A stretch of 64,000 nucleotides of DNA from assembly GCA_024695815.1 (NCBI GenBank), contig JAILHK010000013.1:1-64000 (forward strand). Direction: 5' to 3'. The notes under the pieces are model-generated. The model was not told where the DNA came from and ran no database searches. It worked only from the letters and a program-made list of their open reading frames with translations. This document shows, piece after piece, positions 1-64,000 of the stretch (its first letter is position 1; each line of letters starts with the position of its first letter). The position numbers and the translations under genes were made by a program. This stretch comes from Prevotella sp. Its GTDB lineage: Bacteria > Bacteroidota > Bacteroidia > Bacteroidales > Bacteroidaceae.

Positions 1-50
1 AAAACCTCTTTGAGCAGTTGCTGCTCTGACTCTCTATCATAGAACTTCAT
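1..50 (-). CDS. AAA-family ATPase, N-terminus only (runs off window start)
   Basis: Reverse strand reads MKFYDRESEQQLLKEV..., the typical start of DUF234/DUF4143-type ATPases; TATCTTTG promoter box at 98-105 on minus strand. Confidence 0.5.
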   Translation of the reverse strand, partial: MKFYDRESEQQLLKEV

Positions 51-418
51 AACCCGAAATGATAATGGTCATTATAATAATGACGGTTATTATTTTGCAA
101 AGATACAAATTATCCCTGAATATACAAGTAAAATGAAGAAAAAATAACAAAAAATTATTCTTATTTGATTACTTTATCTACTTTTGCATCAGATTTGAAA
201 AGGTCTGTCATTTGATGATGGCCGATGAGTTCAAGAGTGATTCATCTCAAATCTTAAGAGAATTATTGAAACAGAATCGGTCCTTGCGTAAATAGCCGCA
301 AAATTGGCGCAAAAGCAAGTGTCAAATCATGATAACACCATTATCATGCCAAAATAAAGAAGGATATAGTGGCTACACCTACTCAAAGTAGTAAGTATTC
401 TTATCATTATCGCCTTGT

Positions 419-1624
419 ATGTATCTACTATATACAAGAATCCTAAAAACACATAGAGATTTACCCGAAAAAACACAAAAAATCACAAACAACCGAACGA
501 ATTCATCACAAACAACCGAACGAATTCATCACAAACGACCGAACAAAATCACCACAAACAACCGAAAAATTACAAAATACGAATGGCAGACAATAACAGA
601 ACTATGGGACACTATCAGAAATGAGGTGGATAAGCGAAGTGCTTTTTCTCAATTCATCCTGACGGGTTCTACTGTTGCTCCACAGGCTGAAGACACTGTT
701 CACAGCGGAACGGGGCGTATTGGCAGAGTCAAAATGCGACCGATGAGTCTATATGAGTCTGGCGAGTCTACCGGCAGTGTCAGCCTGGCTAAGCTCTTTG
801 ATGGCGAGACGTTCGAACCGCAACCAAATAGCATTGATTTGGAGCGTATAGCCTTTCTGACATGCCGTGGTGGCTGGCCACAAGCAACGCTGCTGGAAGG
901 TGATATTGCACTGGATCAGGCCTTTGGCTATGTTGATGACATTTCTGAAAGAGATATACAACGCGTTGACGGAGTAAAACGCAGCCCAGAGCGTACACGT
1001 CTATTACTACGCTCGTATGCTCGCAACATTTCTCAGCAAGTACCCTATAGCACCATCAAGGCCGATATGCTGTCAAACGACTCACAAACACTTGACGAGG
1101 ATACCGTTGCCAACTACATCAAAGCACTGAGAAAGCTTTTTGTAATTGAAGACCTTGATGCATGGAATCCAAATATCCGCAGTAAGGCAGCTATTCGTAC
1201 AAGCGACACACGCCATTTCGTTGATCCAAGCATAGGTACGGCATCGTTAGGCTTAGGTCCCAAAGACCTAATAAATGATCTGGACTCGTTCGGACTCATC
1301 TTCGAAGATATGGCCGTGCGTGACCTGCGTGTTTTTGCCGAGGCACTCGACGGGAAACTGTATCATTATCGCGACAGTTCAGGCCTGGAGTGTGACACCG
1401 TGTTACATCGTCGCAACGGCACGTATGGACTAATTGAGGTGAAGCTTGGTGGCGAAAAACTGATAAACGATGGTGCAGATGCTTTGAATACGCTTGCCGA
1501 TACCATAGATACCACGAAAATGAAGAAGCCTTCATTCAAGATGGTACTAACTGCTGTTGGCCCCTATGCATACCAACGGCCAGATGGCATATTTGTGGTT
1601 CCCATTGGTTGTTTGAAAGATTAA
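419..1624 (+). pseudogene. DUF4143-type ATPase lacking its N-terminal P-loop region; ORF N-terminus made of 23-nt tandem repeats
   Basis: EWQTITELWDTIRNEVDKR...FILTGSTV...HTGTGRI-like region and C-terminal DUF4143/nuclease-like region present; no Walker A; codons ~20-50 derive from a tandem repeat. Confidence 0.6.
480..580. repeat. ~4 copies of a 23-nt tandem repeat (atcacaaacaaccgaacgaattc)
   Basis: Direct reading; period 23 shifts reading frame each copy. Confidence 0.85.
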
Positions 1625-1629
1625 CACAA

Positions 1630-1661
1630 AAAACGGCTCCTCAAAAGGGAGCCGCTTTTCA
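1630..1661 (+). terminator. intrinsic terminator
   Basis: cggctcc-tcaaaa-gggagccg followed by T-run. Confidence 0.75.
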
Positions 1662-1762
1662 TTTGAGCATATTCCTATTATTAGGTACTCGAATAGTGCT
1701 GTATCATCATGGAGTCAAGCTTCTATAGTATTGGTTATAAAATCTTCGAGAAAAGAATGATG

Positions 1763-4108
1763 TTAAAATCCCACCCGATACTCCAATGTACTTTCTGTTG
1801 TCGTAAACAACGGCTCGCCCTCTTCGTAAGAACCGAACTCTTCAAGGTGTTTTACTCGCAGGTGTGCTATCAGTTCACGAATCTTTAGTTTACCTAGCGT
1901 TACCTCCTCATCAAACCGGAAGAAGAAATGAGGTCCTTTTACGTCAAATGGATACCAAGTGTCACCCATTCGTTTTTCCGTTACCTTGCTTGCTGTATCT
2001 TTAACATGAAAAACACGATACTCACCTGTTTGTTCTACGCCATCCGTATAAAGGACTACGAACTGGATATTTTTCTTCTCGTAAAAATATGATGTGTGAG
2101 CACCAGGACGTGGTGGTTCACCTTTAACTTCAAGACGTACATTATATACCAACGAACCCTTGTCATTATTGCCCAGAATCCATTGCAAATGTGCTTCATC
2201 CTTGTAGTATCCCACCAATATACCTTTACCGGCATATCGTTCCAGATAATGAAGCGTTAGCCATTGCGAATGTGGTACAGGTTGTTGTAGTTCCTGTTCA
2301 ATAGCGGGTTTAAGCACGTCCTGTGGATCTTGTCCCATACCGCATTTCTCTACTACAAAGTATCGTGACAACTCATCGAATTGCGCTTGTGTTTTTTCTG
2401 GTTCCTTCGCTGGACGAGCGTAAGCAAAATAAGTCATTCGTTCCTCACCATACGGTTGGAACACCCTGCCGTTCAACTCATAGAAGTGCTGCTGCAGATA
2501 CAATGCCCCGTCCACGCCCAAACGAGCACGCATAGCATATATCATAAACTCCTTTTGGATGACAGCCCTTATCTCTTCACGGAACTTCTTTCTTACATAT
2601 TCTTTCCATTGCGATTTCTCGTTGGCCTTGTTACGTGCATACAAGAATAGCACATACAGGAAGTTTACATCATATTGCGATAGAAACAGCGTATCTCTGT
2701 CAAACAAGCGGTCAGGGAACTGATACGAGATCTTTGTGCAATGTTCCTCGTTTTTATCCTTATGCGGTCGTATATTCTCCTGTACATTATATTTGAGGTC
2801 ATCATTGACAAAGGCGCTGATAAAGAAATTAGGAATCACATCATAGCCCTCTGTCATGGATGTATCCTGTAAGCGGATATTACCAAAACGTCCTCTATCT
2901 GCAAGTCTCTTTTGCTTGTCTAGTTCATCATACGCAGTATCTTCCGATAGGAATAGATTGATGTTCCATTGTATGACGTTCCTTGCATACGTGTACTGCT
3001 TATAGATAGATTCGGATGTCAGTGGATGTCCACTCTTATAGTATTTACTGTCACCTATATAATAGACTTCTCTGTTTGTTTGAGTCTCTGCAGATGTCAA
3101 TGCCATATCTGTGTACATGTGGTCCACTCGCTTGCCATCGTCTTGGTCTGCCAATCCTTTGGGAATATCCTGATGAGGTGTGCCTATCAGTTCGTCTATC
3201 ATTGCCTCAAATACAATATTGAAGCTCTTGGCCAACAGATACTCCTGTGCATTTGTGTTAATCGCTATTCGATACGAGTTTTCAAAGAAAGCATAGCACA
3301 AGTCCCATAGCTGGAGAGCCTTGTCTGAGAAGTACTTGTACTTTATCTGCATCAGCCTCGTCTTTCCCATCCCGTGCATGTATTGTGTGAACTGCTTGCC
3401 AGTAATCAGTTCGTACTGAATGTTGATAGGCGTATGGAAACCGTATGCTCCATTCAAATAGTTAAGGATGCTGTAGAAGATAACAAACAATTCCTCCTCG
3501 TAGTTGACAATACGTTTCTTGTTCACAGGATTCAGATACACCACATCCTTATCCTGCACAAAAGCCTGTGAATGTGAGATGGTTCGTGTCCAGTTGATTT
3601 TGTTGTTTCCCCTGTGCAAGTTCTTGATAGTGAAAAGCACGAAGTCGCGGTTCTCCTGGTTGAAGTTAATGAGCGACAGCACAATATCCAGATACGTTTT
3701 CGCCTGATGTTTGCGACCTTTACCCGCCTGTGGCAGATGCTTGTAAAGAATCGCCTTACTCTTGGGATTCGCTTTGTAGAACACATTCAATGCCCTATAT
3801 ATCCACACAGAGAACTCGTAGATAAACTTCCGATACTCCTTGCTTAACTTTTCCTGACCTTTCGGTTCCATCACCATTTCTGGCGTAACAGGTTCGCCAG
3901 ACTCTTGCTGCACACCCACCAATGTTTCCTGTTCCGTCAATAGCACCTTAGGCAGAATGAACACACAGTCGTGCAGGTGTGGGTTATAGAAATAGCCCAC
4001 ATACTGCACACTCACCCGCTTGTCAACATCTTGCAAGACGTAGATGTCCTTCAGGACTTTCTCCACTCGTGAGCTTTCGTACTGGTGTTCTTCAAACAGG
4101 ATATACAT
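1763..4108 (-). CDS. LlaJI-family-like restriction endonuclease subunit (PD-(D/E)xK)
   Basis: VDHMYTD...YYIGDSKYYK catalytic-type motif; directly downstream of McrB-like subunit, overlapping by 1 nt. Confidence 0.7.
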   Translation of the reverse strand: MYILFEEHQYESSRVEKVLKDIYVLQDVDKRVSVQYVGYFYNPHLHDCVFILPKVLLTEQETLVGVQQESGEPVTPEMVMEPKGQEKLSKEYRKFIYEFSVWIYRALNVFYKANPKSKAILYKHLPQAGKGRKHQAKTYLDIVLSLINFNQENRDFVLFTIKNLHRGNNKINWTRTISHSQAFVQDKDVVYLNPVNKKRIVNYEEELFVIFYSILNYLNGAYGFHTPINIQYELITGKQFTQYMHGMGKTRLMQIKYKYFSDKALQLWDLCYAFFENSYRIAINTNAQEYLLAKSFNIVFEAMIDELIGTPHQDIPKGLADQDDGKRVDHMYTDMALTSAETQTNREVYYIGDSKYYKSGHPLTSESIYKQYTYARNVIQWNINLFLSEDTAYDELDKQKRLADRGRFGNIRLQDTSMTEGYDVIPNFFISAFVNDDLKYNVQENIRPHKDKNEEHCTKISYQFPDRLFDRDTLFLSQYDVNFLYVLFLYARNKANEKSQWKEYVRKKFREEIRAVIQKEFMIYAMRARLGVDGALYLQQHFYELNGRVFQPYGEERMTYFAYARPAKEPEKTQAQFDELSRYFVVEKCGMGQDPQDVLKPAIEQELQQPVPHSQWLTLHYLERYAGKGILVGYYKDEAHLQWILGNNDKGSLVYNVRLEVKGEPPRPGAHTSYFYEKKNIQFVVLYTDGVEQTGEYRVFHVKDTASKVTEKRMGDTWYPFDVKGPHFFFRFDEEVTLGKLKIRELIAHLRVKHLEEFGSYEEGEPLFTTTESTLEYRVGF

Positions 4109-6129
4109 TAGTTCTTTTCTTCTTCCTTTTTCTTCCAGTTCATCACCTTCTGCACGAAGTCAGTCACCATTTCGGGATTCACATCGTTGCTGTCTTCCTT
4201 GTAGAAGTCAGGGAAAGTCAAATCATGCACCCTCCCCTCTTTGTCTTTATACTGGAACAACGAGGCGTCATCAAAGCCATAGTCTTTGAACACGTCGTTC
4301 CAAAGATAGAACAGCACCTTGCTTACGAATGTATCTACGGAGATAAGGTCGTTTTCACTATTTGGCAACTCAGATCTTTCTGGCGTCTTCTTATCAGGCT
4401 TGCAGAAGAAGTAGCCTAACTGTTTGTCGGCACTCGATGTCATAGAGGCGATGATGTCGTTGACTTTATGGATGAAGTCCCACCAATCCACAGGTTTTTC
4501 CACTCCATCAGCATCCTTTATCCTCACATCTATTTTCCATTCCTTTCCCTCGTTCTTAATCTTCATGTATTTCCACTCCCAGCGACGCTTGAAAGCAGAG
4601 TCGATAGGGAACAGACTCTGGTCACTTGTGTTCATTGTGGCCCAGATGTAGAGGTTGGGAGGTAATAAAAGTATACGTCCTTCCTGAATATCCTTAGAAA
4701 GAGTTGCGCCATAATTACTTATATAATTCTTTACGGTTCCTTCAACATCTATATTCTTGGTTAGCTTATACTCTTTACTATGTTCAAATGCGTCTTTGAT
4801 CGCTTGATGTAAATCTGTATCTGCTTCGATTGGGTATGAAGAGAAACAATTATCCGCTCTGTCCAGCAATTGGAATAGATCACCAAATATCTGAGCACAG
4901 TTTCCTCGATTTATTTCCTCTATAACAAGGAATTGTGGCTGTGGATTATCTGGACAATCTGCCATCTTTTTCCAAGCATAAAGGTATGCTTTTGTAAATG
5001 CCTGCATCACAAATTTATAGGTTATCCGTTTCTCTTTGTAAGTTCCTTCATTTTGATTGAGGCTAATCCCGTTATTAATTACGACTGGAACAATTTGAAC
5101 ATTGGTTTCATCCACCACTGGTTTGTACGCACCAACAAAGGTGGAATAGTCACTATCTGGATGGAATGTTGTTCGAATAGAACAATATTTCCCGTTCTTA
5201 ATTATATCATCTATCTTATGAGACTTACCAGTACCAGGAGCGCCATAGTATATTTCTTGACAATTCTCTAGAGAAGGATTATCTTCTTTGAATCTAACAA
5301 AGGCTTTTGGCATATCTTGAGTTAAATCGATATCCAAATTCTGATAAGTGGTTAGCGCTTTACTATAAGCTTCAGGGTAATCAATGATTGAATTGAGAAC
5401 TGACTCTATGACGTTCTTTGTCTTCATATAGAAATGGTTATAAAAGAATTCGATATAATTTGGATTTATAGAAACTCTTCCGTTCCTTATTTTAAACAGT
5501 TGGCAATTTTTGTCAATTAATGTCCACATTCTACTATTTCCCATATAGTAGTTGACATGTTTAGACGGAGGAGGATTCGTGGACAATATCTCTACCGTAT
5601 CTTCCAACTCATTATAAGAATCACATGTCATTACATATGAAAATAGCTGTTCAGTAGAAATGCTCTCAATTCCACGTAGATGAAGAGCATATAAGACATC
5701 AAAAATATAGAAAACAGGCAGAATATGATGAGTATTTGAATTATCATTTCTGTCTATAATTGCACTCATTTTGATTTTTAACAATTGTTCCGTCTTAATG
5801 GTATTGTACTCATCAGAACCTATTGGATATTTCCGTAGTTCTCGAAAAACGGGAGTTACAGATTCTTGACTATACCGACTACCCGTTTTAGTGACGAGTC
5901 CAAATAGTTGGGCGGAAGATAGCATTCTATGGTTGCATCTGAATCCGTTGAAGTCGTGCCGCACAAAGTAATCTTCAATGTTCTCATTTTCTGGATGTGA
6001 AATACTTGCAAATATACACGCGGCCTTGAAGACATCGTCAAACGAAGTCTCTTGTTTGGCAAAAGTCCATATACTTTTAATAGTGAGGGACTCCTGTTTG
6101 CGTTTCAAAATGGTACTAATATCTGTCAT
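4108..6129 (-). CDS. McrB-like AAA+ NTPase, restriction subunit
   Basis: Walker A GAPGTGKS; LVIEEINRGNCAQIFGDLFQLLDR; ATMNTSDQSLFPIDSAFKRRW. Confidence 0.85.
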   Translation of the reverse strand: MTDISTILKRKQESLTIKSIWTFAKQETSFDDVFKAACIFASISHPENENIEDYFVRHDFNGFRCNHRMLSSAQLFGLVTKTGSRYSQESVTPVFRELRKYPIGSDEYNTIKTEQLLKIKMSAIIDRNDNSNTHHILPVFYIFDVLYALHLRGIESISTEQLFSYVMTCDSYNELEDTVEILSTNPPPSKHVNYYMGNSRMWTLIDKNCQLFKIRNGRVSINPNYIEFFYNHFYMKTKNVIESVLNSIIDYPEAYSKALTTYQNLDIDLTQDMPKAFVRFKEDNPSLENCQEIYYGAPGTGKSHKIDDIIKNGKYCSIRTTFHPDSDYSTFVGAYKPVVDETNVQIVPVVINNGISLNQNEGTYKEKRITYKFVMQAFTKAYLYAWKKMADCPDNPQPQFLVIEEINRGNCAQIFGDLFQLLDRADNCFSSYPIEADTDLHQAIKDAFEHSKEYKLTKNIDVEGTVKNYISNYGATLSKDIQEGRILLLPPNLYIWATMNTSDQSLFPIDSAFKRRWEWKYMKIKNEGKEWKIDVRIKDADGVEKPVDWWDFIHKVNDIIASMTSSADKQLGYFFCKPDKKTPERSELPNSENDLISVDTFVSKVLFYLWNDVFKDYGFDDASLFQYKDKEGRVHDLTFPDFYKEDSNDVNPEMVTDFVQKVMNWKKKEEEKN

Positions 6130-7259
6130 CTACAATCAATATTCATTGGGGATTCAAATAAGTTCTTAACTAGCACTGCTAAGAAATAGGATAGTTTTGG
6201 CGGAACTGCATTTCCTATTTGTCTACATATAGAAGATTTAGAGCCAATGAACTCGAAAGAATCAGGGAAAGATTGTACCCTGGCGGCTTCTCTTGGTGTT
6301 AGAGTTCTGTCTTGCTCTGGATGAATAAATCGTCCACCAGCAGGAGTGTCAAAACGAGTAGTAATCGTCATTGTTGGCAGATTCCAATCTAATCTACCAT
6401 ATGCTCCACTATGTACAGAATGGATTTCTTCATCAAGTGAAGTCCAGTTTTGACCAGTTGACACTTTTTTCATGCGCCCAATTGCCATATTGTTATGTTT
6501 AGTTGCAACATGGTTTGTTATGATACCATCATTATTTCTTAGCACTCTTTGATAATGAGTTTTAGCAGGACTAAGTTTGGCCCTTCCCGTTTCTGAAGGT
6601 GCGGGAATGTCTGAAATGGCATCAAACAGGGACACAGGTTTGAAGAAATCGGGATATGATTGTTCAATAATCTCTTTATTATTATCAAATAGTTTATCTA
6701 TATCAAAATCATGATTGAGCATTCCTATTAATATTACTCGTTCACGTCTTTGAGGAATTCCAAAATCAACAGCCTTACAAACCTTATGATGTACATAGTA
6801 TTTGTCACCCTCAAAGTTCTCTGAATTACCAAAAGCACAGATTATCTCGTCAAATATCTCTCCCTTATCCTTTGATAGAATACCCTTTACGTTCTCAAAG
6901 ACAAAGATTTTTGGACGAACTATTCTTACCACGTTGACATAATGTCTGAAAAGATAATTTCTGGGATCATTCATGAACGCGTTCTTCTCCCTTATTCGTG
7001 CACCGGCCATAGAAAAACCTTGGCAAGGAGGACCGCCAATAATTATGTCTGCTTCATCTTTTTTAAAGTGGTTTTCGTCAACAATCTTACCTATGTCCTC
7101 AGCATACATAAGAGTTTTGGGATGATTATGGGAGTACGAAGAAGCGATTTCCTTGTCAAATTCAACAGCTTTGACAATTTCATAACCTGCTTTTTCAAAT
7201 CCAACAGAAAAGCCTCCACATCCGGCAAACAAATCTATTACCTTTAATTTATGCTCCAT
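6126..7259 (-). CDS. DNA (cytosine-5)-methyltransferase
   Basis: FAGCGGFSVGFEKAGY, GGPPCQGFSMAG, FENVKGI, PQRRERVILIG, LTPREAARVQSFPDSF motifs. Confidence 0.95.
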   Translation of the reverse strand: MEHKLKVIDLFAGCGGFSVGFEKAGYEIVKAVEFDKEIASSYSHNHPKTLMYAEDIGKIVDENHFKKDEADIIIGGPPCQGFSMAGARIREKNAFMNDPRNYLFRHYVNVVRIVRPKIFVFENVKGILSKDKGEIFDEIICAFGNSENFEGDKYYVHHKVCKAVDFGIPQRRERVILIGMLNHDFDIDKLFDNNKEIIEQSYPDFFKPVSLFDAISDIPAPSETGRAKLSPAKTHYQRVLRNNDGIITNHVATKHNNMAIGRMKKVSTGQNWTSLDEEIHSVHSGAYGRLDWNLPTMTITTRFDTPAGGRFIHPEQDRTLTPREAARVQSFPDSFEFIGSKSSICRQIGNAVPPKLSYFLAVLVKNLFESPMNIDCR

Positions 7260-8901
7260 CGCTTATTCTGTATTTTTCGTTAAACCTCTTTATGTAGTTC
7301 AATTCTGGTGCAGACAATTTATACACCGATTTTAGTTCATTATCTATCTCGTCAATGATATCCTTACAAAGCTTATGCTTGTATTCGTAATCAACTTGTT
7401 TCGTACCTACGTATTCCTTGGTGGCCTCTAATCGGTTTTCAAGTTTTTCGAACAAGACTGACCATTTTTTTTGTTTTGGAATCCTATTAGGGATTTTTAT
7501 GAAGGATAGTTCTTTGTTTGTAATATGCCATCCATCGGACACAATTGTCCACATCAGAAAGAACAGACTTGAATTCAACAAGCAATAAACAAAGGGGAGT
7601 TTAGTTTTATCTATTTTATATTCCTTGTAACTGTTTGATTTCATATCCTTGGAAAAAACTTTCATCCAAAAACATGCACGCAGGTTTATAAAAAAACTTC
7701 CTTTATTGTTTCCTTTGTTCAAAGAAAGAATGTCTTCGCCTTTGTATGAAAGTATCTTTTTATATATTGCTGTTCCCGTAGAATCTCCTAGTTTAGGCCA
7801 GTATCTATTATCGAATAGATGAATTTTTTCTAGGGACAAGTTGCAGAAAAGAGTTTCCCGTTCTGACCTATACCAATGATTGTACTTTGAGGTGTAAATA
7901 CCTTCTATGGCTTTTGTTTTCTGAGCCATTAATATTGTAAGTTTCTGGTGAACTCCAGAAAAAAGACAATCTGGTCTATCGGCAAAATTGAGAAGTAGTT
8001 GTTTCCCTGTTTGCGAATGTACATATTCTCTAATTGCCCCCATTCTTGCAGTAGATATATACGAAAGCGGTACTACAAATGCCAAGACCCCATCAGGCTT
8101 AAGCATAGTAGCAACATTCTTCATCACATCTGCATAGACGTTCCCAAAATCATATACAATGGTTCCCTCATATTTCCCATATTCGATATAAGGCGGATTG
8201 CCAACGATAATGTCATAATTGGCAAAGACATGTCCCTTATAGTCAACCATATCAACATTATAAAAGCATTCCGAAATCACCTTAGCTATAGGGACTACAT
8301 CTAACTCTTCCTCGAAAGAATCTATGACCAAGAAGAACAGTCTGAGCTTTGTAATATCTGTTGATGTACTTTCTATATCATTACCAATAATCGTTCCAAT
8401 AACATTTAATAAAGGAATGTCATTACAGATTCCAGTTTTTATCAATTCAATCTTTTGAGCCAATGCACTTACTAAAAAAGCTCCCGCTCCACAAGTCGGG
8501 TCAAAAACAGACGACTGCAAAACAACACGAACAGACTCGTTACTTAACCCTTTTAATTGTTGTTGTATAAGTGAAGAAGACGAGACAGTAACCAAAGAAG
8601 GATTTATGTGGTGATAGAATGAATTTAACACCATAAAATCAGTCACATCACTATCGGTATAGAAGACTCCTGCACTTTTCCTTCTTGATTCTTTTTCATT
8701 TACCCTAGCAAGGGCATCTTGAAGAACAACTTTTTTTAATTGCGTATCTGGTACTTGGAAATTGTATTTCTCATAGGTGCCCTTCAACAAAAGCTTAAGT
8801 GCTGAAAAGATTTTGATAGAATATGAATTATTGCCTCCATATCTATGTGATATGTGACTAACAACGATTTCTTGTATGTTATCGAAAATGGTGCTTGCCA
8901 T
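7249..8901 (-). CDS. N6-adenine DNA methyltransferase (Eco57I-like)
   Basis: DPTCGAGAFLVSAL and DIIVGNPPYIEYGKY motifs. Confidence 0.9.
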   Translation of the reverse strand: MASTIFDNIQEIVVSHISHRYGGNNSYSIKIFSALKLLLKGTYEKYNFQVPDTQLKKVVLQDALARVNEKESRRKSAGVFYTDSDVTDFMVLNSFYHHINPSLVTVSSSSLIQQQLKGLSNESVRVVLQSSVFDPTCGAGAFLVSALAQKIELIKTGICNDIPLLNVIGTIIGNDIESTSTDITKLRLFFLVIDSFEEELDVVPIAKVISECFYNVDMVDYKGHVFANYDIIVGNPPYIEYGKYEGTIVYDFGNVYADVMKNVATMLKPDGVLAFVVPLSYISTARMGAIREYVHSQTGKQLLLNFADRPDCLFSGVHQKLTILMAQKTKAIEGIYTSKYNHWYRSERETLFCNLSLEKIHLFDNRYWPKLGDSTGTAIYKKILSYKGEDILSLNKGNNKGSFFINLRACFWMKVFSKDMKSNSYKEYKIDKTKLPFVYCLLNSSLFFLMWTIVSDGWHITNKELSFIKIPNRIPKQKKWSVLFEKLENRLEATKEYVGTKQVDYEYKHKLCKDIIDEIDNELKSVYKLSAPELNYIKRFNEKYRISDGA

Positions 8902-8962
8902 TTCTTATTTCTCTCGCCAAGCACCTAAACGAGTCTGTTTATATTATCATTCACCTACATAC

Positions 8963-9306
8963 AAAAAAACGTGGGTGCTTAACTCATGCCTGTTTGTTGT
9001 TCACGGCCTTCCACAGCCTTGGTAATTAAACAGACAGAGAAACACCCACGCAGGAGTATATAGTACACCCGTAAAGTGTGCTTGAGGGCACAAAGCACCC
9101 TCTCAGCACACTACGGAGTAGTATATGATACACCCCGTGGTGTCACCCTAGCATTTGTTTTTGAATTACCGTTCGATTGTGGAAGTTTTGAACAACCAAA
9201 AACAAAGCGTCAGTAACGCCTTTCAATATGTAGTGCTCCACCCTGTGGCTCCATCCTCCTCAAAGGACATCCTTGCCGCAATAAGCAGATAGCATCTGCA
9301 AAGATA
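8963..9306 (-). ncRNA. Structured leader or ncRNA upstream of the R-M operon, ending in a terminator
   Basis: Minus-strand TATCTTTG box at 9299-9306; successive hairpins; CGTGGGTG...CACCCACG followed by T7 (8963-9050). Confidence 0.6.
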
Positions 9307-9520
9307 CAACTTATTTCTGATATAAGCATCAAAGTGATTCGAATTTACACTTTATTTAAAGGAAAAGGGATTTTCATCAAACTTATACCCCAAAAAGTAA
9401 ACAAACAAACTATCGGTACTCACGTATTCATTTTTTAAGGCATCAAGGTGTAACTATTTGCTTATTTCATACTAAATCAGAAATGAAATGGTGCATAGTA
9501 ATGCCACTATTTGCTTGCTT

Positions 9521-9927
9521 TTACGATGCCGTAGTGACACTCTTACGATGCAATAGTGACACTTTTACAATGCAATAGTGACACTCTTAAGATGCAATAG
9601 TTTAGGTTTTGATCTGATTCTAGGGGCTAGATTGGGCGAATCTAGCCCCTGGATGTGGTGGTTCTAGCCCCTAGAAGTGGCATTCCTAGGGGCTAGAAGT
9701 GGATGTTCTAGGGGCTAGAACCAAAACAATGGGGCGCAGTTTAGACTTTAGAATGGGCACTTCTAGACTTTAGAATGGGCACTTCTAGACTTTAGAATGG
9801 GCACTTCTAGACTTTAGAATGGGCTGTTCTAGACTCTAGAATGGGCTGTTCTAGACTTTAGAATGGGCCGTTCTAGACTCTAGAATTGCTCTGTCTAGAC
9901 TTTAGAATGACTCTAAGAGTGGCACTT
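9521..9927. repeat. 22-bp-period intergenic array with three sequence blocks
   Basis: CTAG cores at 9620/9642/9664/9686/9708 and 9763/9785/9807/9829/9851/9873/9895; CACT cores at 9538/9560/9582. Confidence 0.95.
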
Positions 9928-10033
9928 TTAGCCGGAGATAGTGTAGCTTTTGGTAAGTAAGAGCTATGGAATTGGCTTGCGATAGTAGTGCAATAGCGAT
10001 GCACCAGCAGCGTTATTGTGGGCTACGAAGCGC

Positions 10034-10071
10034 AAAAAAAAGAAGTAACCGACTATTCGACTACTTCTATT
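10034..10071 (-). terminator. intrinsic terminator of the 10053 gene
   Basis: agaagta...tacttct hairpin; T-run on minus strand (aaaaaaaa at its left edge). Confidence 0.6.
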
Positions 10072-10355
10072 AGGAAACTGAAAGGACGGAAACCGTCGTT
10101 ACAGCTTATCATGGCGCTATGAGGGTTCTGCATCCAGCCGTCGTAGAAGTTGCCTCCGCCATTGGCCAGGGCCACGACAAACTCTTGCATGGAAGACCAG
10201 GCGGAAGGACAGAGACCTTCTGGACACTGGCCATCGACAGAGATCCACTGCTGCCCCACCCTGACCTCGCAGGCATGCTCTATGGGATTTTCGTACTGAG
10301 CAATGAGATCGGGATAGACGGTCTGTCGGATGGCTGTGATGCGTACTTTATTCAT
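10053..10355 (-). CDS. TIGR04076-like small protein
   Basis: ~100 aa; Cys-containing central region and conserved-looking C-terminus. Confidence 0.45.
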   Translation of the reverse strand: MNKVRITAIRQTVYPDLIAQYENPIEHACEVRVGQQWISVDGQCPEGLCPSAWSSMQEFVVALANGGGNFYDGWMQNPHSAMISCNDGFRPFSFLIEVVE

Positions 10356-11049
10356 AGCTGACTACTTTTGTGGGACATGCCAAGGTGCACTTGCGACACT
10401 TGATGCAGTCGGGGTGGAGATAGCCACTGGCCTCGCCACTGGCCTCGTAGGGGGTGAGCTGCATGGGACACACGCGGGCGCACAGCTTACAGGTGGTCTT
10501 GCAGGCACTGCTGACATGGACTGCCTTGAAGCCGGCTGGCAGTGGCTGCTGTTTGGGGGCCACCCAACGCGAGATAGTGCCCATGGGACAGAAGCTGCAC
10601 CATGTGCGGGGTGCATAGATGAACGAGAGGACGACACCGACGATGGTGGTCATGAGGATGATGGTCCAGAACACGCGACCGATATCGTTCCACATATCGA
10701 GTCCGCCAGCGCTCCAACGCACCTGACTGAGCTGGATGCCAAACATGGTGAAGATGAAGAACACCATGAAGAGGCGGAAGCCCGAAGTACGTACAAAGCT
10801 GGGGATGGGTTTGTGGGGAGAATATTTGGAGAGAAGACGGTCGTAGAGGTTGCCACGCGGACAGATGTTGCCGCACCAGAAGCGGCCACGCCAGATGGAG
10901 GTGACCACCGGACCAATCATGCAGATAAGTGCAACGAGGCCGACGGCAGGGAAGAACCACGCCACAATGAGATATGTGATGATGATCCAATAGAGCGACA
11001 GACCGGGTGCAGCGAAGTGCCTATGAAAGTTTTTCTTCTTTTGTTCCAT
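10348..11049 (-). CDS. NapH/NosR-like 4Fe-4S polyferredoxin membrane protein
   Basis: CGNICPRGN, CSFCPMGT, CKTTCKLCARVCP, CIKCRKCTLACP motifs plus TM segments. Confidence 0.8.
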   Translation of the reverse strand: MEQKKKNFHRHFAAPGLSLYWIIITYLIVAWFFPAVGLVALICMIGPVVTSIWRGRFWCGNICPRGNLYDRLLSKYSPHKPIPSFVRTSGFRLFMVFFIFTMFGIQLSQVRWSAGGLDMWNDIGRVFWTIILMTTIVGVVLSFIYAPRTWCSFCPMGTISRWVAPKQQPLPAGFKAVHVSSACKTTCKLCARVCPMQLTPYEASGEASGYLHPDCIKCRKCTLACPTKVVSYE

Positions 11050-11127
11050 AATGTTTCTTTAATGTTATTCTGAATATCAATCCTTTAACCTTATGACAAA
11101 AACCATACCAAAGGATATGTGGGGGGA

Positions 11128-11517
11128 TTATGCATCCAACTGCTGTTCGAGGAACTCGGCGGCATCGGCCACGCAGTCGTGACACTCACGAAGCACCACC
11201 TTGGTACCTACACCCTTCAACAGCTTGCACTGGGTAGCACCATTGCGCTGCTGGAACTTGGTCATCATGTCGCGCATCTGCTTCATAGACTTCACCTTGT
11301 CTTTGTTGACCATGCCCAGTACCATGCCTGCGCCTACCAGCGCACCGCACGTGCCCTCCATGCAGCCCATGCCCGTGCCAAAGGCACCGGCCATGTTCAT
11401 GGCTGTGGCCTCGTCGATACCTGCCAGGTCGGCATAGGTATGGAGTAAGGCCTGTGCACAGTTGTGACTACCACAACGTTTCTTTTCGCTTGCAATATGT
11501 TTTCTTGTTTCCATCAT
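11128..11517 (-). CDS. C_GCAxxG_C_C family protein
   Basis: CGSHNCAQALL...GAFGTGMGCMEGTCGALVGA; start moved to METRKH because the promoter box (cgcaaaggta, ~11550) lies inside the longer ORF. Confidence 0.8.
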   Translation of the reverse strand: MMETRKHIASEKKRCGSHNCAQALLHTYADLAGIDEATAMNMAGAFGTGMGCMEGTCGALVGAGMVLGMVNKDKVKSMKQMRDMMTKFQQRNGATQCKLLKGVGTKVVLRECHDCVADAAEFLEQQLDA

Positions 11518-11665
11518 ATCTATTCCTATCGTCTTCGTTGTAAGACAGCGCAAAGGTACAAACAAGTTGATAGAAAAACGAATTGTTTTTTCTATCATTA
11601 CATCGAAAAAATCTATAGCAAACAGAATAACATGTCGCTAAATCACCACATTTACGATGCCATTC

Positions 11666-12193
11666 CTACATCTTTGTCATGTGATAGCCCAGGCGTTTCA
11701 ATTGAACAGCTGCTCCCATGAGATAGAGTTGATGCAGACTGGACACATAGGCATTGAACGCCTCTTTGGTGCCTGGTTCGATGTTCTGTCGCAACAGCGC
11801 ATTGTAGATACGTGAGGCGCACTCGCCCACCAACTTCTCGAGCAGGGCATAGGGTGTGTCTTTCAGTAGCAGCACATCCTCGCGCACGTACTCGTCGAGG
11901 GCGTCGTAGCCACGTTTGTCGCGCATATAGGCGTAGAGGTCGTCCACCTTGGAATAGATGTCCCACTCTTTGTCCCACATCTGAGCCACGGCCATGCCGA
12001 TGTACATCATCCAGCCCAGGCTGGCCGAGGGGAAGTCCTGAAACTCGCGGATGCCATCGGGGATATAGGCCTTGGCGATATCTTCCCACTTATCCTCTAC
12101 GTCGGGACATTCGGGCAGTCGCTCATCGACCTCCTGCATGCTGAGCAGGAACTGGTGGAGATCCTGATGCAGGGTTTCTTCAAATTGTTGCAT
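11666..12193 (-). CDS. conserved hypothetical protein
   Basis: 175-aa ORF with ordinary coding character. Confidence 0.6.
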   Translation of the reverse strand: MQQFEETLHQDLHQFLLSMQEVDERLPECPDVEDKWEDIAKAYIPDGIREFQDFPSASLGWMMYIGMAVAQMWDKEWDIYSKVDDLYAYMRDKRGYDALDEYVREDVLLLKDTPYALLEKLVGECASRIYNALLRQNIEPGTKEAFNAYVSSLHQLYLMGAAVQLKRLGYHMTKM

Positions 12194-12220
12194 ATACCTT
12201 ATTTATATTATATATAGTGT

Positions 12221-14440
12221 TTACATATCAAACTGAAGGGTGCCGCCCTCTGCGATTTGCTGATGGGTGAGCATCAGTTGTTTGAGGGGCTTGCCGTTCA
12301 ACAGAACGCGCTTCACGTGAACGCGAGAGGCGGTCTTGCGTGGTGCCGTGATGACGAAATCGCGTCCGCCAGCCAAGTGCAGCGTGGCGTGCTTGAAGAG
12401 CGGTGTGCCCAGCACATACTCGGCAGCGCCCGCATTGAAGGGATAGAAGCCCAGCGACGAGAAGATGTACCAGGCTGACATCTGACCACAGTCGTCATTG
12501 CCGGCATAGCCACAGGGGGTGGCGTTGTAGAACTGGCTGCGCACTTGCTCTACGAGCTCCTGGGTGCGATGGGGCCGACCGGCAAAGTTGTAGAGATAGA
12601 CGGTGTGATGACTGGGCTCGTTGCCATGGGCATACTGGCCAATGAAGCCACTGGCATTGCCATTCACCTCGCCACTGGTGGCTGTCAGCGAGAAGTTCTC
12701 GTCGAGTTTCTTCAGGAAGTTGCGCTCGCCACCCAACAGCTCGATGAGTCCCTTGGGATTCTGTGGCACAAACCACATATATTGCCAGGCATTGCCCTCG
12801 ATGAACGAGGGATTCTCGTAGCTCAGCGGATCGAAAGGCTCTATCCAGTTGCCCTTCTCGTCTTTGGCACGGAAGAAGCCCGTCTTGGCATCGAAAAGGT
12901 TGCGATAGAACTCGCTGCGACGCAAGAAACGCTGGTAGTCGGCAGTGCGTCCCAACTTCTTGGCAACAGCAGCCACGCACCAGTCGTCGAAGGCCTGTTC
13001 AAGGGTGATGCTGACACTGGTGTTCTGCAGCGTCTGGGGCATGTAGCCATACTTCTCCCACACCTCGAAGGGCGAGTTGAGGTGACTACGCGTGCTGCTC
13101 TCGAGCATGGCTTGATAGGCCTCGTCGGCATTAACACCGGGCAGTCCGGCCAAGATGGCATCGGAAAGCACAGGGATGGCGTGGTTGCCAATCATGCAGT
13201 AGTTGTCTTGTCCCCAGAGGTCCCAGATGGGAAGATAGCCATAGGTTTGATGGTGGCGAATCATATCGCGCACAAACTGGGCTGCCACCTCAGGGGCAAC
13301 GAGCGTATAAAGTGGATGGGCAGCGCGGAAGGTGTCCCACAGGCTGAAGGTGCTATGGTAGGTCTCGCCACGGGGCATCTGTTTGATTTCGAAGTTGGTG
13401 TCCATATAGCGTCCGTCCACGTCGCTCATGGTGTTTGGCTGCATCAGCACGTGATAGAGACCGGTGTAGAAGATGGTCTTTTGCTCGCTGGTGCCATCGA
13501 TGTCGATGCATGCCAGCGCCTTCTGCCATGCATCGTGGGCAGCCTTGGCGTAGTGGTCGAAGTCCCAGCTCTGGGCCTCGGCCTTCATATTCTGGCGTGC
13601 ACCCAGGTTATCGACAGGCGAGATGGCCACCTTGACAGTGAGTTGGCGCCCATCGGCAGGGTCGAAGCTCAGCGCACCACGCAGTGAACGACCATTGACC
13701 ACGGGACTCTCGCCAACGCTGCGTGCACCATCCATCAAGAGACGGCGACAGAAAGGGCGCGAGAACTCGGCACGGAAATAGACCTTACGCAGCTTGGCCC
13801 ATCCGGTGATGACACGGAAGCCCTCGATGGTGTGGTCGTCGACCACGCGCAACTGGCTCTGAATGATCTGGTAGGCTCTGCGCCCAGTGTAGTAGGCCTC
13901 GCCACGATAGGTACCCCTGTCCAGGTCGAGGACCACAGTCTGCGGAGCTCCCTGCGGGAAGGTATAGCGATGGATGCCGGTGCGCACGGTAGCCGAGAGC
14001 TCCACGCGTACGCCACTCTCTTGCAAATCTACCATATAGTAGCCAGGACGGGCAGCTTCGGCCTGATGACTGTATCGCTGGCCAAAGACTCCTTTTATCA
14101 GTTCGGCAGTACGCACTTCGTGCGACAGGGGCATCAGGCTGACGTCGATCAGGTCGGTGCACCCTGTGCCACTGAGGTGGGTATGGGTGAAGCCATAGAT
14201 GGAATCGCGGTTATAGTCGTAGCCTGAGCAGGGGTCCCAGGTCACCATCTGCTCGGTCTCGGGACTCAGCTGCACCATGCCTTGTGGCATCGTGGCACCA
14301 GGAAACGTGGAACCACTCAAGGCACCGGTGGCATCGGTCTGGGTTCCGATAAAGGGGTTCACATACGAGGTGTGATCTGTTGCCAGCAGGCTCACTGTTA
14401 TACTGCTAAGCCATAGAATAAAGAAGAATCTAGTTTTCAT
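12221..14440 (-). CDS. GH92 family alpha-mannosidase, secreted
   Basis: YVNPFIGTQTDATGALSGSTFPGATMPQGMVQLSPET..., ...GNDDCGQMSAWYIFSSLGFYP. Confidence 0.95.
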   Translation of the reverse strand: MKTRFFFILWLSSITVSLLATDHTSYVNPFIGTQTDATGALSGSTFPGATMPQGMVQLSPETEQMVTWDPCSGYDYNRDSIYGFTHTHLSGTGCTDLIDVSLMPLSHEVRTAELIKGVFGQRYSHQAEAARPGYYMVDLQESGVRVELSATVRTGIHRYTFPQGAPQTVVLDLDRGTYRGEAYYTGRRAYQIIQSQLRVVDDHTIEGFRVITGWAKLRKVYFRAEFSRPFCRRLLMDGARSVGESPVVNGRSLRGALSFDPADGRQLTVKVAISPVDNLGARQNMKAEAQSWDFDHYAKAAHDAWQKALACIDIDGTSEQKTIFYTGLYHVLMQPNTMSDVDGRYMDTNFEIKQMPRGETYHSTFSLWDTFRAAHPLYTLVAPEVAAQFVRDMIRHHQTYGYLPIWDLWGQDNYCMIGNHAIPVLSDAILAGLPGVNADEAYQAMLESSTRSHLNSPFEVWEKYGYMPQTLQNTSVSITLEQAFDDWCVAAVAKKLGRTADYQRFLRRSEFYRNLFDAKTGFFRAKDEKGNWIEPFDPLSYENPSFIEGNAWQYMWFVPQNPKGLIELLGGERNFLKKLDENFSLTATSGEVNGNASGFIGQYAHGNEPSHHTVYLYNFAGRPHRTQELVEQVRSQFYNATPCGYAGNDDCGQMSAWYIFSSLGFYPFNAGAAEYVLGTPLFKHATLHLAGGRDFVITAPRKTASRVHVKRVLLNGKPLKQLMLTHQQIAEGGTLQFDM

Positions 14441-14588
14441 TTTGGTTCACAAATTTTGTGCAAAGGTACAAATATAATACGCATATCGCCTCATTATTAT
14501 ATATTTTTATCAGGTTTATGGTATTATTCACAGAAATATTAGCTAAATTTGCATGCTGTAAACTGAAAGAAAAAGAATTCACAAAGAC

Positions 14589-15209
14589 ATGAAGGTACTA
14601 TTGATAAACGGAAGTCCTAAGGAGAACGGCAATACGCACCTGGCGCTGAGCGAGGTGGCACGCACACTGAACGAAGAAGGCATTGAGACCACAATCATCT
14701 CTATCGGCAAGAAGGCCGTTCAAGGATGTATTGCCTGTGGCATGTGTGGCAGAAACAACAATCGCTGCACGTTTCACGACGACCTGTACTACGATGTAAT
14801 GCGCGCCATCAAAGACGGCATCGACGGATTGGTGGTGGGCTCGCCAGTGTACTACGGAGGGCCTAACGGTTCGCTGTGTGCACTGCTGGACCGCATGTTC
14901 TACTCTCTGGGTAAAGACCTGCAGTTTAAGCCGGCAGCCAGCGTGGTGGTGTGTCGCAGAGGTGGTGCCTCGGCAGCTTTCGACCGACTGAACAAGTACT
15001 TCAGCATACTGAACATGCCTATCGTGAGCTCGCAATACTGGAACATGGTTTACGGACAGACACCAGGACAGGCAGCACAAGACGAGGAGGGCATGCAGAC
15101 CATGCGCACACTGGGACGGAACATGGCCTGGATGATCAAGAAGCTGAACACCAGCGAGGACGGACATCCGGAACTGGAGCCACAGATGAGAACAAACTTC
15201 ATTAGATAA
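14589..15209 (+). CDS. flavodoxin / NADPH-dependent FMN reductase family
   Basis: MKVLLINGSPKENGNTHLAL...GLVVGSPVYYGGPNGSL. Confidence 0.85.
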   Translation: MKVLLINGSPKENGNTHLALSEVARTLNEEGIETTIISIGKKAVQGCIACGMCGRNNNRCTFHDDLYYDVMRAIKDGIDGLVVGSPVYYGGPNGSLCALLDRMFYSLGKDLQFKPAASVVVCRRGGASAAFDRLNKYFSILNMPIVSSQYWNMVYGQTPGQAAQDEEGMQTMRTLGRNMAWMIKKLNTSEDGHPELEPQMRTNFIR

Positions 15210-15239
15210 TCATCAATTATTCAACTAATTAACTAAAAC

Positions 15240-16277
15240 ATGGAAATTATTATCGGACTATTAATCATTGCGATTGGCGCCTTCTGCCAATCAAGTTGCT
15301 ACGTTCCCATCAATAAGATTAAAGACTGGTCGTGGGAGTCGTACTGGATCATACAGGGCGTCTTTGCATGGCTGGTGCTGCCATTCCTGGGTGCCCTGCT
15401 GGCCGTGCCCACCGGAGAGTCGCTCTTCGGACTGTTTGCATCGGCACCGAGCTCGAGCTTCTGGATGACTATTCTCTTTGGTGTGTTGTGGGGCGTTGGC
15501 GGACTGACCTTCGGCCTGTCTATGCGCTACCTGGGCGTGGCACTGGGACAGAGCATCGCGCTGGGAACATGTGCTGGCTTGGGCACTATCATGGGGCCGG
15601 TGCTGCTGAACATCTTCTTCCCTGAACTGAACGCACTGAAGTCGCTGACGTTTGCAGTGCTGCTGGGTGTCATCGTGACGCTGGTTGGCATAGCCATCAT
15701 CGGTGTGGCTGGTTCGATGAAGTCGGCCATGCTGACTGAAGAAGAGAAGAAAAAGGCTGTCAAGGACTTCAACTTCCCCAAGGGTCTGGCCATCGCCCTG
15801 CTGGCGGGCTTTATGAGTGGCTGCTTCAACGTGGGACTGGAATTTGGAAAAGACATCAACTTCGGCGAACTGACCAACCCGATGTATCGCACGCTGCCTG
15901 CCACCTTCCTGGTGACGCTTGGCGGATTTGTGACGAACGCCATCTACTGTTTCTACCAAAACGAGAAGAACAGAACTTGGGGCGACTATGCCAAAGGTAA
16001 GGTGTGGGCCAACAACCTGGTGTTCTGTCTGCTGGCCGGCGCACTGTGGTACTCGCAGTTCTTCGGACTGTCGCTGGGACGCTCTTTCTTCGAGGCTGGC
16101 GGCACCATGGACGTGCTCTCTTTCTGCATCCTGATGGCACTCAACGTGGTGTTCTCTAACGTATGGGGCATCATTTTGAAAGAATGGAAGGGCTGTTCTA
16201 TGAAAACCATCGCCGTGCTGCTTTGCGGCATCGTGATACTGGTGTTCTCTTGTTTCCTGCCACAGCTGATTGGATAG
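15240..16277 (+). CDS. rhaT: L-rhamnose/proton symporter
   Basis: RhaT-like 10-TM sequence; rhaD-like gene adjacent. Confidence 0.85.
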   Translation: MEIIIGLLIIAIGAFCQSSCYVPINKIKDWSWESYWIIQGVFAWLVLPFLGALLAVPTGESLFGLFASAPSSSFWMTILFGVLWGVGGLTFGLSMRYLGVALGQSIALGTCAGLGTIMGPVLLNIFFPELNALKSLTFAVLLGVIVTLVGIAIIGVAGSMKSAMLTEEEKKKAVKDFNFPKGLAIALLAGFMSGCFNVGLEFGKDINFGELTNPMYRTLPATFLVTLGGFVTNAIYCFYQNEKNRTWGDYAKGKVWANNLVFCLLAGALWYSQFFGLSLGRSFFEAGGTMDVLSFCILMALNVVFSNVWGIILKEWKGCSMKTIAVLLCGIVILVFSCFLPQLIG

Positions 16278-16307
16278 TATAAACGGGAATAAAAAACAAA
16301 ACCCACA

Positions 16308-16408
16308 GACCCCCTCCTAACCTCCCCAAGGGGGAGGAATGGGACCCCCTCCTGGCCTCCCCAAGGGGAGGTTAGGAGGGGGTCCTGAGGTTAGGAGGGG
16401 GTCCCATT
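16308..16408. repeat. GC-rich CCTCCCCAAGGGGAGG palindromic intergenic element
   Basis: cccctcctaacctccccaagggggagg...gacctcctggcctccccaaggggaggttaggagggggtcc type sequence. Confidence 0.85.
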
Positions 16409-16535
16409 CAACAAAAAAATAGACCCCAGCGCTTCACAGCGACAGGGTCTTCTTAGTTTCACTAAATAGTAAGTAATAATGATTATATATATGCTGTCAG
16501 TAGTTTTGTTTTTCTTATTCGTTTTTCCTTATATC

Positions 16536-17345
16536 TTAACGCGGCAAATTAAATGCTCGTGTCATCTCTCCCATCTGTTCATCACTCATGCCTTCTGGAG
16601 TGAATCCCATGGCCTTGGCATCGATGTAAATCTTAGCACTCTTTGAGAGCACGTCAATCTGATCGAAGGCATCCATCACATCCTTGCCCTTGGCAAACAC
16701 GCCATGCTTCTCCCACATCACTACATCGTAGTTCTCAAGCTCCTTGAGTGTGGCTTCGGCAAGTTCGTTAGAACCTGGCAGTGTGTAAGGCACGATGCCT
16801 AATCCCAGTGGACAGAAAGCCTTTGTCTCAGGAATCATTGACCAAAGAATCTTGGTCAGCACGTCTTTGCCCAGGAACTCTGGATTGTGACTCATGGCCA
16901 CCAGCTCGATAGGATGTGTGTGCACGGTGGCTTTATAGCCTGAGTTTGTCTCAATCTGTCGAGCATGTACAATCAGATGACTGGGCAGCTCGCTGGTAGG
17001 CATCACTGGATTGTCGGCGATAATCACGTATGAAGCGCAATCGTCCAAGATGCGGATCACGGAACCATTGTCCATAGGCCAACGGGCCAAATCACGCATG
17101 CGCTTGCCAGTGCCTTTGCAGTAAAAGTAGCATCCTTTCAAAGCCGGAAGCGTGATACCGATCTGCTTAACCTCGCTAATGGCTGGCATCTGACGAATCT
17201 CGTCGTCGACATATTCTGTGACGTTAACAGTGATGTTACCACCATTACGTTCTGCCCATCCATTTTGCCACAGGTAGCCTGCGACTTCGGCAATCTTTTC
17301 TATCTCTGCACTCAGAGCTTTTCTCCCGTCTAAGATACTCTTCAT
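16536..17345 (-). CDS. rhaD: rhamnulose-1-phosphate aldolase
   Basis: Class II aldolase sequence (HLIVHARQIETN..., HTHPIELVAM). Confidence 0.85.
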   Translation of the reverse strand: MKSILDGRKALSAEIEKIAEVAGYLWQNGWAERNGGNITVNVTEYVDDEIRQMPAISEVKQIGITLPALKGCYFYCKGTGKRMRDLARWPMDNGSVIRILDDCASYVIIADNPVMPTSELPSHLIVHARQIETNSGYKATVHTHPIELVAMSHNPEFLGKDVLTKILWSMIPETKAFCPLGLGIVPYTLPGSNELAEATLKELENYDVVMWEKHGVFAKGKDVMDAFDQIDVLSKSAKIYIDAKAMGFTPEGMSDEQMGEMTRAFNLPR

Positions 17346-17515
17346 TTGTTTTGTGATTTATTTTTGGTGCAAATTTACACTTATTTTTTGAAACACCAAC
17401 AATATTATTTGATTTTTTTACCTAAAAATTTGATTTTATCCTTGATTTATATCAATAATATAAAAAAAAGACATTTGTTTTGCTCTACTCTTAAAAAATT
17501 TGTAACTTTGCACCT

Positions 17516-18100
17516 ATGAACGAAAAGAACTTTTCTGAGAACGTAATCATCGTAGATGCAGATTTCGTTGATAAGGTGGCATTTGACTTGATCGTGAACT
17601 TTGAACGGATGATTGGGCGCCGCATTCCACAGGCCGACCTGCCAAGATGGACAGAGTGTGTGGCACTGGACGGCGGACTGCGCGAGGGCGAAAACGAGGT
17701 GCAGGTGGTGCTGATTCACCAGGCCAACTCAAAAGCGATGAGCAATTTCGTGCCGGGCGACTATGAGCAACTGAACGGCCAGGCATTCAAAAGCCATCTG
17801 GGAGAGTTTGTCTTTTCGGCTGTCACTGTAGAGCAACTCACCACCAAGGAGCAGCTCTTTGCAGACACCATCATGCTCTTTGCCAACCAGAAAGAGGTGA
17901 AACGCATCATGATGGTACCAGATGACAATATATATAATAAGGTGCGCGACACTGCCAAGAATATTGATGACGACAAACGCGCTACGGTATTCGCCATGCA
18001 GCCTATGCCGGGCGGCAACTTCCGACAGGAGATTCTGGGCTATTCGCTGATGGCTGCCATGGGTATCAGGGGCGACGAGATTAAGCCCGACAATCAGTGA
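17516..18100 (+). CDS. conserved hypothetical protein (Bacteroidales)
   Basis: 194-aa ORF with canonical promoter TTTTG-N20-TAACTTTG ending 5 nt before ATG. Confidence 0.7.
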   Translation: MNEKNFSENVIIVDADFVDKVAFDLIVNFERMIGRRIPQADLPRWTECVALDGGLREGENEVQVVLIHQANSKAMSNFVPGDYEQLNGQAFKSHLGEFVFSAVTVEQLTTKEQLFADTIMLFANQKEVKRIMMVPDDNIYNKVRDTAKNIDDDKRATVFAMQPMPGGNFRQEILGYSLMAAMGIRGDEIKPDNQ

Positions 18101-18119
18101 TTATTGAAGAAAACAAAAA

Positions 18120-19373
18120 TTGAAGAAACATAATATGAGTAGAGTTTTAATGATTGGCGCCGGTGGCGTCGCAACAGTGGCAGCATTCAAGATTGCACAG
18201 AATGCTGACGTGTTTACTGAATTCATGATTGCAAGCCGCCGCAAGGCTAAGTGCGACAAGATTGTTGAAGACATCCACAAGGCTGGCTACAAGCTGGACA
18301 TCAAGACGGCACAGGTGGATGCCGACGACGTGGAACAGCTGAAGGTGCTGTTCAACGACTTTAAGCCTGAGCTCGTTATTAACCTTGCACTACCCTATCA
18401 GGACCTGACAATCATGGATGCCTGTCTGGCATGTGGTTGCAACTATCTGGACACGGCCAACTACGAGCCGAAAGACGAGGCTCACTTTGAATACTCTTGG
18501 CAGTGGGCTTATCGCGACCGCTTTGAGAAGGCCGGACTGACTGCTATCCTTGGTTGTGGCTTCGACCCAGGCGTGACCTCTATCTATACGGCTTATGCTG
18601 CTAAGCACCACTTCAAGGAGATTCAGTATCTGGACATCGTTGACTGTAACGCTGGCGATCACCACAAGGCTTTCGCCACAAACTTCAACCCCGAGATCAA
18701 TATTCGTGAAATCACCCAGAAAGGTCTTTACTGGGAGAACGGTCAATGGGTAGAAACGGAACCTCTGGAGATTCATAAGGACCTGACCTACCCCGAGATT
18801 GGTCCACGCGACAGCTACCTGTTGCACCACGAGGAGATTGAGTCGCTGGTCATCAACTACCCCACCATCAAGCGTGCTCGCTTCTGGATGACTTTCGGTC
18901 AGCAGTACCTGAAGCATCTTGAAGTGATTCAGAACATCGGCATGAGCCGCATCGACGAGGTGGAATACGAGGCACCACTGGCCGACGGAACCGGCACGGC
19001 GAAGGTGAAGATTGTGCCACTGCAGTTCTTGAAGGCTGTGCTGCCTAATCCACAGGACCTGGGTGAGAACTACGAAGGTCAGACTTCAATAGGTTGTCGC
19101 ATTCGCGGTATTGGCAACGACGGTCAGGAACATACCTATTATGTATATAATAACTGCAGCCACCGTGCGGCCTATGAAGAGACTGGCATGCAGGGCGTCA
19201 GCTATACCACGGGCGTGCCTGCCATGATTGGTGCCATGATGTTCTGCAAAGGACTATGGAACAAGCCCGGCGTTCACAACGTTGAGGAGTTTGACCCAGA
19301 TCCATTCATGGAACAACTCAACAAGCAGGGTCTGCCTTGGCACGAGATCCACGACGGCGACCTGGAGCTTTAA
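18120..19373 (+). CDS. saccharopine dehydrogenase family / carboxynorspermidine dehydrogenase
   Basis: VLMIGAGGVATVAAFKIAQNADVF..., GCGFDPGVTSIYTAYAAKH. Confidence 0.85.
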   Translation: MKKHNMSRVLMIGAGGVATVAAFKIAQNADVFTEFMIASRRKAKCDKIVEDIHKAGYKLDIKTAQVDADDVEQLKVLFNDFKPELVINLALPYQDLTIMDACLACGCNYLDTANYEPKDEAHFEYSWQWAYRDRFEKAGLTAILGCGFDPGVTSIYTAYAAKHHFKEIQYLDIVDCNAGDHHKAFATNFNPEINIREITQKGLYWENGQWVETEPLEIHKDLTYPEIGPRDSYLLHHEEIESLVINYPTIKRARFWMTFGQQYLKHLEVIQNIGMSRIDEVEYEAPLADGTGTAKVKIVPLQFLKAVLPNPQDLGENYEGQTSIGCRIRGIGNDGQEHTYYVYNNCSHRAAYEETGMQGVSYTTGVPAMIGAMMFCKGLWNKPGVHNVEEFDPDPFMEQLNKQGLPWHEIHDGDLEL

Positions 19374-19377
19374 ACCT

Positions 19378-19510
19378 CTCCCAACCTCCCCCAAGGGGAG
19401 GAGGGCCTACGGATAGATCATAAAAATATAGTAATAACCAATAGAAAGCTTGGCAAATCCCCCTGAAACCGCCAGGCACTCCCCTCCTTGGGAGGGGTCG
19501 GGGGAGGTTC
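19378..19510. repeat. two GC-rich CCTCC/GGAGG palindromic elements upstream of recA
   Basis: cctctcccaacctcccccaaggggaggagg and actcccctccttgggaggggtcgggggagg. Confidence 0.8.
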
Positions 19511-19513
19511 TAA

Positions 19514-20545
19514 ATGGCTAAAAAAGAATTAGACGCAGAAATGCAGAGCACCCAGCAGGATAAGCTGAAGGCCTTGCAGGCTGCTATGTCAAAGATTGAA
19601 AAGGACTTTGGCAAGGGGTCTATCATGCGCATGGGTGAAGAAAAGATAGAAAACGTAGAGGTGATTCCCACCGGATCAATAGGACTGAATGCTGCGCTGG
19701 GCGTAGGAGGCTATCCGAAAGGACGCATCATCGAGATTTACGGTCCTGAATCTTCTGGTAAGACAACGCTTGCTATTCATGCCATTGCCGAAGCTCAAAA
19801 GGCTGGCGGCATCGCTGCATTTATCGATGCAGAGCATGCTTTTGATCGTTTCTACGCTCAGAAACTGGGTGTTGACATCGACAATCTGTACATCTCGCAG
19901 CCCGATAATGGTGAGCAGGCTCTGGAGATTGCCGACCAGCTGATTCGCTCCTCGGCCATCGACATCATCGTCATCGACTCTGTTGCTGCACTGACACCAA
20001 AGAAGGAGATTGAGGGTGATATGGGTGATTCGGCCGTAGGTCTGCACGCTCGCTTGATGAGTCAGGCACTGCGCAAGGTTACATCTACCATTGCCAAGAC
20101 TAACACCACTTGTATCTTTATCAACCAGTTGCGCGAGAAGATTGGCGTGATGTTTGGCAACCCAGAGACTACTACGGGTGGTAACGCACTGAAGTTCTAT
20201 GCCTCTGTACGCCTTGACATCCGCAAGGTGACTGGCATCAAGGACGGTGATCAGGTCATCGGTAATCAGGTGCGTGTCAAAGTGGTCAAGAACAAGGTTG
20301 CTCCCCCATTCCGCAAGGCTGAATTCGAAATCACCTTTGGTGAGGGTATTTCTAAGATTGGCGAAATCGTTGACTTGGGCGTTGAATACGGAATCATCAA
20401 GAAGAGTGGTTCGTGGTTCAGCTATGAGGACGCTAAACTGGCACAAGGTCGTGATGCGACAAAGCAGCTTTTGAAAGACAACCCAGAGTTGTGCGATGAG
20501 CTGGAGGCCAAAATCATGGAAGCTATCAAAGACCAGAACAACTGA
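19514..20545 (+). CDS. recA: recombinase RecA
   Basis: [14 protein letters not shown], full-length RecA. Confidence 0.99.
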
Positions 20546-20549
20546 TAAA

Positions 20550-20592
20550 CAAAAAAACAGATGGCATTTTGTATTGCCATCTGTTTTTTTAT
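20550..20592 (+). terminator. intrinsic terminator
   Basis: aaaaacagatggca...tgccatctgtttttt. Confidence 0.85.
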
Positions 20593-20608
20593 GTCGAAAC
20601 ACAAGGGG

Positions 20609-21931
20609 TCACTTAACGACTCGAAGCACTGTCTTTGTGGCTGTATCGAAGAACACCTCGCTACGTGACTGACTCGCAGTAGAATTATAGGTATAGGTGA
20701 ATACTCCATTTTTATCATTGCCCTTCACGTCGGGTTCGCCCAATGCCAACTTAACCTCTTGTTCGGTGAATCCCTTACGGACAATGCCCTTCTGGATGTC
20801 CATGTAGTTCTTTTTGCGAATGCCAGGATACTTCGATGGATCGCCGTCGGCAAAGATATTGGAATAGACATCTTCGCGAGGTGCATCCATATCCTCATCC
20901 CAGGTGACATTTTCTTCACTTTCCATCGTCACCAATTTATAATACTTACTGCCAGAGCCGGTGCCCGTCAGTGTCAATCTGACATACTTTGAGTTTGGCA
21001 TCTTCTGAATATCGGTGATGGTAAACACAGAAAGGCGAGCCATCCTGACACGCAGCTTATGGCTGTCGGTCATATCGGTACGCTGAAGTGTATAGACAAC
21101 CTTACCACGATATTCGCCATACTCTTTATTGTCTGCCATATTGTCGTTTACGAGTTCAAAACAGCCTTTAAAGGTATGAGGAATCTCCTGAATAGTGCTA
21201 AACTCCTCGTCGCGCATGCCGCTATTAACACGACTGATGGCCACATTCTGGAAAAATTCTCGGCCACGTCTATCTGCCACAATAATTTTAACCGGATAGT
21301 TGCGGGTTCCCACGCCAATGGCCTTCACCGTCACTTCTGTACCAACAGGCACGTCTGTAATCAAATCGACGCCATTGTTTTCGGGGTCTGAATCTACGTA
21401 ATAAGTACTGGCCTTCGTACGCAGTTTCTTGTCCTTAAAGAGCTCTATCGCCTTATCGACATCTCCTAAATAGGCCAAGGTGGGCACACCCTGACGACTG
21501 TAGCAATAGTCATCGAACGAATAGGAAGGAATCTCATAATAGTATGTCTTTCCATCATCTTCGCACAGGAAATTGATATGTTCATGAAGGCCCTCTACCT
21601 TATCATGGCCTTTATAAACCATGATGTTGTATTTCAGCAAGTTACTGCTCACCATATTACCCGTCAGCGAGTCGGTGAAGGTCTTGATAATTAAATCTTT
21701 CTTCTCTGGAACCACCATAAAGCGCATGCCCTCCTGCCAACTGCACAAATCACTGAAGACGAAGTTGCGACTAATGATGTCTTGCTCTTCGTTCTCATCT
21801 TCATCAAGGGCTTCCATCTGCTGACTTATCGTCTTACTGGCTCCTTTAGTCTTTACGATATACTTATTTTGTGCTTCAGCATTCATCCCTAAAAAGGCAG
21901 TCATCAGCACTAGAAAGAATGACTTCTTCAT
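20609..21931 (-). CDS. hypothetical exported protein
   Basis: signal peptide MKKSFFLVLMTAFLGMNAEAQ. Confidence 0.75.
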   Translation of the reverse strand: MKKSFFLVLMTAFLGMNAEAQNKYIVKTKGASKTISQQMEALDEDENEEQDIISRNFVFSDLCSWQEGMRFMVVPEKKDLIIKTFTDSLTGNMVSSNLLKYNIMVYKGHDKVEGLHEHINFLCEDDGKTYYYEIPSYSFDDYCYSRQGVPTLAYLGDVDKAIELFKDKKLRTKASTYYVDSDPENNGVDLITDVPVGTEVTVKAIGVGTRNYPVKIIVADRRGREFFQNVAISRVNSGMRDEEFSTIQEIPHTFKGCFELVNDNMADNKEYGEYRGKVVYTLQRTDMTDSHKLRVRMARLSVFTITDIQKMPNSKYVRLTLTGTGSGSKYYKLVTMESEENVTWDEDMDAPREDVYSNIFADGDPSKYPGIRKKNYMDIQKGIVRKGFTEQEVKLALGEPDVKGNDKNGVFTYTYNSTASQSRSEVFFDTATKTVLRVVK

Positions 21932-22033
21932 TGTTTCTTACTTTATTGTTACGCATGCAAAATTAAACAAAACTTTTCATACTTATGCCAAAATGGCGCA
22001 ATAAATATATGTTTCTTGATAAAATTTATAATT

Positions 22034-22051
22034 TTGGCATAACCTTTGCTT
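22034..22051 (+). promoter_or_regulatory. sigma54-like -24/-12 element upstream of dnaK
   Basis: TTGGCATAACCTTTGCTT: GG-N10-GC spacing. Confidence 0.45.
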
Positions 22052-22101
22052 AAACCTTGGTGACATTTCATCAAGTAATAACAAATAAAAAAGAATATAT
22101 T

Positions 22102-23997
22102 ATGGGAAAGATTATTGGTATTGACTTAGGTACAACAAACTCGTGTGTATCTGTATTTGAAGGTAACGAGCCCGTCGTTATTGCAAATAGCGAAGGTAAG
22201 CGTACAACACCTTCTGTAGTAGGTTTCGTTGAGGGTGGCGAGCGTAAGATTGGCGATCCTGCCAAGCGTCAGGCTATCACAAACCCCAAGAACACCGTTT
22301 ATTCTATCAAGCGTTTTATGGGTGAGACTTGGCAGCAGACCGAGAAGGAAATCTCACGCGTACCATTCTCTGTAGTTAACGAGGGTGGCTATCCACGTGT
22401 TGACATCGATGGTCGTAAGTACACTCCACAGGAAATCTCTGCTATGGTACTTCAGAAGATGAAGAAGACGGCCGAGGACTACCTGGGACAGGAGGTGACT
22501 GAAGCTGTTATCACCGTGCCCGCATACTTCTCTGACTCTCAGCGTCAGGCCACTAAGGAGGCAGGACAGATTGCTGGTCTCAACGTACGTCGTATCGTGA
22601 ACGAGCCTACAGCAGCTGCACTGGCTTATGGTATTGACAAGACCAACAAGGATATGAAGATTGCTGTATTCGACCTCGGTGGCGGTACATTCGATATCTC
22701 TATCCTCGACTTCGGTGGCGGTGTGTTCGAGGTTCTTTCTACCAATGGTGACACACACCTGGGTGGTGATGACTTCGACCAGGTTATCATCGACTGGCTC
22801 GTTCAGGAGTTCAAAAACGATGAGGGTGCCGACCTGAAGAGCGATCCTATGGCTATGCAGCGCCTGAAGGAGGCTGCTGAGAAGGCAAAGATCGAGCTGT
22901 CAAGCACCACATCAACAGAGATTAACCTCCCCTACATCATGCCTGTTGGTGGAGTTCCTAAGCACTTGGTAAAGACTCTTACTCGTGCTAAGTTCGAACA
23001 GCTGGCTCACAACCTGATTCAGGCTTGCTTGGTACCTTGCCAGAATGCCGTTCGCGACGCAGGCATCTCTACCTCAGATATCGACGAGGTAATCCTCGTT
23101 GGTGGTTCAAGCCGTATTCCTGCTGTGCAGACCCTCGTAAAGAACTACTTCGGCAAAGAGCCTTCAAAGGGTGTTAACCCCGATGAGGTTGTTGCAGTAG
23201 GTGCTGCCATCCAGGGTGCTATCCTCAACCAGGAGACTGGTCAGGACATCGTACTGCTCGACGTTACTCCTCTGACCCTCGGTATCGAGACCCTCGGTGG
23301 TGTAATGACTAAGCTGATCGATGCTAACACCACTATCCCTTGCAAGCAGAGCCAGGTATTCTCTACCGCTGCCGACAACCAGACAGAGGTGACCATCCAC
23401 GTGCTGCAAGGTGAGCGTCCTATGGCTGCTCAGAACAAGAGCTTGGGTCAGTTCAACCTCACCGGTATCGCTCCCGCCCGTCGCGGTGTTCCTCAGATTG
23501 AGGTTACATTCGATATCGACGCCAACGGTATCGTGAAGGTTTCTGCCAAAGATAAGGCCACAGGCAAGGAGCAGGCCATCCGCATCGAGGCTTCATCTGG
23601 TCTGTCACAGGACGAGATCAATCGTATGAAGGCTGAGGCTGAGGCTAATGCAGAAAACGATAAGAAGGAGCGTGAGCGCATCGACAAGATGAACCAGGCT
23701 GACTCAATGATTTTCCAGACCGAGACTTTCCTCAACGAGAATGGTGACAAGCTGGGTGCCGACAAGGCCAACGTAGAGGCTGCCATTAATCAGTTGAAGG
23801 ATGCTCACAAGGCTGGCGACATCGCTGCTATCGACAACGCCATGAACAACCTCAATCAGGTGATGCAGGCCGCTTCGCAGAAGATGTACCAGCAAGCAGG
23901 TGCACAGCCCGGTGCCGATGCTGGTCAGCAGCAACAGCAGCAGACCAACAACACTCAGGACGACATCCAGGATGCCGACTTTGAGGAGGTCAAGTAA
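22102..23997 (+). CDS. dnaK: molecular chaperone DnaK
   Basis: [27 protein letters not shown]..., C-terminus [11 protein letters not shown]. Confidence 0.98.
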
Positions 23998-24072
23998 AGT
24001 GCAAGCCGAGAGCAATGCCATGCTTGCATGAGCATAGCCGAGGCGCAGCCTTTATTCGACGAAGTCAAGTAA
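23998..24072 (+). repeat. GC-rich element after the dnaK stop followed by a second copy of the C-terminal codons
   Basis: aagtgcaagccgagagcaatgccatgcttgcatgagcatagccgaggcgcagcct then ttcgacgaagtcaagtaa. Confidence 0.7.
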
Positions 24073-24111
24073 GTTTGATAAGCAAACAATAAATAAAAGT
24101 AGAAATCCCGT

Positions 24112-24138
24112 ATAACTCAAGTAGTTATGCGGGATTTT
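24112..24138 (+). terminator. intrinsic terminator
   Basis: aaatcccg...cgggatttt. Confidence 0.6.
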
Positions 24139-24254
24139 ACTTTCAGTTAAACTTTGTAGTTTTCTGCCGATTTTCGGATTTTTACCGTAAATTGTGAGTC
24201 CGTAAAACCGTAATACTTTCAGCCTTCAGACCTTAGCCATCAGCCTTCTACATA

Positions 24255-24687
24255 TCAACTGTCCCCATGGCATATGCTATTGTAAAGAGCCAGTCCTTTT
24301 ACCGTCAGCATGTATTTCTGGCGAGGGTGACGGGGCGAATCAGGAAATAGCATACGGATATAGCCCTCGTTCATAGAAGGATTAAGAGAGTAGTCAAGGA
24401 AGTTTTCTCTATCTTTCAAGCCAATCCTTTCCATCATCACTTTGACGGAGAGTTGCTCTTCCCCCAAAGCCTTCACTAATCTAATAATACTTTTATTATT
24501 GGTGTGAATAAAACTTGTCGGGGTACTTGTCGGGGTACTTATCAGTTGTTTTGAAGGAACAGCAAGGTTTGGCTGTTCTTTCCATTCTGCAGGCGGGTTA
24601 ATATGCAGCTTCACGCTGCGACGGCTCTCCCTGACGAATATACTCGTCAAAGTTTAAGTATAGCTCCTTATCGTTCTTTTCGCTCAT
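24255..24687 (-). pseudogene. Fic-family protein, internally deleted remnant
   Basis: N-term MSEKNDKELYLNFDEYIRQGEPSQR and C-term LHINPPAEWKEQPNLAVP...MMERIGLKDRENFL...PRHPRQKYMLTVKG present; catalytic HxFxxGNGR region absent. Confidence 0.65.
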
Positions 24688-24732
24688 ATGTCGTTTTACT
24701 TTATTTCAATATTGTTTTCGATTTCTGTTCTA

Positions 24733-25146
24733 TTATTCAATTCCGCATATTTTATCTTCCTTCAGACATCTTATTTCTTCTATCACCTCCAAGTCTGCAG
24801 GCAGCCACTTCACACTATCCAACTCATCCTTCGACAACCACCTAGCTGCCTCGTGCTCATTCAGGTGCAGTGCCTCCGTCACTAGCGAACACAGATAGCA
24901 ATGCATCGTCAAGTGAAACTTGGGATAATCGTATTCCACCGTACAAAGATACTCATCCACGCTAATCTCTGCAGACAGTTCCTCACGAATCTCCCTGACA
25001 AGTGCTTCTTCTGGTGTCTCTCCTAGTTCAATCTTCCCGCCAGGGAACTCCCACCAATCCTTCCATTCGCCATATCAACGCTGAGTGGCAAATATTTTCC
25101 CCCGTGCATCATGTATTATTGCAGCAACTACGTTGATCGTTTTCAT
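24733..25146 (-). pseudogene. NUDIX hydrolase (MutT-like) with in-frame TGA
   Basis: MKTINVVAAIIHDARGKIFATQR*YGEWKDWWEFPGGKIELGETPEEALVREIREEL; TGA at 25075-25077. Confidence 0.8.
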
Positions 25147-25150
25147 TTTG

Positions 25151-28100
25151 TTATACAGCTTTTATGAATTGTGGTAGTATAGGTTGGTGCATACGCCAGT
25201 CAATGCTCATTGGTTTGTCATCACGAGAAGAAATATAGTCAACTAATCCAAAGCAATAGAACGGGCAAGTATTACCAAAGCCATCATGTTTGTTTTCTCT
25301 TACAAATAGCAAGAATTTCTTTTTATTTTTCTCTTGCTCTACGAAACGTTTACCTTTACCTTGATGTGTATCGGTATTCTGCGATTTCCAATGGAAGCGG
25401 TTTTCACTAACAACATAATCATCATACATTGTTGATGCAGAAAAATCTTTATCAGACTTATTCAATGTTACAAAGAATAACTCTGTATTCAGTTCTTCTA
25501 TTTTGAATACGCCAGCCACACTACCCTGCATTTTCTTATCTGCAGTCTGACGACCAAAGATTGCGAAGATTTCTTCTCGTGTATAGTTTCCGTATTGCTC
25601 CAATGCGAGTGGCATACCTTCGCCTACAGCAAATGTCTTTATCTCAATGTTTGCCAACAGATACCCTACAAGTTCATTTATCTCTTCAACAAAAACAGGA
25701 TATTTCTTCAGTCTACCTATTGCTTCCTCAACGCTAGCGCACCCCACCCTGCTTATTTTGTCACCATACAAAGTATAATACAACATAACGCTATATATTT
25801 TTTCGCGCTCATCCGTAAAAGAAACATGATCGAGATTATTCACGAGTCTCTTCACAAAATGTAAGTATGACACACTATTAGCGTGAACAAGATTTGAAAT
25901 GTACTTTTCAAAGCGTCTTGTATTGTCGTCATTCATATAGGTACATAATCCAGCTTCACGTTTTAAGCTTGACCAACAAGTGCCCTTGTATATAAGTCTG
26001 ACATCTTGTCCATTGTTCTCAATAAACTCTTTGAGCGAGGGAGTATGATCGTAAGTACACAGCTCTTGTACAAGTCGCTTTTTGTTGTAAATGGCTGCTT
26101 TTATATTTTCAAGCACATATTGTTGCGCTTTCTCCTCCATATGAATGGTACAACCATGAGGGAGAAGCGTAAATCCATTTTTGACTTGTTCTACGACGCT
26201 CCTGTCTTTGCGTATCATAAGACTGCGAAAACGGCTGGTGAAGTCGTATTTTTTGTTGAGTTGTGCAACAAAATCGAAGACTGTCAACAACTGTTTTCCT
26301 GGAGCCAAACGAAGGCCACGTCCCAACTGTTGCAAGAATATCGTCAAAGATTCCGTAGGGCGTAAAAACAGAACGGTATCAACTTCTGGAATATCTACAC
26401 CTTCGTTGAATATATCAACCACAAACAGATAGTTTATTTCACCTTTTGCCAACTTATGGTTCAAAGAAACACGTTCTTCATTCTTATCACTTGTTAGATA
26501 ATCTGCTCTAAAGCCGTATGCTTTGAAACTCTCTGCCATAAAACGAGCATGCTCTTTTGTGGCACAGAATCCTAATGCCTTGCATCGATGTTCATTTGGC
26601 AGATAATAACTCAGTTTATCCACGATAAGTCCGACACGTTCCAAATTACAAAGTTTATCTGTGAGCTTTGTGGCAACATACTTGTTTCCACGCATCAAAT
26701 CATCATCAGTGAGGTCTGTATTATCGCTGATACACAAATACTGAAAAGGCGTCAACAGGCCTTCGTCAAGTGCTATTGGCAAACGAATCTCTGCACTTAT
26801 CTTATTATCGAAGTCTGGCAACAAGCTCACTCCATCCATACGTTCAGGAGTAGCAGTAAGACCGATAAGCAGTTTTGGAGAGAAATGTGTGAGTATCTTA
26901 CGATAGCTATCTGCTATAAGATGGTGAGCCTCATCAATTACGATATAGTCGTAGTAATCATGAGGTAATGTAGCAAATATATCTTCATACTTAGAATTGA
27001 ATGTCTGTACGGATACGAACAGATGGTCAATACCTCTTGTTGGCTTATATTGTCCCACCCACACATCACCAAAGTTAGCATCACAAAGAACACTTCTATA
27101 TGTATTAAGCGATTGTTTTAATATCTCTTCCCTATGTGCTACGAACAATATGTGATTATGTGGATTTTCTTCGGAGAAACGTCTGTAATCGAAAGCTGAT
27201 ACTACTGTTTTTCCAGTACCTGTGGCAGCTACCACGAGGTTCCGTTTTATACCGTCTTCCCTTACCGCGTTCAATCTATCAAGAATCTGTTTCTGATGTG
27301 GCAAGATGGAAAACTTAATTAGGGCATCCCTATTTACATTTCGTGGATTCCTCTGTATTTCAAGTTCCTTATATAGCTTATCTATGCCGCCATCGATAAA
27401 ATTTTCAAAGTTATGACTGTTCCAATAAAGATCGAACGAAGCAAGAGCCGCTTTAATTATATGAGGATTCTCAACATTGGTTACACGAATATTCCATTCC
27501 AAGCCATCTGTCTGAGCAGACTTAGACAAATTAGACGAGCCTATATACGCAGTACTGAATCCCGAGTTACGTTCAAAAATATACGATTTAGCATGCAAAC
27601 GTTCTATTTGTGTATTATAAGAGATACGTATTTCCGTATTGGGCAAAGTTGCAAGGCGTTCAACTGCCTTTGCCTCTGTAACACCACAATATGTTGTTGT
27701 AATGACGCGTAACCGATGATTGGGATGTTTACAGAATCGCTTCAATTGATCATAAATCAAGTTCACTCCTGAAAGTTTCAAGAAAGATACTATCAAACTG
27801 ATTCTGTCAGCACTCTCAATATCTCGTTCTATCTCTGCATTCAAAGGAACCTTGCTCTGACCGCCTGTAAAGAGGCTACTTTTTCTAAAACCAGTCAACG
27901 GACGAACAATATCCTGCTTTGTTGCTTTTAATCGTGCTTCTTCCGATTTTTGAACCACAGCAGAAAGCATTTGTTTATCATCTACAACCTTTTCCTCCTT
28001 ATCTTCATCAAGAAAGTCAATCAACCTGTTAACAAAATCCATCCTTTCTTCTGCCGAAAGATTTTCATCAGAGAGTCTATTAAGAACAATTTTATTAACA

Positions 28101-28240
28101 TGCTCTGCAAGCATAAAAGGAGATTCTGCATCATCTATATTTTCTTGCCTGCAAACCAAGCCATCACCTTCTGCTTGCAACATATCTTGTCGCAATTCGT
28201 TTGTGATGATATTTTCGTATGAACCTTCTTGTAGTTTCAT
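25151..28240 (-). CDS. PLD-domain + SF2 (DEAH) helicase + DUF3427-like protein
   Basis: HAKSYIFERNSGFSTAYIGSSNLS (PLD), AATGTGKTVVSAFDY, VIDEAHH, GLTATPERMDG, QQLGRGLRL. Confidence 0.9.
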   Translation of the reverse strand: MKLQEGSYENIITNELRQDMLQAEGDGLVCRQENIDDAESPFMLAEHVNKIVLNRLSDENLSAEERMDFVNRLIDFLDEDKEEKVVDDKQMLSAVVQKSEEARLKATKQDIVRPLTGFRKSSLFTGGQSKVPLNAEIERDIESADRISLIVSFLKLSGVNLIYDQLKRFCKHPNHRLRVITTTYCGVTEAKAVERLATLPNTEIRISYNTQIERLHAKSYIFERNSGFSTAYIGSSNLSKSAQTDGLEWNIRVTNVENPHIIKAALASFDLYWNSHNFENFIDGGIDKLYKELEIQRNPRNVNRDALIKFSILPHQKQILDRLNAVREDGIKRNLVVAATGTGKTVVSAFDYRRFSEENPHNHILFVAHREEILKQSLNTYRSVLCDANFGDVWVGQYKPTRGIDHLFVSVQTFNSKYEDIFATLPHDYYDYIVIDEAHHLIADSYRKILTHFSPKLLIGLTATPERMDGVSLLPDFDNKISAEIRLPIALDEGLLTPFQYLCISDNTDLTDDDLMRGNKYVATKLTDKLCNLERVGLIVDKLSYYLPNEHRCKALGFCATKEHARFMAESFKAYGFRADYLTSDKNEERVSLNHKLAKGEINYLFVVDIFNEGVDIPEVDTVLFLRPTESLTIFLQQLGRGLRLAPGKQLLTVFDFVAQLNKKYDFTSRFRSLMIRKDRSVVEQVKNGFTLLPHGCTIHMEEKAQQYVLENIKAAIYNKKRLVQELCTYDHTPSLKEFIENNGQDVRLIYKGTCWSSLKREAGLCTYMNDDNTRRFEKYISNLVHANSVSYLHFVKRLVNNLDHVSFTDEREKIYSVMLYYTLYGDKISRVGCASVEEAIGRLKKYPVFVEEINELVGYLLANIEIKTFAVGEGMPLALEQYGNYTREEIFAIFGRQTADKKMQGSVAGVFKIEELNTELFFVTLNKSDKDFSASTMYDDYVVSENRFHWKSQNTDTHQGKGKRFVEQEKNKKKFLLFVRENKHDGFGNTCPFYCFGLVDYISSRDDKPMSIDWRMHQPILPQFIKAV

Positions 28241-28379
28241 TGTACACTATTATAATAATACGTGCACAAAACTAACTATTTTTCCACGAAATAAAGAATA
28301 GAAATCCAATTTTCTAAAAAAAACTACACACTTTATACCTTTTTATTCTCTGCAACTTGCATAATGCCATCTCTCTTCG

Positions 28380-29701
28380 TTACAAGATGTTCAGGAAGAG
28401 GGTGATTATACCGGTGTTGATTAAGTCGGCGAACATCGCACCAATGATTGGTACAATGAGGAAGGGTTTGACTGTGTAACGGTATTTATAACATACTGCG
28501 CTCATGTTTGCCATAGCATTGGGAGTAGCACCAAGACCAAAACCACACATGCCGGCACAAAGTACGGCAGCATCATAGTCGTGACCTAATATGGGGAATG
28601 CCACAAAGTATGCAAATAGTATCATCAACAGTACTTGACATACCAAGATTATGATTAAAGGAAGGGCTAAGCTTTGAAGTTCCCACAACTTGAGGGATAT
28701 CATAGCCATACCTAAGAACAGAGACAGACAGATGTTGCCTACACTGATGATTCGCTCCATATCCAGTAGCTTTTCAGCCTTTTCCCATTTACCGTCTTCC
28801 TTATAACTAATAAGCCCTATGGTGTTGCGGACGATGGCTGCTAATATCAAAGCGCCAAAATAAGTTGGGAACGTAATGCCCGTCTTGGCAAGCAACCAAC
28901 TCAACAAGGTTCCCCCACCCATAACTAGTATTATAAAGTACGAGGCCTTGGCATACTGTTGAAACTCCAGCTCATTCGTGCTGACACGCTTTGTACGTCC
29001 TGTTGGCGAAGCCTCATCGCTCTCAATACCAGCCATAGCAGGGTCAATATCTTCATTTTGTGGCTGCATCTGTTCGTCAGTCAGTTTCTTACGGACAATC
29101 CGATTGGCCAAGGGACCTCCAACCATAGAACCAGCAATCAGGCCAAAAGTGGCAGCAGCCATACCTATTGTGCCTGCACCGTGCAGTCCCATACATTCAA
29201 GAAATTTGCAAATCCACCAGCCGTACCATGTCCGCCAGTCATGGAAATGCTGCCAGAAGCCATGCCAATCAAAGTATCAACCCCCATAAGCCGGGTTATG
29301 CCCATAGGCACTAAGTTCTGCAAAACGATTATGACAACCAATAGAGAGAGCATGATTACCAAGAGCCTACCACCCTGCTTTAGTACTTTCAGATCACTTT
29401 GAAAGCCAACGCTGGTAAAGAATGCCAGCATAAAGACATTCTCCAGCGTCTCGTCGAACGTCACCTCTACATCGAAACAACAATATAGCAACAGGGTAAT
29501 CAGAGAAAAGACGATACCACCACTTACAGGCGACGGCACACAGAACTTCTGCAGAAAGCCTACCCTACGTGTTAAGACCATACCGACAAGGAGAGCCAAA
29601 GCTCCAATGCCAGCAGTTTGTATCATATCCAGCTCAATACTTATCATACGCACTTTCTTTTTATCGTTAGAATCTATACTGCTACTTGATATTGGCGGCA
29701 T
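28380..29701 (-). pseudogene. gltS: sodium/glutamate symporter GltS, split by a -1 frame change
   Basis: ORFs 29165-29701 and 28380-29192 together give a full-length GltS; frame change at ~29201-29207. Confidence 0.8.
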
Positions 29702-31255
29702 GTCTGTTTACCTTCACATCACTACAAACGGCATCAAACATATCATGCCAATCTACGCCCAAGTTCCATTTGGAGCCAATTTGCTTGTTGACAGAGACAC
29801 ATCCATACACAGGTTCGCCAGTAACCCTGCGTATAGGCGATTGTTTGGTATAGAACACCGCCTGCAGCCCTATCTGCCACATATGAGGAAGATAAGCTTT
29901 CGGTGAGAATCGAACAGAAGCATAGGATCCACTCTTTGCCATATATAGATTTGAGCCTCCTGTCAGGGTCAACCAATTCAATTTCCAGTAAGCCGATGCC
30001 CCAAGTTCCGTGAAATTCTCTCCGTCATCCACTGTGATATAACTTGCCTCGCCCTGCACCGTCAACTTCTGCCTGCTGTAGGCATAAGTCATTTTCATCT
30101 GATTAATGGTCCGCTCCGCCAGTTGCCCTTTTGTCACAGCCCACTCCTCGTCAGAAAAAGTATTATCGCCCATAAAGAGCGCAGCAACAGAAGGATTTAT
30201 ATATTTGCGATAATAGCCACACAATATCTGATGCCGACTATTGGGCACATAAATGGCGCAAAGATAAGAATTATCGCGGGTATCTGTATTCTTCCGACTC
30301 TCATATCCATCCTTTAACCTATAATCATAGACCGACACGCGACTTCCCATCGAGAGTTTCCACTTAGGCAACCCGTAGGTTAGCTGCAAATAGAAATCAT
30401 GGTTAAAGACATCCCAGCTTCTGTTCGTCTGCTTCTGTTTCGTCATCAGGAAATCGCTTTCGACGCCCAACATCAGATGCAATTGTTCCGTCAGCAGAGG
30501 AGTGTTCAACTCGATGTTAACCAAAGGCAGTGTATTAGATGTCGTTGAATCGCTTGCATACTGACAGCCCCCTACCAACAACAGTTCCGGGCCCAGTTCA
30601 TTGAATGTATGAAAGAATCTTGCCCTACCCATCACCTTACGCGATACGTCTGCAGGCAGTTCCATATATTGCTGTGTGAAGTAGGTCAGCAACCTGTTCC
30701 TTCTGTCAAAGCGGTTTGTCATATGCAGTGTCAGAAACTCTTTGTGTCTGTCCTGATAGCGATAGGAAGCTTGGCATAGATGTCCGTCTGCCCATTGCCA
30801 TACAACACATTGGCATTGCCAATACTTTCTAGATTTCGTCCCATGTCAGCTTGTCCTTCCAAACTTCCTTTCATGGTATCTTTCACCGCCATGTTGATGT
30901 CTAGCACCCGTCCCATACCAGAGTTACCTTTAGCGACACCCGTGTTATCGCAAACCTGTATACAAGCAACATCCTTAGCCTTCATACTGCTCAATATCAA
31001 TCTTGGGTCGCCATTCATCGCACCATTATCTATGCGCAGGTTATAATTAGACACGATATCCTCATATCCCTCAATCATCAGGTCAGGCACCATTTGCAGC
31101 ACATCCAATAGCCTCGCCCACCAGTTCCATTCGCTGGGGGTAGATTACCATTCTGTCTGGTTTCCTCTCAACGACAGCCAATTCACCCTCAGCCTATGAT
31201 GTACCACACACGAGCCAACAGAATATCAGTAACTGGCAAGTCTGTTCATATTTAT
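29682..31255 (-). pseudogene. outer-membrane TonB-receptor-like protein, multiply frameshifted
   Basis: plug-like ...RMVIYPQRMELVGEA/LLDVLQMVPDLMIEGYEDIVSNYNLRIDNGAMNG... and barrel ORF 29682-30722 lie in different frames. Confidence 0.7.
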
Positions 31256-31336
31256 TAGGTTAGTCAACAATACTTATTTTGCAAAGATATAAAAAAATAA
31301 ACAAGTATTCCAAATCTTTAGTACGTTTTTTTGTGC

Positions 31337-31468
31337 AAAGCACCACTTTAACATGACCAAAGTGCCACTATTCCGTAACTAAAGTGCCACTATTCCGTAA
31401 CCAAAGTGACACTATTCCGTAACCAAAGTGACACTATTCCGTAACCAAAATGACACTGTTCCATAAGA
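31337..31468. repeat. 22-bp-period intergenic array, 6 units
   Basis: aaagtgNcactattccgtaacc repeated; 6 x 22 = 132 bp exactly. Confidence 0.97.
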
Positions 31469-31469
31469 A

Positions 31470-31504
31470 GAACCCCGAAAGCCTTTGTACGACTTTCGGG
31501 GTTC
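31470..31504 (-). terminator. hairpin between array and NCS2 gene
   Basis: aaccccgaaag...ctttcggggtt. Confidence 0.6.
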
Positions 31505-31547
31505 GAGTCAAAATATATACGTTGTCTTTGAACTTATTCTCTGCAGA

Positions 31548-32855
31548 TTACAGGAATGCGTAACGACACACAAAGAGGATAGCCATCAGGATAGTGGCCC
31601 AGTTGATATTGTTACGTTCGTCCTTATCCTTGAAAGTTCCAGACAGCAGATGGATAAGCACATAAGAGATAACACCCATCAAAATACCATCAGAGATACT
31701 ATATGTCAATGGCATCAGTACAATGCAGACGAAACAGGGAATGCCAGTTACATAGTCGGAGAAGTCAACCTTACGCACATCGTGCATCATCATGACACCC
31801 ACCAGTACCAAGGCTGCTGCCGTGGCCTGACCAGGAATAGCCAAGAAAAGTGGTGCAAAGAGCAGGGCGATAGCGAAACACAGAGCTGTAGTGAAACTTG
31901 TCAGACCACTACGACCACCGACATTGACGCCCGATGCACTTTCTACATAAGTAGTCACAGTAGAACTACCAAGCATAGCACCTACCGTAGTACCGATAGC
32001 ATCGGCCATGAAGGCCTGATTAAGATTTTTCACATTGCCATCGTCGTCCACCATGCCGGCACGGTTAGATACACCAATCAGCGTACCAATGGTATCGAAC
32101 ATATCGATGAACAGGAATGTCAGCACCACAACAACCATATCAACCGAGAGGAGGTTGTGCCACTCGAACTGCCAGAAGATGGGCTCGATAGAGGGAGGAG
32201 CAGAGAGAATACCACCATAATTGGTGATGCCCAAAGGAATGCCTACGGCAGTTGTAACGAGAATACCTATGAGCAGCGAGCCTGTGATGCCCTTGACAAG
32301 CAGAGAGGCTGTTAGCACAATGCCGAAGATACCCAGCAAGACTGCGGGATCGTGCAAATTTCCCAAGGTGATAAAAGTTGCTTCCGACGAGGTTACGATA
32401 CCAGCACTTTTTAGACCCACAAAGGCAATAAACAATCCGATACCAGGACTAATAGCACGACGCAAAACCAACGGAATGGCATTGACAATGTGCTGTCGCA
32501 AACCAGTAATGGTGAGTAGAATAAAGATAATACCCTCGATGAGTACTGCCGTAAGCGCGAACTGCCAACTATAACCCATAGTGAGCACTACGGTGTAGGC
32601 AAAAAAGGCATTAAGGCCCATGCCTGGCGCCAAGGCGAAAGGCAACTTAGCGTAGAGTGCCATGACCAGTGTGGCTACAACTGCCGAGATACAAGTGGTG
32701 GTAAACACAGCACCAGCATCCATGCCAGTGGCAGACAGAATACTAGGATTGACAGCCAGAATGTAGGCCATCGTGAGGAATGTGGTAATGCCACCAATTA
32801 CCTCTTTGCGAAATGTCATTGTGGCGGGATTAAACCCAAAAAGTTTTTGTATCAT
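31548..32855 (-). CDS. NCS2-family purine/xanthine permease
   Basis: FRKEVIGGITTFLTMAYILAVNPSILS, AzgA-like. Confidence 0.92.
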   Translation of the reverse strand: MIQKLFGFNPATMTFRKEVIGGITTFLTMAYILAVNPSILSATGMDAGAVFTTTCISAVVATLVMALYAKLPFALAPGMGLNAFFAYTVVLTMGYSWQFALTAVLIEGIIFILLTITGLRQHIVNAIPLVLRRAISPGIGLFIAFVGLKSAGIVTSSEATFITLGNLHDPAVLLGIFGIVLTASLLVKGITGSLLIGILVTTAVGIPLGITNYGGILSAPPSIEPIFWQFEWHNLLSVDMVVVVLTFLFIDMFDTIGTLIGVSNRAGMVDDDGNVKNLNQAFMADAIGTTVGAMLGSSTVTTYVESASGVNVGGRSGLTSFTTALCFAIALLFAPLFLAIPGQATAAALVLVGVMMMHDVRKVDFSDYVTGIPCFVCIVLMPLTYSISDGILMGVISYVLIHLLSGTFKDKDERNNINWATILMAILFVCRYAFL

Positions 32856-33083
32856 AATATTTATTTAAATGGTTGCAAGGTTGAGTTTTTTCTTACCATT
32901 GTGAAAGATTTTGCAAAATTAACACCTTTAGCTGACATTTCCAAATATTAATTATTATTTTAGGTTTTATTATTTCTAGCCGTGATCATCCCTACAAATA
33001 ATAGGCCCATGACAATCATATAATAAAAAATCAGCTATAATCACAAGTACTATAGCTGATTAGGTTATAAGCAACGGTTTATA

Positions 33084-36020
33084 TCACATACAGGCAGATG
33101 GTCCCATATACGAACGTTTCATCCCACCAAAGTCTATGACAATTTTCTGTAGCATGGTGCCGGGATCCTGACATACAATACGAACGGTATGACGCCCTGG
33201 ATTTTTGATATATAGTGTACATTTGTTGATACGCGTGTTGCGCTGCACACTCTCATACCATTGCTGTGCATACTCCCACGAGTTGGTGGCTGGATGCATC
33301 TGTACCCCATCATCTATGCGCACACCATACTGTGTTTCGATGTTGGTGCGCTCATGCCCTGCAAATCCGCGATCCACACTCGTTGTAAATGTAGGCATAA
33401 CGTAGGTATAGACATCTACCATACCTTGTTCCCATGTATAGAAATCGTACTCCAAATATGGGGCATTAGTAGAACGACTGTTTTGACGGGGCTGTGTAGG
33501 GTCGCCCATGATGATGATGGTATCCTCGCAACCTAAGTTCGGTACCTCCATCATCTTCACCTGCTGATTCTCTTTTTTGCGTGCATAGCCCGCAGCGGGT
33601 ATCACCACTACCCCATTATCCTCTATATAAAGTCCCTTGAGCTCATCGACAGAAGGCGACAACGGGTTGAAAACACTTACAAGGACAGCCTTCTCGCGAC
33701 CATCGTTGCCCACAAAGGTGATGAAACCTGTTTCCTCTACACTCTGGGGCACCTTTGTCCAATCTACAGAAACACGAATACGCTGTTGCTGGTCGGTAGT
33801 ACCTGCCGTTTCGCTGAGCACAATCCAGTCCTTACTTGTTGTAGTCTTCCATTGTAGAGTACCCTTTCCCTGATTATATACATCTATATAATACTTATAA
33901 TCAGGGTGATACTTCGAGAAAACGGGCAGCGACTGCATGGTGCGAGGACCACAGGTACCATATTCACCTTCGGCTAAAATGCCCAGAGTGGGCTGGTCGG
34001 CCAATTCCGCATCACGCAACTCAGGCAGATTATAATACGAAGCCGTGACACCCTGAACCATACTCATGATATATTCCCACTTGCCACTCTCCAACGCATT
34101 ATAATTCTTAGTAATGATTTGCAGAGAGTCGTAACAGTTCTGCACTTCGGCCTTTACACTGGCTGTAGCAGCACGATGCTGTTGGGCATACCATCGGTTT
34201 TTCTGTGCACCAATGGCCATGCGGTTCATAAGTTCACAACCTTTTACTGGATAATAAACCGCCTCATAAAAACAACTGCGTTTCTCGGCAGGCATCTTTG
34301 CAAACAGGTCTTCCGCAATAGTAGCGATTCGATGATAGTCAAAGAGTCGACGCTCGGCCTCACCATAATTGCTGAGCGAGAACTCGGTATCGGTGGTCTG
34401 CTCTATCGGACGATCATCGCTGGCCCACTCTTGTCCCCACCCCATACCTTCTGGGCGACGTTGGAAGGCCAAACGATAGAATGTGCGGAATATGTCATGA
34501 TAGGCATCCTTATAGTCATCGCCCAAAAGCTGACAAGTCCACTCGGTACGATAGTCTGCACAACGCTGATAGTCGAAGGCATCCAGGTCGTAGGCCATAG
34601 CCAGAAACAGGTCGGTAGCAAACTCACACGACTTGATATCTCCTGCATTCAGCAGCCAAATACGATCGGCTGTCAGGTCATAAGCCTTCTTCAGTTCTTC
34701 GTACATGTGACATGGCGACTGTGTATTCATCCACAGATGGTCGTGTGGACGGCCAAGATACGAAGCATGATAGTACACGCCACTACGTCCGGGACGTTTC
34801 TGTTCGTCTGGACTTGACAAGCGCTTCATGTAGCCATAGTTATCATCGGGCCAGATAATTGTCACGTCATCGGGCAGCTGCAGCCCTTTGTCATAAACAT
34901 CAAGTACCTCTTTATAGGGCGTAAAAGCCTGTGGAATTGTCTCAGCCGGCCTACCTGTGGCCTGTGCCACCATCTGTCGCTGAGCCGTCAAAGCTGCTTG
35001 CATCGTGTTCTTACGTTCAAGCATATCATCGCTACCGGTCATGGCTACATCATGCAAACCACGCAAAGCCAGCGTATAGACATTTTCGAATGGTGCCAGC
35101 ACCTGTGCACGCGCATTCAGCACACTATCCACACCACGACGGTTGTTATTATAATCCCATGCGCCAAACTTGCCACGATCCCACTCGCTGGCGGTGTTGA
35201 GCAACAAAGGTTCGCAATGACTTGCCCCCATGACAATGGCAAAAGTGTCGGCCACCAACCGATTTTCCGGCAAACGATGAAATGCCAGCGAGGCTTCATG
35301 CATAGCCGGACACAAGTAGTTGGCATTCAGGCGAAGCAACAATTCGCAGACAGCGGCATAGGTGCGGGGTCCGATATTGCCAAGATTCTTTTCATAGTTA
35401 TGACGCGCCCATTTTAACAAGCCCCAGTCCTCATCGTTGATAAACACGCCACGATAGCGCACACTAGGAGTACGCGAAGTGAAAGGTTTCACCTGAAGCA
35501 TACATGAGCTACGCTTTGTTGTTGGCGCATCTAGCCACCAACGCCAAGGACTGACACCTATGGCCCTACTGATAGACAGCACGCCATAAGCCGTTCCGCG
35601 ACGATCGCTGCCAACCACCACCACTGCTTTCTTCATGCCTTTTACCGGCGACTTGAGCATAGTCACATGATAGCGCTCCCAGGCGCCTGTGAGTCCTGTG
35701 GTGTCTATCCGTCCAGCCTTGACCAACTGATCAATGGTACGACTGTGACCCAATGTTCCGGCTATGATAGCATAGTCGGAACCTGCAGTCCCCTGTTGTA
35801 CCTTCAGCGATGTGCCCGTCACGCAAGCCACATCCTCTGCCAGCATCCTTGCACTGCGTTCTACCACCAAGGCATCATTGTTATCATAACAAATCACGGC
35901 CTTTTCTTTTCCTTTGACTAAGGGGAAATACTCTCCCTTCTTCCCAGCCAATCTCACTTGGGCTGGAGCTTGGAGAAGGAAACCTCCAAGCGCTACTACT
36001 AACAAGCTTTTCTTAATCAC
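33084..36020 (-). CDS. GH115-like glycoside hydrolase, secreted
   Basis: RYRGVFINDEDWGLLKWA...WPDDNYGYMKRL...; start set to internal GTG (VIKKSLLVVALGG signal) because the promoter box cctgcaaaggta (~36055) overlaps the longer ORF start. Confidence 0.85.
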   Translation of the reverse strand: MIKKSLLVVALGGFLLQAPAQVRLAGKKGEYFPLVKGKEKAVICYDNNDALVVERSARMLAEDVACVTGTSLKVQQGTAGSDYAIIAGTLGHSRTIDQLVKAGRIDTTGLTGAWERYHVTMLKSPVKGMKKAVVVVGSDRRGTAYGVLSISRAIGVSPWRWWLDAPTTKRSSCMLQVKPFTSRTPSVRYRGVFINDEDWGLLKWARHNYEKNLGNIGPRTYAAVCELLLRLNANYLCPAMHEASLAFHRLPENRLVADTFAIVMGASHCEPLLLNTASEWDRGKFGAWDYNNNRRGVDSVLNARAQVLAPFENVYTLALRGLHDVAMTGSDDMLERKNTMQAALTAQRQMVAQATGRPAETIPQAFTPYKEVLDVYDKGLQLPDDVTIIWPDDNYGYMKRLSSPDEQKRPGRSGVYYHASYLGRPHDHLWMNTQSPCHMYEELKKAYDLTADRIWLLNAGDIKSCEFATDLFLAMAYDLDAFDYQRCADYRTEWTCQLLGDDYKDAYHDIFRTFYRLAFQRRPEGMGWGQEWASDDRPIEQTTDTEFSLSNYGEAERRLFDYHRIATIAEDLFAKMPAEKRSCFYEAVYYPVKGCELMNRMAIGAQKNRWYAQQHRAATASVKAEVQNCYDSLQIITKNYNALESGKWEYIMSMVQGVTASYYNLPELRDAELADQPTLGILAEGEYGTCGPRTMQSLPVFSKYHPDYKYYIDVYNQGKGTLQWKTTTSKDWIVLSETAGTTDQQQRIRVSVDWTKVPQSVEETGFITFVGNDGREKAVLVSVFNPLSPSVDELKGLYIEDNGVVVIPAAGYARKKENQQVKMMEVPNLGCEDTIIIMGDPTQPRQNSRSTNAPYLEYDFYTWEQGMVDVYTYVMPTFTTSVDRGFAGHERTNIETQYGVRIDDGVQMHPATNSWEYAQQWYESVQRNTRINKCTLYIKNPGRHTVRIVCQDPGTMLQKIVIDFGGMKRSYMGPSACM

Positions 36021-36150
36021 TAATACTTTAATACTTTTAGTTTGGTTTTCAGCCTGCAAAGGTAATATTAAGAAATCGAAAAAGCAAAAATAGATAGTGA
36101 TAATTTGAATATTATTCGTATCTTTGCACCAATAAAAAGGGATTAAGGTT

Positions 36151-37590
36151 ATGGAAATTTACATAATGATAGCATTGGTGCTTGGTGGACTGATGGGCAT
36201 AGTGGGTTACCTCGTAGGCAGCCACGGTAAAAATGACATTCTGCACACCATCACCACTCTGACAGCTGAACGCGACGTACAGAAAGCCAATGCCGAAAAT
36301 GCTAACCGACAATGGGAAGCACAGAAGGCTGTACAAGAGAGAACCATAGGCACACTGAAGGCAGAACAGGAGAAAGCCATCAGTGAGCTGAAGATAGAGC
36401 ATGAGAAAGCCATCGGGGCGCTGAAGGAGGAACATGAGAAGAACCTGAAAAGGCAACAGGAGTCTTTCGAACAACAGATAGCCACCTTGAAGCAAATGAA
36501 CGAGGAACAGGTGAAGACACAGTTAGACCTGATTAAGGAACAAATGCAAACCACCTCTGAACGCGTGCTCAAATCACGACAGGAGGAATTGGGCGCACAA
36601 AACCAAGAGCAGGTATCAAAGATTATTGACCCACTGCAGAAGAGCCTTAAGGACATGCAAGAGGCCCTGAACCGTAGCAAGGAGCAACAGACCGAAGCGC
36701 TGACCCGATTGGACGAAAGCATCAAGATAAACCTACAAAAGAGTATGGCTATCGGCGAGACGGCCGACCGACTGACACGTGCCTTGACCGGCGAGGTAAA
36801 GGTGCAGGGCAACTTTGGAGAATTGAAGCTGAAACAGTTGCTCGAGGATCTTGAACTGAAAGAGGGTGAACAGTTTGACACACAAGAGACACTGAAAGAC
36901 AAAGACGGACGCAGTGCCAAGGGCGACGATGGTCGCGGCTTGATTCCCGACTTCATCCTGCACTTCCCCAACAATCGTCATGTGGTGGTCGATTCAAAGA
37001 TGTCGCTCACCGACTACGAACGCTACATGAATGCCGAAGACGGCTCACCCGAAAAGAGCCAGTACCTAAAGGCGCACATTGACAGCGTGAGGGCACAGGT
37101 GAAACGACTGGCCAAGAAGGAATACACCAAATATCTGCCCAGTGGCTACAACCGTCTGAATTTCGCCATCATGTATGTGCCTATAGAAGGTGCACTGAAC
37201 CTGGCGCTGCTGAACGATGCCACATTGTGGCGCGAGGCCTACGACCAGGGGGTGATGATACTAGGCCCGCAAACCATGTATATGAACCTTCGCGTGCTGG
37301 AGATGATGTGGACACAGGTGCGCCAACTGAAGAACCAGCAGACCATGATGGATGCTGCCAATACGGTGATAGACCGCGTTCAGGACTTCGGCATCCGCTT
37401 TATGGATGTGGAGTCGAGCATGAACGACACCATCAAGAAGATTAGCAAGCTGAAGATAACCACTGCCGAAAGTGGACCCAGCATCATCACAGCTGCCAGA
37501 AACCTGTTGAAGGCTGGAGCTATGGAAAACAAGAAGAAAAAGTCACTGACAGAAATGGACGACTCGCTGTTTATTGAAAACAACGAATAA
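36151..37590 (+). CDS. rmuC: DNA recombination protein RmuC
   Basis: coiled-coil N-term; LIPDFILHFPNNRHVVVDSKMSLTDYERYM. Confidence 0.93.
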   Translation: MEIYIMIALVLGGLMGIVGYLVGSHGKNDILHTITTLTAERDVQKANAENANRQWEAQKAVQERTIGTLKAEQEKAISELKIEHEKAIGALKEEHEKNLKRQQESFEQQIATLKQMNEEQVKTQLDLIKEQMQTTSERVLKSRQEELGAQNQEQVSKIIDPLQKSLKDMQEALNRSKEQQTEALTRLDESIKINLQKSMAIGETADRLTRALTGEVKVQGNFGELKLKQLLEDLELKEGEQFDTQETLKDKDGRSAKGDDGRGLIPDFILHFPNNRHVVVDSKMSLTDYERYMNAEDGSPEKSQYLKAHIDSVRAQVKRLAKKEYTKYLPSGYNRLNFAIMYVPIEGALNLALLNDATLWREAYDQGVMILGPQTMYMNLRVLEMMWTQVRQLKNQQTMMDAANTVIDRVQDFGIRFMDVESSMNDTIKKISKLKITTAESGPSIITAARNLLKAGAMENKKKKSLTEMDDSLFIENNE

Positions 37591-37608
37591 ACGAAAAAAA
37601 ATACGATT

Positions 37609-38979
37609 TTGAAAAGCAAGGACCTCTTAGCTTATATTCGCGAAGGCCGCACCATGACACAACAGGAGAAGTTGCGCCTCATTGTGCAGTTGTCTATCCC
37701 CTCTATTCTGGCGCAGATCTCTGCCACCGTCATGTTCATCATCGACGCTGCCATGGTGGGACATCTGGGTGCTCGTGCTACAGCAGCCATCGGTCTGGTA
37801 GAGACCACCACCTGGTTGCTAGGTGGTATCTCGTCAGCTGTGTCGATGGGCTTTTCCGTTCAGGTGGCCCACTTCATTGGTGCCAACGACTTTGAGAGTG
37901 CCCGTAGGGTGTTGCGCCAATCGTTGGTATGCGCTTTTTCCTGGAGCGTATGTCTCTCCCTGATATGCGTTGCCATCCACAGCTACCTGCCCTATTGGCT
38001 GGGCGGAAGCGAAGAGATTGCGCACGATGCCTCCATGTACTTCATGCTGATTGGCGTGTTTGGCATCTTCTTCCAGATGGAAGGCCTGGCTGGTTCGATG
38101 TTGAAATGTTCGGGCAACATGAAGATTCCTTCCATTCTAAACATCACCATGTGCGTGATGGACGTGGTCTTCAACTACCTATTTATATATATACTGCAAT
38201 TGGGCGTCATGGGTGCAGCACTTGGCACCGGCATGGCCATGCTGATAACTGCCGTGCTGATGCTCTATTTCCTATTGGTGCGTAGCGACATGCTTCGGCT
38301 GAAAGGAAATCCCGGCACCTTCAAACCCAGTGGCGACACCATTAGAACTGCTATTAAGATTGGTGCCCCCATGGGACTGCAACACCTGTTGATGGGTGGC
38401 GCACAGATTGTGAGCACTATCATCGTTGCCCCCTTAGGCACTATCGCCATTGCTGCCAACTCACTGGCCATCACCGTAGAGAGTCTTTGCTACATGCCGG
38501 GGTATGGCATTGCCGAGGCAGCCACCACACTGGTCGGTCAAGGCATTGGTGCCGGTCAGCGCGTGCTGACCCGCTCATTTGCCAATCTGTCTGTCATGCT
38601 GGGCATCGGTGTGATGACCGTGATGGGCGTCATGATGTGGATTTTCTCTCCCGAACTGATGGGCATCCTCTCACCTGTCGAGGAAATCATCAACGAAGGA
38701 ACGCGTGCCCTGCGCATCGAGGCGTGGGCAGAACCAATGTTTGCAGCAGCCATCGTGTGCAATGGTGTGTTTATAGGCGCTGGCGATACCTTAAAGCCTG
38801 CAATCATGAGTCTCTGCTCTATGTGGGGTGTCCGCCTGACACTGGCATGGTGGTTGGCACGCGACTTTGGTTTGCGAGGCTTCTGGACAGCCATGGCCAT
38901 CGAACTGACCTTCCGTGGCAGCATCTTCTTGGCACGCATGCGATACGGAAAGTGGAACACCAAGAAACTGACTCACTGA
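37609..38979 (+). CDS. MATE family efflux transporter
   Basis: LSIPSILAQISATVMFIIDAAMVGHLG...; TTG start likely. Confidence 0.92.
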   Translation: MKSKDLLAYIREGRTMTQQEKLRLIVQLSIPSILAQISATVMFIIDAAMVGHLGARATAAIGLVETTTWLLGGISSAVSMGFSVQVAHFIGANDFESARRVLRQSLVCAFSWSVCLSLICVAIHSYLPYWLGGSEEIAHDASMYFMLIGVFGIFFQMEGLAGSMLKCSGNMKIPSILNITMCVMDVVFNYLFIYILQLGVMGAALGTGMAMLITAVLMLYFLLVRSDMLRLKGNPGTFKPSGDTIRTAIKIGAPMGLQHLLMGGAQIVSTIIVAPLGTIAIAANSLAITVESLCYMPGYGIAEAATTLVGQGIGAGQRVLTRSFANLSVMLGIGVMTVMGVMMWIFSPELMGILSPVEEIINEGTRALRIEAWAEPMFAAAIVCNGVFIGAGDTLKPAIMSLCSMWGVRLTLAWWLARDFGLRGFWTAMAIELTFRGSIFLARMRYGKWNTKKLTH

Positions 38980-38995
38980 AAAATACACAAATAGA

Positions 38996-39036
38996 GAAGT
39001 GCAGCCTTCGGGTCACTACCCTGAGGCTGCACTTCA
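38996..39036. terminator. bidirectional-looking terminator hairpin
   Basis: agtgcagccttcggg...ccctgaggctgcact. Confidence 0.75.
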
Positions 39037-39278
39037 CAGATATTAATAACTAAAAACCTTTTCTAACTTGTTACCCTTTCTTACAATCTTTCTATTTACC
39101 TTTACTAATACCTTCTTGAAAACCTTACTAACAATCTATTTACTAACCTTAATCAAACTAAACTACTGAATTTCTCTTTTCTTTGCTTTCTCTACGCCTT
39201 TCACAAGGCCCCTGATTAATCTTTTTTACCTTAACTAATTACCTTATTGAAGATCTCTTTGTTTTCTTTTGACGATGC
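39000..39278 (-). ncRNA. candidate purine-rich small RNA
   Basis: orphan TACCTTTG box at 39278-39285 on minus strand, no ORF downstream, ends at the 38996-39036 hairpin. Confidence 0.4.
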
Positions 39279-39356
39279 AAAGGTAGGCATTATTCCAATA
39301 TGTTGTATCAAAAATAATGCGATAAAATGAAAAAAAGGGCTTCTTATTGACGCAAA

Positions 39357-40163
39357 TCAAGCATTTGTGTTCGCACACAATGCTTTTTCCACCAAATTAG
39401 TCAATTCCACAAACTGTGAAATGGTCAGCTGTTCGGGGCGCAAAGTTGCAAACTCGGATGCGTTAATGATAGACATATCTGGCAACATCTGCTTCAGCGA
39501 AACGCGCAGCATCTTACGACGCTGGTTGAACGATGTCTTCACCACACGCTTAAACAAGTTCTCGTCGCATCCCAATCGTTGCACCTTATTGCGTGTCATA
39601 CGGATTACGGCACTTTGCACTTTGGGAGGCGGGTTGAACACACCGGGTTCTACGGTGAAGAGGTATTCTACATCGTACCAAGCCTGAATCAGTACCGAAA
39701 GAATGCCATACTGCTTATTGCCAGGCTCTGAAGCAATGCGCAATGCCACCTCTCGCTGTATCATACCAGTACAACAGGGGATGAGATCGCGGTTGTCTAT
39801 CATCTTAAAGAATATCTGCGATGAGATATCGTAGGGATAGTTGCCCGTCAGCACAAACTGGTTGCCGCCAAACACCTCTCGCAAATCCATACGCAGGAAG
39901 TCCTCGCCAAGGATGTTCTCGCGCAACTTGGGGAAATGCTCGTTCAAATATTCCACCGATTCGCGGTCTATCTCCACCACTTTAAAGGGACGTGGCTTCT
40001 CTACCAGGTACTGCGTCATGACGCCCATACCCGGGCCAACTTCCAAAACGGGAATATCAGGACAAGCATCTACCGTGTCAGCGATGCGCTTAGCTATCGA
40101 GAGGTCAGTCAGGAAGTGCTGACCAAGATTCTTTTTGGGTCTAACTTGCTTCATTGGGTGCAA
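39357..40163 (-). CDS. rsmA: 16S rRNA dimethyladenosine transferase
   Basis: KKNLGQHFLTDLSIAKRIAD...LEVGPGMGVMT...TGNYPYDISSQI. Confidence 0.97.
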   Translation of the reverse strand: MHPMKQVRPKKNLGQHFLTDLSIAKRIADTVDACPDIPVLEVGPGMGVMTQYLVEKPRPFKVVEIDRESVEYLNEHFPKLRENILGEDFLRMDLREVFGGNQFVLTGNYPYDISSQIFFKMIDNRDLIPCCTGMIQREVALRIASEPGNKQYGILSVLIQAWYDVEYLFTVEPGVFNPPPKVQSAVIRMTRNKVQRLGCDENLFKRVVKTSFNQRRKMLRVSLKQMLPDMSIINASEFATLRPEQLTISQFVELTNLVEKALCANTNA

Positions 40164-40337
40164 AGGTAGTGCAAATTGAGTGAATAACCAAAACTTTTCA
40201 AGTTTTTCCGAGATTCAGCCCACCTTCGAACTATGCTGAAAGTTAGTGCTATTTGTGTAAAAGCCAACAGCAAACAAAGAAGACTCTCACACTTCAGATT
40301 GAAGTATGAGAGTCAAATAATAAATAAGGTATAATGG

Positions 40338-41264
40338 CTACTTTCCCAATTTCTTTGATAACGTCTGTGCGAATATTTCACCAGCCTCGTCAATGTTGTT
40401 ACAACGCTTAATGGTCATCACGTCGGTTTTGTTTTCTTCCAAATGACGGCGAACAGTGAGTTCATTCTCTGTAACACTCAGAACGTCACCTTGTTTATAC
40501 TCTGTACCTTCAGGAGTAACAATTTCCATAGTAACAGTAGCATTCTCCAAGCTCCAGTTCATATCAATATTTACCGCCTCTGGTTTCCAGTCTTTGTCTG
40601 CTTTTGCCTTGAACTCAGCATACTTACCTATTCCATCGGGTTCAAGACACATAACAAAAAGATTAAGTTTCCGTTCAGAATTCTCGTCTATGCCATACCA
40701 GCAACCCATGATATTCTCAGCTGTAATATCGAGAGACTCGCCACTTCCACCACCTTGACCATTGCCAGATCTTTCACCTAACAGCTCTGCAAGAATTGTC
40801 TCACCATACTGAGGAGTATCACAACGTACCAACTCGATCACATCCGTCTTACCTTCGTCCAGATAGCGTCTGATCTTAAGTAAATTTCCTTTTAGGCTTA
40901 AGAGATCTGCCTTCATCTGCATATTCTCGCCATCCTGGCCGGCCACTGTCATAATAATCGTGCCATTAGACAAAAGCCATTGCATGTTGGCTGTTTCTCT
41001 TTCTATCTGCCAATTATATTTTGACTTAGCTTTATATTCATTAAACAAGCATGTGCCGTTGGACTCAAAGTAAATAGAGAACACTGAGATCTTCGTATCA
41101 GAATTCTCGTCTACACCATACCAGCTACCTCTGATTTGATCAGCACTAATAGAAGTATCGCCTGCACCACCATTTTCTTCTTCGTCGTCGCCACAGGCAA
41201 CAAAAGCCATTGAACCAAATAGCATGCAAAGCATGAGACCCATTAAATAAAAAAGTTTCTTCAT
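40338..41264 (-). CDS. lipoprotein with two tandem homologous domains
   Basis: lipobox FVACGDDEEE; repeated GxWYGxDENSxxKxxxF modules. Confidence 0.8.
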   Translation of the reverse strand: MKKLFYLMGLMLCMLFGSMAFVACGDDEEENGGAGDTSISADQIRGSWYGVDENSDTKISVFSIYFESNGTCLFNEYKAKSKYNWQIERETANMQWLLSNGTIIMTVAGQDGENMQMKADLLSLKGNLLKIRRYLDEGKTDVIELVRCDTPQYGETILAELLGERSGNGQGGGSGESLDITAENIMGCWYGIDENSERKLNLFVMCLEPDGIGKYAEFKAKADKDWKPEAVNIDMNWSLENATVTMEIVTPEGTEYKQGDVLSVTENELTVRRHLEENKTDVMTIKRCNNIDEAGEIFAQTLSKKLGK

Positions 41265-41475
41265 AATTACTATTTTTTTATAAATTAAACATAATTTTTG
41301 TTTTTACCTTCTGCAAAGATAATCCATTATAGCCAATACTGAGATATCGTTTTCACAGAACGTTTGCCCATAATCACAGAGAAATATTTCAGAATCACAA
41401 AACAATTATTCATTTTAACATTTTTTTTCTTATGAACATTGTTTTATCTCCCAATTAGTTACTAATTTTGCATGT

Positions 41476-42636
41476 ATGAAGATTATACTATTTACAGTTA
41501 TGCCCATGTTCGTTTGCTTTTTTTGGAGTTGCATGTTAGCATTCGAACTTCACCGAGATGGAAAGCACCGCACTCGTTTTCATCTATTTATATTCATGCT
41601 AACGACAATGGTGCTGTACATGGGGCATTTCGTATTCTTCAACCACAAGACAACGCTTATCCCTCTGACAAACACGCTATATTGTGCCAGCAACTTAGCT
41701 GTTTACCCTCTATTCTATCTATACATATGCTCACTGACTACCAGAAGGGAACATCATAAACTCCGTTATATCATGCTTATCCCCTCCATCTTGGCTTTTA
41801 TTTTTGTGGGATTATTATATATACTAATGTCGCCAGAGGAAACAGCGCAATTCATAGACATTTATCTATACCAAGGAAAACACGAAGGACTCACGGGGTT
41901 AGCCATTCCACAAGCCGTAATTCACGACATCTGCAAGGGTCTGTTCGCCACCCTTCTTATCCCAGTCGTATTATTAGGTCACAAACATCTGAAGCAATAT
42001 GAAAGACAAATTAAGGAAGCCTATGCCGATGTAGAAGACAAGACTTTAGACCTTGTTCATTATATGTTGCTAACATTCGTCATTTCATCCATTTTCTCGT
42101 TTGCATTAAACATCATAGGTCGCCATCACTTCAACGAGTCTATCTGGAAACTGAGCATTCCCTCTACACTTTTCTCTATCATACTATTTATAATAGGTTA
42201 TGTAGGACTGTATCAGAAATTCAGCATAGAGAATATTGAACAGGACGAAGAACAGGACAAAGATTATACCGATGAATCCGTATCAGGGACACCAGTAATC
42301 AAAGAACTGCGCAATCGCATTGAACAACTGATGGACAAGGATCAACTATACCGTCAGCCCAACCTAAAGATTGCCGACATCGTGCAACGCTTGGGCACTA
42401 ATCGCAACTACATCTATATCGCCATCAACCGCGAAACCGGCATGTCATTCAATGAGTATATCAACCGCATGCGCATTGATTATGCAACGACGCTCATCAG
42501 TCAACATCCCACCAAGCTGCTGACCGAGATTTCAGAGGAATCTGGCTTCACCAGCACTACATCGTTCTACAGAAACTTTAAACTATACAAAGGCGTTGGT
42601 CCGCGCGAATATCAAAAAATGCAGAACCATCAATAG
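41476..42636 (+). CDS. membrane-anchored AraC-family regulator
   Basis: N-terminal TM segments; C-terminal NRETGMSFNEYINRMRIDYA...SGFTSTTSFYRNFKLYKGVGPREYQ. Confidence 0.9.
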   Translation: MKIILFTVMPMFVCFFWSCMLAFELHRDGKHRTRFHLFIFMLTTMVLYMGHFVFFNHKTTLIPLTNTLYCASNLAVYPLFYLYICSLTTRREHHKLRYIMLIPSILAFIFVGLLYILMSPEETAQFIDIYLYQGKHEGLTGLAIPQAVIHDICKGLFATLLIPVVLLGHKHLKQYERQIKEAYADVEDKTLDLVHYMLLTFVISSIFSFALNIIGRHHFNESIWKLSIPSTLFSIILFIIGYVGLYQKFSIENIEQDEEQDKDYTDESVSGTPVIKELRNRIEQLMDKDQLYRQPNLKIADIVQRLGTNRNYIYIAINRETGMSFNEYINRMRIDYATTLISQHPTKLLTEISEESGFTSTTSFYRNFKLYKGVGPREYQKMQNHQ

Positions 42637-42643
42637 AAAATCA

Positions 42644-42852
42644 TCGTTTTCTTTTTGCATTTCGCTCATTTATTCGTAACTCTGACTACGTCTTAGTTAC
42701 TGGCATTCGGAAATGAAAAAGAAAACCTCGTTTTCTTTTTGCATTTCGCTCATTTATTCGTAACTTTGGATAAACCGAAGTTACTTGCATTCGGAAATGA
42801 AAAAGAAAACCTCGTTTTCTTTTTGCATTTCGCTCATTTATTCGTAACTTTG
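42644..42852 (+). repeat. 84-bp tandem repeat, 2.5 copies, each with promoter-like boxes
   Basis: tcgttttctttttgcatttcgctcatttattcgtaact(t/c)tg at 42644, 42728, 42812. Confidence 0.95.
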
Positions 42853-42860
42853 CGAAATCT

Positions 42861-43889
42861 ATGAAGTACGTTCAAGCCATCGCAAAAATTATACTGCCAC
42901 TCCTTCTGGGTGGTGCCATTCTTTATTGGATGTACCGCGGCTTTGATTTTCAAGGCATTAAGCAAGTGGTGCTCCACGAAATGAACTGGACCTGGATGCT
43001 GCTTTCCTTTCCATTTGGCATACTGGCACAGGCTTTTCGCGGCTGGCGCTGGCGTCAGACACTGGAGCCAATGGGCGAGAAAACAAGAAATTCGGTTGTC
43101 GTCAACTCTGTTTTTACCAGCTATGCCGTCTCGCTGCTCATTCCGCGTATTGGCGAGTTCACACGTTGTGGACTGCTAAAGCGCTGGGAAGGGGTGTCGT
43201 TTGCCAAAGCGCTGGGCACGGTGGTCACCGAACGCGCCGTCGATACGCTGATGGTGATGCTCTACTCTGGTCTCATCCTGCTTTTCGAGATGAGTATCTT
43301 TGGCACCTTTTTCAAAAAGACAGGCACATCGATCGACCATATATTGACCAGCTTCTCGCTGACAGGATGGCTCGTAACGGGCATTTGTGGCGTGGCCGTA
43401 TTGCTGTTGCTCCACATGCTGCTGCGTCGCCTATCTATATATAATAAGGTAAGGATGACATTGCACGGCATCTGGGAAGGCGTGCTGTCACTGAAGGGCA
43501 TCAAAAACCTCCCTCTCTATCTGCTGTTCTCAGTCGGCATCTGGGTGATGTACTTCTTGCATTTTTACCTGACATTCTTTTGTTTCGACTTCACCAAAGC
43601 ATTAGGCATCGGTTGTGCACTGGTATGTTTCGTGGTGGGCAACTTTGCCGTCATCGTACCTACGCCCAATGGTGCTGGTCCATGGCATTTTGCCGTTAAG
43701 ACCATGTTGATTCTCTATGGCGTGGCCGACGAGCGTGCCCTGTATTTCGTGCTTATCGTACACACCGTACAGACCCTGCTAGTTATCCTCTTGGGCGTAT
43801 GGGCGTGGATATCTCTTAACTTCACGAAGATACGCAGACCCGAAGGTGCTGTGGCGCAAGAAGGAACCATTATTATGCAAACAAAATAA
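42861..43889 (+). CDS. lysylphosphatidylglycerol synthase TM region/UPF0104 family membrane protein
   Basis: AQAFRGWRWRQTLEPMGEK..., PTPNGAGPWHFAVKTML. Confidence 0.85.
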   Translation: MKYVQAIAKIILPLLLGGAILYWMYRGFDFQGIKQVVLHEMNWTWMLLSFPFGILAQAFRGWRWRQTLEPMGEKTRNSVVVNSVFTSYAVSLLIPRIGEFTRCGLLKRWEGVSFAKALGTVVTERAVDTLMVMLYSGLILLFEMSIFGTFFKKTGTSIDHILTSFSLTGWLVTGICGVAVLLLLHMLLRRLSIYNKVRMTLHGIWEGVLSLKGIKNLPLYLLFSVGIWVMYFLHFYLTFFCFDFTKALGIGCALVCFVVGNFAVIVPTPNGAGPWHFAVKTMLILYGVADERALYFVLIVHTVQTLLVILLGVWAWISLNFTKIRRPEGAVAQEGTIIMQTK

Positions 43890-43919
43890 ATATTGATATA
43901 AACAATAACAGACACTGCT

Positions 43920-45383
43920 ATGAACAACGAAATTCAGAACCTAAACCCCACGTGCATTTGGAAGAACTTCTATGCACTGACACAAGTACCACGTCCTAGC
44001 GGACATTTGGAAAAGATTCAGCAGTTCCTGCTTGACTTCGGCAAACAGGCTGGTGTAGAAACGTTCAAGGATCCCGCCGGCAATATCGTATTCCGCAAAC
44101 CAGCTACCGCTGGCTACGAGAATAAGAAGGGCGTCATCCTGCAGGCACACATGGACATGGTGCCACAGAAGACGCCCGAATCTACGCATAATTTTGAGAC
44201 CGACCCCATCCAGCCATGGATTGACGGAGAATGGGTGAAGGCAAAAGGCACCACACTGGGTGCCGACAATGGTCTTGGCGTGGCTGCCATCATGGCCATC
44301 ATGGAAGACAAGACCCTGAAGCATGGTCCTATCGACGCGTTGGTGACTGCCGACGAGGAGACTGGCATGTATGGTGCCAACGATCTGCCCGAGGGTGAGT
44401 TGCAGGGCGACATTTTGTTGAACCTCGACTCTGAGCACTGGGGCAAGTTCGTGATTGGTTCGGCTGGCGGCATCGACATCACTGCCACACTCGACTATAA
44501 AGAGGTGGACACCGATGCTGAGGATGCTGCCGTACGTCTGACGGTGAAGAACCTGCGCGGCGGACACTCTGGTCTGGAGATCCATGAAGGCAGAGGCAAC
44601 GCCAACAAGTTGATGGTGCAGATGGTTCGCGAGGCTATCGAAGAGCTGGACGCACGTCTGGCCTGCTGGCAGGGCGGCAACATGCGCAATGCCATTCCAT
44701 TCAAGGCTGAGACCATCCTCACACTGCCTAAAGAGAATGTTGAGGCCATCAAGGAACTGGCCAACGACTGGAAAGAGACCTTCAACGACGAATACAAGCT
44801 CATCGAGCCACAGGGCATCGAGGTGCTGGTGGAAGAGGTTGAGACACCAAAGACAGAGATTCCCGTAGAGATTCAAGACAACCTCATCGATGCCATCTAT
44901 GCTTGTCATGACGGCGTAGTTCGTTTTATCCCCGCCTACCCCAACGTGGTTGAGACATCGAGCAACCTGGCTATCATCAACATTGGTGGCGGACATGCCG
45001 ACATCAAGATTCTGGCACGTAGCAGTCGCGAGGACATGAAAGACTATGTGGTGAAGACACTGGAGAGCTGTTTCTCGATGGCTGGCATGAAGGTAGAGAC
45101 TGCCGGCTCGTATGGTGGCTGGGATCCTAATCCAGACTCAGAGATTCTGCACCTGTTGCTGAAGGAATACAAGGAGCTGTTTGGTGCCGACGGCATCATC
45201 CAGGTGGACCACGCCGGACTTGAGTGCTCTGTCATTCTGGGCAAATATCCATGGCTGGATGTTGTCAGTCTGGGTCCAACGATGAAGTCGCCTCACACCA
45301 CCACCGAGCGTGCGCTGATTGAGACCGTTGAACCTTTCTGGAAACTTCTGAAGAAGACCCTTGAGGACGTACCCGAAAAATAA
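43920..45383 (+). CDS. pepD: aminoacyl-histidine dipeptidase
   Basis: VILQAHMDMVPQK...LGADNGLGVAAIMAIMED...LVTADEETGMYGA. Confidence 0.95.
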   Translation: MNNEIQNLNPTCIWKNFYALTQVPRPSGHLEKIQQFLLDFGKQAGVETFKDPAGNIVFRKPATAGYENKKGVILQAHMDMVPQKTPESTHNFETDPIQPWIDGEWVKAKGTTLGADNGLGVAAIMAIMEDKTLKHGPIDALVTADEETGMYGANDLPEGELQGDILLNLDSEHWGKFVIGSAGGIDITATLDYKEVDTDAEDAAVRLTVKNLRGGHSGLEIHEGRGNANKLMVQMVREAIEELDARLACWQGGNMRNAIPFKAETILTLPKENVEAIKELANDWKETFNDEYKLIEPQGIEVLVEEVETPKTEIPVEIQDNLIDAIYACHDGVVRFIPAYPNVVETSSNLAIINIGGGHADIKILARSSREDMKDYVVKTLESCFSMAGMKVETAGSYGGWDPNPDSEILHLLLKEYKELFGADGIIQVDHAGLECSVILGKYPWLDVVSLGPTMKSPHTTTERALIETVEPFWKLLKKTLEDVPEK

Positions 45384-45392
45384 ATAGCACCA

Positions 45393-46637
45393 ATGAAGAA
45401 GCTGTTATTATCTCTCCTACTGTCTGTGCCTGCACTACTGTCGGCACAGACAGTTTCTTTTTCCAAAGAGCGCATGGACACGCTCCTTATGGACAAGATG
45501 TTCGACACATCGAGTGTTGGACTGATGGTCTGGGACCTAACGGCCGACACATTGCTATACCACTTCAACGAACGACAGCTGATGCGTCCGGCATCGACCA
45601 TGAAACTGCTGACGGCCATTGCGGCCTGCGACCAGCTAGGACCAGACTATCAGTTCACTACCCGCTTTCTCCATACAGGAAATATTGAGAATCGCAGACT
45701 GAAAGGCGACATCTACTGTGTGGGAGGCATGGACCCTATGTTTAGCGACGAAGATATCGAGGCTGCCGTCAAGGCCTTAAGAGATTTGGGCATTGACACG
45801 TTCGAAGGCAACATCTATGCCGACCTCTCGGCAAAAGACGATCTGAAGTGGGGTGAAGGATGGTGCTGGGACGACGACAACCCATCGCTCTCGCCACTAT
45901 TGGTGGAGCGCAACGAGGGGTTCACCGACCACCTTGTAGAGGCAATGCTCGACGATAGCATTGCGTTTGTCAACGTGGGTGTGGGTCACTGGTCGTGTCC
46001 CGACAATGCCGTTCCTTTCTGCACACGCACGCACAGCATCAGTGCTGTGATGAAGAAGATGATGAAAGACAGCGACAACCTGTACGCTGAGTCGATGTTC
46101 TACCAGTTAGCGATGGCCGACGGCAACCGTCCCGCCAATGCCGACGAAGCAAAAGACTGTCAGCGCAGGGTGCTGAAGAAAGCCGGACTGAACCCCGACA
46201 ACTACCGTTTGGCCGACGGCAGCGGCCTGTCGCTCTATAACTACCTGTCGGCAGAATCGGAAGTGAAATTGTTGCGCTATGTGTGGAACAACAAGCCGGT
46301 TTACAACCAACTGTTGCCCTCGCTACCCATTGCCGGCGTGGATGGCACGCTGAAGAACCGCATGAAGGAGACTGCTGCCGAGGGTAATGTGATGGCGAAA
46401 ACGGGTACCGTCACGGGCATCTCGGCACTGGCTGGCTACTGCACGGCACCTAATGGCAACCGTCTTTGCTTTGCCATCATCAATCAGGGCATCATGCGTG
46501 CTACCACAGGTCGCGACTTTCAAGACCGGGTATGCATTCTGCTGACCAGCGGCGAACTGCCCAAGGCGAAGGTTCAGAACAAAGCAAAGGTTCAGCCCAA
46601 GCCTGCGGTCAAGAAAAAGACAAAACGCAAGAGGTAG
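45393..46637 (+). CDS. dacB: D-alanyl-D-alanine carboxypeptidase/PBP4-like
   Basis: STMKLLTA (SxxK), SDN, KTGT motifs. Confidence 0.85.
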   Translation: MKKLLLSLLLSVPALLSAQTVSFSKERMDTLLMDKMFDTSSVGLMVWDLTADTLLYHFNERQLMRPASTMKLLTAIAACDQLGPDYQFTTRFLHTGNIENRRLKGDIYCVGGMDPMFSDEDIEAAVKALRDLGIDTFEGNIYADLSAKDDLKWGEGWCWDDDNPSLSPLLVERNEGFTDHLVEAMLDDSIAFVNVGVGHWSCPDNAVPFCTRTHSISAVMKKMMKDSDNLYAESMFYQLAMADGNRPANADEAKDCQRRVLKKAGLNPDNYRLADGSGLSLYNYLSAESEVKLLRYVWNNKPVYNQLLPSLPIAGVDGTLKNRMKETAAEGNVMAKTGTVTGISALAGYCTAPNGNRLCFAIINQGIMRATTGRDFQDRVCILLTSGELPKAKVQNKAKVQPKPAVKKKTKRKR

Positions 46638-46659
46638 AGTTCGACTATAACAACACAGA

Positions 46660-46698
46660 AGAGGGGCATTCGCTTTACGAAGTGAATGCCCCTCTTTT
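46660..46698 (+). terminator. intrinsic terminator
   Basis: gaggggcattcgctttacgaagtgaatgcccctcttttt. Confidence 0.85.
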
Positions 46699-46723
46699 TG
46701 AAATATCTATCGTATTAACTTAC

Positions 46724-47317
46724 TTAGAAGTTCACACCGACATTGATAAAGAAGTTACCCGTGTGAGCACCATCGTCTGTAGGATTCTCCTTGGCAATAT
46801 CCATCACGCCAAACTGATAACCAAGCTCGGCATAGAGCTTATTGTACTCAGCACCACAACCCAGCTTGAAACCCATATCAGAGTGCTTCACCCAGTTGTA
46901 TGAACTACGCTTGCCCTCCAAGGTCTTATACTTACCACCAATACCATAAGAGAAGTAAGGACCAATATAAGGCAGAACGGCAATCTCGTCGGTCACCTGT
47001 ACACCATACTTAATCAGAACGGGAATCTCGAGGTAGTTCAAGTTGAAATCCTTGGCACCACGTCCAGAATAGTACAGACCACTTTCAACGAAGATAGGTG
47101 TAGTATCGCTAACACGCAGACCAACAACACCACCCAGGGTCATACCTGCCTTAGAATCCAAGTCCAGAAGATCACCGGTAATGGTTGATACATTCAGACC
47201 CATACGGAGTCCGTAATATACTGTACTCTCGTTCAGAGAGAAACCGCCACTACCCATCTGAGCAAACGAAGGTGCTGCGAAAAGCACTGCTACAATAGCT
47301 GCAAAAAACTTTTTCAT
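46724..47317 (-). CDS. outer-membrane beta-barrel (porin-like) protein
   Basis: signal peptide; alternating beta-barrel pattern. Confidence 0.8.
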   Translation of the reverse strand: MKKFFAAIVAVLFAAPSFAQMGSGGFSLNESTVYYGLRMGLNVSTITGDLLDLDSKAGMTLGGVVGLRVSDTTPIFVESGLYYSGRGAKDFNLNYLEIPVLIKYGVQVTDEIAVLPYIGPYFSYGIGGKYKTLEGKRSSYNWVKHSDMGFKLGCGAEYNKLYAELGYQFGVMDIAKENPTDDGAHTGNFFINVGVNF

Positions 47318-47407
47318 AATACTTTTATTAGTTAATGTTTAATGTTATTAACTGCAAAGTAACACATTTTTTTTTATATATGCAAGCGTTTTTCTTAAAA
47401 AGTGTTT

Positions 47408-48253
47408 TTATTTTAACAGCGTCAGTGTGAAAAGATATACCACTGCTGCGGGAATGGCAAGGAGCGAAGAGTCAAAACGATCCAACATTCCACCATGTCC
47501 GGGCAGTATATTGCCACTGTCCTTTATGCCAAGCGTGCGCTTGAAAAGACTCTCTACCAGGTCGCCCCACGTACCAAAGACCGCCACCGTGATGCCCAGT
47601 CCGGCCCAGTGCAGCGCATTCATCTTCGACTCGTCGGGGAAATAGAGGTCCAGCAGATACCATATCAGCACGGCTACGCCCACCACCAGGATGCCACCAC
47701 CGATGCTTCCCTCCCAGCTCTTGCCGGGAGAAACGCGGGGGAACAACTTATGGCGTCCCAGCAGCGAACCGCAGAGATAAGCACCCGAGTCATTCATCCA
47801 CAGGAATACGAACACACTGAGTGGCAATACAGGTGAATAGGCACCTGCCTGTGGGAATGCCAACACGTTGAGCATTGAGAAAGGCAGAGCGATATACATC
47901 TGTGGCAACATGGTGTAAGCCCAGTTGTTGATAGGGTCTTTTGCTTTCAGATAGAGTTCGGCCACCATCAGGTAGATGATAGTGATGAGATAAGGTATGA
48001 AGACCGTATCGCTGTCCACCCTACCGCTGCAATGGCCTGCCATGGCCAGAAACAGATAGACACCGGCCACAGTAGAGATGAAACGGTTCACCTGAACGCC
48101 CTCGCGGTCGTTCACCAATCCACAGAACTCCCAGATGGTCATGCCTGTCACCAGTGCAAACAGGAACACCATAGCCAATGGGTTCAAAAAGCTAATCACA
48201 ATGGCAGCAACAAAAATAACGCCAGTGATTGTTCTCACAATAAAGTTCTTCAT
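47408..48253 (-). CDS. cdsA: phosphatidate cytidylyltransferase
   Basis: FLWMNDSGAYLCGSLLGRHKLFPRVSPGKSWEGSIGG...KDSGNILPGHGGMLDRFDS. Confidence 0.95.
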   Translation of the reverse strand: MKNFIVRTITGVIFVAAIVISFLNPLAMVFLFALVTGMTIWEFCGLVNDREGVQVNRFISTVAGVYLFLAMAGHCSGRVDSDTVFIPYLITIIYLMVAELYLKAKDPINNWAYTMLPQMYIALPFSMLNVLAFPQAGAYSPVLPLSVFVFLWMNDSGAYLCGSLLGRHKLFPRVSPGKSWEGSIGGGILVVGVAVLIWYLLDLYFPDESKMNALHWAGLGITVAVFGTWGDLVESLFKRTLGIKDSGNILPGHGGMLDRFDSSLLAIPAAVVYLFTLTLLK

Positions 48254-48265
48254 AGTCTTTTATTT

Positions 48266-50302
48266 TTAAGAGTTCTCAGAATCATCCTCGTCTTCTGAGT
48301 CCTCTGCGTTCTGCTTTGCCTCGAGCTGCTTGGTGCGCTCGGCAGCCATTTTCTCGGCTTCCTCGCGCATCTGTGCCTCCAGAAGTTCGTCGGCACGAGA
48401 GGTCCAAGGACGCTTGCCAAAAATTTGTTCCACATCCTCGGCAAAGATAACCTCACGGTCAACCAAAAGTTGTGCCAGGCGTGCATGTCCATCAGCATGT
48501 TCGGTCAGTATCTTTTTGGCACGCTCATACTGCTCATTGACCATCTTCAGCACCTCATCGTCCATAATCTTCGCAGTGGTCTCGCTATAGGGACGCTGGA
48601 ACTGAAATTCTGCATTGTTATAGTAGCAGAGGTTGGGCAACTTCTCGCTCATACCGGCATAGGCCACCATGCCATAGGCCTGCTTGGTGGTACGCTCCAG
48701 GTCGTTCATGGCGCCTGTAGAGATATGGCCCACGAAAAGTTCCTCGGCAGCACGTCCGCCCAGCAGCGAGCACATCTCGTCGAGCATGGCCTCTTTGGTC
48801 TGCAGCACGCGCTCCTCGGGCAGATACCAGGCAGCACCCAGTGCCTGTCCACGAGGCACGATGCTCACCTTCACCAATGGGTTAGCAAATTCCGTAAACC
48901 AAGAAATGGTAGCATGGCCGGCCTCATGAATGGCAATAGAACGCTTCTCAGCCTGCGTCATCACTTTGGTTTTCTTTTCCAGTCCGCCAATGATACGATC
49001 CACGGCATCCAGGAAATCCTGTTTGCCTACGCATGTGCTACTATGACGGGCTGCAATCAAGGCTGCCTCGTTACATACGTTCGCAATGTCTGCACCCGAG
49101 AAACCTGGTGTCTGACGAGCCAGGAAGTCAACATCGACGGTGTTATCGAGCTTCAGCGGTTTCAGGTGCACCATAAAGATTTCCTTACGCTCGCTGAGAT
49201 CGGGCAGGTCCACATGTATCTGACGGTCAAAGCGTCCGGCACGCAACAGGGCCGAGTCGAGCATATCCACACGGTTGGTAGCTGCCAGGATAATGACACC
49301 GCTGTTGGTGCCAAAGCCATCCATCTCGGTGAGCAGCGCATTCAATGTGTTCTCGCGCTCGTCGTTGCCACCCATGGCAGGGTTCTTGCTGCGGGCACGT
49401 CCCACAGCGTCGATCTCGTCGATAAAGATGATACAAGGCGACTTTGCCTTAGCCTGCTGGAACAGGTCGCGCACACGACTAGCACCTACGCCTACGAACA
49501 TCTCTACGAAGTCGCTACCCGACATCGAGAAGAAGGGCACGCCAGCTTCGCCAGCTACGGCTTTAGCCAGCAAGGTCTTACCTGTTCCTGGAGGGCCAAC
49601 GAGCAGTGCACCCTTAGGAATCTTACCACCTAGGTCGGTATATCTCTGTGGATTTTTCAGGAACTCCACGATTTCCTGTATCTCTTGCTTGGCACCAGCC
49701 TGACCAGCCACATCCTTGAATGTGATGCCCAGTTCGCCACCCTTCTCATACATCTTGGCCTTAGATTTGCCAACAGAGAAGATGCCGCCACCCATTGAAC
49801 CGCCACCACCGCGATTCATGAAGCGCAGGAATATCAGCCATGCACCAATAAACAGGATAATGGGGAGCAACATGGTAATTAAACTGCCAAGGAAACCGCC
49901 ATCGCTATCGCGCTCATAACTGAGACGTCCGGTGAATGCATGATGAGCACGGGCGCTGTCCACGAACTGCTCCAAACGGTCAATACTTCCGAATTCAACA
50001 GACAGATAGGGATCGGTGCCCACCTGATCGGCCGTCTTGTTAAAAACAGAACGAATACTGTCGGGCTTCACATACATCTTCAGCGTGTTGTGACTTTTGT
50101 TGGCCACAATACGCGATGCATTGCCCTGGCTAACCAATGTCTTAAACTCAGTGTACGACACTTCGCTCATAGCGCCCTGTCCCTGAGCCAAGCCCTGTTC
50201 GCCAGTGAAATAAAAGAAAAACAATGCTCCAATAGCCAAGAAATAAATCCAGTTCATGTTGAACCTTGGCATTTTGGGCTGATTATTATTATTCTGTTCC
50301 AT
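48266..50302 (-). CDS. ftsH: ATP-dependent zinc metalloprotease FtsH
   Basis: [25 protein letters not shown] region. Confidence 0.98.
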
Positions 50303-50309
50303 ATTTATT

Positions 50310-50669
50310 TTAATCCAAATCAGGTATTGCTGTCAGTGGAGCGTCGGCCCAAAGGTGCTCCAAGTCATAATAAGCACGTACATCGGGCAAGAATACATGT
50401 GCCAACACGTCTGTATAGTCCATGGCCACCCACTGAGCATTCTCGAGACCCACCACATGAGCAGGTTTTTCACCCAGTTCCTTGCGTACCATATCACTTA
50501 TAGATTCGGCAATTGCCTCTACCTGTGCAGGCGAGTTGCCCTGACAAATAATAAAGTTCTTACATATCGTGCCATCAATGCCGCTCAAGTCGGCAATTAC
50601 GATACCACTACCTTTTTTCTCTTGTATTCCTTCAACAATAGTCTGAACCAGTTTTGATGTTTGTTCCAT
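50310..50669 (-). CDS. rsfS: ribosome silencing factor
   Basis: WVAMDYTDVLAHVFLPDVRAYYDLEHLWADAP. Confidence 0.93.
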   Translation of the reverse strand: MEQTSKLVQTIVEGIQEKKGSGIVIADLSGIDGTICKNFIICQGNSPAQVEAIAESISDMVRKELGEKPAHVVGLENAQWVAMDYTDVLAHVFLPDVRAYYDLEHLWADAPLTAIPDLD

Positions 50670-50853
50670 TTATAATATATAATAATGTAAAATTACCCTG
50701 CAAAGGTAGCGCTTTTATCCGTAAAACGCATATAAAAACTTTTTTTTTGATGATTTTTATAAAAAAGTGCCTAAAAGTTTTGGTAGTTCATAAAAAAGTA
50801 GTACCTTTGCACCCGCAAAACAGAACAAGAGAGTTCTACAACGAACAAAATTT

Positions 50854-50924
50854 TGGGGTATGGTGTAATGGTAACACTGCAGATTCTGGTCCTGCCTTTC
50901 CTGGTTCGAGTCCGGGTACCCCAA
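50854..50924 (+). tRNA. tRNA-Gln (CTG anticodon)
   Basis: TGGGGTA acceptor/TACCCCA; anticodon loop TTCTGGT; T-arm CTGGTTCGAGTCCGG. Confidence 0.93.
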
Positions 50925-50928
50925 CTTA

Positions 50929-50971
50929 AAAATCCGCTAGGTCACTGAAAAGTACTTAGCGGATTTTTCTT
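50929..50971 (+). terminator. terminator after tRNA-Gln
   Basis: aaaaatccgcta...tagcggattttt. Confidence 0.75.
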
Positions 50972-51095
50972 TTATCCAATTACGTCCTCGTCGTCCTTTT
51001 CAAAAATCCTGAATACGAGAAAGCACACATAAAACAAGACTTTTTCCCACTCTATAGTGGCGCATTACCAACAGAAAAGCGTTACTTTGGTAATT

Positions 51096-51271
51096 CACGA
51101 CTTAAGTCGAAAGATCTCACGACTTAAGTCGAAAGAATTCACGACTGGAGTCAAAAGATCTCACGACTTAAGTCAAAAGATCTCACGACTTAAGTCGTAA
51201 GACACCAAAGTGCCACTATTAGCATATAATAACGACACTATTAGCATATAATAGCGGCACTATTGACTTAT
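51096..51271. repeat. 22-bp-period intergenic array, 8 units in two sequence blocks
   Basis: cacgacttaagtcgaaagatct x5 then (aa)agtgccactattagcatat x3; 8 x 22 = 176 bp exactly. Confidence 0.97.
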
Positions 51272-51373
51272 AAAAAGAACTGAAACAACAAACAAAAAGG
51301 GCCCTCTGACTGCCAAGTTGTTTGCTTGACAAGCCAAAGGGCCCTATCTGTAATCCGGGAAAACCACCCGACT

Positions 51374-53161
51374 TTATTCTTTATTCTCGGCATCGATAGC
51401 CTTAATCTTATCTCTTACCAGCTGCATATCGTCCTTCAACTTCTGCACTTTGCGGTTCATCTCGTCGATGAGCGAGTTGCCCTTCTTAGAGCTGACACTG
51501 AGGAAGCCCAGGTTGTTCTCGTAGGTAGCGATATCTTGCTTCAGGTTTTCGTACTGACGCATCAGACGGGCACGCTCGTTGTCGAGTGCAGCTTCGCCAC
51601 GCTCTGCCACCTGCTTCAGATTGTCCTTGAACTTATTAAGGCGCTTCTTAGCTACAGATATGTTGAGCTCCTTATACAACTTGTCGAGTACGGCGTGGTA
51701 TTCCTCGTAAAGCTTATCCTTCTCTTTATAGGGAACATGTCCGATGGCATTGTATTCTTCAACGAGTTTCTGAACCTTTGACTGTAGGTCTTCGCCAGCC
51801 TCTTCGGCAGCAGCCTTAAGGCGAGAAATGACATCCTGCTTCTTCTCCAGGTTCTGGTGCTCCTCGCTGCGCTGACCTGCGCCAGCTGCATTGCGGGCCT
51901 CGAAGAACTTATTGCATGCTGCCAGAAATTCCTCCCACAGCTGATCGCCCAACTTCTTAGGCACCATACCTATGGTCTTCCACTCCTTTTGCAGGGCAAT
52001 GAGCTTATCGCTGGTAGAACGCCACTCGGTGCTATCCTGCAGTGCTTTAGCCTTTTCGATGAGTGCACGCTTCTTGTCAGCATTCTCCTTGAAGGCATCC
52101 TTCAGGGCCTTGAAGTGCTCGGCCTTTGCAGCAAAGAATGCATCGCAGGCGGCGCGGAAGCGCTCGAAGATTTTCACATTCATCTTCTGAGGAGCAAAAC
52201 CGATGCTCTTCCATTCCTGCTGGATGGCAATAATCTCCTGAGTAAGACGTTCCCAATCTGCACTACCCTTCTTCTCTTCGGCAACGATGGCCTCCACTTT
52301 CTCGCAGAGCACAGTTTTCTTCTGCAAGTTCTCCTCCTCGCGGGCACGAATGTCCTCGAAGTGCTGCTGGTGGCGCTTGTTGATAACGGTAGAAGCGGCC
52401 TTGAAGCGCTGCCAGATTTCCTCGCGCAGCTCCTTAGCCACAGGACCTGTCTCACGATATTCCTGGTGGAGTTTCTGCAACTGATGGAAAGCGCTGATCA
52501 CGTCTTCCTCGTCGGCCAGCTTCTCTGCTGCCTCGCAAAGGTGCGTCTTCAGTTCCAGATTCTTCTTGAAGTCGTATTCACGGGCTTCGCTGTTCAACTT
52601 CAGCAGGTCGTAGAACTGCTCCACATACAGCTGATAGCTGCGCCACAGCTCGTTGGCCTTATCGGCAGGAACACTCTTGATTTCCTTCCACTCTGCCTGT
52701 AGGGCCTTGAAGTCTTGGTACGATTTATTGGCTTCCTCGGGCGAGGTCACCATATTCTTTATCTTTTCAATGATTTCGAGTTTCTTCTTCAGATTCTCCT
52801 CCTTTTCAGCTTCCTGCTGACGGAACTGTTCGGCACGGCGTTCTTTGATGACGCCCATCTCGGCCTTGAACACTTCCTCGAGCTCATCGGGAGTCACCTG
52901 ATAGGTAGCAGGATCGCCTCCAGCATCAACATACGCTTTCTGCTGGGCATCACGCTCGGCAATGTGAAGTTTGTAGAACACGGTCTTCAGGTATTCCACC
53001 TCATCCTTTTGAGGAACCTCTTCGCCATGGGCAATTTCTTTTACCCTGTCGAGTACTTCCTTCTTAGAGGTATAGACCTTACGCTCTTCAACTGCGGCTT
53101 CTTGAGCCATTACTTCTTCCTGTGTCCCCTGTTCGAGGATGTTTTCTTGAGAGTCCATCAT
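51374..53161 (-). CDS. DUF349 domain-containing protein
   Basis: repeated ~70-aa helical modules (W..LxxxWKxIGxxPxK). Confidence 0.9.
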   Translation of the reverse strand: MMDSQENILEQGTQEEVMAQEAAVEERKVYTSKKEVLDRVKEIAHGEEVPQKDEVEYLKTVFYKLHIAERDAQQKAYVDAGGDPATYQVTPDELEEVFKAEMGVIKERRAEQFRQQEAEKEENLKKKLEIIEKIKNMVTSPEEANKSYQDFKALQAEWKEIKSVPADKANELWRSYQLYVEQFYDLLKLNSEAREYDFKKNLELKTHLCEAAEKLADEEDVISAFHQLQKLHQEYRETGPVAKELREEIWQRFKAASTVINKRHQQHFEDIRAREEENLQKKTVLCEKVEAIVAEEKKGSADWERLTQEIIAIQQEWKSIGFAPQKMNVKIFERFRAACDAFFAAKAEHFKALKDAFKENADKKRALIEKAKALQDSTEWRSTSDKLIALQKEWKTIGMVPKKLGDQLWEEFLAACNKFFEARNAAGAGQRSEEHQNLEKKQDVISRLKAAAEEAGEDLQSKVQKLVEEYNAIGHVPYKEKDKLYEEYHAVLDKLYKELNISVAKKRLNKFKDNLKQVAERGEAALDNERARLMRQYENLKQDIATYENNLGFLSVSSKKGNSLIDEMNRKVQKLKDDMQLVRDKIKAIDAENKE

Positions 53162-53270
53162 TTAACTTTTTAGTTACTGATTCGATTAGTACACACAAAA
53201 TTAGGCCTCAAAATTACGGAAAATAATTTTAACAGCCTAATTTTCTGTGATTTTTTTTCATTTTTGGGGG

Positions 53271-54197
53271 TTAAATAAGCCTTTTATACCTAAAAAACCA
53301 CCATGCAAGAGCCGAAACGCCTACTGAAATAGCCATTGCAAAGAGGAAGCCAAAGTGGCTTGACTCCATGCCATTGATAAGGTTCATACCGAACAGAGAG
53401 GCTATCAGCGTGGGGAACATCATGATAATGGTCACTGAAGTCAGCGTACGCATCACGGTATTCATGTTGTTATTGATAATCGACTGATAGGTATCCATCG
53501 TCGACTCAAGGATATTCGAATAGATATTGGTGGTTTCGCGGGCCTGCGTCATCTCGATGTTGACGTCCTCAATCAGGTCGGCATCAAGTTCGTCAATCTG
53601 CAGTTTAAACTTCAGTTTAGACAGCAGGGTCTCATTGCCACGGATAGATGTCTGGAAATACGTGAGCGAATCCTGCAGACGGCTCAGTCCTATCAGACTT
53701 TCGTTGTTCACCTCCTTGTCGAGGTTTCGCTTGGCTTTATCTATCAGCAGGTTGATTTGCTTCAGGCGCTTCAGATACCACACCGCGCTGGAAAGGAACA
53801 AACGGAAAATCATGTCCACATGGTCTGTGAAACCATCATTGCGCTTCTGCTGATAGGAAACGAAGTCTATCATCATGTTGGTCTCGTAGTAGCACACGGT
53901 AATCGTGACGTCGCGCTTGTGGATAATACCCAGAGGCACCGTGGTATAGGGTGTGCGCGAACGCACCTCCTTGACGTAGGGAATACGCAAGATGATGAGC
54001 ATCCATCCGTCATCGTATTCATAACGGGCACGCTCGTCGGTATCGCTGATGTCTGAAATAAAATAATCGGGTATGCCAAAGCGCTCTTCCAACTCGCGCT
54101 GGTCTTCGTCTGTTGGACACGTCACCTGTATCCAGCAATTAGGCTGCCACTCCTGCAGTTGGCTCAGCCCCTCTGTTGTGTTCCAATAGGTCTTCAT
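53271..54197 (-). CDS. corA: CorA-family magnesium transporter
   Basis: C-terminal MFPTLIASLFGMNLINGMES (GMN motif); start set to MKTYWN. Confidence 0.95.
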   Translation of the reverse strand: MKTYWNTTEGLSQLQEWQPNCWIQVTCPTDEDQRELEERFGIPDYFISDISDTDERARYEYDDGWMLIILRIPYVKEVRSRTPYTTVPLGIIHKRDVTITVCYYETNMMIDFVSYQQKRNDGFTDHVDMIFRLFLSSAVWYLKRLKQINLLIDKAKRNLDKEVNNESLIGLSRLQDSLTYFQTSIRGNETLLSKLKFKLQIDELDADLIEDVNIEMTQARETTNIYSNILESTMDTYQSIINNNMNTVMRTLTSVTIIMMFPTLIASLFGMNLINGMESSHFGFLFAMAISVGVSALAWWFFRYKRLI

Positions 54198-54201
54198 ATT
54201 G

Positions 54202-54355
54202 CTAATCCGTTTGATAATACCACAAGTACGAAAGCGCGAAAGCACTCGTGTACATGGATAGTTTTACGAAAATGATTTAGCGGCAAAGGGATTAGCAGCC
54301 TTGTCGCTATCCCCCGCCATTACGAATTGTAATTGTCCGCCGGGTAATCGTCCAT
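54202..54355 (-). promoter_or_regulatory. corA leader with three short tandem uORFs
   Basis: MDDYPADNYNS* (54320-54355), MAGDSDKAANPFAAKSFS* (54264-54320, TAATG overlap), MYTSAFALSYLWYYQTD* (54202-54255); TACCTTTG box upstream. Confidence 0.45.
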
Positions 54356-54510
54356 AATTTTGTTGATAATTGGTTTAACGACTGCAAAGGTACGAGAAAA
54401 AAAGTAAAAAACACACAAATTGCGGAAATTATTTGCCTTTTTTTTTATTAAACAATTGTTTCTCAATTATTATGCGTACCTTTGCAGTGTTTTTAAAAAC
54501 AAAGAAGAGC

Positions 54511-56100
54511 ATGGTCTATAAATACGACTTTCTTATTATTGGTTCAGGAGTAGCGGGCATGAGTTATGCCCTAAAGGTAGCACGCGCCAACAAAGGTAAA
54601 GTGTGCATGATTTGCAAAACAACACTTGACGAAGCCAACACCTCGTTTGCACAGGGCGGCGTGGCGTCGGTTACCAACCTGCTGGTCGACAACTTTGACA
54701 AGCACATTGAAGACACCATGATAGCAGGCGACTATATTTCTGATCGCGCTGCCGTGGAACAGGTGGTTAGAAACGCACCCAAACAGATTAAAGAGCTGGT
54801 AAACTGGGGCGTAAACTTCGATAAGAAGGAAGATGGAAACTTCGATCTGCACCGCGAAGGCGGACACTCGGAATTCCGCATTCTGCACCATGCCGACGAT
54901 ACCGGAGCAGAGATTCAGCGCGGTCTGATGGAAGCTGTGCGCAACAATCCTAACATTGACATCAAGGAAAACCACTTTGCCGTTGAGATTATCACACAGC
55001 ACCACCTGGGTGCCAAGGTGACACGACGCACACCATATATTAACTGTTATGGTGCATACGTGCTGAACCCAGAGACAGAGAAAGTGGATACATATCTGGC
55101 AAAGGTCACCGTGATGTGTACTGGCGGATGCGGTGCTGTTTATCAGACGACCACCAACCCCGTGATTGCCACTGGCGATGGCGAGGCCATGGTCTATCGT
55201 GCAAAAGGTACGGTGGCCGACATGGAGTTTGTGCAGTTCCACCCCACAGCCCTCTACTCGCCCGGAGAGACCCACCCTGCCTTCCTTATCACTGAAGCCA
55301 TGCGCGGCTATGGCGGCATATTGCGTCTGCCAAACGGCGAGAGCTTCATGGAGAAATACGACGAGCGTCTGTCGTTGGCGCCACGCGACATTGTGGCTCG
55401 CGCCATCGATAAAGAGATGAAGATTCACGGATTGGATCACGTCTGTCTGGACGTGACACATAAGGATCCTGCCGAGACGCGCCGTCACTTCCCCAATATC
55501 TACCAGAAGTGCCTGTCTATGGGCATCGACATCACCACCGACTATATTCCCGTGCGCCCCGCAGCCCACTACATGTGCGGTGGCATCAAGGTGGATTTGA
55601 ATGGTTGCTCAAGCATCGAACGTCTCTACGCCATCGGCGAGTGTTCTTGCACTGGTCTGCACGGTGGCAACCGTCTGGCGTCTAACTCACTTATCGAGGC
55701 TGTGGTCTATGCCGATGCGGCTGCCAAACACTCACTGGAGCATGTGGACCTCTACGACTTCAACGAGAAAGTGCCCGAATGGAACGACGAGGGTACGCTG
55801 ACCAACGAAGAGAAGGTGCTCATCACTCAATCTGTAAAAGAGGTCGGGGAAATCATGTCGAACTATGTAGGTATCGTGCGTTCAGACCTTCGTCTGCATC
55901 GTGCATGGGTGCGCCTTGACACACTCTATGAAGAGACCGAGAACCTGTTTAAACGCGTGAAAGCCACAAAGGACATCTGCGAACTGCGCAACATGATCAA
56001 CGTGGGCTACCTGATTACTCGTTTTGCCCTTGAGCGCAAAGAAAGCCGAGGTCTGCACTACACCATCGACTATCCGGCTCATGCCTACGACAAAGAATAA
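54511..56100 (+). CDS. nadB: L-aspartate oxidase
   Basis: YDFLIIGSGVAGMSYALKVA...ANTSFAQGGVASV...HREGGHSEFRILH. Confidence 0.96.
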   Translation: MVYKYDFLIIGSGVAGMSYALKVARANKGKVCMICKTTLDEANTSFAQGGVASVTNLLVDNFDKHIEDTMIAGDYISDRAAVEQVVRNAPKQIKELVNWGVNFDKKEDGNFDLHREGGHSEFRILHHADDTGAEIQRGLMEAVRNNPNIDIKENHFAVEIITQHHLGAKVTRRTPYINCYGAYVLNPETEKVDTYLAKVTVMCTGGCGAVYQTTTNPVIATGDGEAMVYRAKGTVADMEFVQFHPTALYSPGETHPAFLITEAMRGYGGILRLPNGESFMEKYDERLSLAPRDIVARAIDKEMKIHGLDHVCLDVTHKDPAETRRHFPNIYQKCLSMGIDITTDYIPVRPAAHYMCGGIKVDLNGCSSIERLYAIGECSCTGLHGGNRLASNSLIEAVVYADAAAKHSLEHVDLYDFNEKVPEWNDEGTLTNEEKVLITQSVKEVGEIMSNYVGIVRSDLRLHRAWVRLDTLYEETENLFKRVKATKDICELRNMINVGYLITRFALERKESRGLHYTIDYPAHAYDKE

Positions 56101-56181
56101 GAAAAGTTTCGAGCAGAATCAGAAATGGTTCTAAAGAAAAGGAAAACAAGTCTGAGAAATCAGAAATAGAACATAAAAGAA

Positions 56182-56213
56182 AGAGCGACAACCAGCATGG
56201 TGTGTCGCTCTTT
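56182..56213. terminator. hairpin terminator
   Basis: agagcgaca...tgtcgctct. Confidence 0.65.
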
Positions 56214-56221
56214 CACGTTAT

Positions 56222-56749
56222 TTATTCAATTTTTTTACCCTTGTAATATACATCATAGGAGTCTTCACCATAGCCATCACCTGTATATTTAAAGGTTAAC
56301 GCCATGGCACCATCGACCTTCTGGCCATAGTAGAACACCGTGAAGGAGTCCTTTGCATAGCCTCCACCCAGCTCTTTAAATGATTGTGCATGCGCATCCA
56401 ACTTCTTGTTGCCATAATAGACGTTGAACTTTGTCTTATAGTAACCGCGATGCGATGGCGGAAGTTCTTCGTTACGCCCTTGATTACGCCAGCTGCTGGG
56501 CTCTTTCAATCGGAACGAAGAAGGGTCTACATTCTCCAACACACGGCCATCCATATAGACATTGTACCTATCCTTGGCATAGCCACAACCCAAATCACGG
56601 AAGGTACGAGCATCGGCATACTTCAACAACGCATGACCAAAATAGACGTGTCCGCGGTCTATCTCATAGTGCTGAGCACTGGCAAACAAGCAAAAGCCTG
56701 TCATTACTAACAGCAAAAGCGATTTGCGAAAAACAGATGTTTGAGTCAT
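56222..56749 (-). CDS. DKNYY-like repeat exported protein
   Basis: repeats of (Y/F)xxLGxGYAKDxxxVYxxGxxL. Confidence 0.8.
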   Translation of the reverse strand: MTQTSVFRKSLLLLVMTGFCLFASAQHYEIDRGHVYFGHALLKYADARTFRDLGCGYAKDRYNVYMDGRVLENVDPSSFRLKEPSSWRNQGRNEELPPSHRGYYKTKFNVYYGNKKLDAHAQSFKELGGGYAKDSFTVFYYGQKVDGAMALTFKYTGDGYGEDSYDVYYKGKKIE

Positions 56750-56870
56750 AATCTTATAGTTTTAAATGGTTGATGGTGCAAAGATAAGGAATATCAACAA
56801 AAAAAGAATAGGAATTTCCGCATAACTATGGAGGAAATCCCTATTCTTTAGAATATTTAACTAGGCTGTT

Positions 56871-59534
56871 TTAGAGGTTTGCCAGTTCAACAACCTTATC
56901 AACAGCAGCACTGAGTCCGTCAACGCTCTTACCGCCAGCCTGTGCAAAGTGAGGCTGACCACCGCCACCACCCTGGATGAGCTTAGCAGCTTCGCGAACC
57001 ATCTGACCAGCATTCAACTTGTGGTCGGCCACCATGTCGTCGCTCATCATGATAGAAAGCTGTGGCTTATTGTCAGCATGCGTTCCAAGTACGCAAAGCA
57101 GAGAACCCTCGACTGCGGCGCGAACCTTGAAGACCAAGTCCTTGGCAGCAGCAGGAGCCATGGGCAGCACGGCAGAAACAACCTTCACACCATTGATATC
57201 ACGGGCCTTCTCAACCAACTGCTTGGCAGCGCGCTCTACAGCCTGAGCCTGGAAGCTCTCAATCTCTTTCTTCATAGAGTCGTGCTCCTCGATATACTTA
57301 CGGATTACGCCCTGGAGGTCCTTGGCATTGTTGAAGAACGACTTCACAGCACGGAGCATATCCTCGGTCTGGTACAACAGTTCCTCGCACTCCTTACCGG
57401 TCTTGGCTTCGATACGACGAATGCCGGCAGCAACGCTGCTCTCTGAGACAATCTTGAAGAAACCGATACGACCTGTGCTGCTGGCATGAACACCACCACA
57501 GAACTCGCATGAGGGACCGAAGCGAACCACACGCACCTTGTCGCCATACTTCTCGCCAAAGAGGGCGATGGCGCCAAGTTTCTTGGCCTCATCGAAAGGC
57601 ATATCGCGATGCTCATCGAGAGGAATATCCTGACGAATCATGTCGTTGACCATACGCTCTACCTCGCGAATCTGCTCGTCGGTAACCTTCTCGAAGTGTG
57701 AGAAGTCGAAACGCAGCGTGTCAGGGCTTACAAAAGAACCCTTCTGCTCAACATGGTCGCCCAGTACCTGCTTCAACGCATAGTCAAGCAGGTGAGTTGC
57801 TGTATGATTAGCGGCAGAGGCATCACGCTTGTCGGTATCAACACAAGCCATGAACTGTGCAGCAGTATCCTTAGGCAACTGCTTCACGATATGTACGCTC
57901 TGACCATTCTCTCGCTTGGTGTCGATAATCTCGATGGTCTCATTCTCTGAAACCAGTACGCCCTGGTCGCCTACCTGTCCACCCATCTCACCATAGAAAG
58001 GTGTGTTGTCGAGAACCAGCTCATAGAACTCGTTCTTTTTCTGTGTCACCTTACGATAGCGCAGGATGCGACACTCGTATTCAGTAAAGTCATAACCAAC
58101 GAACTGCTGTTCGCCTGCTGCCAGCTCAACCCAATCAGAGTTCTCGACAGCAGCGGCATTACGAGCGCGGTCTTTCTGCTTCTGCATCTCGGCATTGAAC
58201 TGCTCTTCGTTGACGGTGAAGCCGTTCTCACGACAGATCAGTTCGGTGAGGTCGAGAGGGAAACCATAGGTATCAAACAGACGGAACGCCTGAACGCCAT
58301 CCAGCTCTTTCTTACCTTCAGCCTTCAACTGCTCCATAGCGTCATTCAGCATGCCAATACCTTTCTCCAGTGTACGCAGGAACGAGTCTTCTTCTTCCTT
58401 CATCACCTTGGCAATCAAGGTCTGCTGAGCCTTCAACTCGGGGAAAGCATCGCCCATCTCCTGAACAAGTGTAGGCAGGAGCTTATAGAGGAAAGCCTCT
58501 TTCTGTCCGAGGAAGGTGTAAGCGTAACGTACGGCACGGCGCAAGATACGACGAATAACGTAGCCGGCCTTTGCGTTTGAAGGCAACTGGCCGTCGGCGA
58601 TAGAGAAGGCAACAGCACGCAGGTGGTCGGCACAAACACGCATTGCCACGTTGATATCGTCTTGCTCCTTGCTGATAGGATTCTCTGTCTCTTCCTCGAA
58701 TGTAAAGTATTTCAATCCTGTAATCTGCTGTTCGGTCTTGATGATGGGCTGGAACACGTCTGTGTCATAGTTAGAGTGCTTGCCCTGCATCATACGAACC
58801 AAACGCTCGAAGCCCATACCGGTGTCAATAACATTCATTGACAGGGGCTCCAACGAGCCGTCGGCCTTACGGTTGAACTGCATGAACACGATGTTCCAAA
58901 TCTCAATAACCTGAGGATCGTCCTGGTTCACCAGCTCACGACCACTCTTGCCACTGGCTTTGCGCTGCTCGGGGGTACGAGAGTCAACGTGAATCTCAGA
59001 ACAGGGGCCACAGGGACCGGTGTCGCCCATTTCCCAGAAGTTATCGTGCTTATTACCATTGATGATATGATCGACAGGCACGTGCTTAGCCCAGTATTTT
59101 GCAGCCTCATCATCGCGAGGAATATTTTCCTCAGGAGAACCTTCGAACACGGTGACATAAAGATCTTCTGGATTCAGTTTCAGAACATCTACGAGATATT
59201 CCCATGCCATGTCGATGGCACCCTCTTTGAAGTAGTCACCAAAGCTCCAGTTGCCCAGCATCTCGAACATGGTGTGGTGGTAGGTGTCATGTCCTACTTC
59301 CTCCAAGTCATTGTGCTTACCAGAAACACGCAAGCACTTCTGTGTATCCGCTCGACGGCGAGGCTCTGGGTCGCGTGTACCCAGGATAATATCTTTCCAC
59401 TGGTTCATACCAGCGTTGGTAAACATCAACGTTGGGTCGTCTTTAATCACCATTGGTGCAGAAGGCACAATGGCATGCTGTTTCGACTCAAAAAAATTCT
59501 TAAACGAGTCGCGAATCTCTTTAGCGGTCATCAT
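56871..59534 (-). CDS. alaS: alanine-tRNA ligase
   Basis: [29 protein letters not shown]...; C-terminal [14 protein letters not shown]. Confidence 0.98.
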
Positions 59535-59644
59535 TGTTTCTATACTTTATATACAATTTGGGTGCAAAATTACAAAAAAATGGCGAATAAACGATGACGA
59601 ATTAAGAATTATTTCGTATCTTTGCAAACAAATGAAGATGTATT

Positions 59645-59995
59645 ATGGCACTGAATCTTAACAAAAACCTGAAGTTGTACTATTCCATTAAGGAAGTGGC
59701 TGAAATGTTCGACCTTAATGAGAGTACATTGCGCTATTGGGAAACCGAGTTCCCCCATTTGAAACCTAAGACGATGGGGCCTAACAAAATTCGCCAATAT
59801 TCAGAAAAAGACATCAAACAAATCAAGTTGATTTACAATCTGGTCAAGGAGCGTGGATTCAAGATATCTGCTGCCAAAAGCATTATCAACAACAACCGTG
59901 ACGGTGCAGACAAGACTGCTGATATTCTGGCGCGACTTGTCAGTGTAAAAGAAGATTTGCAAGCCTTAAAAAAGCAATTGGACGGACTCCAGTAG
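59645..59995 (+). CDS. MerR-family transcriptional regulator
   Basis: YYSIKEVAEMFDLNESTLRYWETEFPHLKPKT. Confidence 0.93.
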   Translation: MALNLNKNLKLYYSIKEVAEMFDLNESTLRYWETEFPHLKPKTMGPNKIRQYSEKDIKQIKLIYNLVKERGFKISAAKSIINNNRDGADKTADILARLVSVKEDLQALKKQLDGLQ

Positions 59996-60016
59996 AGTTC
60001 GTCCAATTGCTTTTTA
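59968..60016. terminator. terminator stem overlapping the 3' end of the MerR gene
   Basis: GCAATTGGACGGACTC-cagta-GAGTTCGTCCAATTGC flanked by A- and T-runs. Confidence 0.8.
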
Positions 60017-60019
60017 TAC

Positions 60020-62293
60020 CTACATAATCTGTGAAATTTCTTTCAAGTCGTCTATTTCCTTCAGACTGCTGATAATCGATTTCACATCGTCTCGATCATG
60101 AACCTTTAGGTCTATCCATCCTTCGAAGATGCCGTCTTCTGTGGTGAAGGTCAACTTGCGAATATCCACATTCAACTGATTGGAAATGACCTGAGTAACC
60201 TCATTCACCAATCCTCTACGATCAATACCTCCCAAGCGAATCGTAGCATCAAAGAACAGATTCTTGTGCATATCCCATTTAGCATCCAGGATGCGGTTGC
60301 CATAGCTAGCCTTCAACTTATTGGCTACAGGGCAGGCACGCTTATGAATCTCAATAAGGTTCTGATTGTCTATATAGCCCAAAGCATCATCGCCCGGAAT
60401 GGGATGACAACATGTGGGGAAGATATATTGTTTGATATTCTGAGCAGTGATATAAATAGGTTTCTTTCTGTTGAACTTCTCGGGAACGATAAAGAGTTCA
60501 GGCTGGTCATTAACAGCCTTCTTGGCCTTAACGAAAGGCACATACTTACGCCATCCGCCATTACTCTCGCTCTTTGACTTGTGTTTGCCATTAAGCTCGT
60601 CCACATCCTCGTCACCAAGAATGATGCGTTTCTCTCCCATAGCCAGGAAGAAGGGTTCGCGGCGGGTGAAGTCGTGCAAGTGCATCAGTTGGTCAATATG
60701 ACTTTGATTAGACTCGAAGCCATTCTTCTTAAACCAGTCGTCAAGCAGTTCCTCACCTTTCTTCTGCACCTCGCGATTGTCTCTGCGCAGGATAGCCTGA
60801 ATCTTTGCCTTTGCCTTTGCCGTAGAAACGAAATTGATCCACGAAGGCTGTACACGTTGTGACTTAGAGGTCAGGATTTCCACCTGGTCTCCGCTATTCA
60901 AGCGATGACTCAGAGGCACCAGCTTATGGTTGACCTTGGCACCAATACAATGCGAGCCTAAGAACGTATGGATAGAGAAGGCAAAGTCAAGCACTGTGCA
61001 CTCGGCAGGCATCGTCTTAATCTCACCCTTTGGCGTGAAGACAAAAATCTCGCTTGCAAAAAGATTCAGCTTGATAGAATCGATAAAGTCCATCGCGTCT
61101 GGCTGTGGATCGTCAAGTATCTCCTTGATGGTACGAAGCCATTCGTTCAACTCGTTTTCATCCTCACTGTATTCGCCATCCTCCTGCTCACCTTCTTTGT
61201 ATTTCCAATGAGCTGCCAAACCTTGTTCGGCAATTTCGTCCATTCGTTCTGAACGAATCTGCACTTCTATCCAATGGCCCTCCTTTGACATCAGGGTGAC
61301 GTGCAACGCCTGATAGCCATTTGCTTTAGGATGGCTCACCCAGTCTCGCAGACGATCGGGATGACTCTCGTATATCTTGCCTAATTCTACATAGATATTA
61401 AAGCACTCACGAGCTTCCGCCTCCTTACTTGATGCTTTAAAGATGATACGCACAGCCAGGATGTCATAGACCTCCTCGAACGTGACATGCTTCTTCTGCA
61501 TCTTGTTCCAGATAGAATAAGGCGTCTTGATGCGCTCCTTGATCTGGTATTGCACGCCCATGCGTTTCAACATGTCCTCAATAGGAGCCGTAAACAGGTC
61601 GAACGACTGATGACGCGTCTTATAAGTCTCGGCCAACTTATGTTCGATGGTGGCATACTCCTCTGGATGTTCAAACTTGAAACTAAGATTTTCAAGTTCC
61701 GACTTTATCTTATAGAGTCCCAATCGATGAGCCAATGGCGCATAGAGATAGAGTGTCTCGCCAGCAATCTTATACTGCTTATTGGCCGGCTGCGATTCCA
61801 ACGTACGCATATTGTGAAGACGGTCGGCAATCTTTATCAGAATGACACGAATATCCTCACTCATCGTGAGCAGCAGCTTCTTAAAGTTCTCTGCCTGTGC
61901 AGACGCTTTCTCACCAAAGATACCACCACTGATTTTGGTCAGCCCGTCAACAATCTGGGCAATCTTTGGACCAAACATATTGGAGATATCCTCTACCGTA
62001 TAGTCGGTATCCTCTACGACATCATGCAGCAAGGCAGCGCAGATGCTGGTAGAACCCAATCCAATCTCCGAACACACAATCTGTGCAACGGCAATGGGAT
62101 GCATAATATAAGGTTCGCCCGACAAACGACGTACGCCCTTATGAGCCTGACGTGCAAAGTTGAATGCTTTTGCAATCAGGTCAACCTTCTTACGATGGCG
62201 CGAGTTCAAGTAGTTATTTATCAAGCGGTCATAGGCCTCGTTGATCATCTGATCATCGGCCTCTTCGCGTCGCATCATCTCTTCATCATCCAT
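60020..62293 (-). CDS. bifunctional (p)ppGpp synthetase/hydrolase
   Basis: HDVVEDTDYT, HP..GYQALHVTL, TGS and ACT domains. Confidence 0.96.
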   Translation of the reverse strand: MDDEEMMRREEADDQMINEAYDRLINNYLNSRHRKKVDLIAKAFNFARQAHKGVRRLSGEPYIMHPIAVAQIVCSEIGLGSTSICAALLHDVVEDTDYTVEDISNMFGPKIAQIVDGLTKISGGIFGEKASAQAENFKKLLLTMSEDIRVILIKIADRLHNMRTLESQPANKQYKIAGETLYLYAPLAHRLGLYKIKSELENLSFKFEHPEEYATIEHKLAETYKTRHQSFDLFTAPIEDMLKRMGVQYQIKERIKTPYSIWNKMQKKHVTFEEVYDILAVRIIFKASSKEAEARECFNIYVELGKIYESHPDRLRDWVSHPKANGYQALHVTLMSKEGHWIEVQIRSERMDEIAEQGLAAHWKYKEGEQEDGEYSEDENELNEWLRTIKEILDDPQPDAMDFIDSIKLNLFASEIFVFTPKGEIKTMPAECTVLDFAFSIHTFLGSHCIGAKVNHKLVPLSHRLNSGDQVEILTSKSQRVQPSWINFVSTAKAKAKIQAILRRDNREVQKKGEELLDDWFKKNGFESNQSHIDQLMHLHDFTRREPFFLAMGEKRIILGDEDVDELNGKHKSKSESNGGWRKYVPFVKAKKAVNDQPELFIVPEKFNRKKPIYITAQNIKQYIFPTCCHPIPGDDALGYIDNQNLIEIHKRACPVANKLKASYGNRILDAKWDMHKNLFFDATIRLGGIDRRGLVNEVTQVISNQLNVDIRKLTFTTEDGIFEGWIDLKVHDRDDVKSIISSLKEIDDLKEISQIM

Positions 62294-62339
62294 AGTATTC
62301 CCCCTTAACCTTATACCTTAATATATTATAATAGCAATA

Positions 62340-63644
62340 TTATCTCACCTTCAGCTTCTGACCGGCACGGATGTTGTTACCGCGAATACCATTCAGTCTC
62401 TTCAGCTTAGATACCGTCGTACCATTTCTGCGTGCTATGGTAGAAAGAGACTCACCCTTTCTCACCGTCACTTGTCGTCCGCCACGTGAACTCTTACGTC
62501 CGCTGCGTTTGCTCGACACCGATTTAGAAGGTACGAATGTATTGTCTATCTCCACCTCAGCACGTTTCAGCGGGGTCGAAGAAGCATAGACCGAGTCCTG
62601 CATGGTGATAAACGTGTTCACATCGTTCAAGGGCAGGCGGATAGGCATAGGCCTTGAAGCTCCTGGCACCACATCGCGACGATAGACAGGGTTGAGGGCA
62701 CGCAACATCTGGAGATCCAAATTGCACACCGAGGCAATCTGAGACAGTGTCAGGTCACGGTTCACCATCACCGTATCTGTTTGTGAGGGCAACTGCGTTC
62801 TCATCGGACATATGCCGTGTTCACAATAATAAGTCATCACGTAGTTGGCAGCAATAAAGGCAGGCACATAACCGCGTGTTTCCTTTGGAAGATATGGATA
62901 AATCTTCCAATAATCGCGTTCACCACCAGCGCGTGCTATTGCCTTGTTGATATTGCCAGGCCCACAGTTGTAGGCGGCAATCACCAGGTTCCAGTCGCCA
63001 TAGACCTTATATAAGTCACTCAGCAGGTGAGCAGCAGCATAGCTGGCCTTCACCGGATCGCGACGTTCATCAATCAGACTGTTGATTTCAAGATTATACA
63101 TCTTTCCCGTAGAGACCATGAACTGCCAAAGTCCCGTTGCACCTACACGTGATACAGCAGTGGGGTTAAGGGCAGATTCAATGACAGGCAGATATTTCAA
63201 TTCCAAGGGAACCTGATAAGATTCGAGTGCTTCCTCAAAGATAGGCATATAGAAGTTAGAGGCGCCAAGCATAAAACCCACCTGGCGGCGCAGACGTCCG
63301 GCATAGCGATCGATACAAGAGCGCACCACCTCGTTATACGACATCTCCATGACAGTAGGCATGCGCATCAGGCGCTCGATGTATTCCTCTTTTGAAAACA
63401 GCGGGTTCTCGTCTGTTGTTCTACAGTCTTCATCCACCGTCAAATAGCTCTTCGACTCATAGAGGTTCATCAAGCTGTCCATCATATTATCGGCCATGGC
63501 CTCGGGGAAGTCAATCTCTTCCACATCGCCATACTCATCAGACACAATGATTTCCTCGTCTTCAACCTCCACCTCAATCTGCGCCTGTGTGTTGACCACA
63601 CAAGTCAGAAGCATTGCGGAAAGTATTATCAGTTTTCTCTTCAT
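62340..63644 (-). CDS. mltD: membrane-bound lytic transglycosylase MltD-like with LysM
   Basis: ESALNPTAVSRVGATGLWQFMVSTGKMYNL; C-terminal LysM. Confidence 0.93.
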   Translation of the reverse strand: MKRKLIILSAMLLTCVVNTQAQIEVEVEDEEIIVSDEYGDVEEIDFPEAMADNMMDSLMNLYESKSYLTVDEDCRTTDENPLFSKEEYIERLMRMPTVMEMSYNEVVRSCIDRYAGRLRRQVGFMLGASNFYMPIFEEALESYQVPLELKYLPVIESALNPTAVSRVGATGLWQFMVSTGKMYNLEINSLIDERRDPVKASYAAAHLLSDLYKVYGDWNLVIAAYNCGPGNINKAIARAGGERDYWKIYPYLPKETRGYVPAFIAANYVMTYYCEHGICPMRTQLPSQTDTVMVNRDLTLSQIASVCNLDLQMLRALNPVYRRDVVPGASRPMPIRLPLNDVNTFITMQDSVYASSTPLKRAEVEIDNTFVPSKSVSSKRSGRKSSRGGRQVTVRKGESLSTIARRNGTTVSKLKRLNGIRGNNIRAGQKLKVR

Positions 63645-63654
63645 AAAATCTTCT

Positions 63655-64000
63655 TTAGAAATTAATGCTGCAGTTCACGCCAATCGACGTTGCTGACAGC
63701 GATCTGCTATTCAGGCCGTTGCCCATAACTGTTGGGCGCACTTTCATACTCAGGTCTTTTGAGATGTCGAACTCAGACAATTCTGCATCTACATAGGCAT
63801 CAATCACCGAGACGACATAGACACCCACCATACAGAAGAAGCTTAGGTCGCGCCAACGGCGGTAGCGGTCCTTACGACTTTTAAACACCGACTTATAGCG
63901 TTCTTCGTTCTCAGGGGTAATCGTACGTCCCAAGTGCAGAAACTTATTATAGCTGGCCGTTGTAGGATCATCATCCATGATATCCAGATAAGCTTGCTGA
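63655..64000 (-). CDS. DUF5683-like membrane protein, N-terminus outside window
   Basis: reading frame continues past 63978 (…QQAYLDIMDDDP…). Confidence 0.7.
   Translation of the reverse strand, partial: QQAYLDIMDDDPTTASYNKFLHLGRTITPENEERYKSVFKSRKDRYRRWRDLSFFCMVGVYVVSVIDAYVDAELSEFDISKDLSMKVRPTVMGNGLNSRSLSATSIGVNCSINF

Follow-up and report, generated by a model that had tools for sequence, protein, structure and literature searches.

Phased arrays of palindromic sites near gene ends in Xylanibacter/Prevotella brevis-like genomes

Why should stretches of intergenic DNA keep to an exact 22-bp period? The question is raised by three arrays in a window of 64,000 nucleotides (the whole stretch analysed here) from the draft genome of a rumen bacterium, Xylanibacter/Prevotella brevis-like (G000; 2.63 Mb, 54 contigs, 83% complete), which shares ~97-98% identity with Xylanibacter (Prevotella) brevis ATCC 19188 (G060) at several loci. 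The original prediction had placed 22-bp arrays at three sites of the window, and all three are present where it put them. We surveyed ~0.84 Mb of G000 and 0.79 Mb of ATCC 19188, partly picked around arrays, and computed array densities solely from stretches picked without regard to arrays. Such array-blind stretches of the G000-type genome contain ~20-37 arrays per Mb, and we estimate 50 to 100 arrays per chromosome. The array family is real, genome-wide and evolutionarily constrained.

The repeated unit is 22 bp long and consists of a 15-bp odd palindrome (6+3+6), hereafter the core, and a 7-bp linker. The outer, or type-1, core is AAWAGTGSCACTWTT and includes the motif first noticed, AGTGNCACT. 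The central, or type-2, core is TTCTAGNNNCTAGAA, with GGG/CCC or AST at its centre. A third class, type 3, is also central (CGACTTAAGTCG; array C is an example). Arrays follow a simple grammar, an outer type-1 block, a central type-2 block and a second outer type-1 block on one common register, and the usual layout is four outer, five central and four outer sites. The arrays of the window are composed as follows (array A extends over ~9497-9995 in window coordinates).

Array A, left outer block: 9497..9610, unstranded; type-1 cores centred at 9504, 9537, 9559, 9581 and 9603, the last degenerate.
Array A, central block 1: 9618..9720, unstranded; five TTCTAG-NNN-CTAGAA cores with GGG/CCC centres, at 9625, 9647, 9669, 9691 and 9713.
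Array A, junction of the two type-2 blocks: 9721..9738, unstranded; 33 bp centre to centre, i.e. 1.5 units, an 11-bp phase step.
Array A, central block 2: 9739..9907, unstranded; eight type-2 cores with ACT centres, centred at 9746-9900 in 22-bp steps.
Array A, right outer block: 9915..9995, unstranded; type-1 cores at 9922 and 9944, then degenerate positions.
Array B: 31336..31460, unstranded; six type-1 cores centred at 31343-31453 in 22-bp steps, with no central block.
Array C, left outer block: 51053..51089, unstranded; two degenerate type-1 cores centred at 51060 and 51082.
Array C, central block: 51095..51200, unstranded; five type-3 units at 22 bp.
Array C, right outer block: 51206..51264, unstranded; type-1 cores centred at 51213, 51235 and 51257.

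Array A had been described as three unrelated sequence blocks. It holds in fact two core classes: its second and third blocks have the common core TTCTAG-NNN-CTAGAA and differ in the central triplet (GGG/CCC vs ACT). The odd palindrome proposed to be common to the three arrays is indeed so, the type-1 core being found also in B and C. In array C the type-3 units keep the register of the outer cores within half a base. The eight-unit block of array A is a deviation from the five-unit norm, and the orthologous array in X. brevis ATCC 19188 is 66 bp shorter, i.e. it has three units fewer and thus five. Some arrays have two central blocks of ~five units each joined by a 33-bp centre-to-centre step, and junctions related to that of array A are found at L028, L036/C5, L158, L161 and L166.

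All three arrays were thought to lie just beyond the terminators of minus-strand genes. This holds for A and B, adjoined by scan-called hairpins at 10041-10068 and 31470-31504, respectively; near C, a GGGCCC hairpin (~51299-51345) is visible in the sequence and was not called by the terminator scan. The genes beside the window arrays encode proteins with Eco57I-type methylase, Fer4, permease, RsfS and DUF349 domains, and no partition or Rep domain was found among those tested with Pfam. The same window includes a likely restriction-modification locus on the minus strand (4108-8901), with a type II restriction enzyme-like gene (4108-6129), a DNA cytosine methyltransferase (6126-7259) and an Eco57I/type IIG-like methylase (7249-8901), and downstream of it a gene with no assigned identity (1763-4108). 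Two other repeats occur in it. One, a 23-bp direct repeat (ATCACAAACAACCGAACGAATTC) unlike the 22-bp arrays, is present in 3.7 copies close to where a plus-strand ORF begins (482-566, plus strand); the other, of 84 bp, is present in almost three copies in the gap between two ORFs of the plus strand (42635-42877).

The excess of phased cores over chance is large. Two AGTGNCACT motifs separated by 13 nucleotides (AGTGNCACT-N13-AGTGNCACT, at most one mismatch) occur 57 times in the G000 genome and 119 times in ATCC 19188, vs 0 for the reversed pattern in either. Single AGTGNCACT motifs are merely 2-fold more frequent than the reversed control in G000 (142 vs 71), and the signal thus resides in the phased arrays. 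The autocorrelation at lag 22 that had been suggested as a check gives 17 non-coding clusters in 458 kb, with 0-4 at other lags save lag 44, the double, which also gives 17. The lag-22 peak is found in ATCC 19188 and in another species (G142) as well, and there is no lag-22 cluster in a 50-kb control from E. coli. When neighbouring cores are less than 100 bp apart, 560 of the 567 distances are multiples of 11 bp and 466 are exactly 22, with negligible numbers in the reversed control. Steps from type-1 to type-2 cores follow the same 11/22-bp ruler.

The number of units is also narrowly set. Among 70 type-2 (TTCTAG) runs, 54 have five units, 13 have four, one has three and two have eight. Outer blocks most often have four units, and the type-3 blocks of three arrays (G000 L018, array C of the window and G060 L128) have five. 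Column frequencies show conserved cores and near-random linkers of ~0 bits, while the linker between a type-1 and a type-2 core has its own consensus, TTTTGNTNYNRTTCTAG, in either direction. We thus rejected an ordinary VNTR or slippage minisatellite, given the near-random linkers and narrow unit number. CRISPR arrays have near-identical repeats and unique spacers of ~30 bp; this candidate was rejected too, on account of the 15-bp cores, the 7-bp linkers and the fact that linkers are common to orthologues. One might speculate that the arrays are intrinsically curved DNA made of phased A/T tracts and need no dedicated protein, and AAW and WTT do border type-1 cores about every 11 bp. Yet the inner core letters (AGTG/CACT, CTAG) are conserved as much as these tracts or more, and A-tracts are scarce or absent in type-2 and type-3 cores, which makes curvature a very improbable explanation.

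The comparison of related arrays tells which of their parts are kept. In 18 aligned array pairs, mostly orthologous, picked for alignability and with some block replacement, substitutions amount to 126/1950 (6.5%) in cores vs 134/910 (14.7%) in linkers (p=6e-12). Type-1 cores are less conserved than type-2 cores (p=0.009), and positions +3 and -3 of the latter show zero differences in 152 comparisons. Indels within arrays (15 pairs) are 11, 22, 66 or 88 bp long in nine of nine cases, although the replacement of a block may have produced the two of 11 bp through its effect on the alignment; of the 18 indels in flanks comparable in length and divergence, mostly 1-7 bp long, 16 are off-register (p=6e-5 vs arrays). 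Orthologous cores also show paired changes, from TCTAG..CTAGA to TCCAG..CTGGA, which keep the palindrome while linkers remain similar. The original prediction favoured selection on spacing and palindromic cores over simple slippage, and it is supported by the position-specific conservation, the register-preserving indels and the fixed unit number. Selection on palindromes and spacing, and not slippage, is the simplest account of these sequences.

One could nevertheless argue that slippage, unequal recombination and palindrome-templated repair make and keep 22-bp units with no selection at all. Mutations of whole 22-bp units do occur between strains, some changes restore palindromes, and a whole central block may switch subclass: it has AGT centres in G000 L050 and CCC centres in G142 L155, between matching flanks. 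Yet homogenisation would yield similar linkers, at odds with near-random linkers next to conserved cores, and it does not sit well with a unit number narrowly fixed at five or with different core classes on one register. We regard it as quite improbable. The idea that the arrays are themselves repeat-homogenising elements fares unevenly: linkers are essentially random between units and give it no support, though central blocks do change core subclass as a whole.

Arrays are intergenic and favour the 3' ends of genes. With simple ORF calls, and with counts that are not fully independent as one locus may appear in two strains, 31 of 40 arrays between codirectional genes are closer to the upstream stop (median 54.5 bp) than to the next start (205.5 bp), and arrays are enriched in convergent relative to divergent gaps (22/52 vs 10/87, p=5e-5). 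The proposal of an insulator or read-through barrier fits this location; 3' ends are also where insertions are best tolerated. The same location would be expected of elements acting in RNA, the transcript forming chains of mini-hairpins that serve as terminators or stabilise the RNA. Paired core changes and a strong predicted folding (z about -10) agree with this, though the folding is found on either strand and is expected of any array of palindromes. Yet in arrays between codirectional genes the sense strand has no excess of mismatches of the G-T type, which would allow G-U pairs, over those of the C-A type (74 vs 68), and GGG centres are as frequent as CCC centres whichever the orientation relative to genes. 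This lack of strand bias suggests that DNA, rather than RNA, is what is recognised. Moreover, RNA hairpins have no need for exact helical spacing, arrays A and B are situated past predicted terminators, and the only Rfam match in the window is a tRNA. Positions +8 and -8 of type-1 cores covary (C..G or G..C), and neighbouring units repeat the same letters; we rejected this as an RNA signal, as it reflects an array-level subclass and mismatches show no strand bias. An RNA-level role is therefore improbable.

Arrays have also spread. G000 L024, G142 L167 and G142 L168 have 340-403 bp in common at 91-92% identity, including an 80-bp leader, between unrelated flanks; many other pairs are similar in the array only, over 100-290 bp at 80-89%, and type-3 arrays make another dispersed subfamily. 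Copies at unrelated loci imply that the element disperses, and by this sequence evidence it moves or has moved. An array is present at G142 L165 and absent at the matching G000 L041, with no clear target duplication, and the site of G060 orthologous to L167 has a different gene. This dispersal of whole elements, the fixed 4-5-4 architecture and the second core class on one register go beyond what had been predicted.

The main rival to a function for the host is hence a non-autonomous mobile element whose palindromes are sites for its transposase or an accessory protein, with no benefit to the host and found at 3' ends simply because insertions are tolerated there. The array-only copies, the presence/absence polymorphism and the fixed architecture are all consistent with such an element. 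Yet we recognised no terminal inverted repeats at three comparable array ends and no clear target duplications at two compared sites. Besides, in orthologous arrays that have not moved, cores are still conserved and indels still keep the register, which suggests that the sites matter at rest and argues against mobility alone. The RAYT transposase domain (Y1_Tnp, PF01797) does not track the arrays, and a RAYT/REP association was rejected on these grounds: it has no match in G000 (83% complete) or G032, which both bear arrays, and several genomes that lack the type-1 pattern do have it. The Mu/Tn7-type transposase domain PF09299 gave no matches, the control genomes being equally silent. Tn7 (with its TnsB sites) and Mu carry three or four sites of ~22 bp at each of their two ends; these sites are directional instead of palindromic, and the elements have defined termini with target duplications. 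In contrast, the sites of our arrays are palindromic, and neither defined termini nor duplications were seen at the compared sites. Overall, pure mobility is a serious though rather unlikely alternative.

Among the known classes tested none seems to match the arrays in full, and a search of the open-access PMC literature found no description of a family of 22-bp palindrome arrays. The nearest genomic analogues are REP/BIME and BrickBuilt elements (PMC3733652, PMC4596501). REPs are 20-40 bp long, have a GTAG or CGTC tag at one end and are associated with RAYT genes (PMC3733652). Like them, the arrays are extragenic, palindromic, clustered, present in many copies and near gene ends; unlike them, they keep palindromes of 15 bp strictly to a 22-bp register and fall into two core classes with set numbers of units, and the GTAG/CGTC tag is absent from the column frequencies of cores and linkers. 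BrickBuilt is a MITE of Porphyromonas gingivalis with 1-22.8 copies of one 23-nt repeat, a leader, a tail and IS5-like terminal inverted repeats, GAGACC.. (PMC4596501). It resembles the arrays in being an intergenic, dispersed tandem minisatellite of similar unit length in Bacteroidales. It differs in that the arrays have units of 22 bp, and their palindromic cores, of several classes, are arranged as ordered blocks, the central one typically of five units. One array subfamily has a common 80-bp leader, and no terminal inverted repeats were recognised at three comparable array ends. The TAACTGA heptamer repeats of Beggiatoaceae, Cyanobacteria and Bacteroidetes are direct repeats of seven bases, for the most part located immediately 5' of start codons (PMC4679880); they are likewise sporadic intergenic arrays with no known binder, whereas ours have 22-bp palindromic units near stops. 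The closest working analogue is a centromere-type iteron array such as parC of plasmid R1, in which ParR dimers bind two sets of five iterons and assemble into a DNA-wrapping helix (PMC4949242, PMC5016525). Double-block arrays, with five plus five type-2 units and a 33-bp junction, are reminiscent of this. Yet parC adjoins its par operon on a plasmid (PMC4949242, PMC5016525), while our arrays are found in tens of chromosomal copies, with palindromic cores, 22-bp spacing and no adjacent partition gene. A plasmid search gave no match to array A.

Dimers that assemble side by side on one face of DNA should require just such sites: palindromic, constant in helical phase, set in number and recognised regardless of strand. 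Phased protein docking is, in outline, the probable mechanism, and the binding array for an oligomeric DNA-binding protein, put forward in the original prediction, is still the best reading. A symmetric, dimeric DNA-binding protein would recognise the 6+3+6 palindromes, and the spacing of 22 bp, i.e. two helical turns, with phase steps of 11 bp, would put successive dimers in contact on one face of the DNA. The complex would have a defined size, typically five central dimers with about four flanking them on each side, and different proteins or specificities may serve the outer and the central cores. The likely outcome would be a roadblock or boundary acting in both directions at the ends of genes, to counter read-through or converging transcription, or else a local complex organising the DNA. 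We infer the existence and oligomerisation of the protein or proteins, and the role as roadblock or boundary, from sequence patterns. In its full form, a helically phased platform after gene 3' ends on which symmetric proteins build a defined complex, this reading seems to us about evenly balanced between right and wrong. Part of the fixed architecture could be inherited from dispersing master copies.

Of 260 genomes of the genus, 10 contain the extended type-1 pair, while the reversed control gave 0 matches; the type-1 pattern is absent from all 114 genomes searched in the family's other genera. Given this limited range, any binder must be restricted or recognise different cores elsewhere. 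A related species (G006) has type-1 cores around AAATYANNNTRATTT central blocks, and G032 has type-1 units and a TGAGTTAACTC array. Other species of the genus (G073 C6/C54, G249 C10/C39) have variant outer cores at 22 bp, of the AAAACTGNCACTTTT and AAAAGAGNCACTTTT types, which suggests that core specificity drifts. Two genomes without the type-1 pattern (G026, G084) have short 22-bp arrays at L214:18106-18195 and L219:1-98, with the palindromes CTCTTT..AAAGAG and GGCAGCGGCCGCTGCC, and in a few more Prevotella relatives there are weak 22-bp arrays built on different palindromes again. When the whole database was scanned for three 22-bp-spaced CTAGNNNCTAG cores, exact arrays outside X. brevis came mainly from a Streptococcaceae MAG, Nc350_bin195, and from one rumen MAG contig. 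In 67 kb of Nc350_bin195 picked around arrays there are eight lag-22 clusters with at least three core types, mostly in convergent gaps. This MAG has further 22-bp arrays in convergent gaps at L201:3801-4037 (CACTNAGTG then A and T runs, ~10 units), L202:2302-2372 (AAGTGCAGGTCTACACTT) and L202:2549-2769 (AGTTTG/CAAACT with CCATGG). The CTAG matches in Lewinella, Saprospiraceae, Bacteroides caecigallinarum, Shewanella and Psychromonas were discarded: they belong to a different CTAG repeat of 7/8 bp, which fits 22 as 7+7+8. In these taxa and in an Elusimicrobia MAG such dense repeats are a separate and sporadic class (L058, L059, L060, L062, L067, L078-L080, L082, L084, L086, L091, L092).

More tentatively, these arrays may belong to a class of elements defined by geometry, in which phased palindromes, with 6+3+6 cores at 22 bp in ordered blocks of fixed number, build a stoichiometric nucleoprotein complex at gene ends with core sequences that differ by genome (TTCTAGNNNCTAGAA, CGACTTAAGTCG, AAATYANNNTRATTT and TGAGTTAACTC in Xylanibacter/Prevotella, CGCTAGNNNCTAGCG and CACTNAGTG in the Streptococcaceae genome). 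Such different cores in different genomes would then imply an undescribed and widespread system of chromosomal boundaries or packaging, a possibility that we find less probable than not and put forward as such.

Intergenic repeats of bacteria are usually accounted for as slippage products, insertion remnants or terminators. Here, it is the geometry, i.e. register, unit number and palindromes, that is apparently conserved while the sequence between sites drifts, and this points to a protein assembly relevant to the host. They also offer ready bait, and dependence on helical phase is a prediction open to a sharp, direct test. If the arrays of Streptococcaceae are the same phenomenon, the design would have arisen or spread across phyla.
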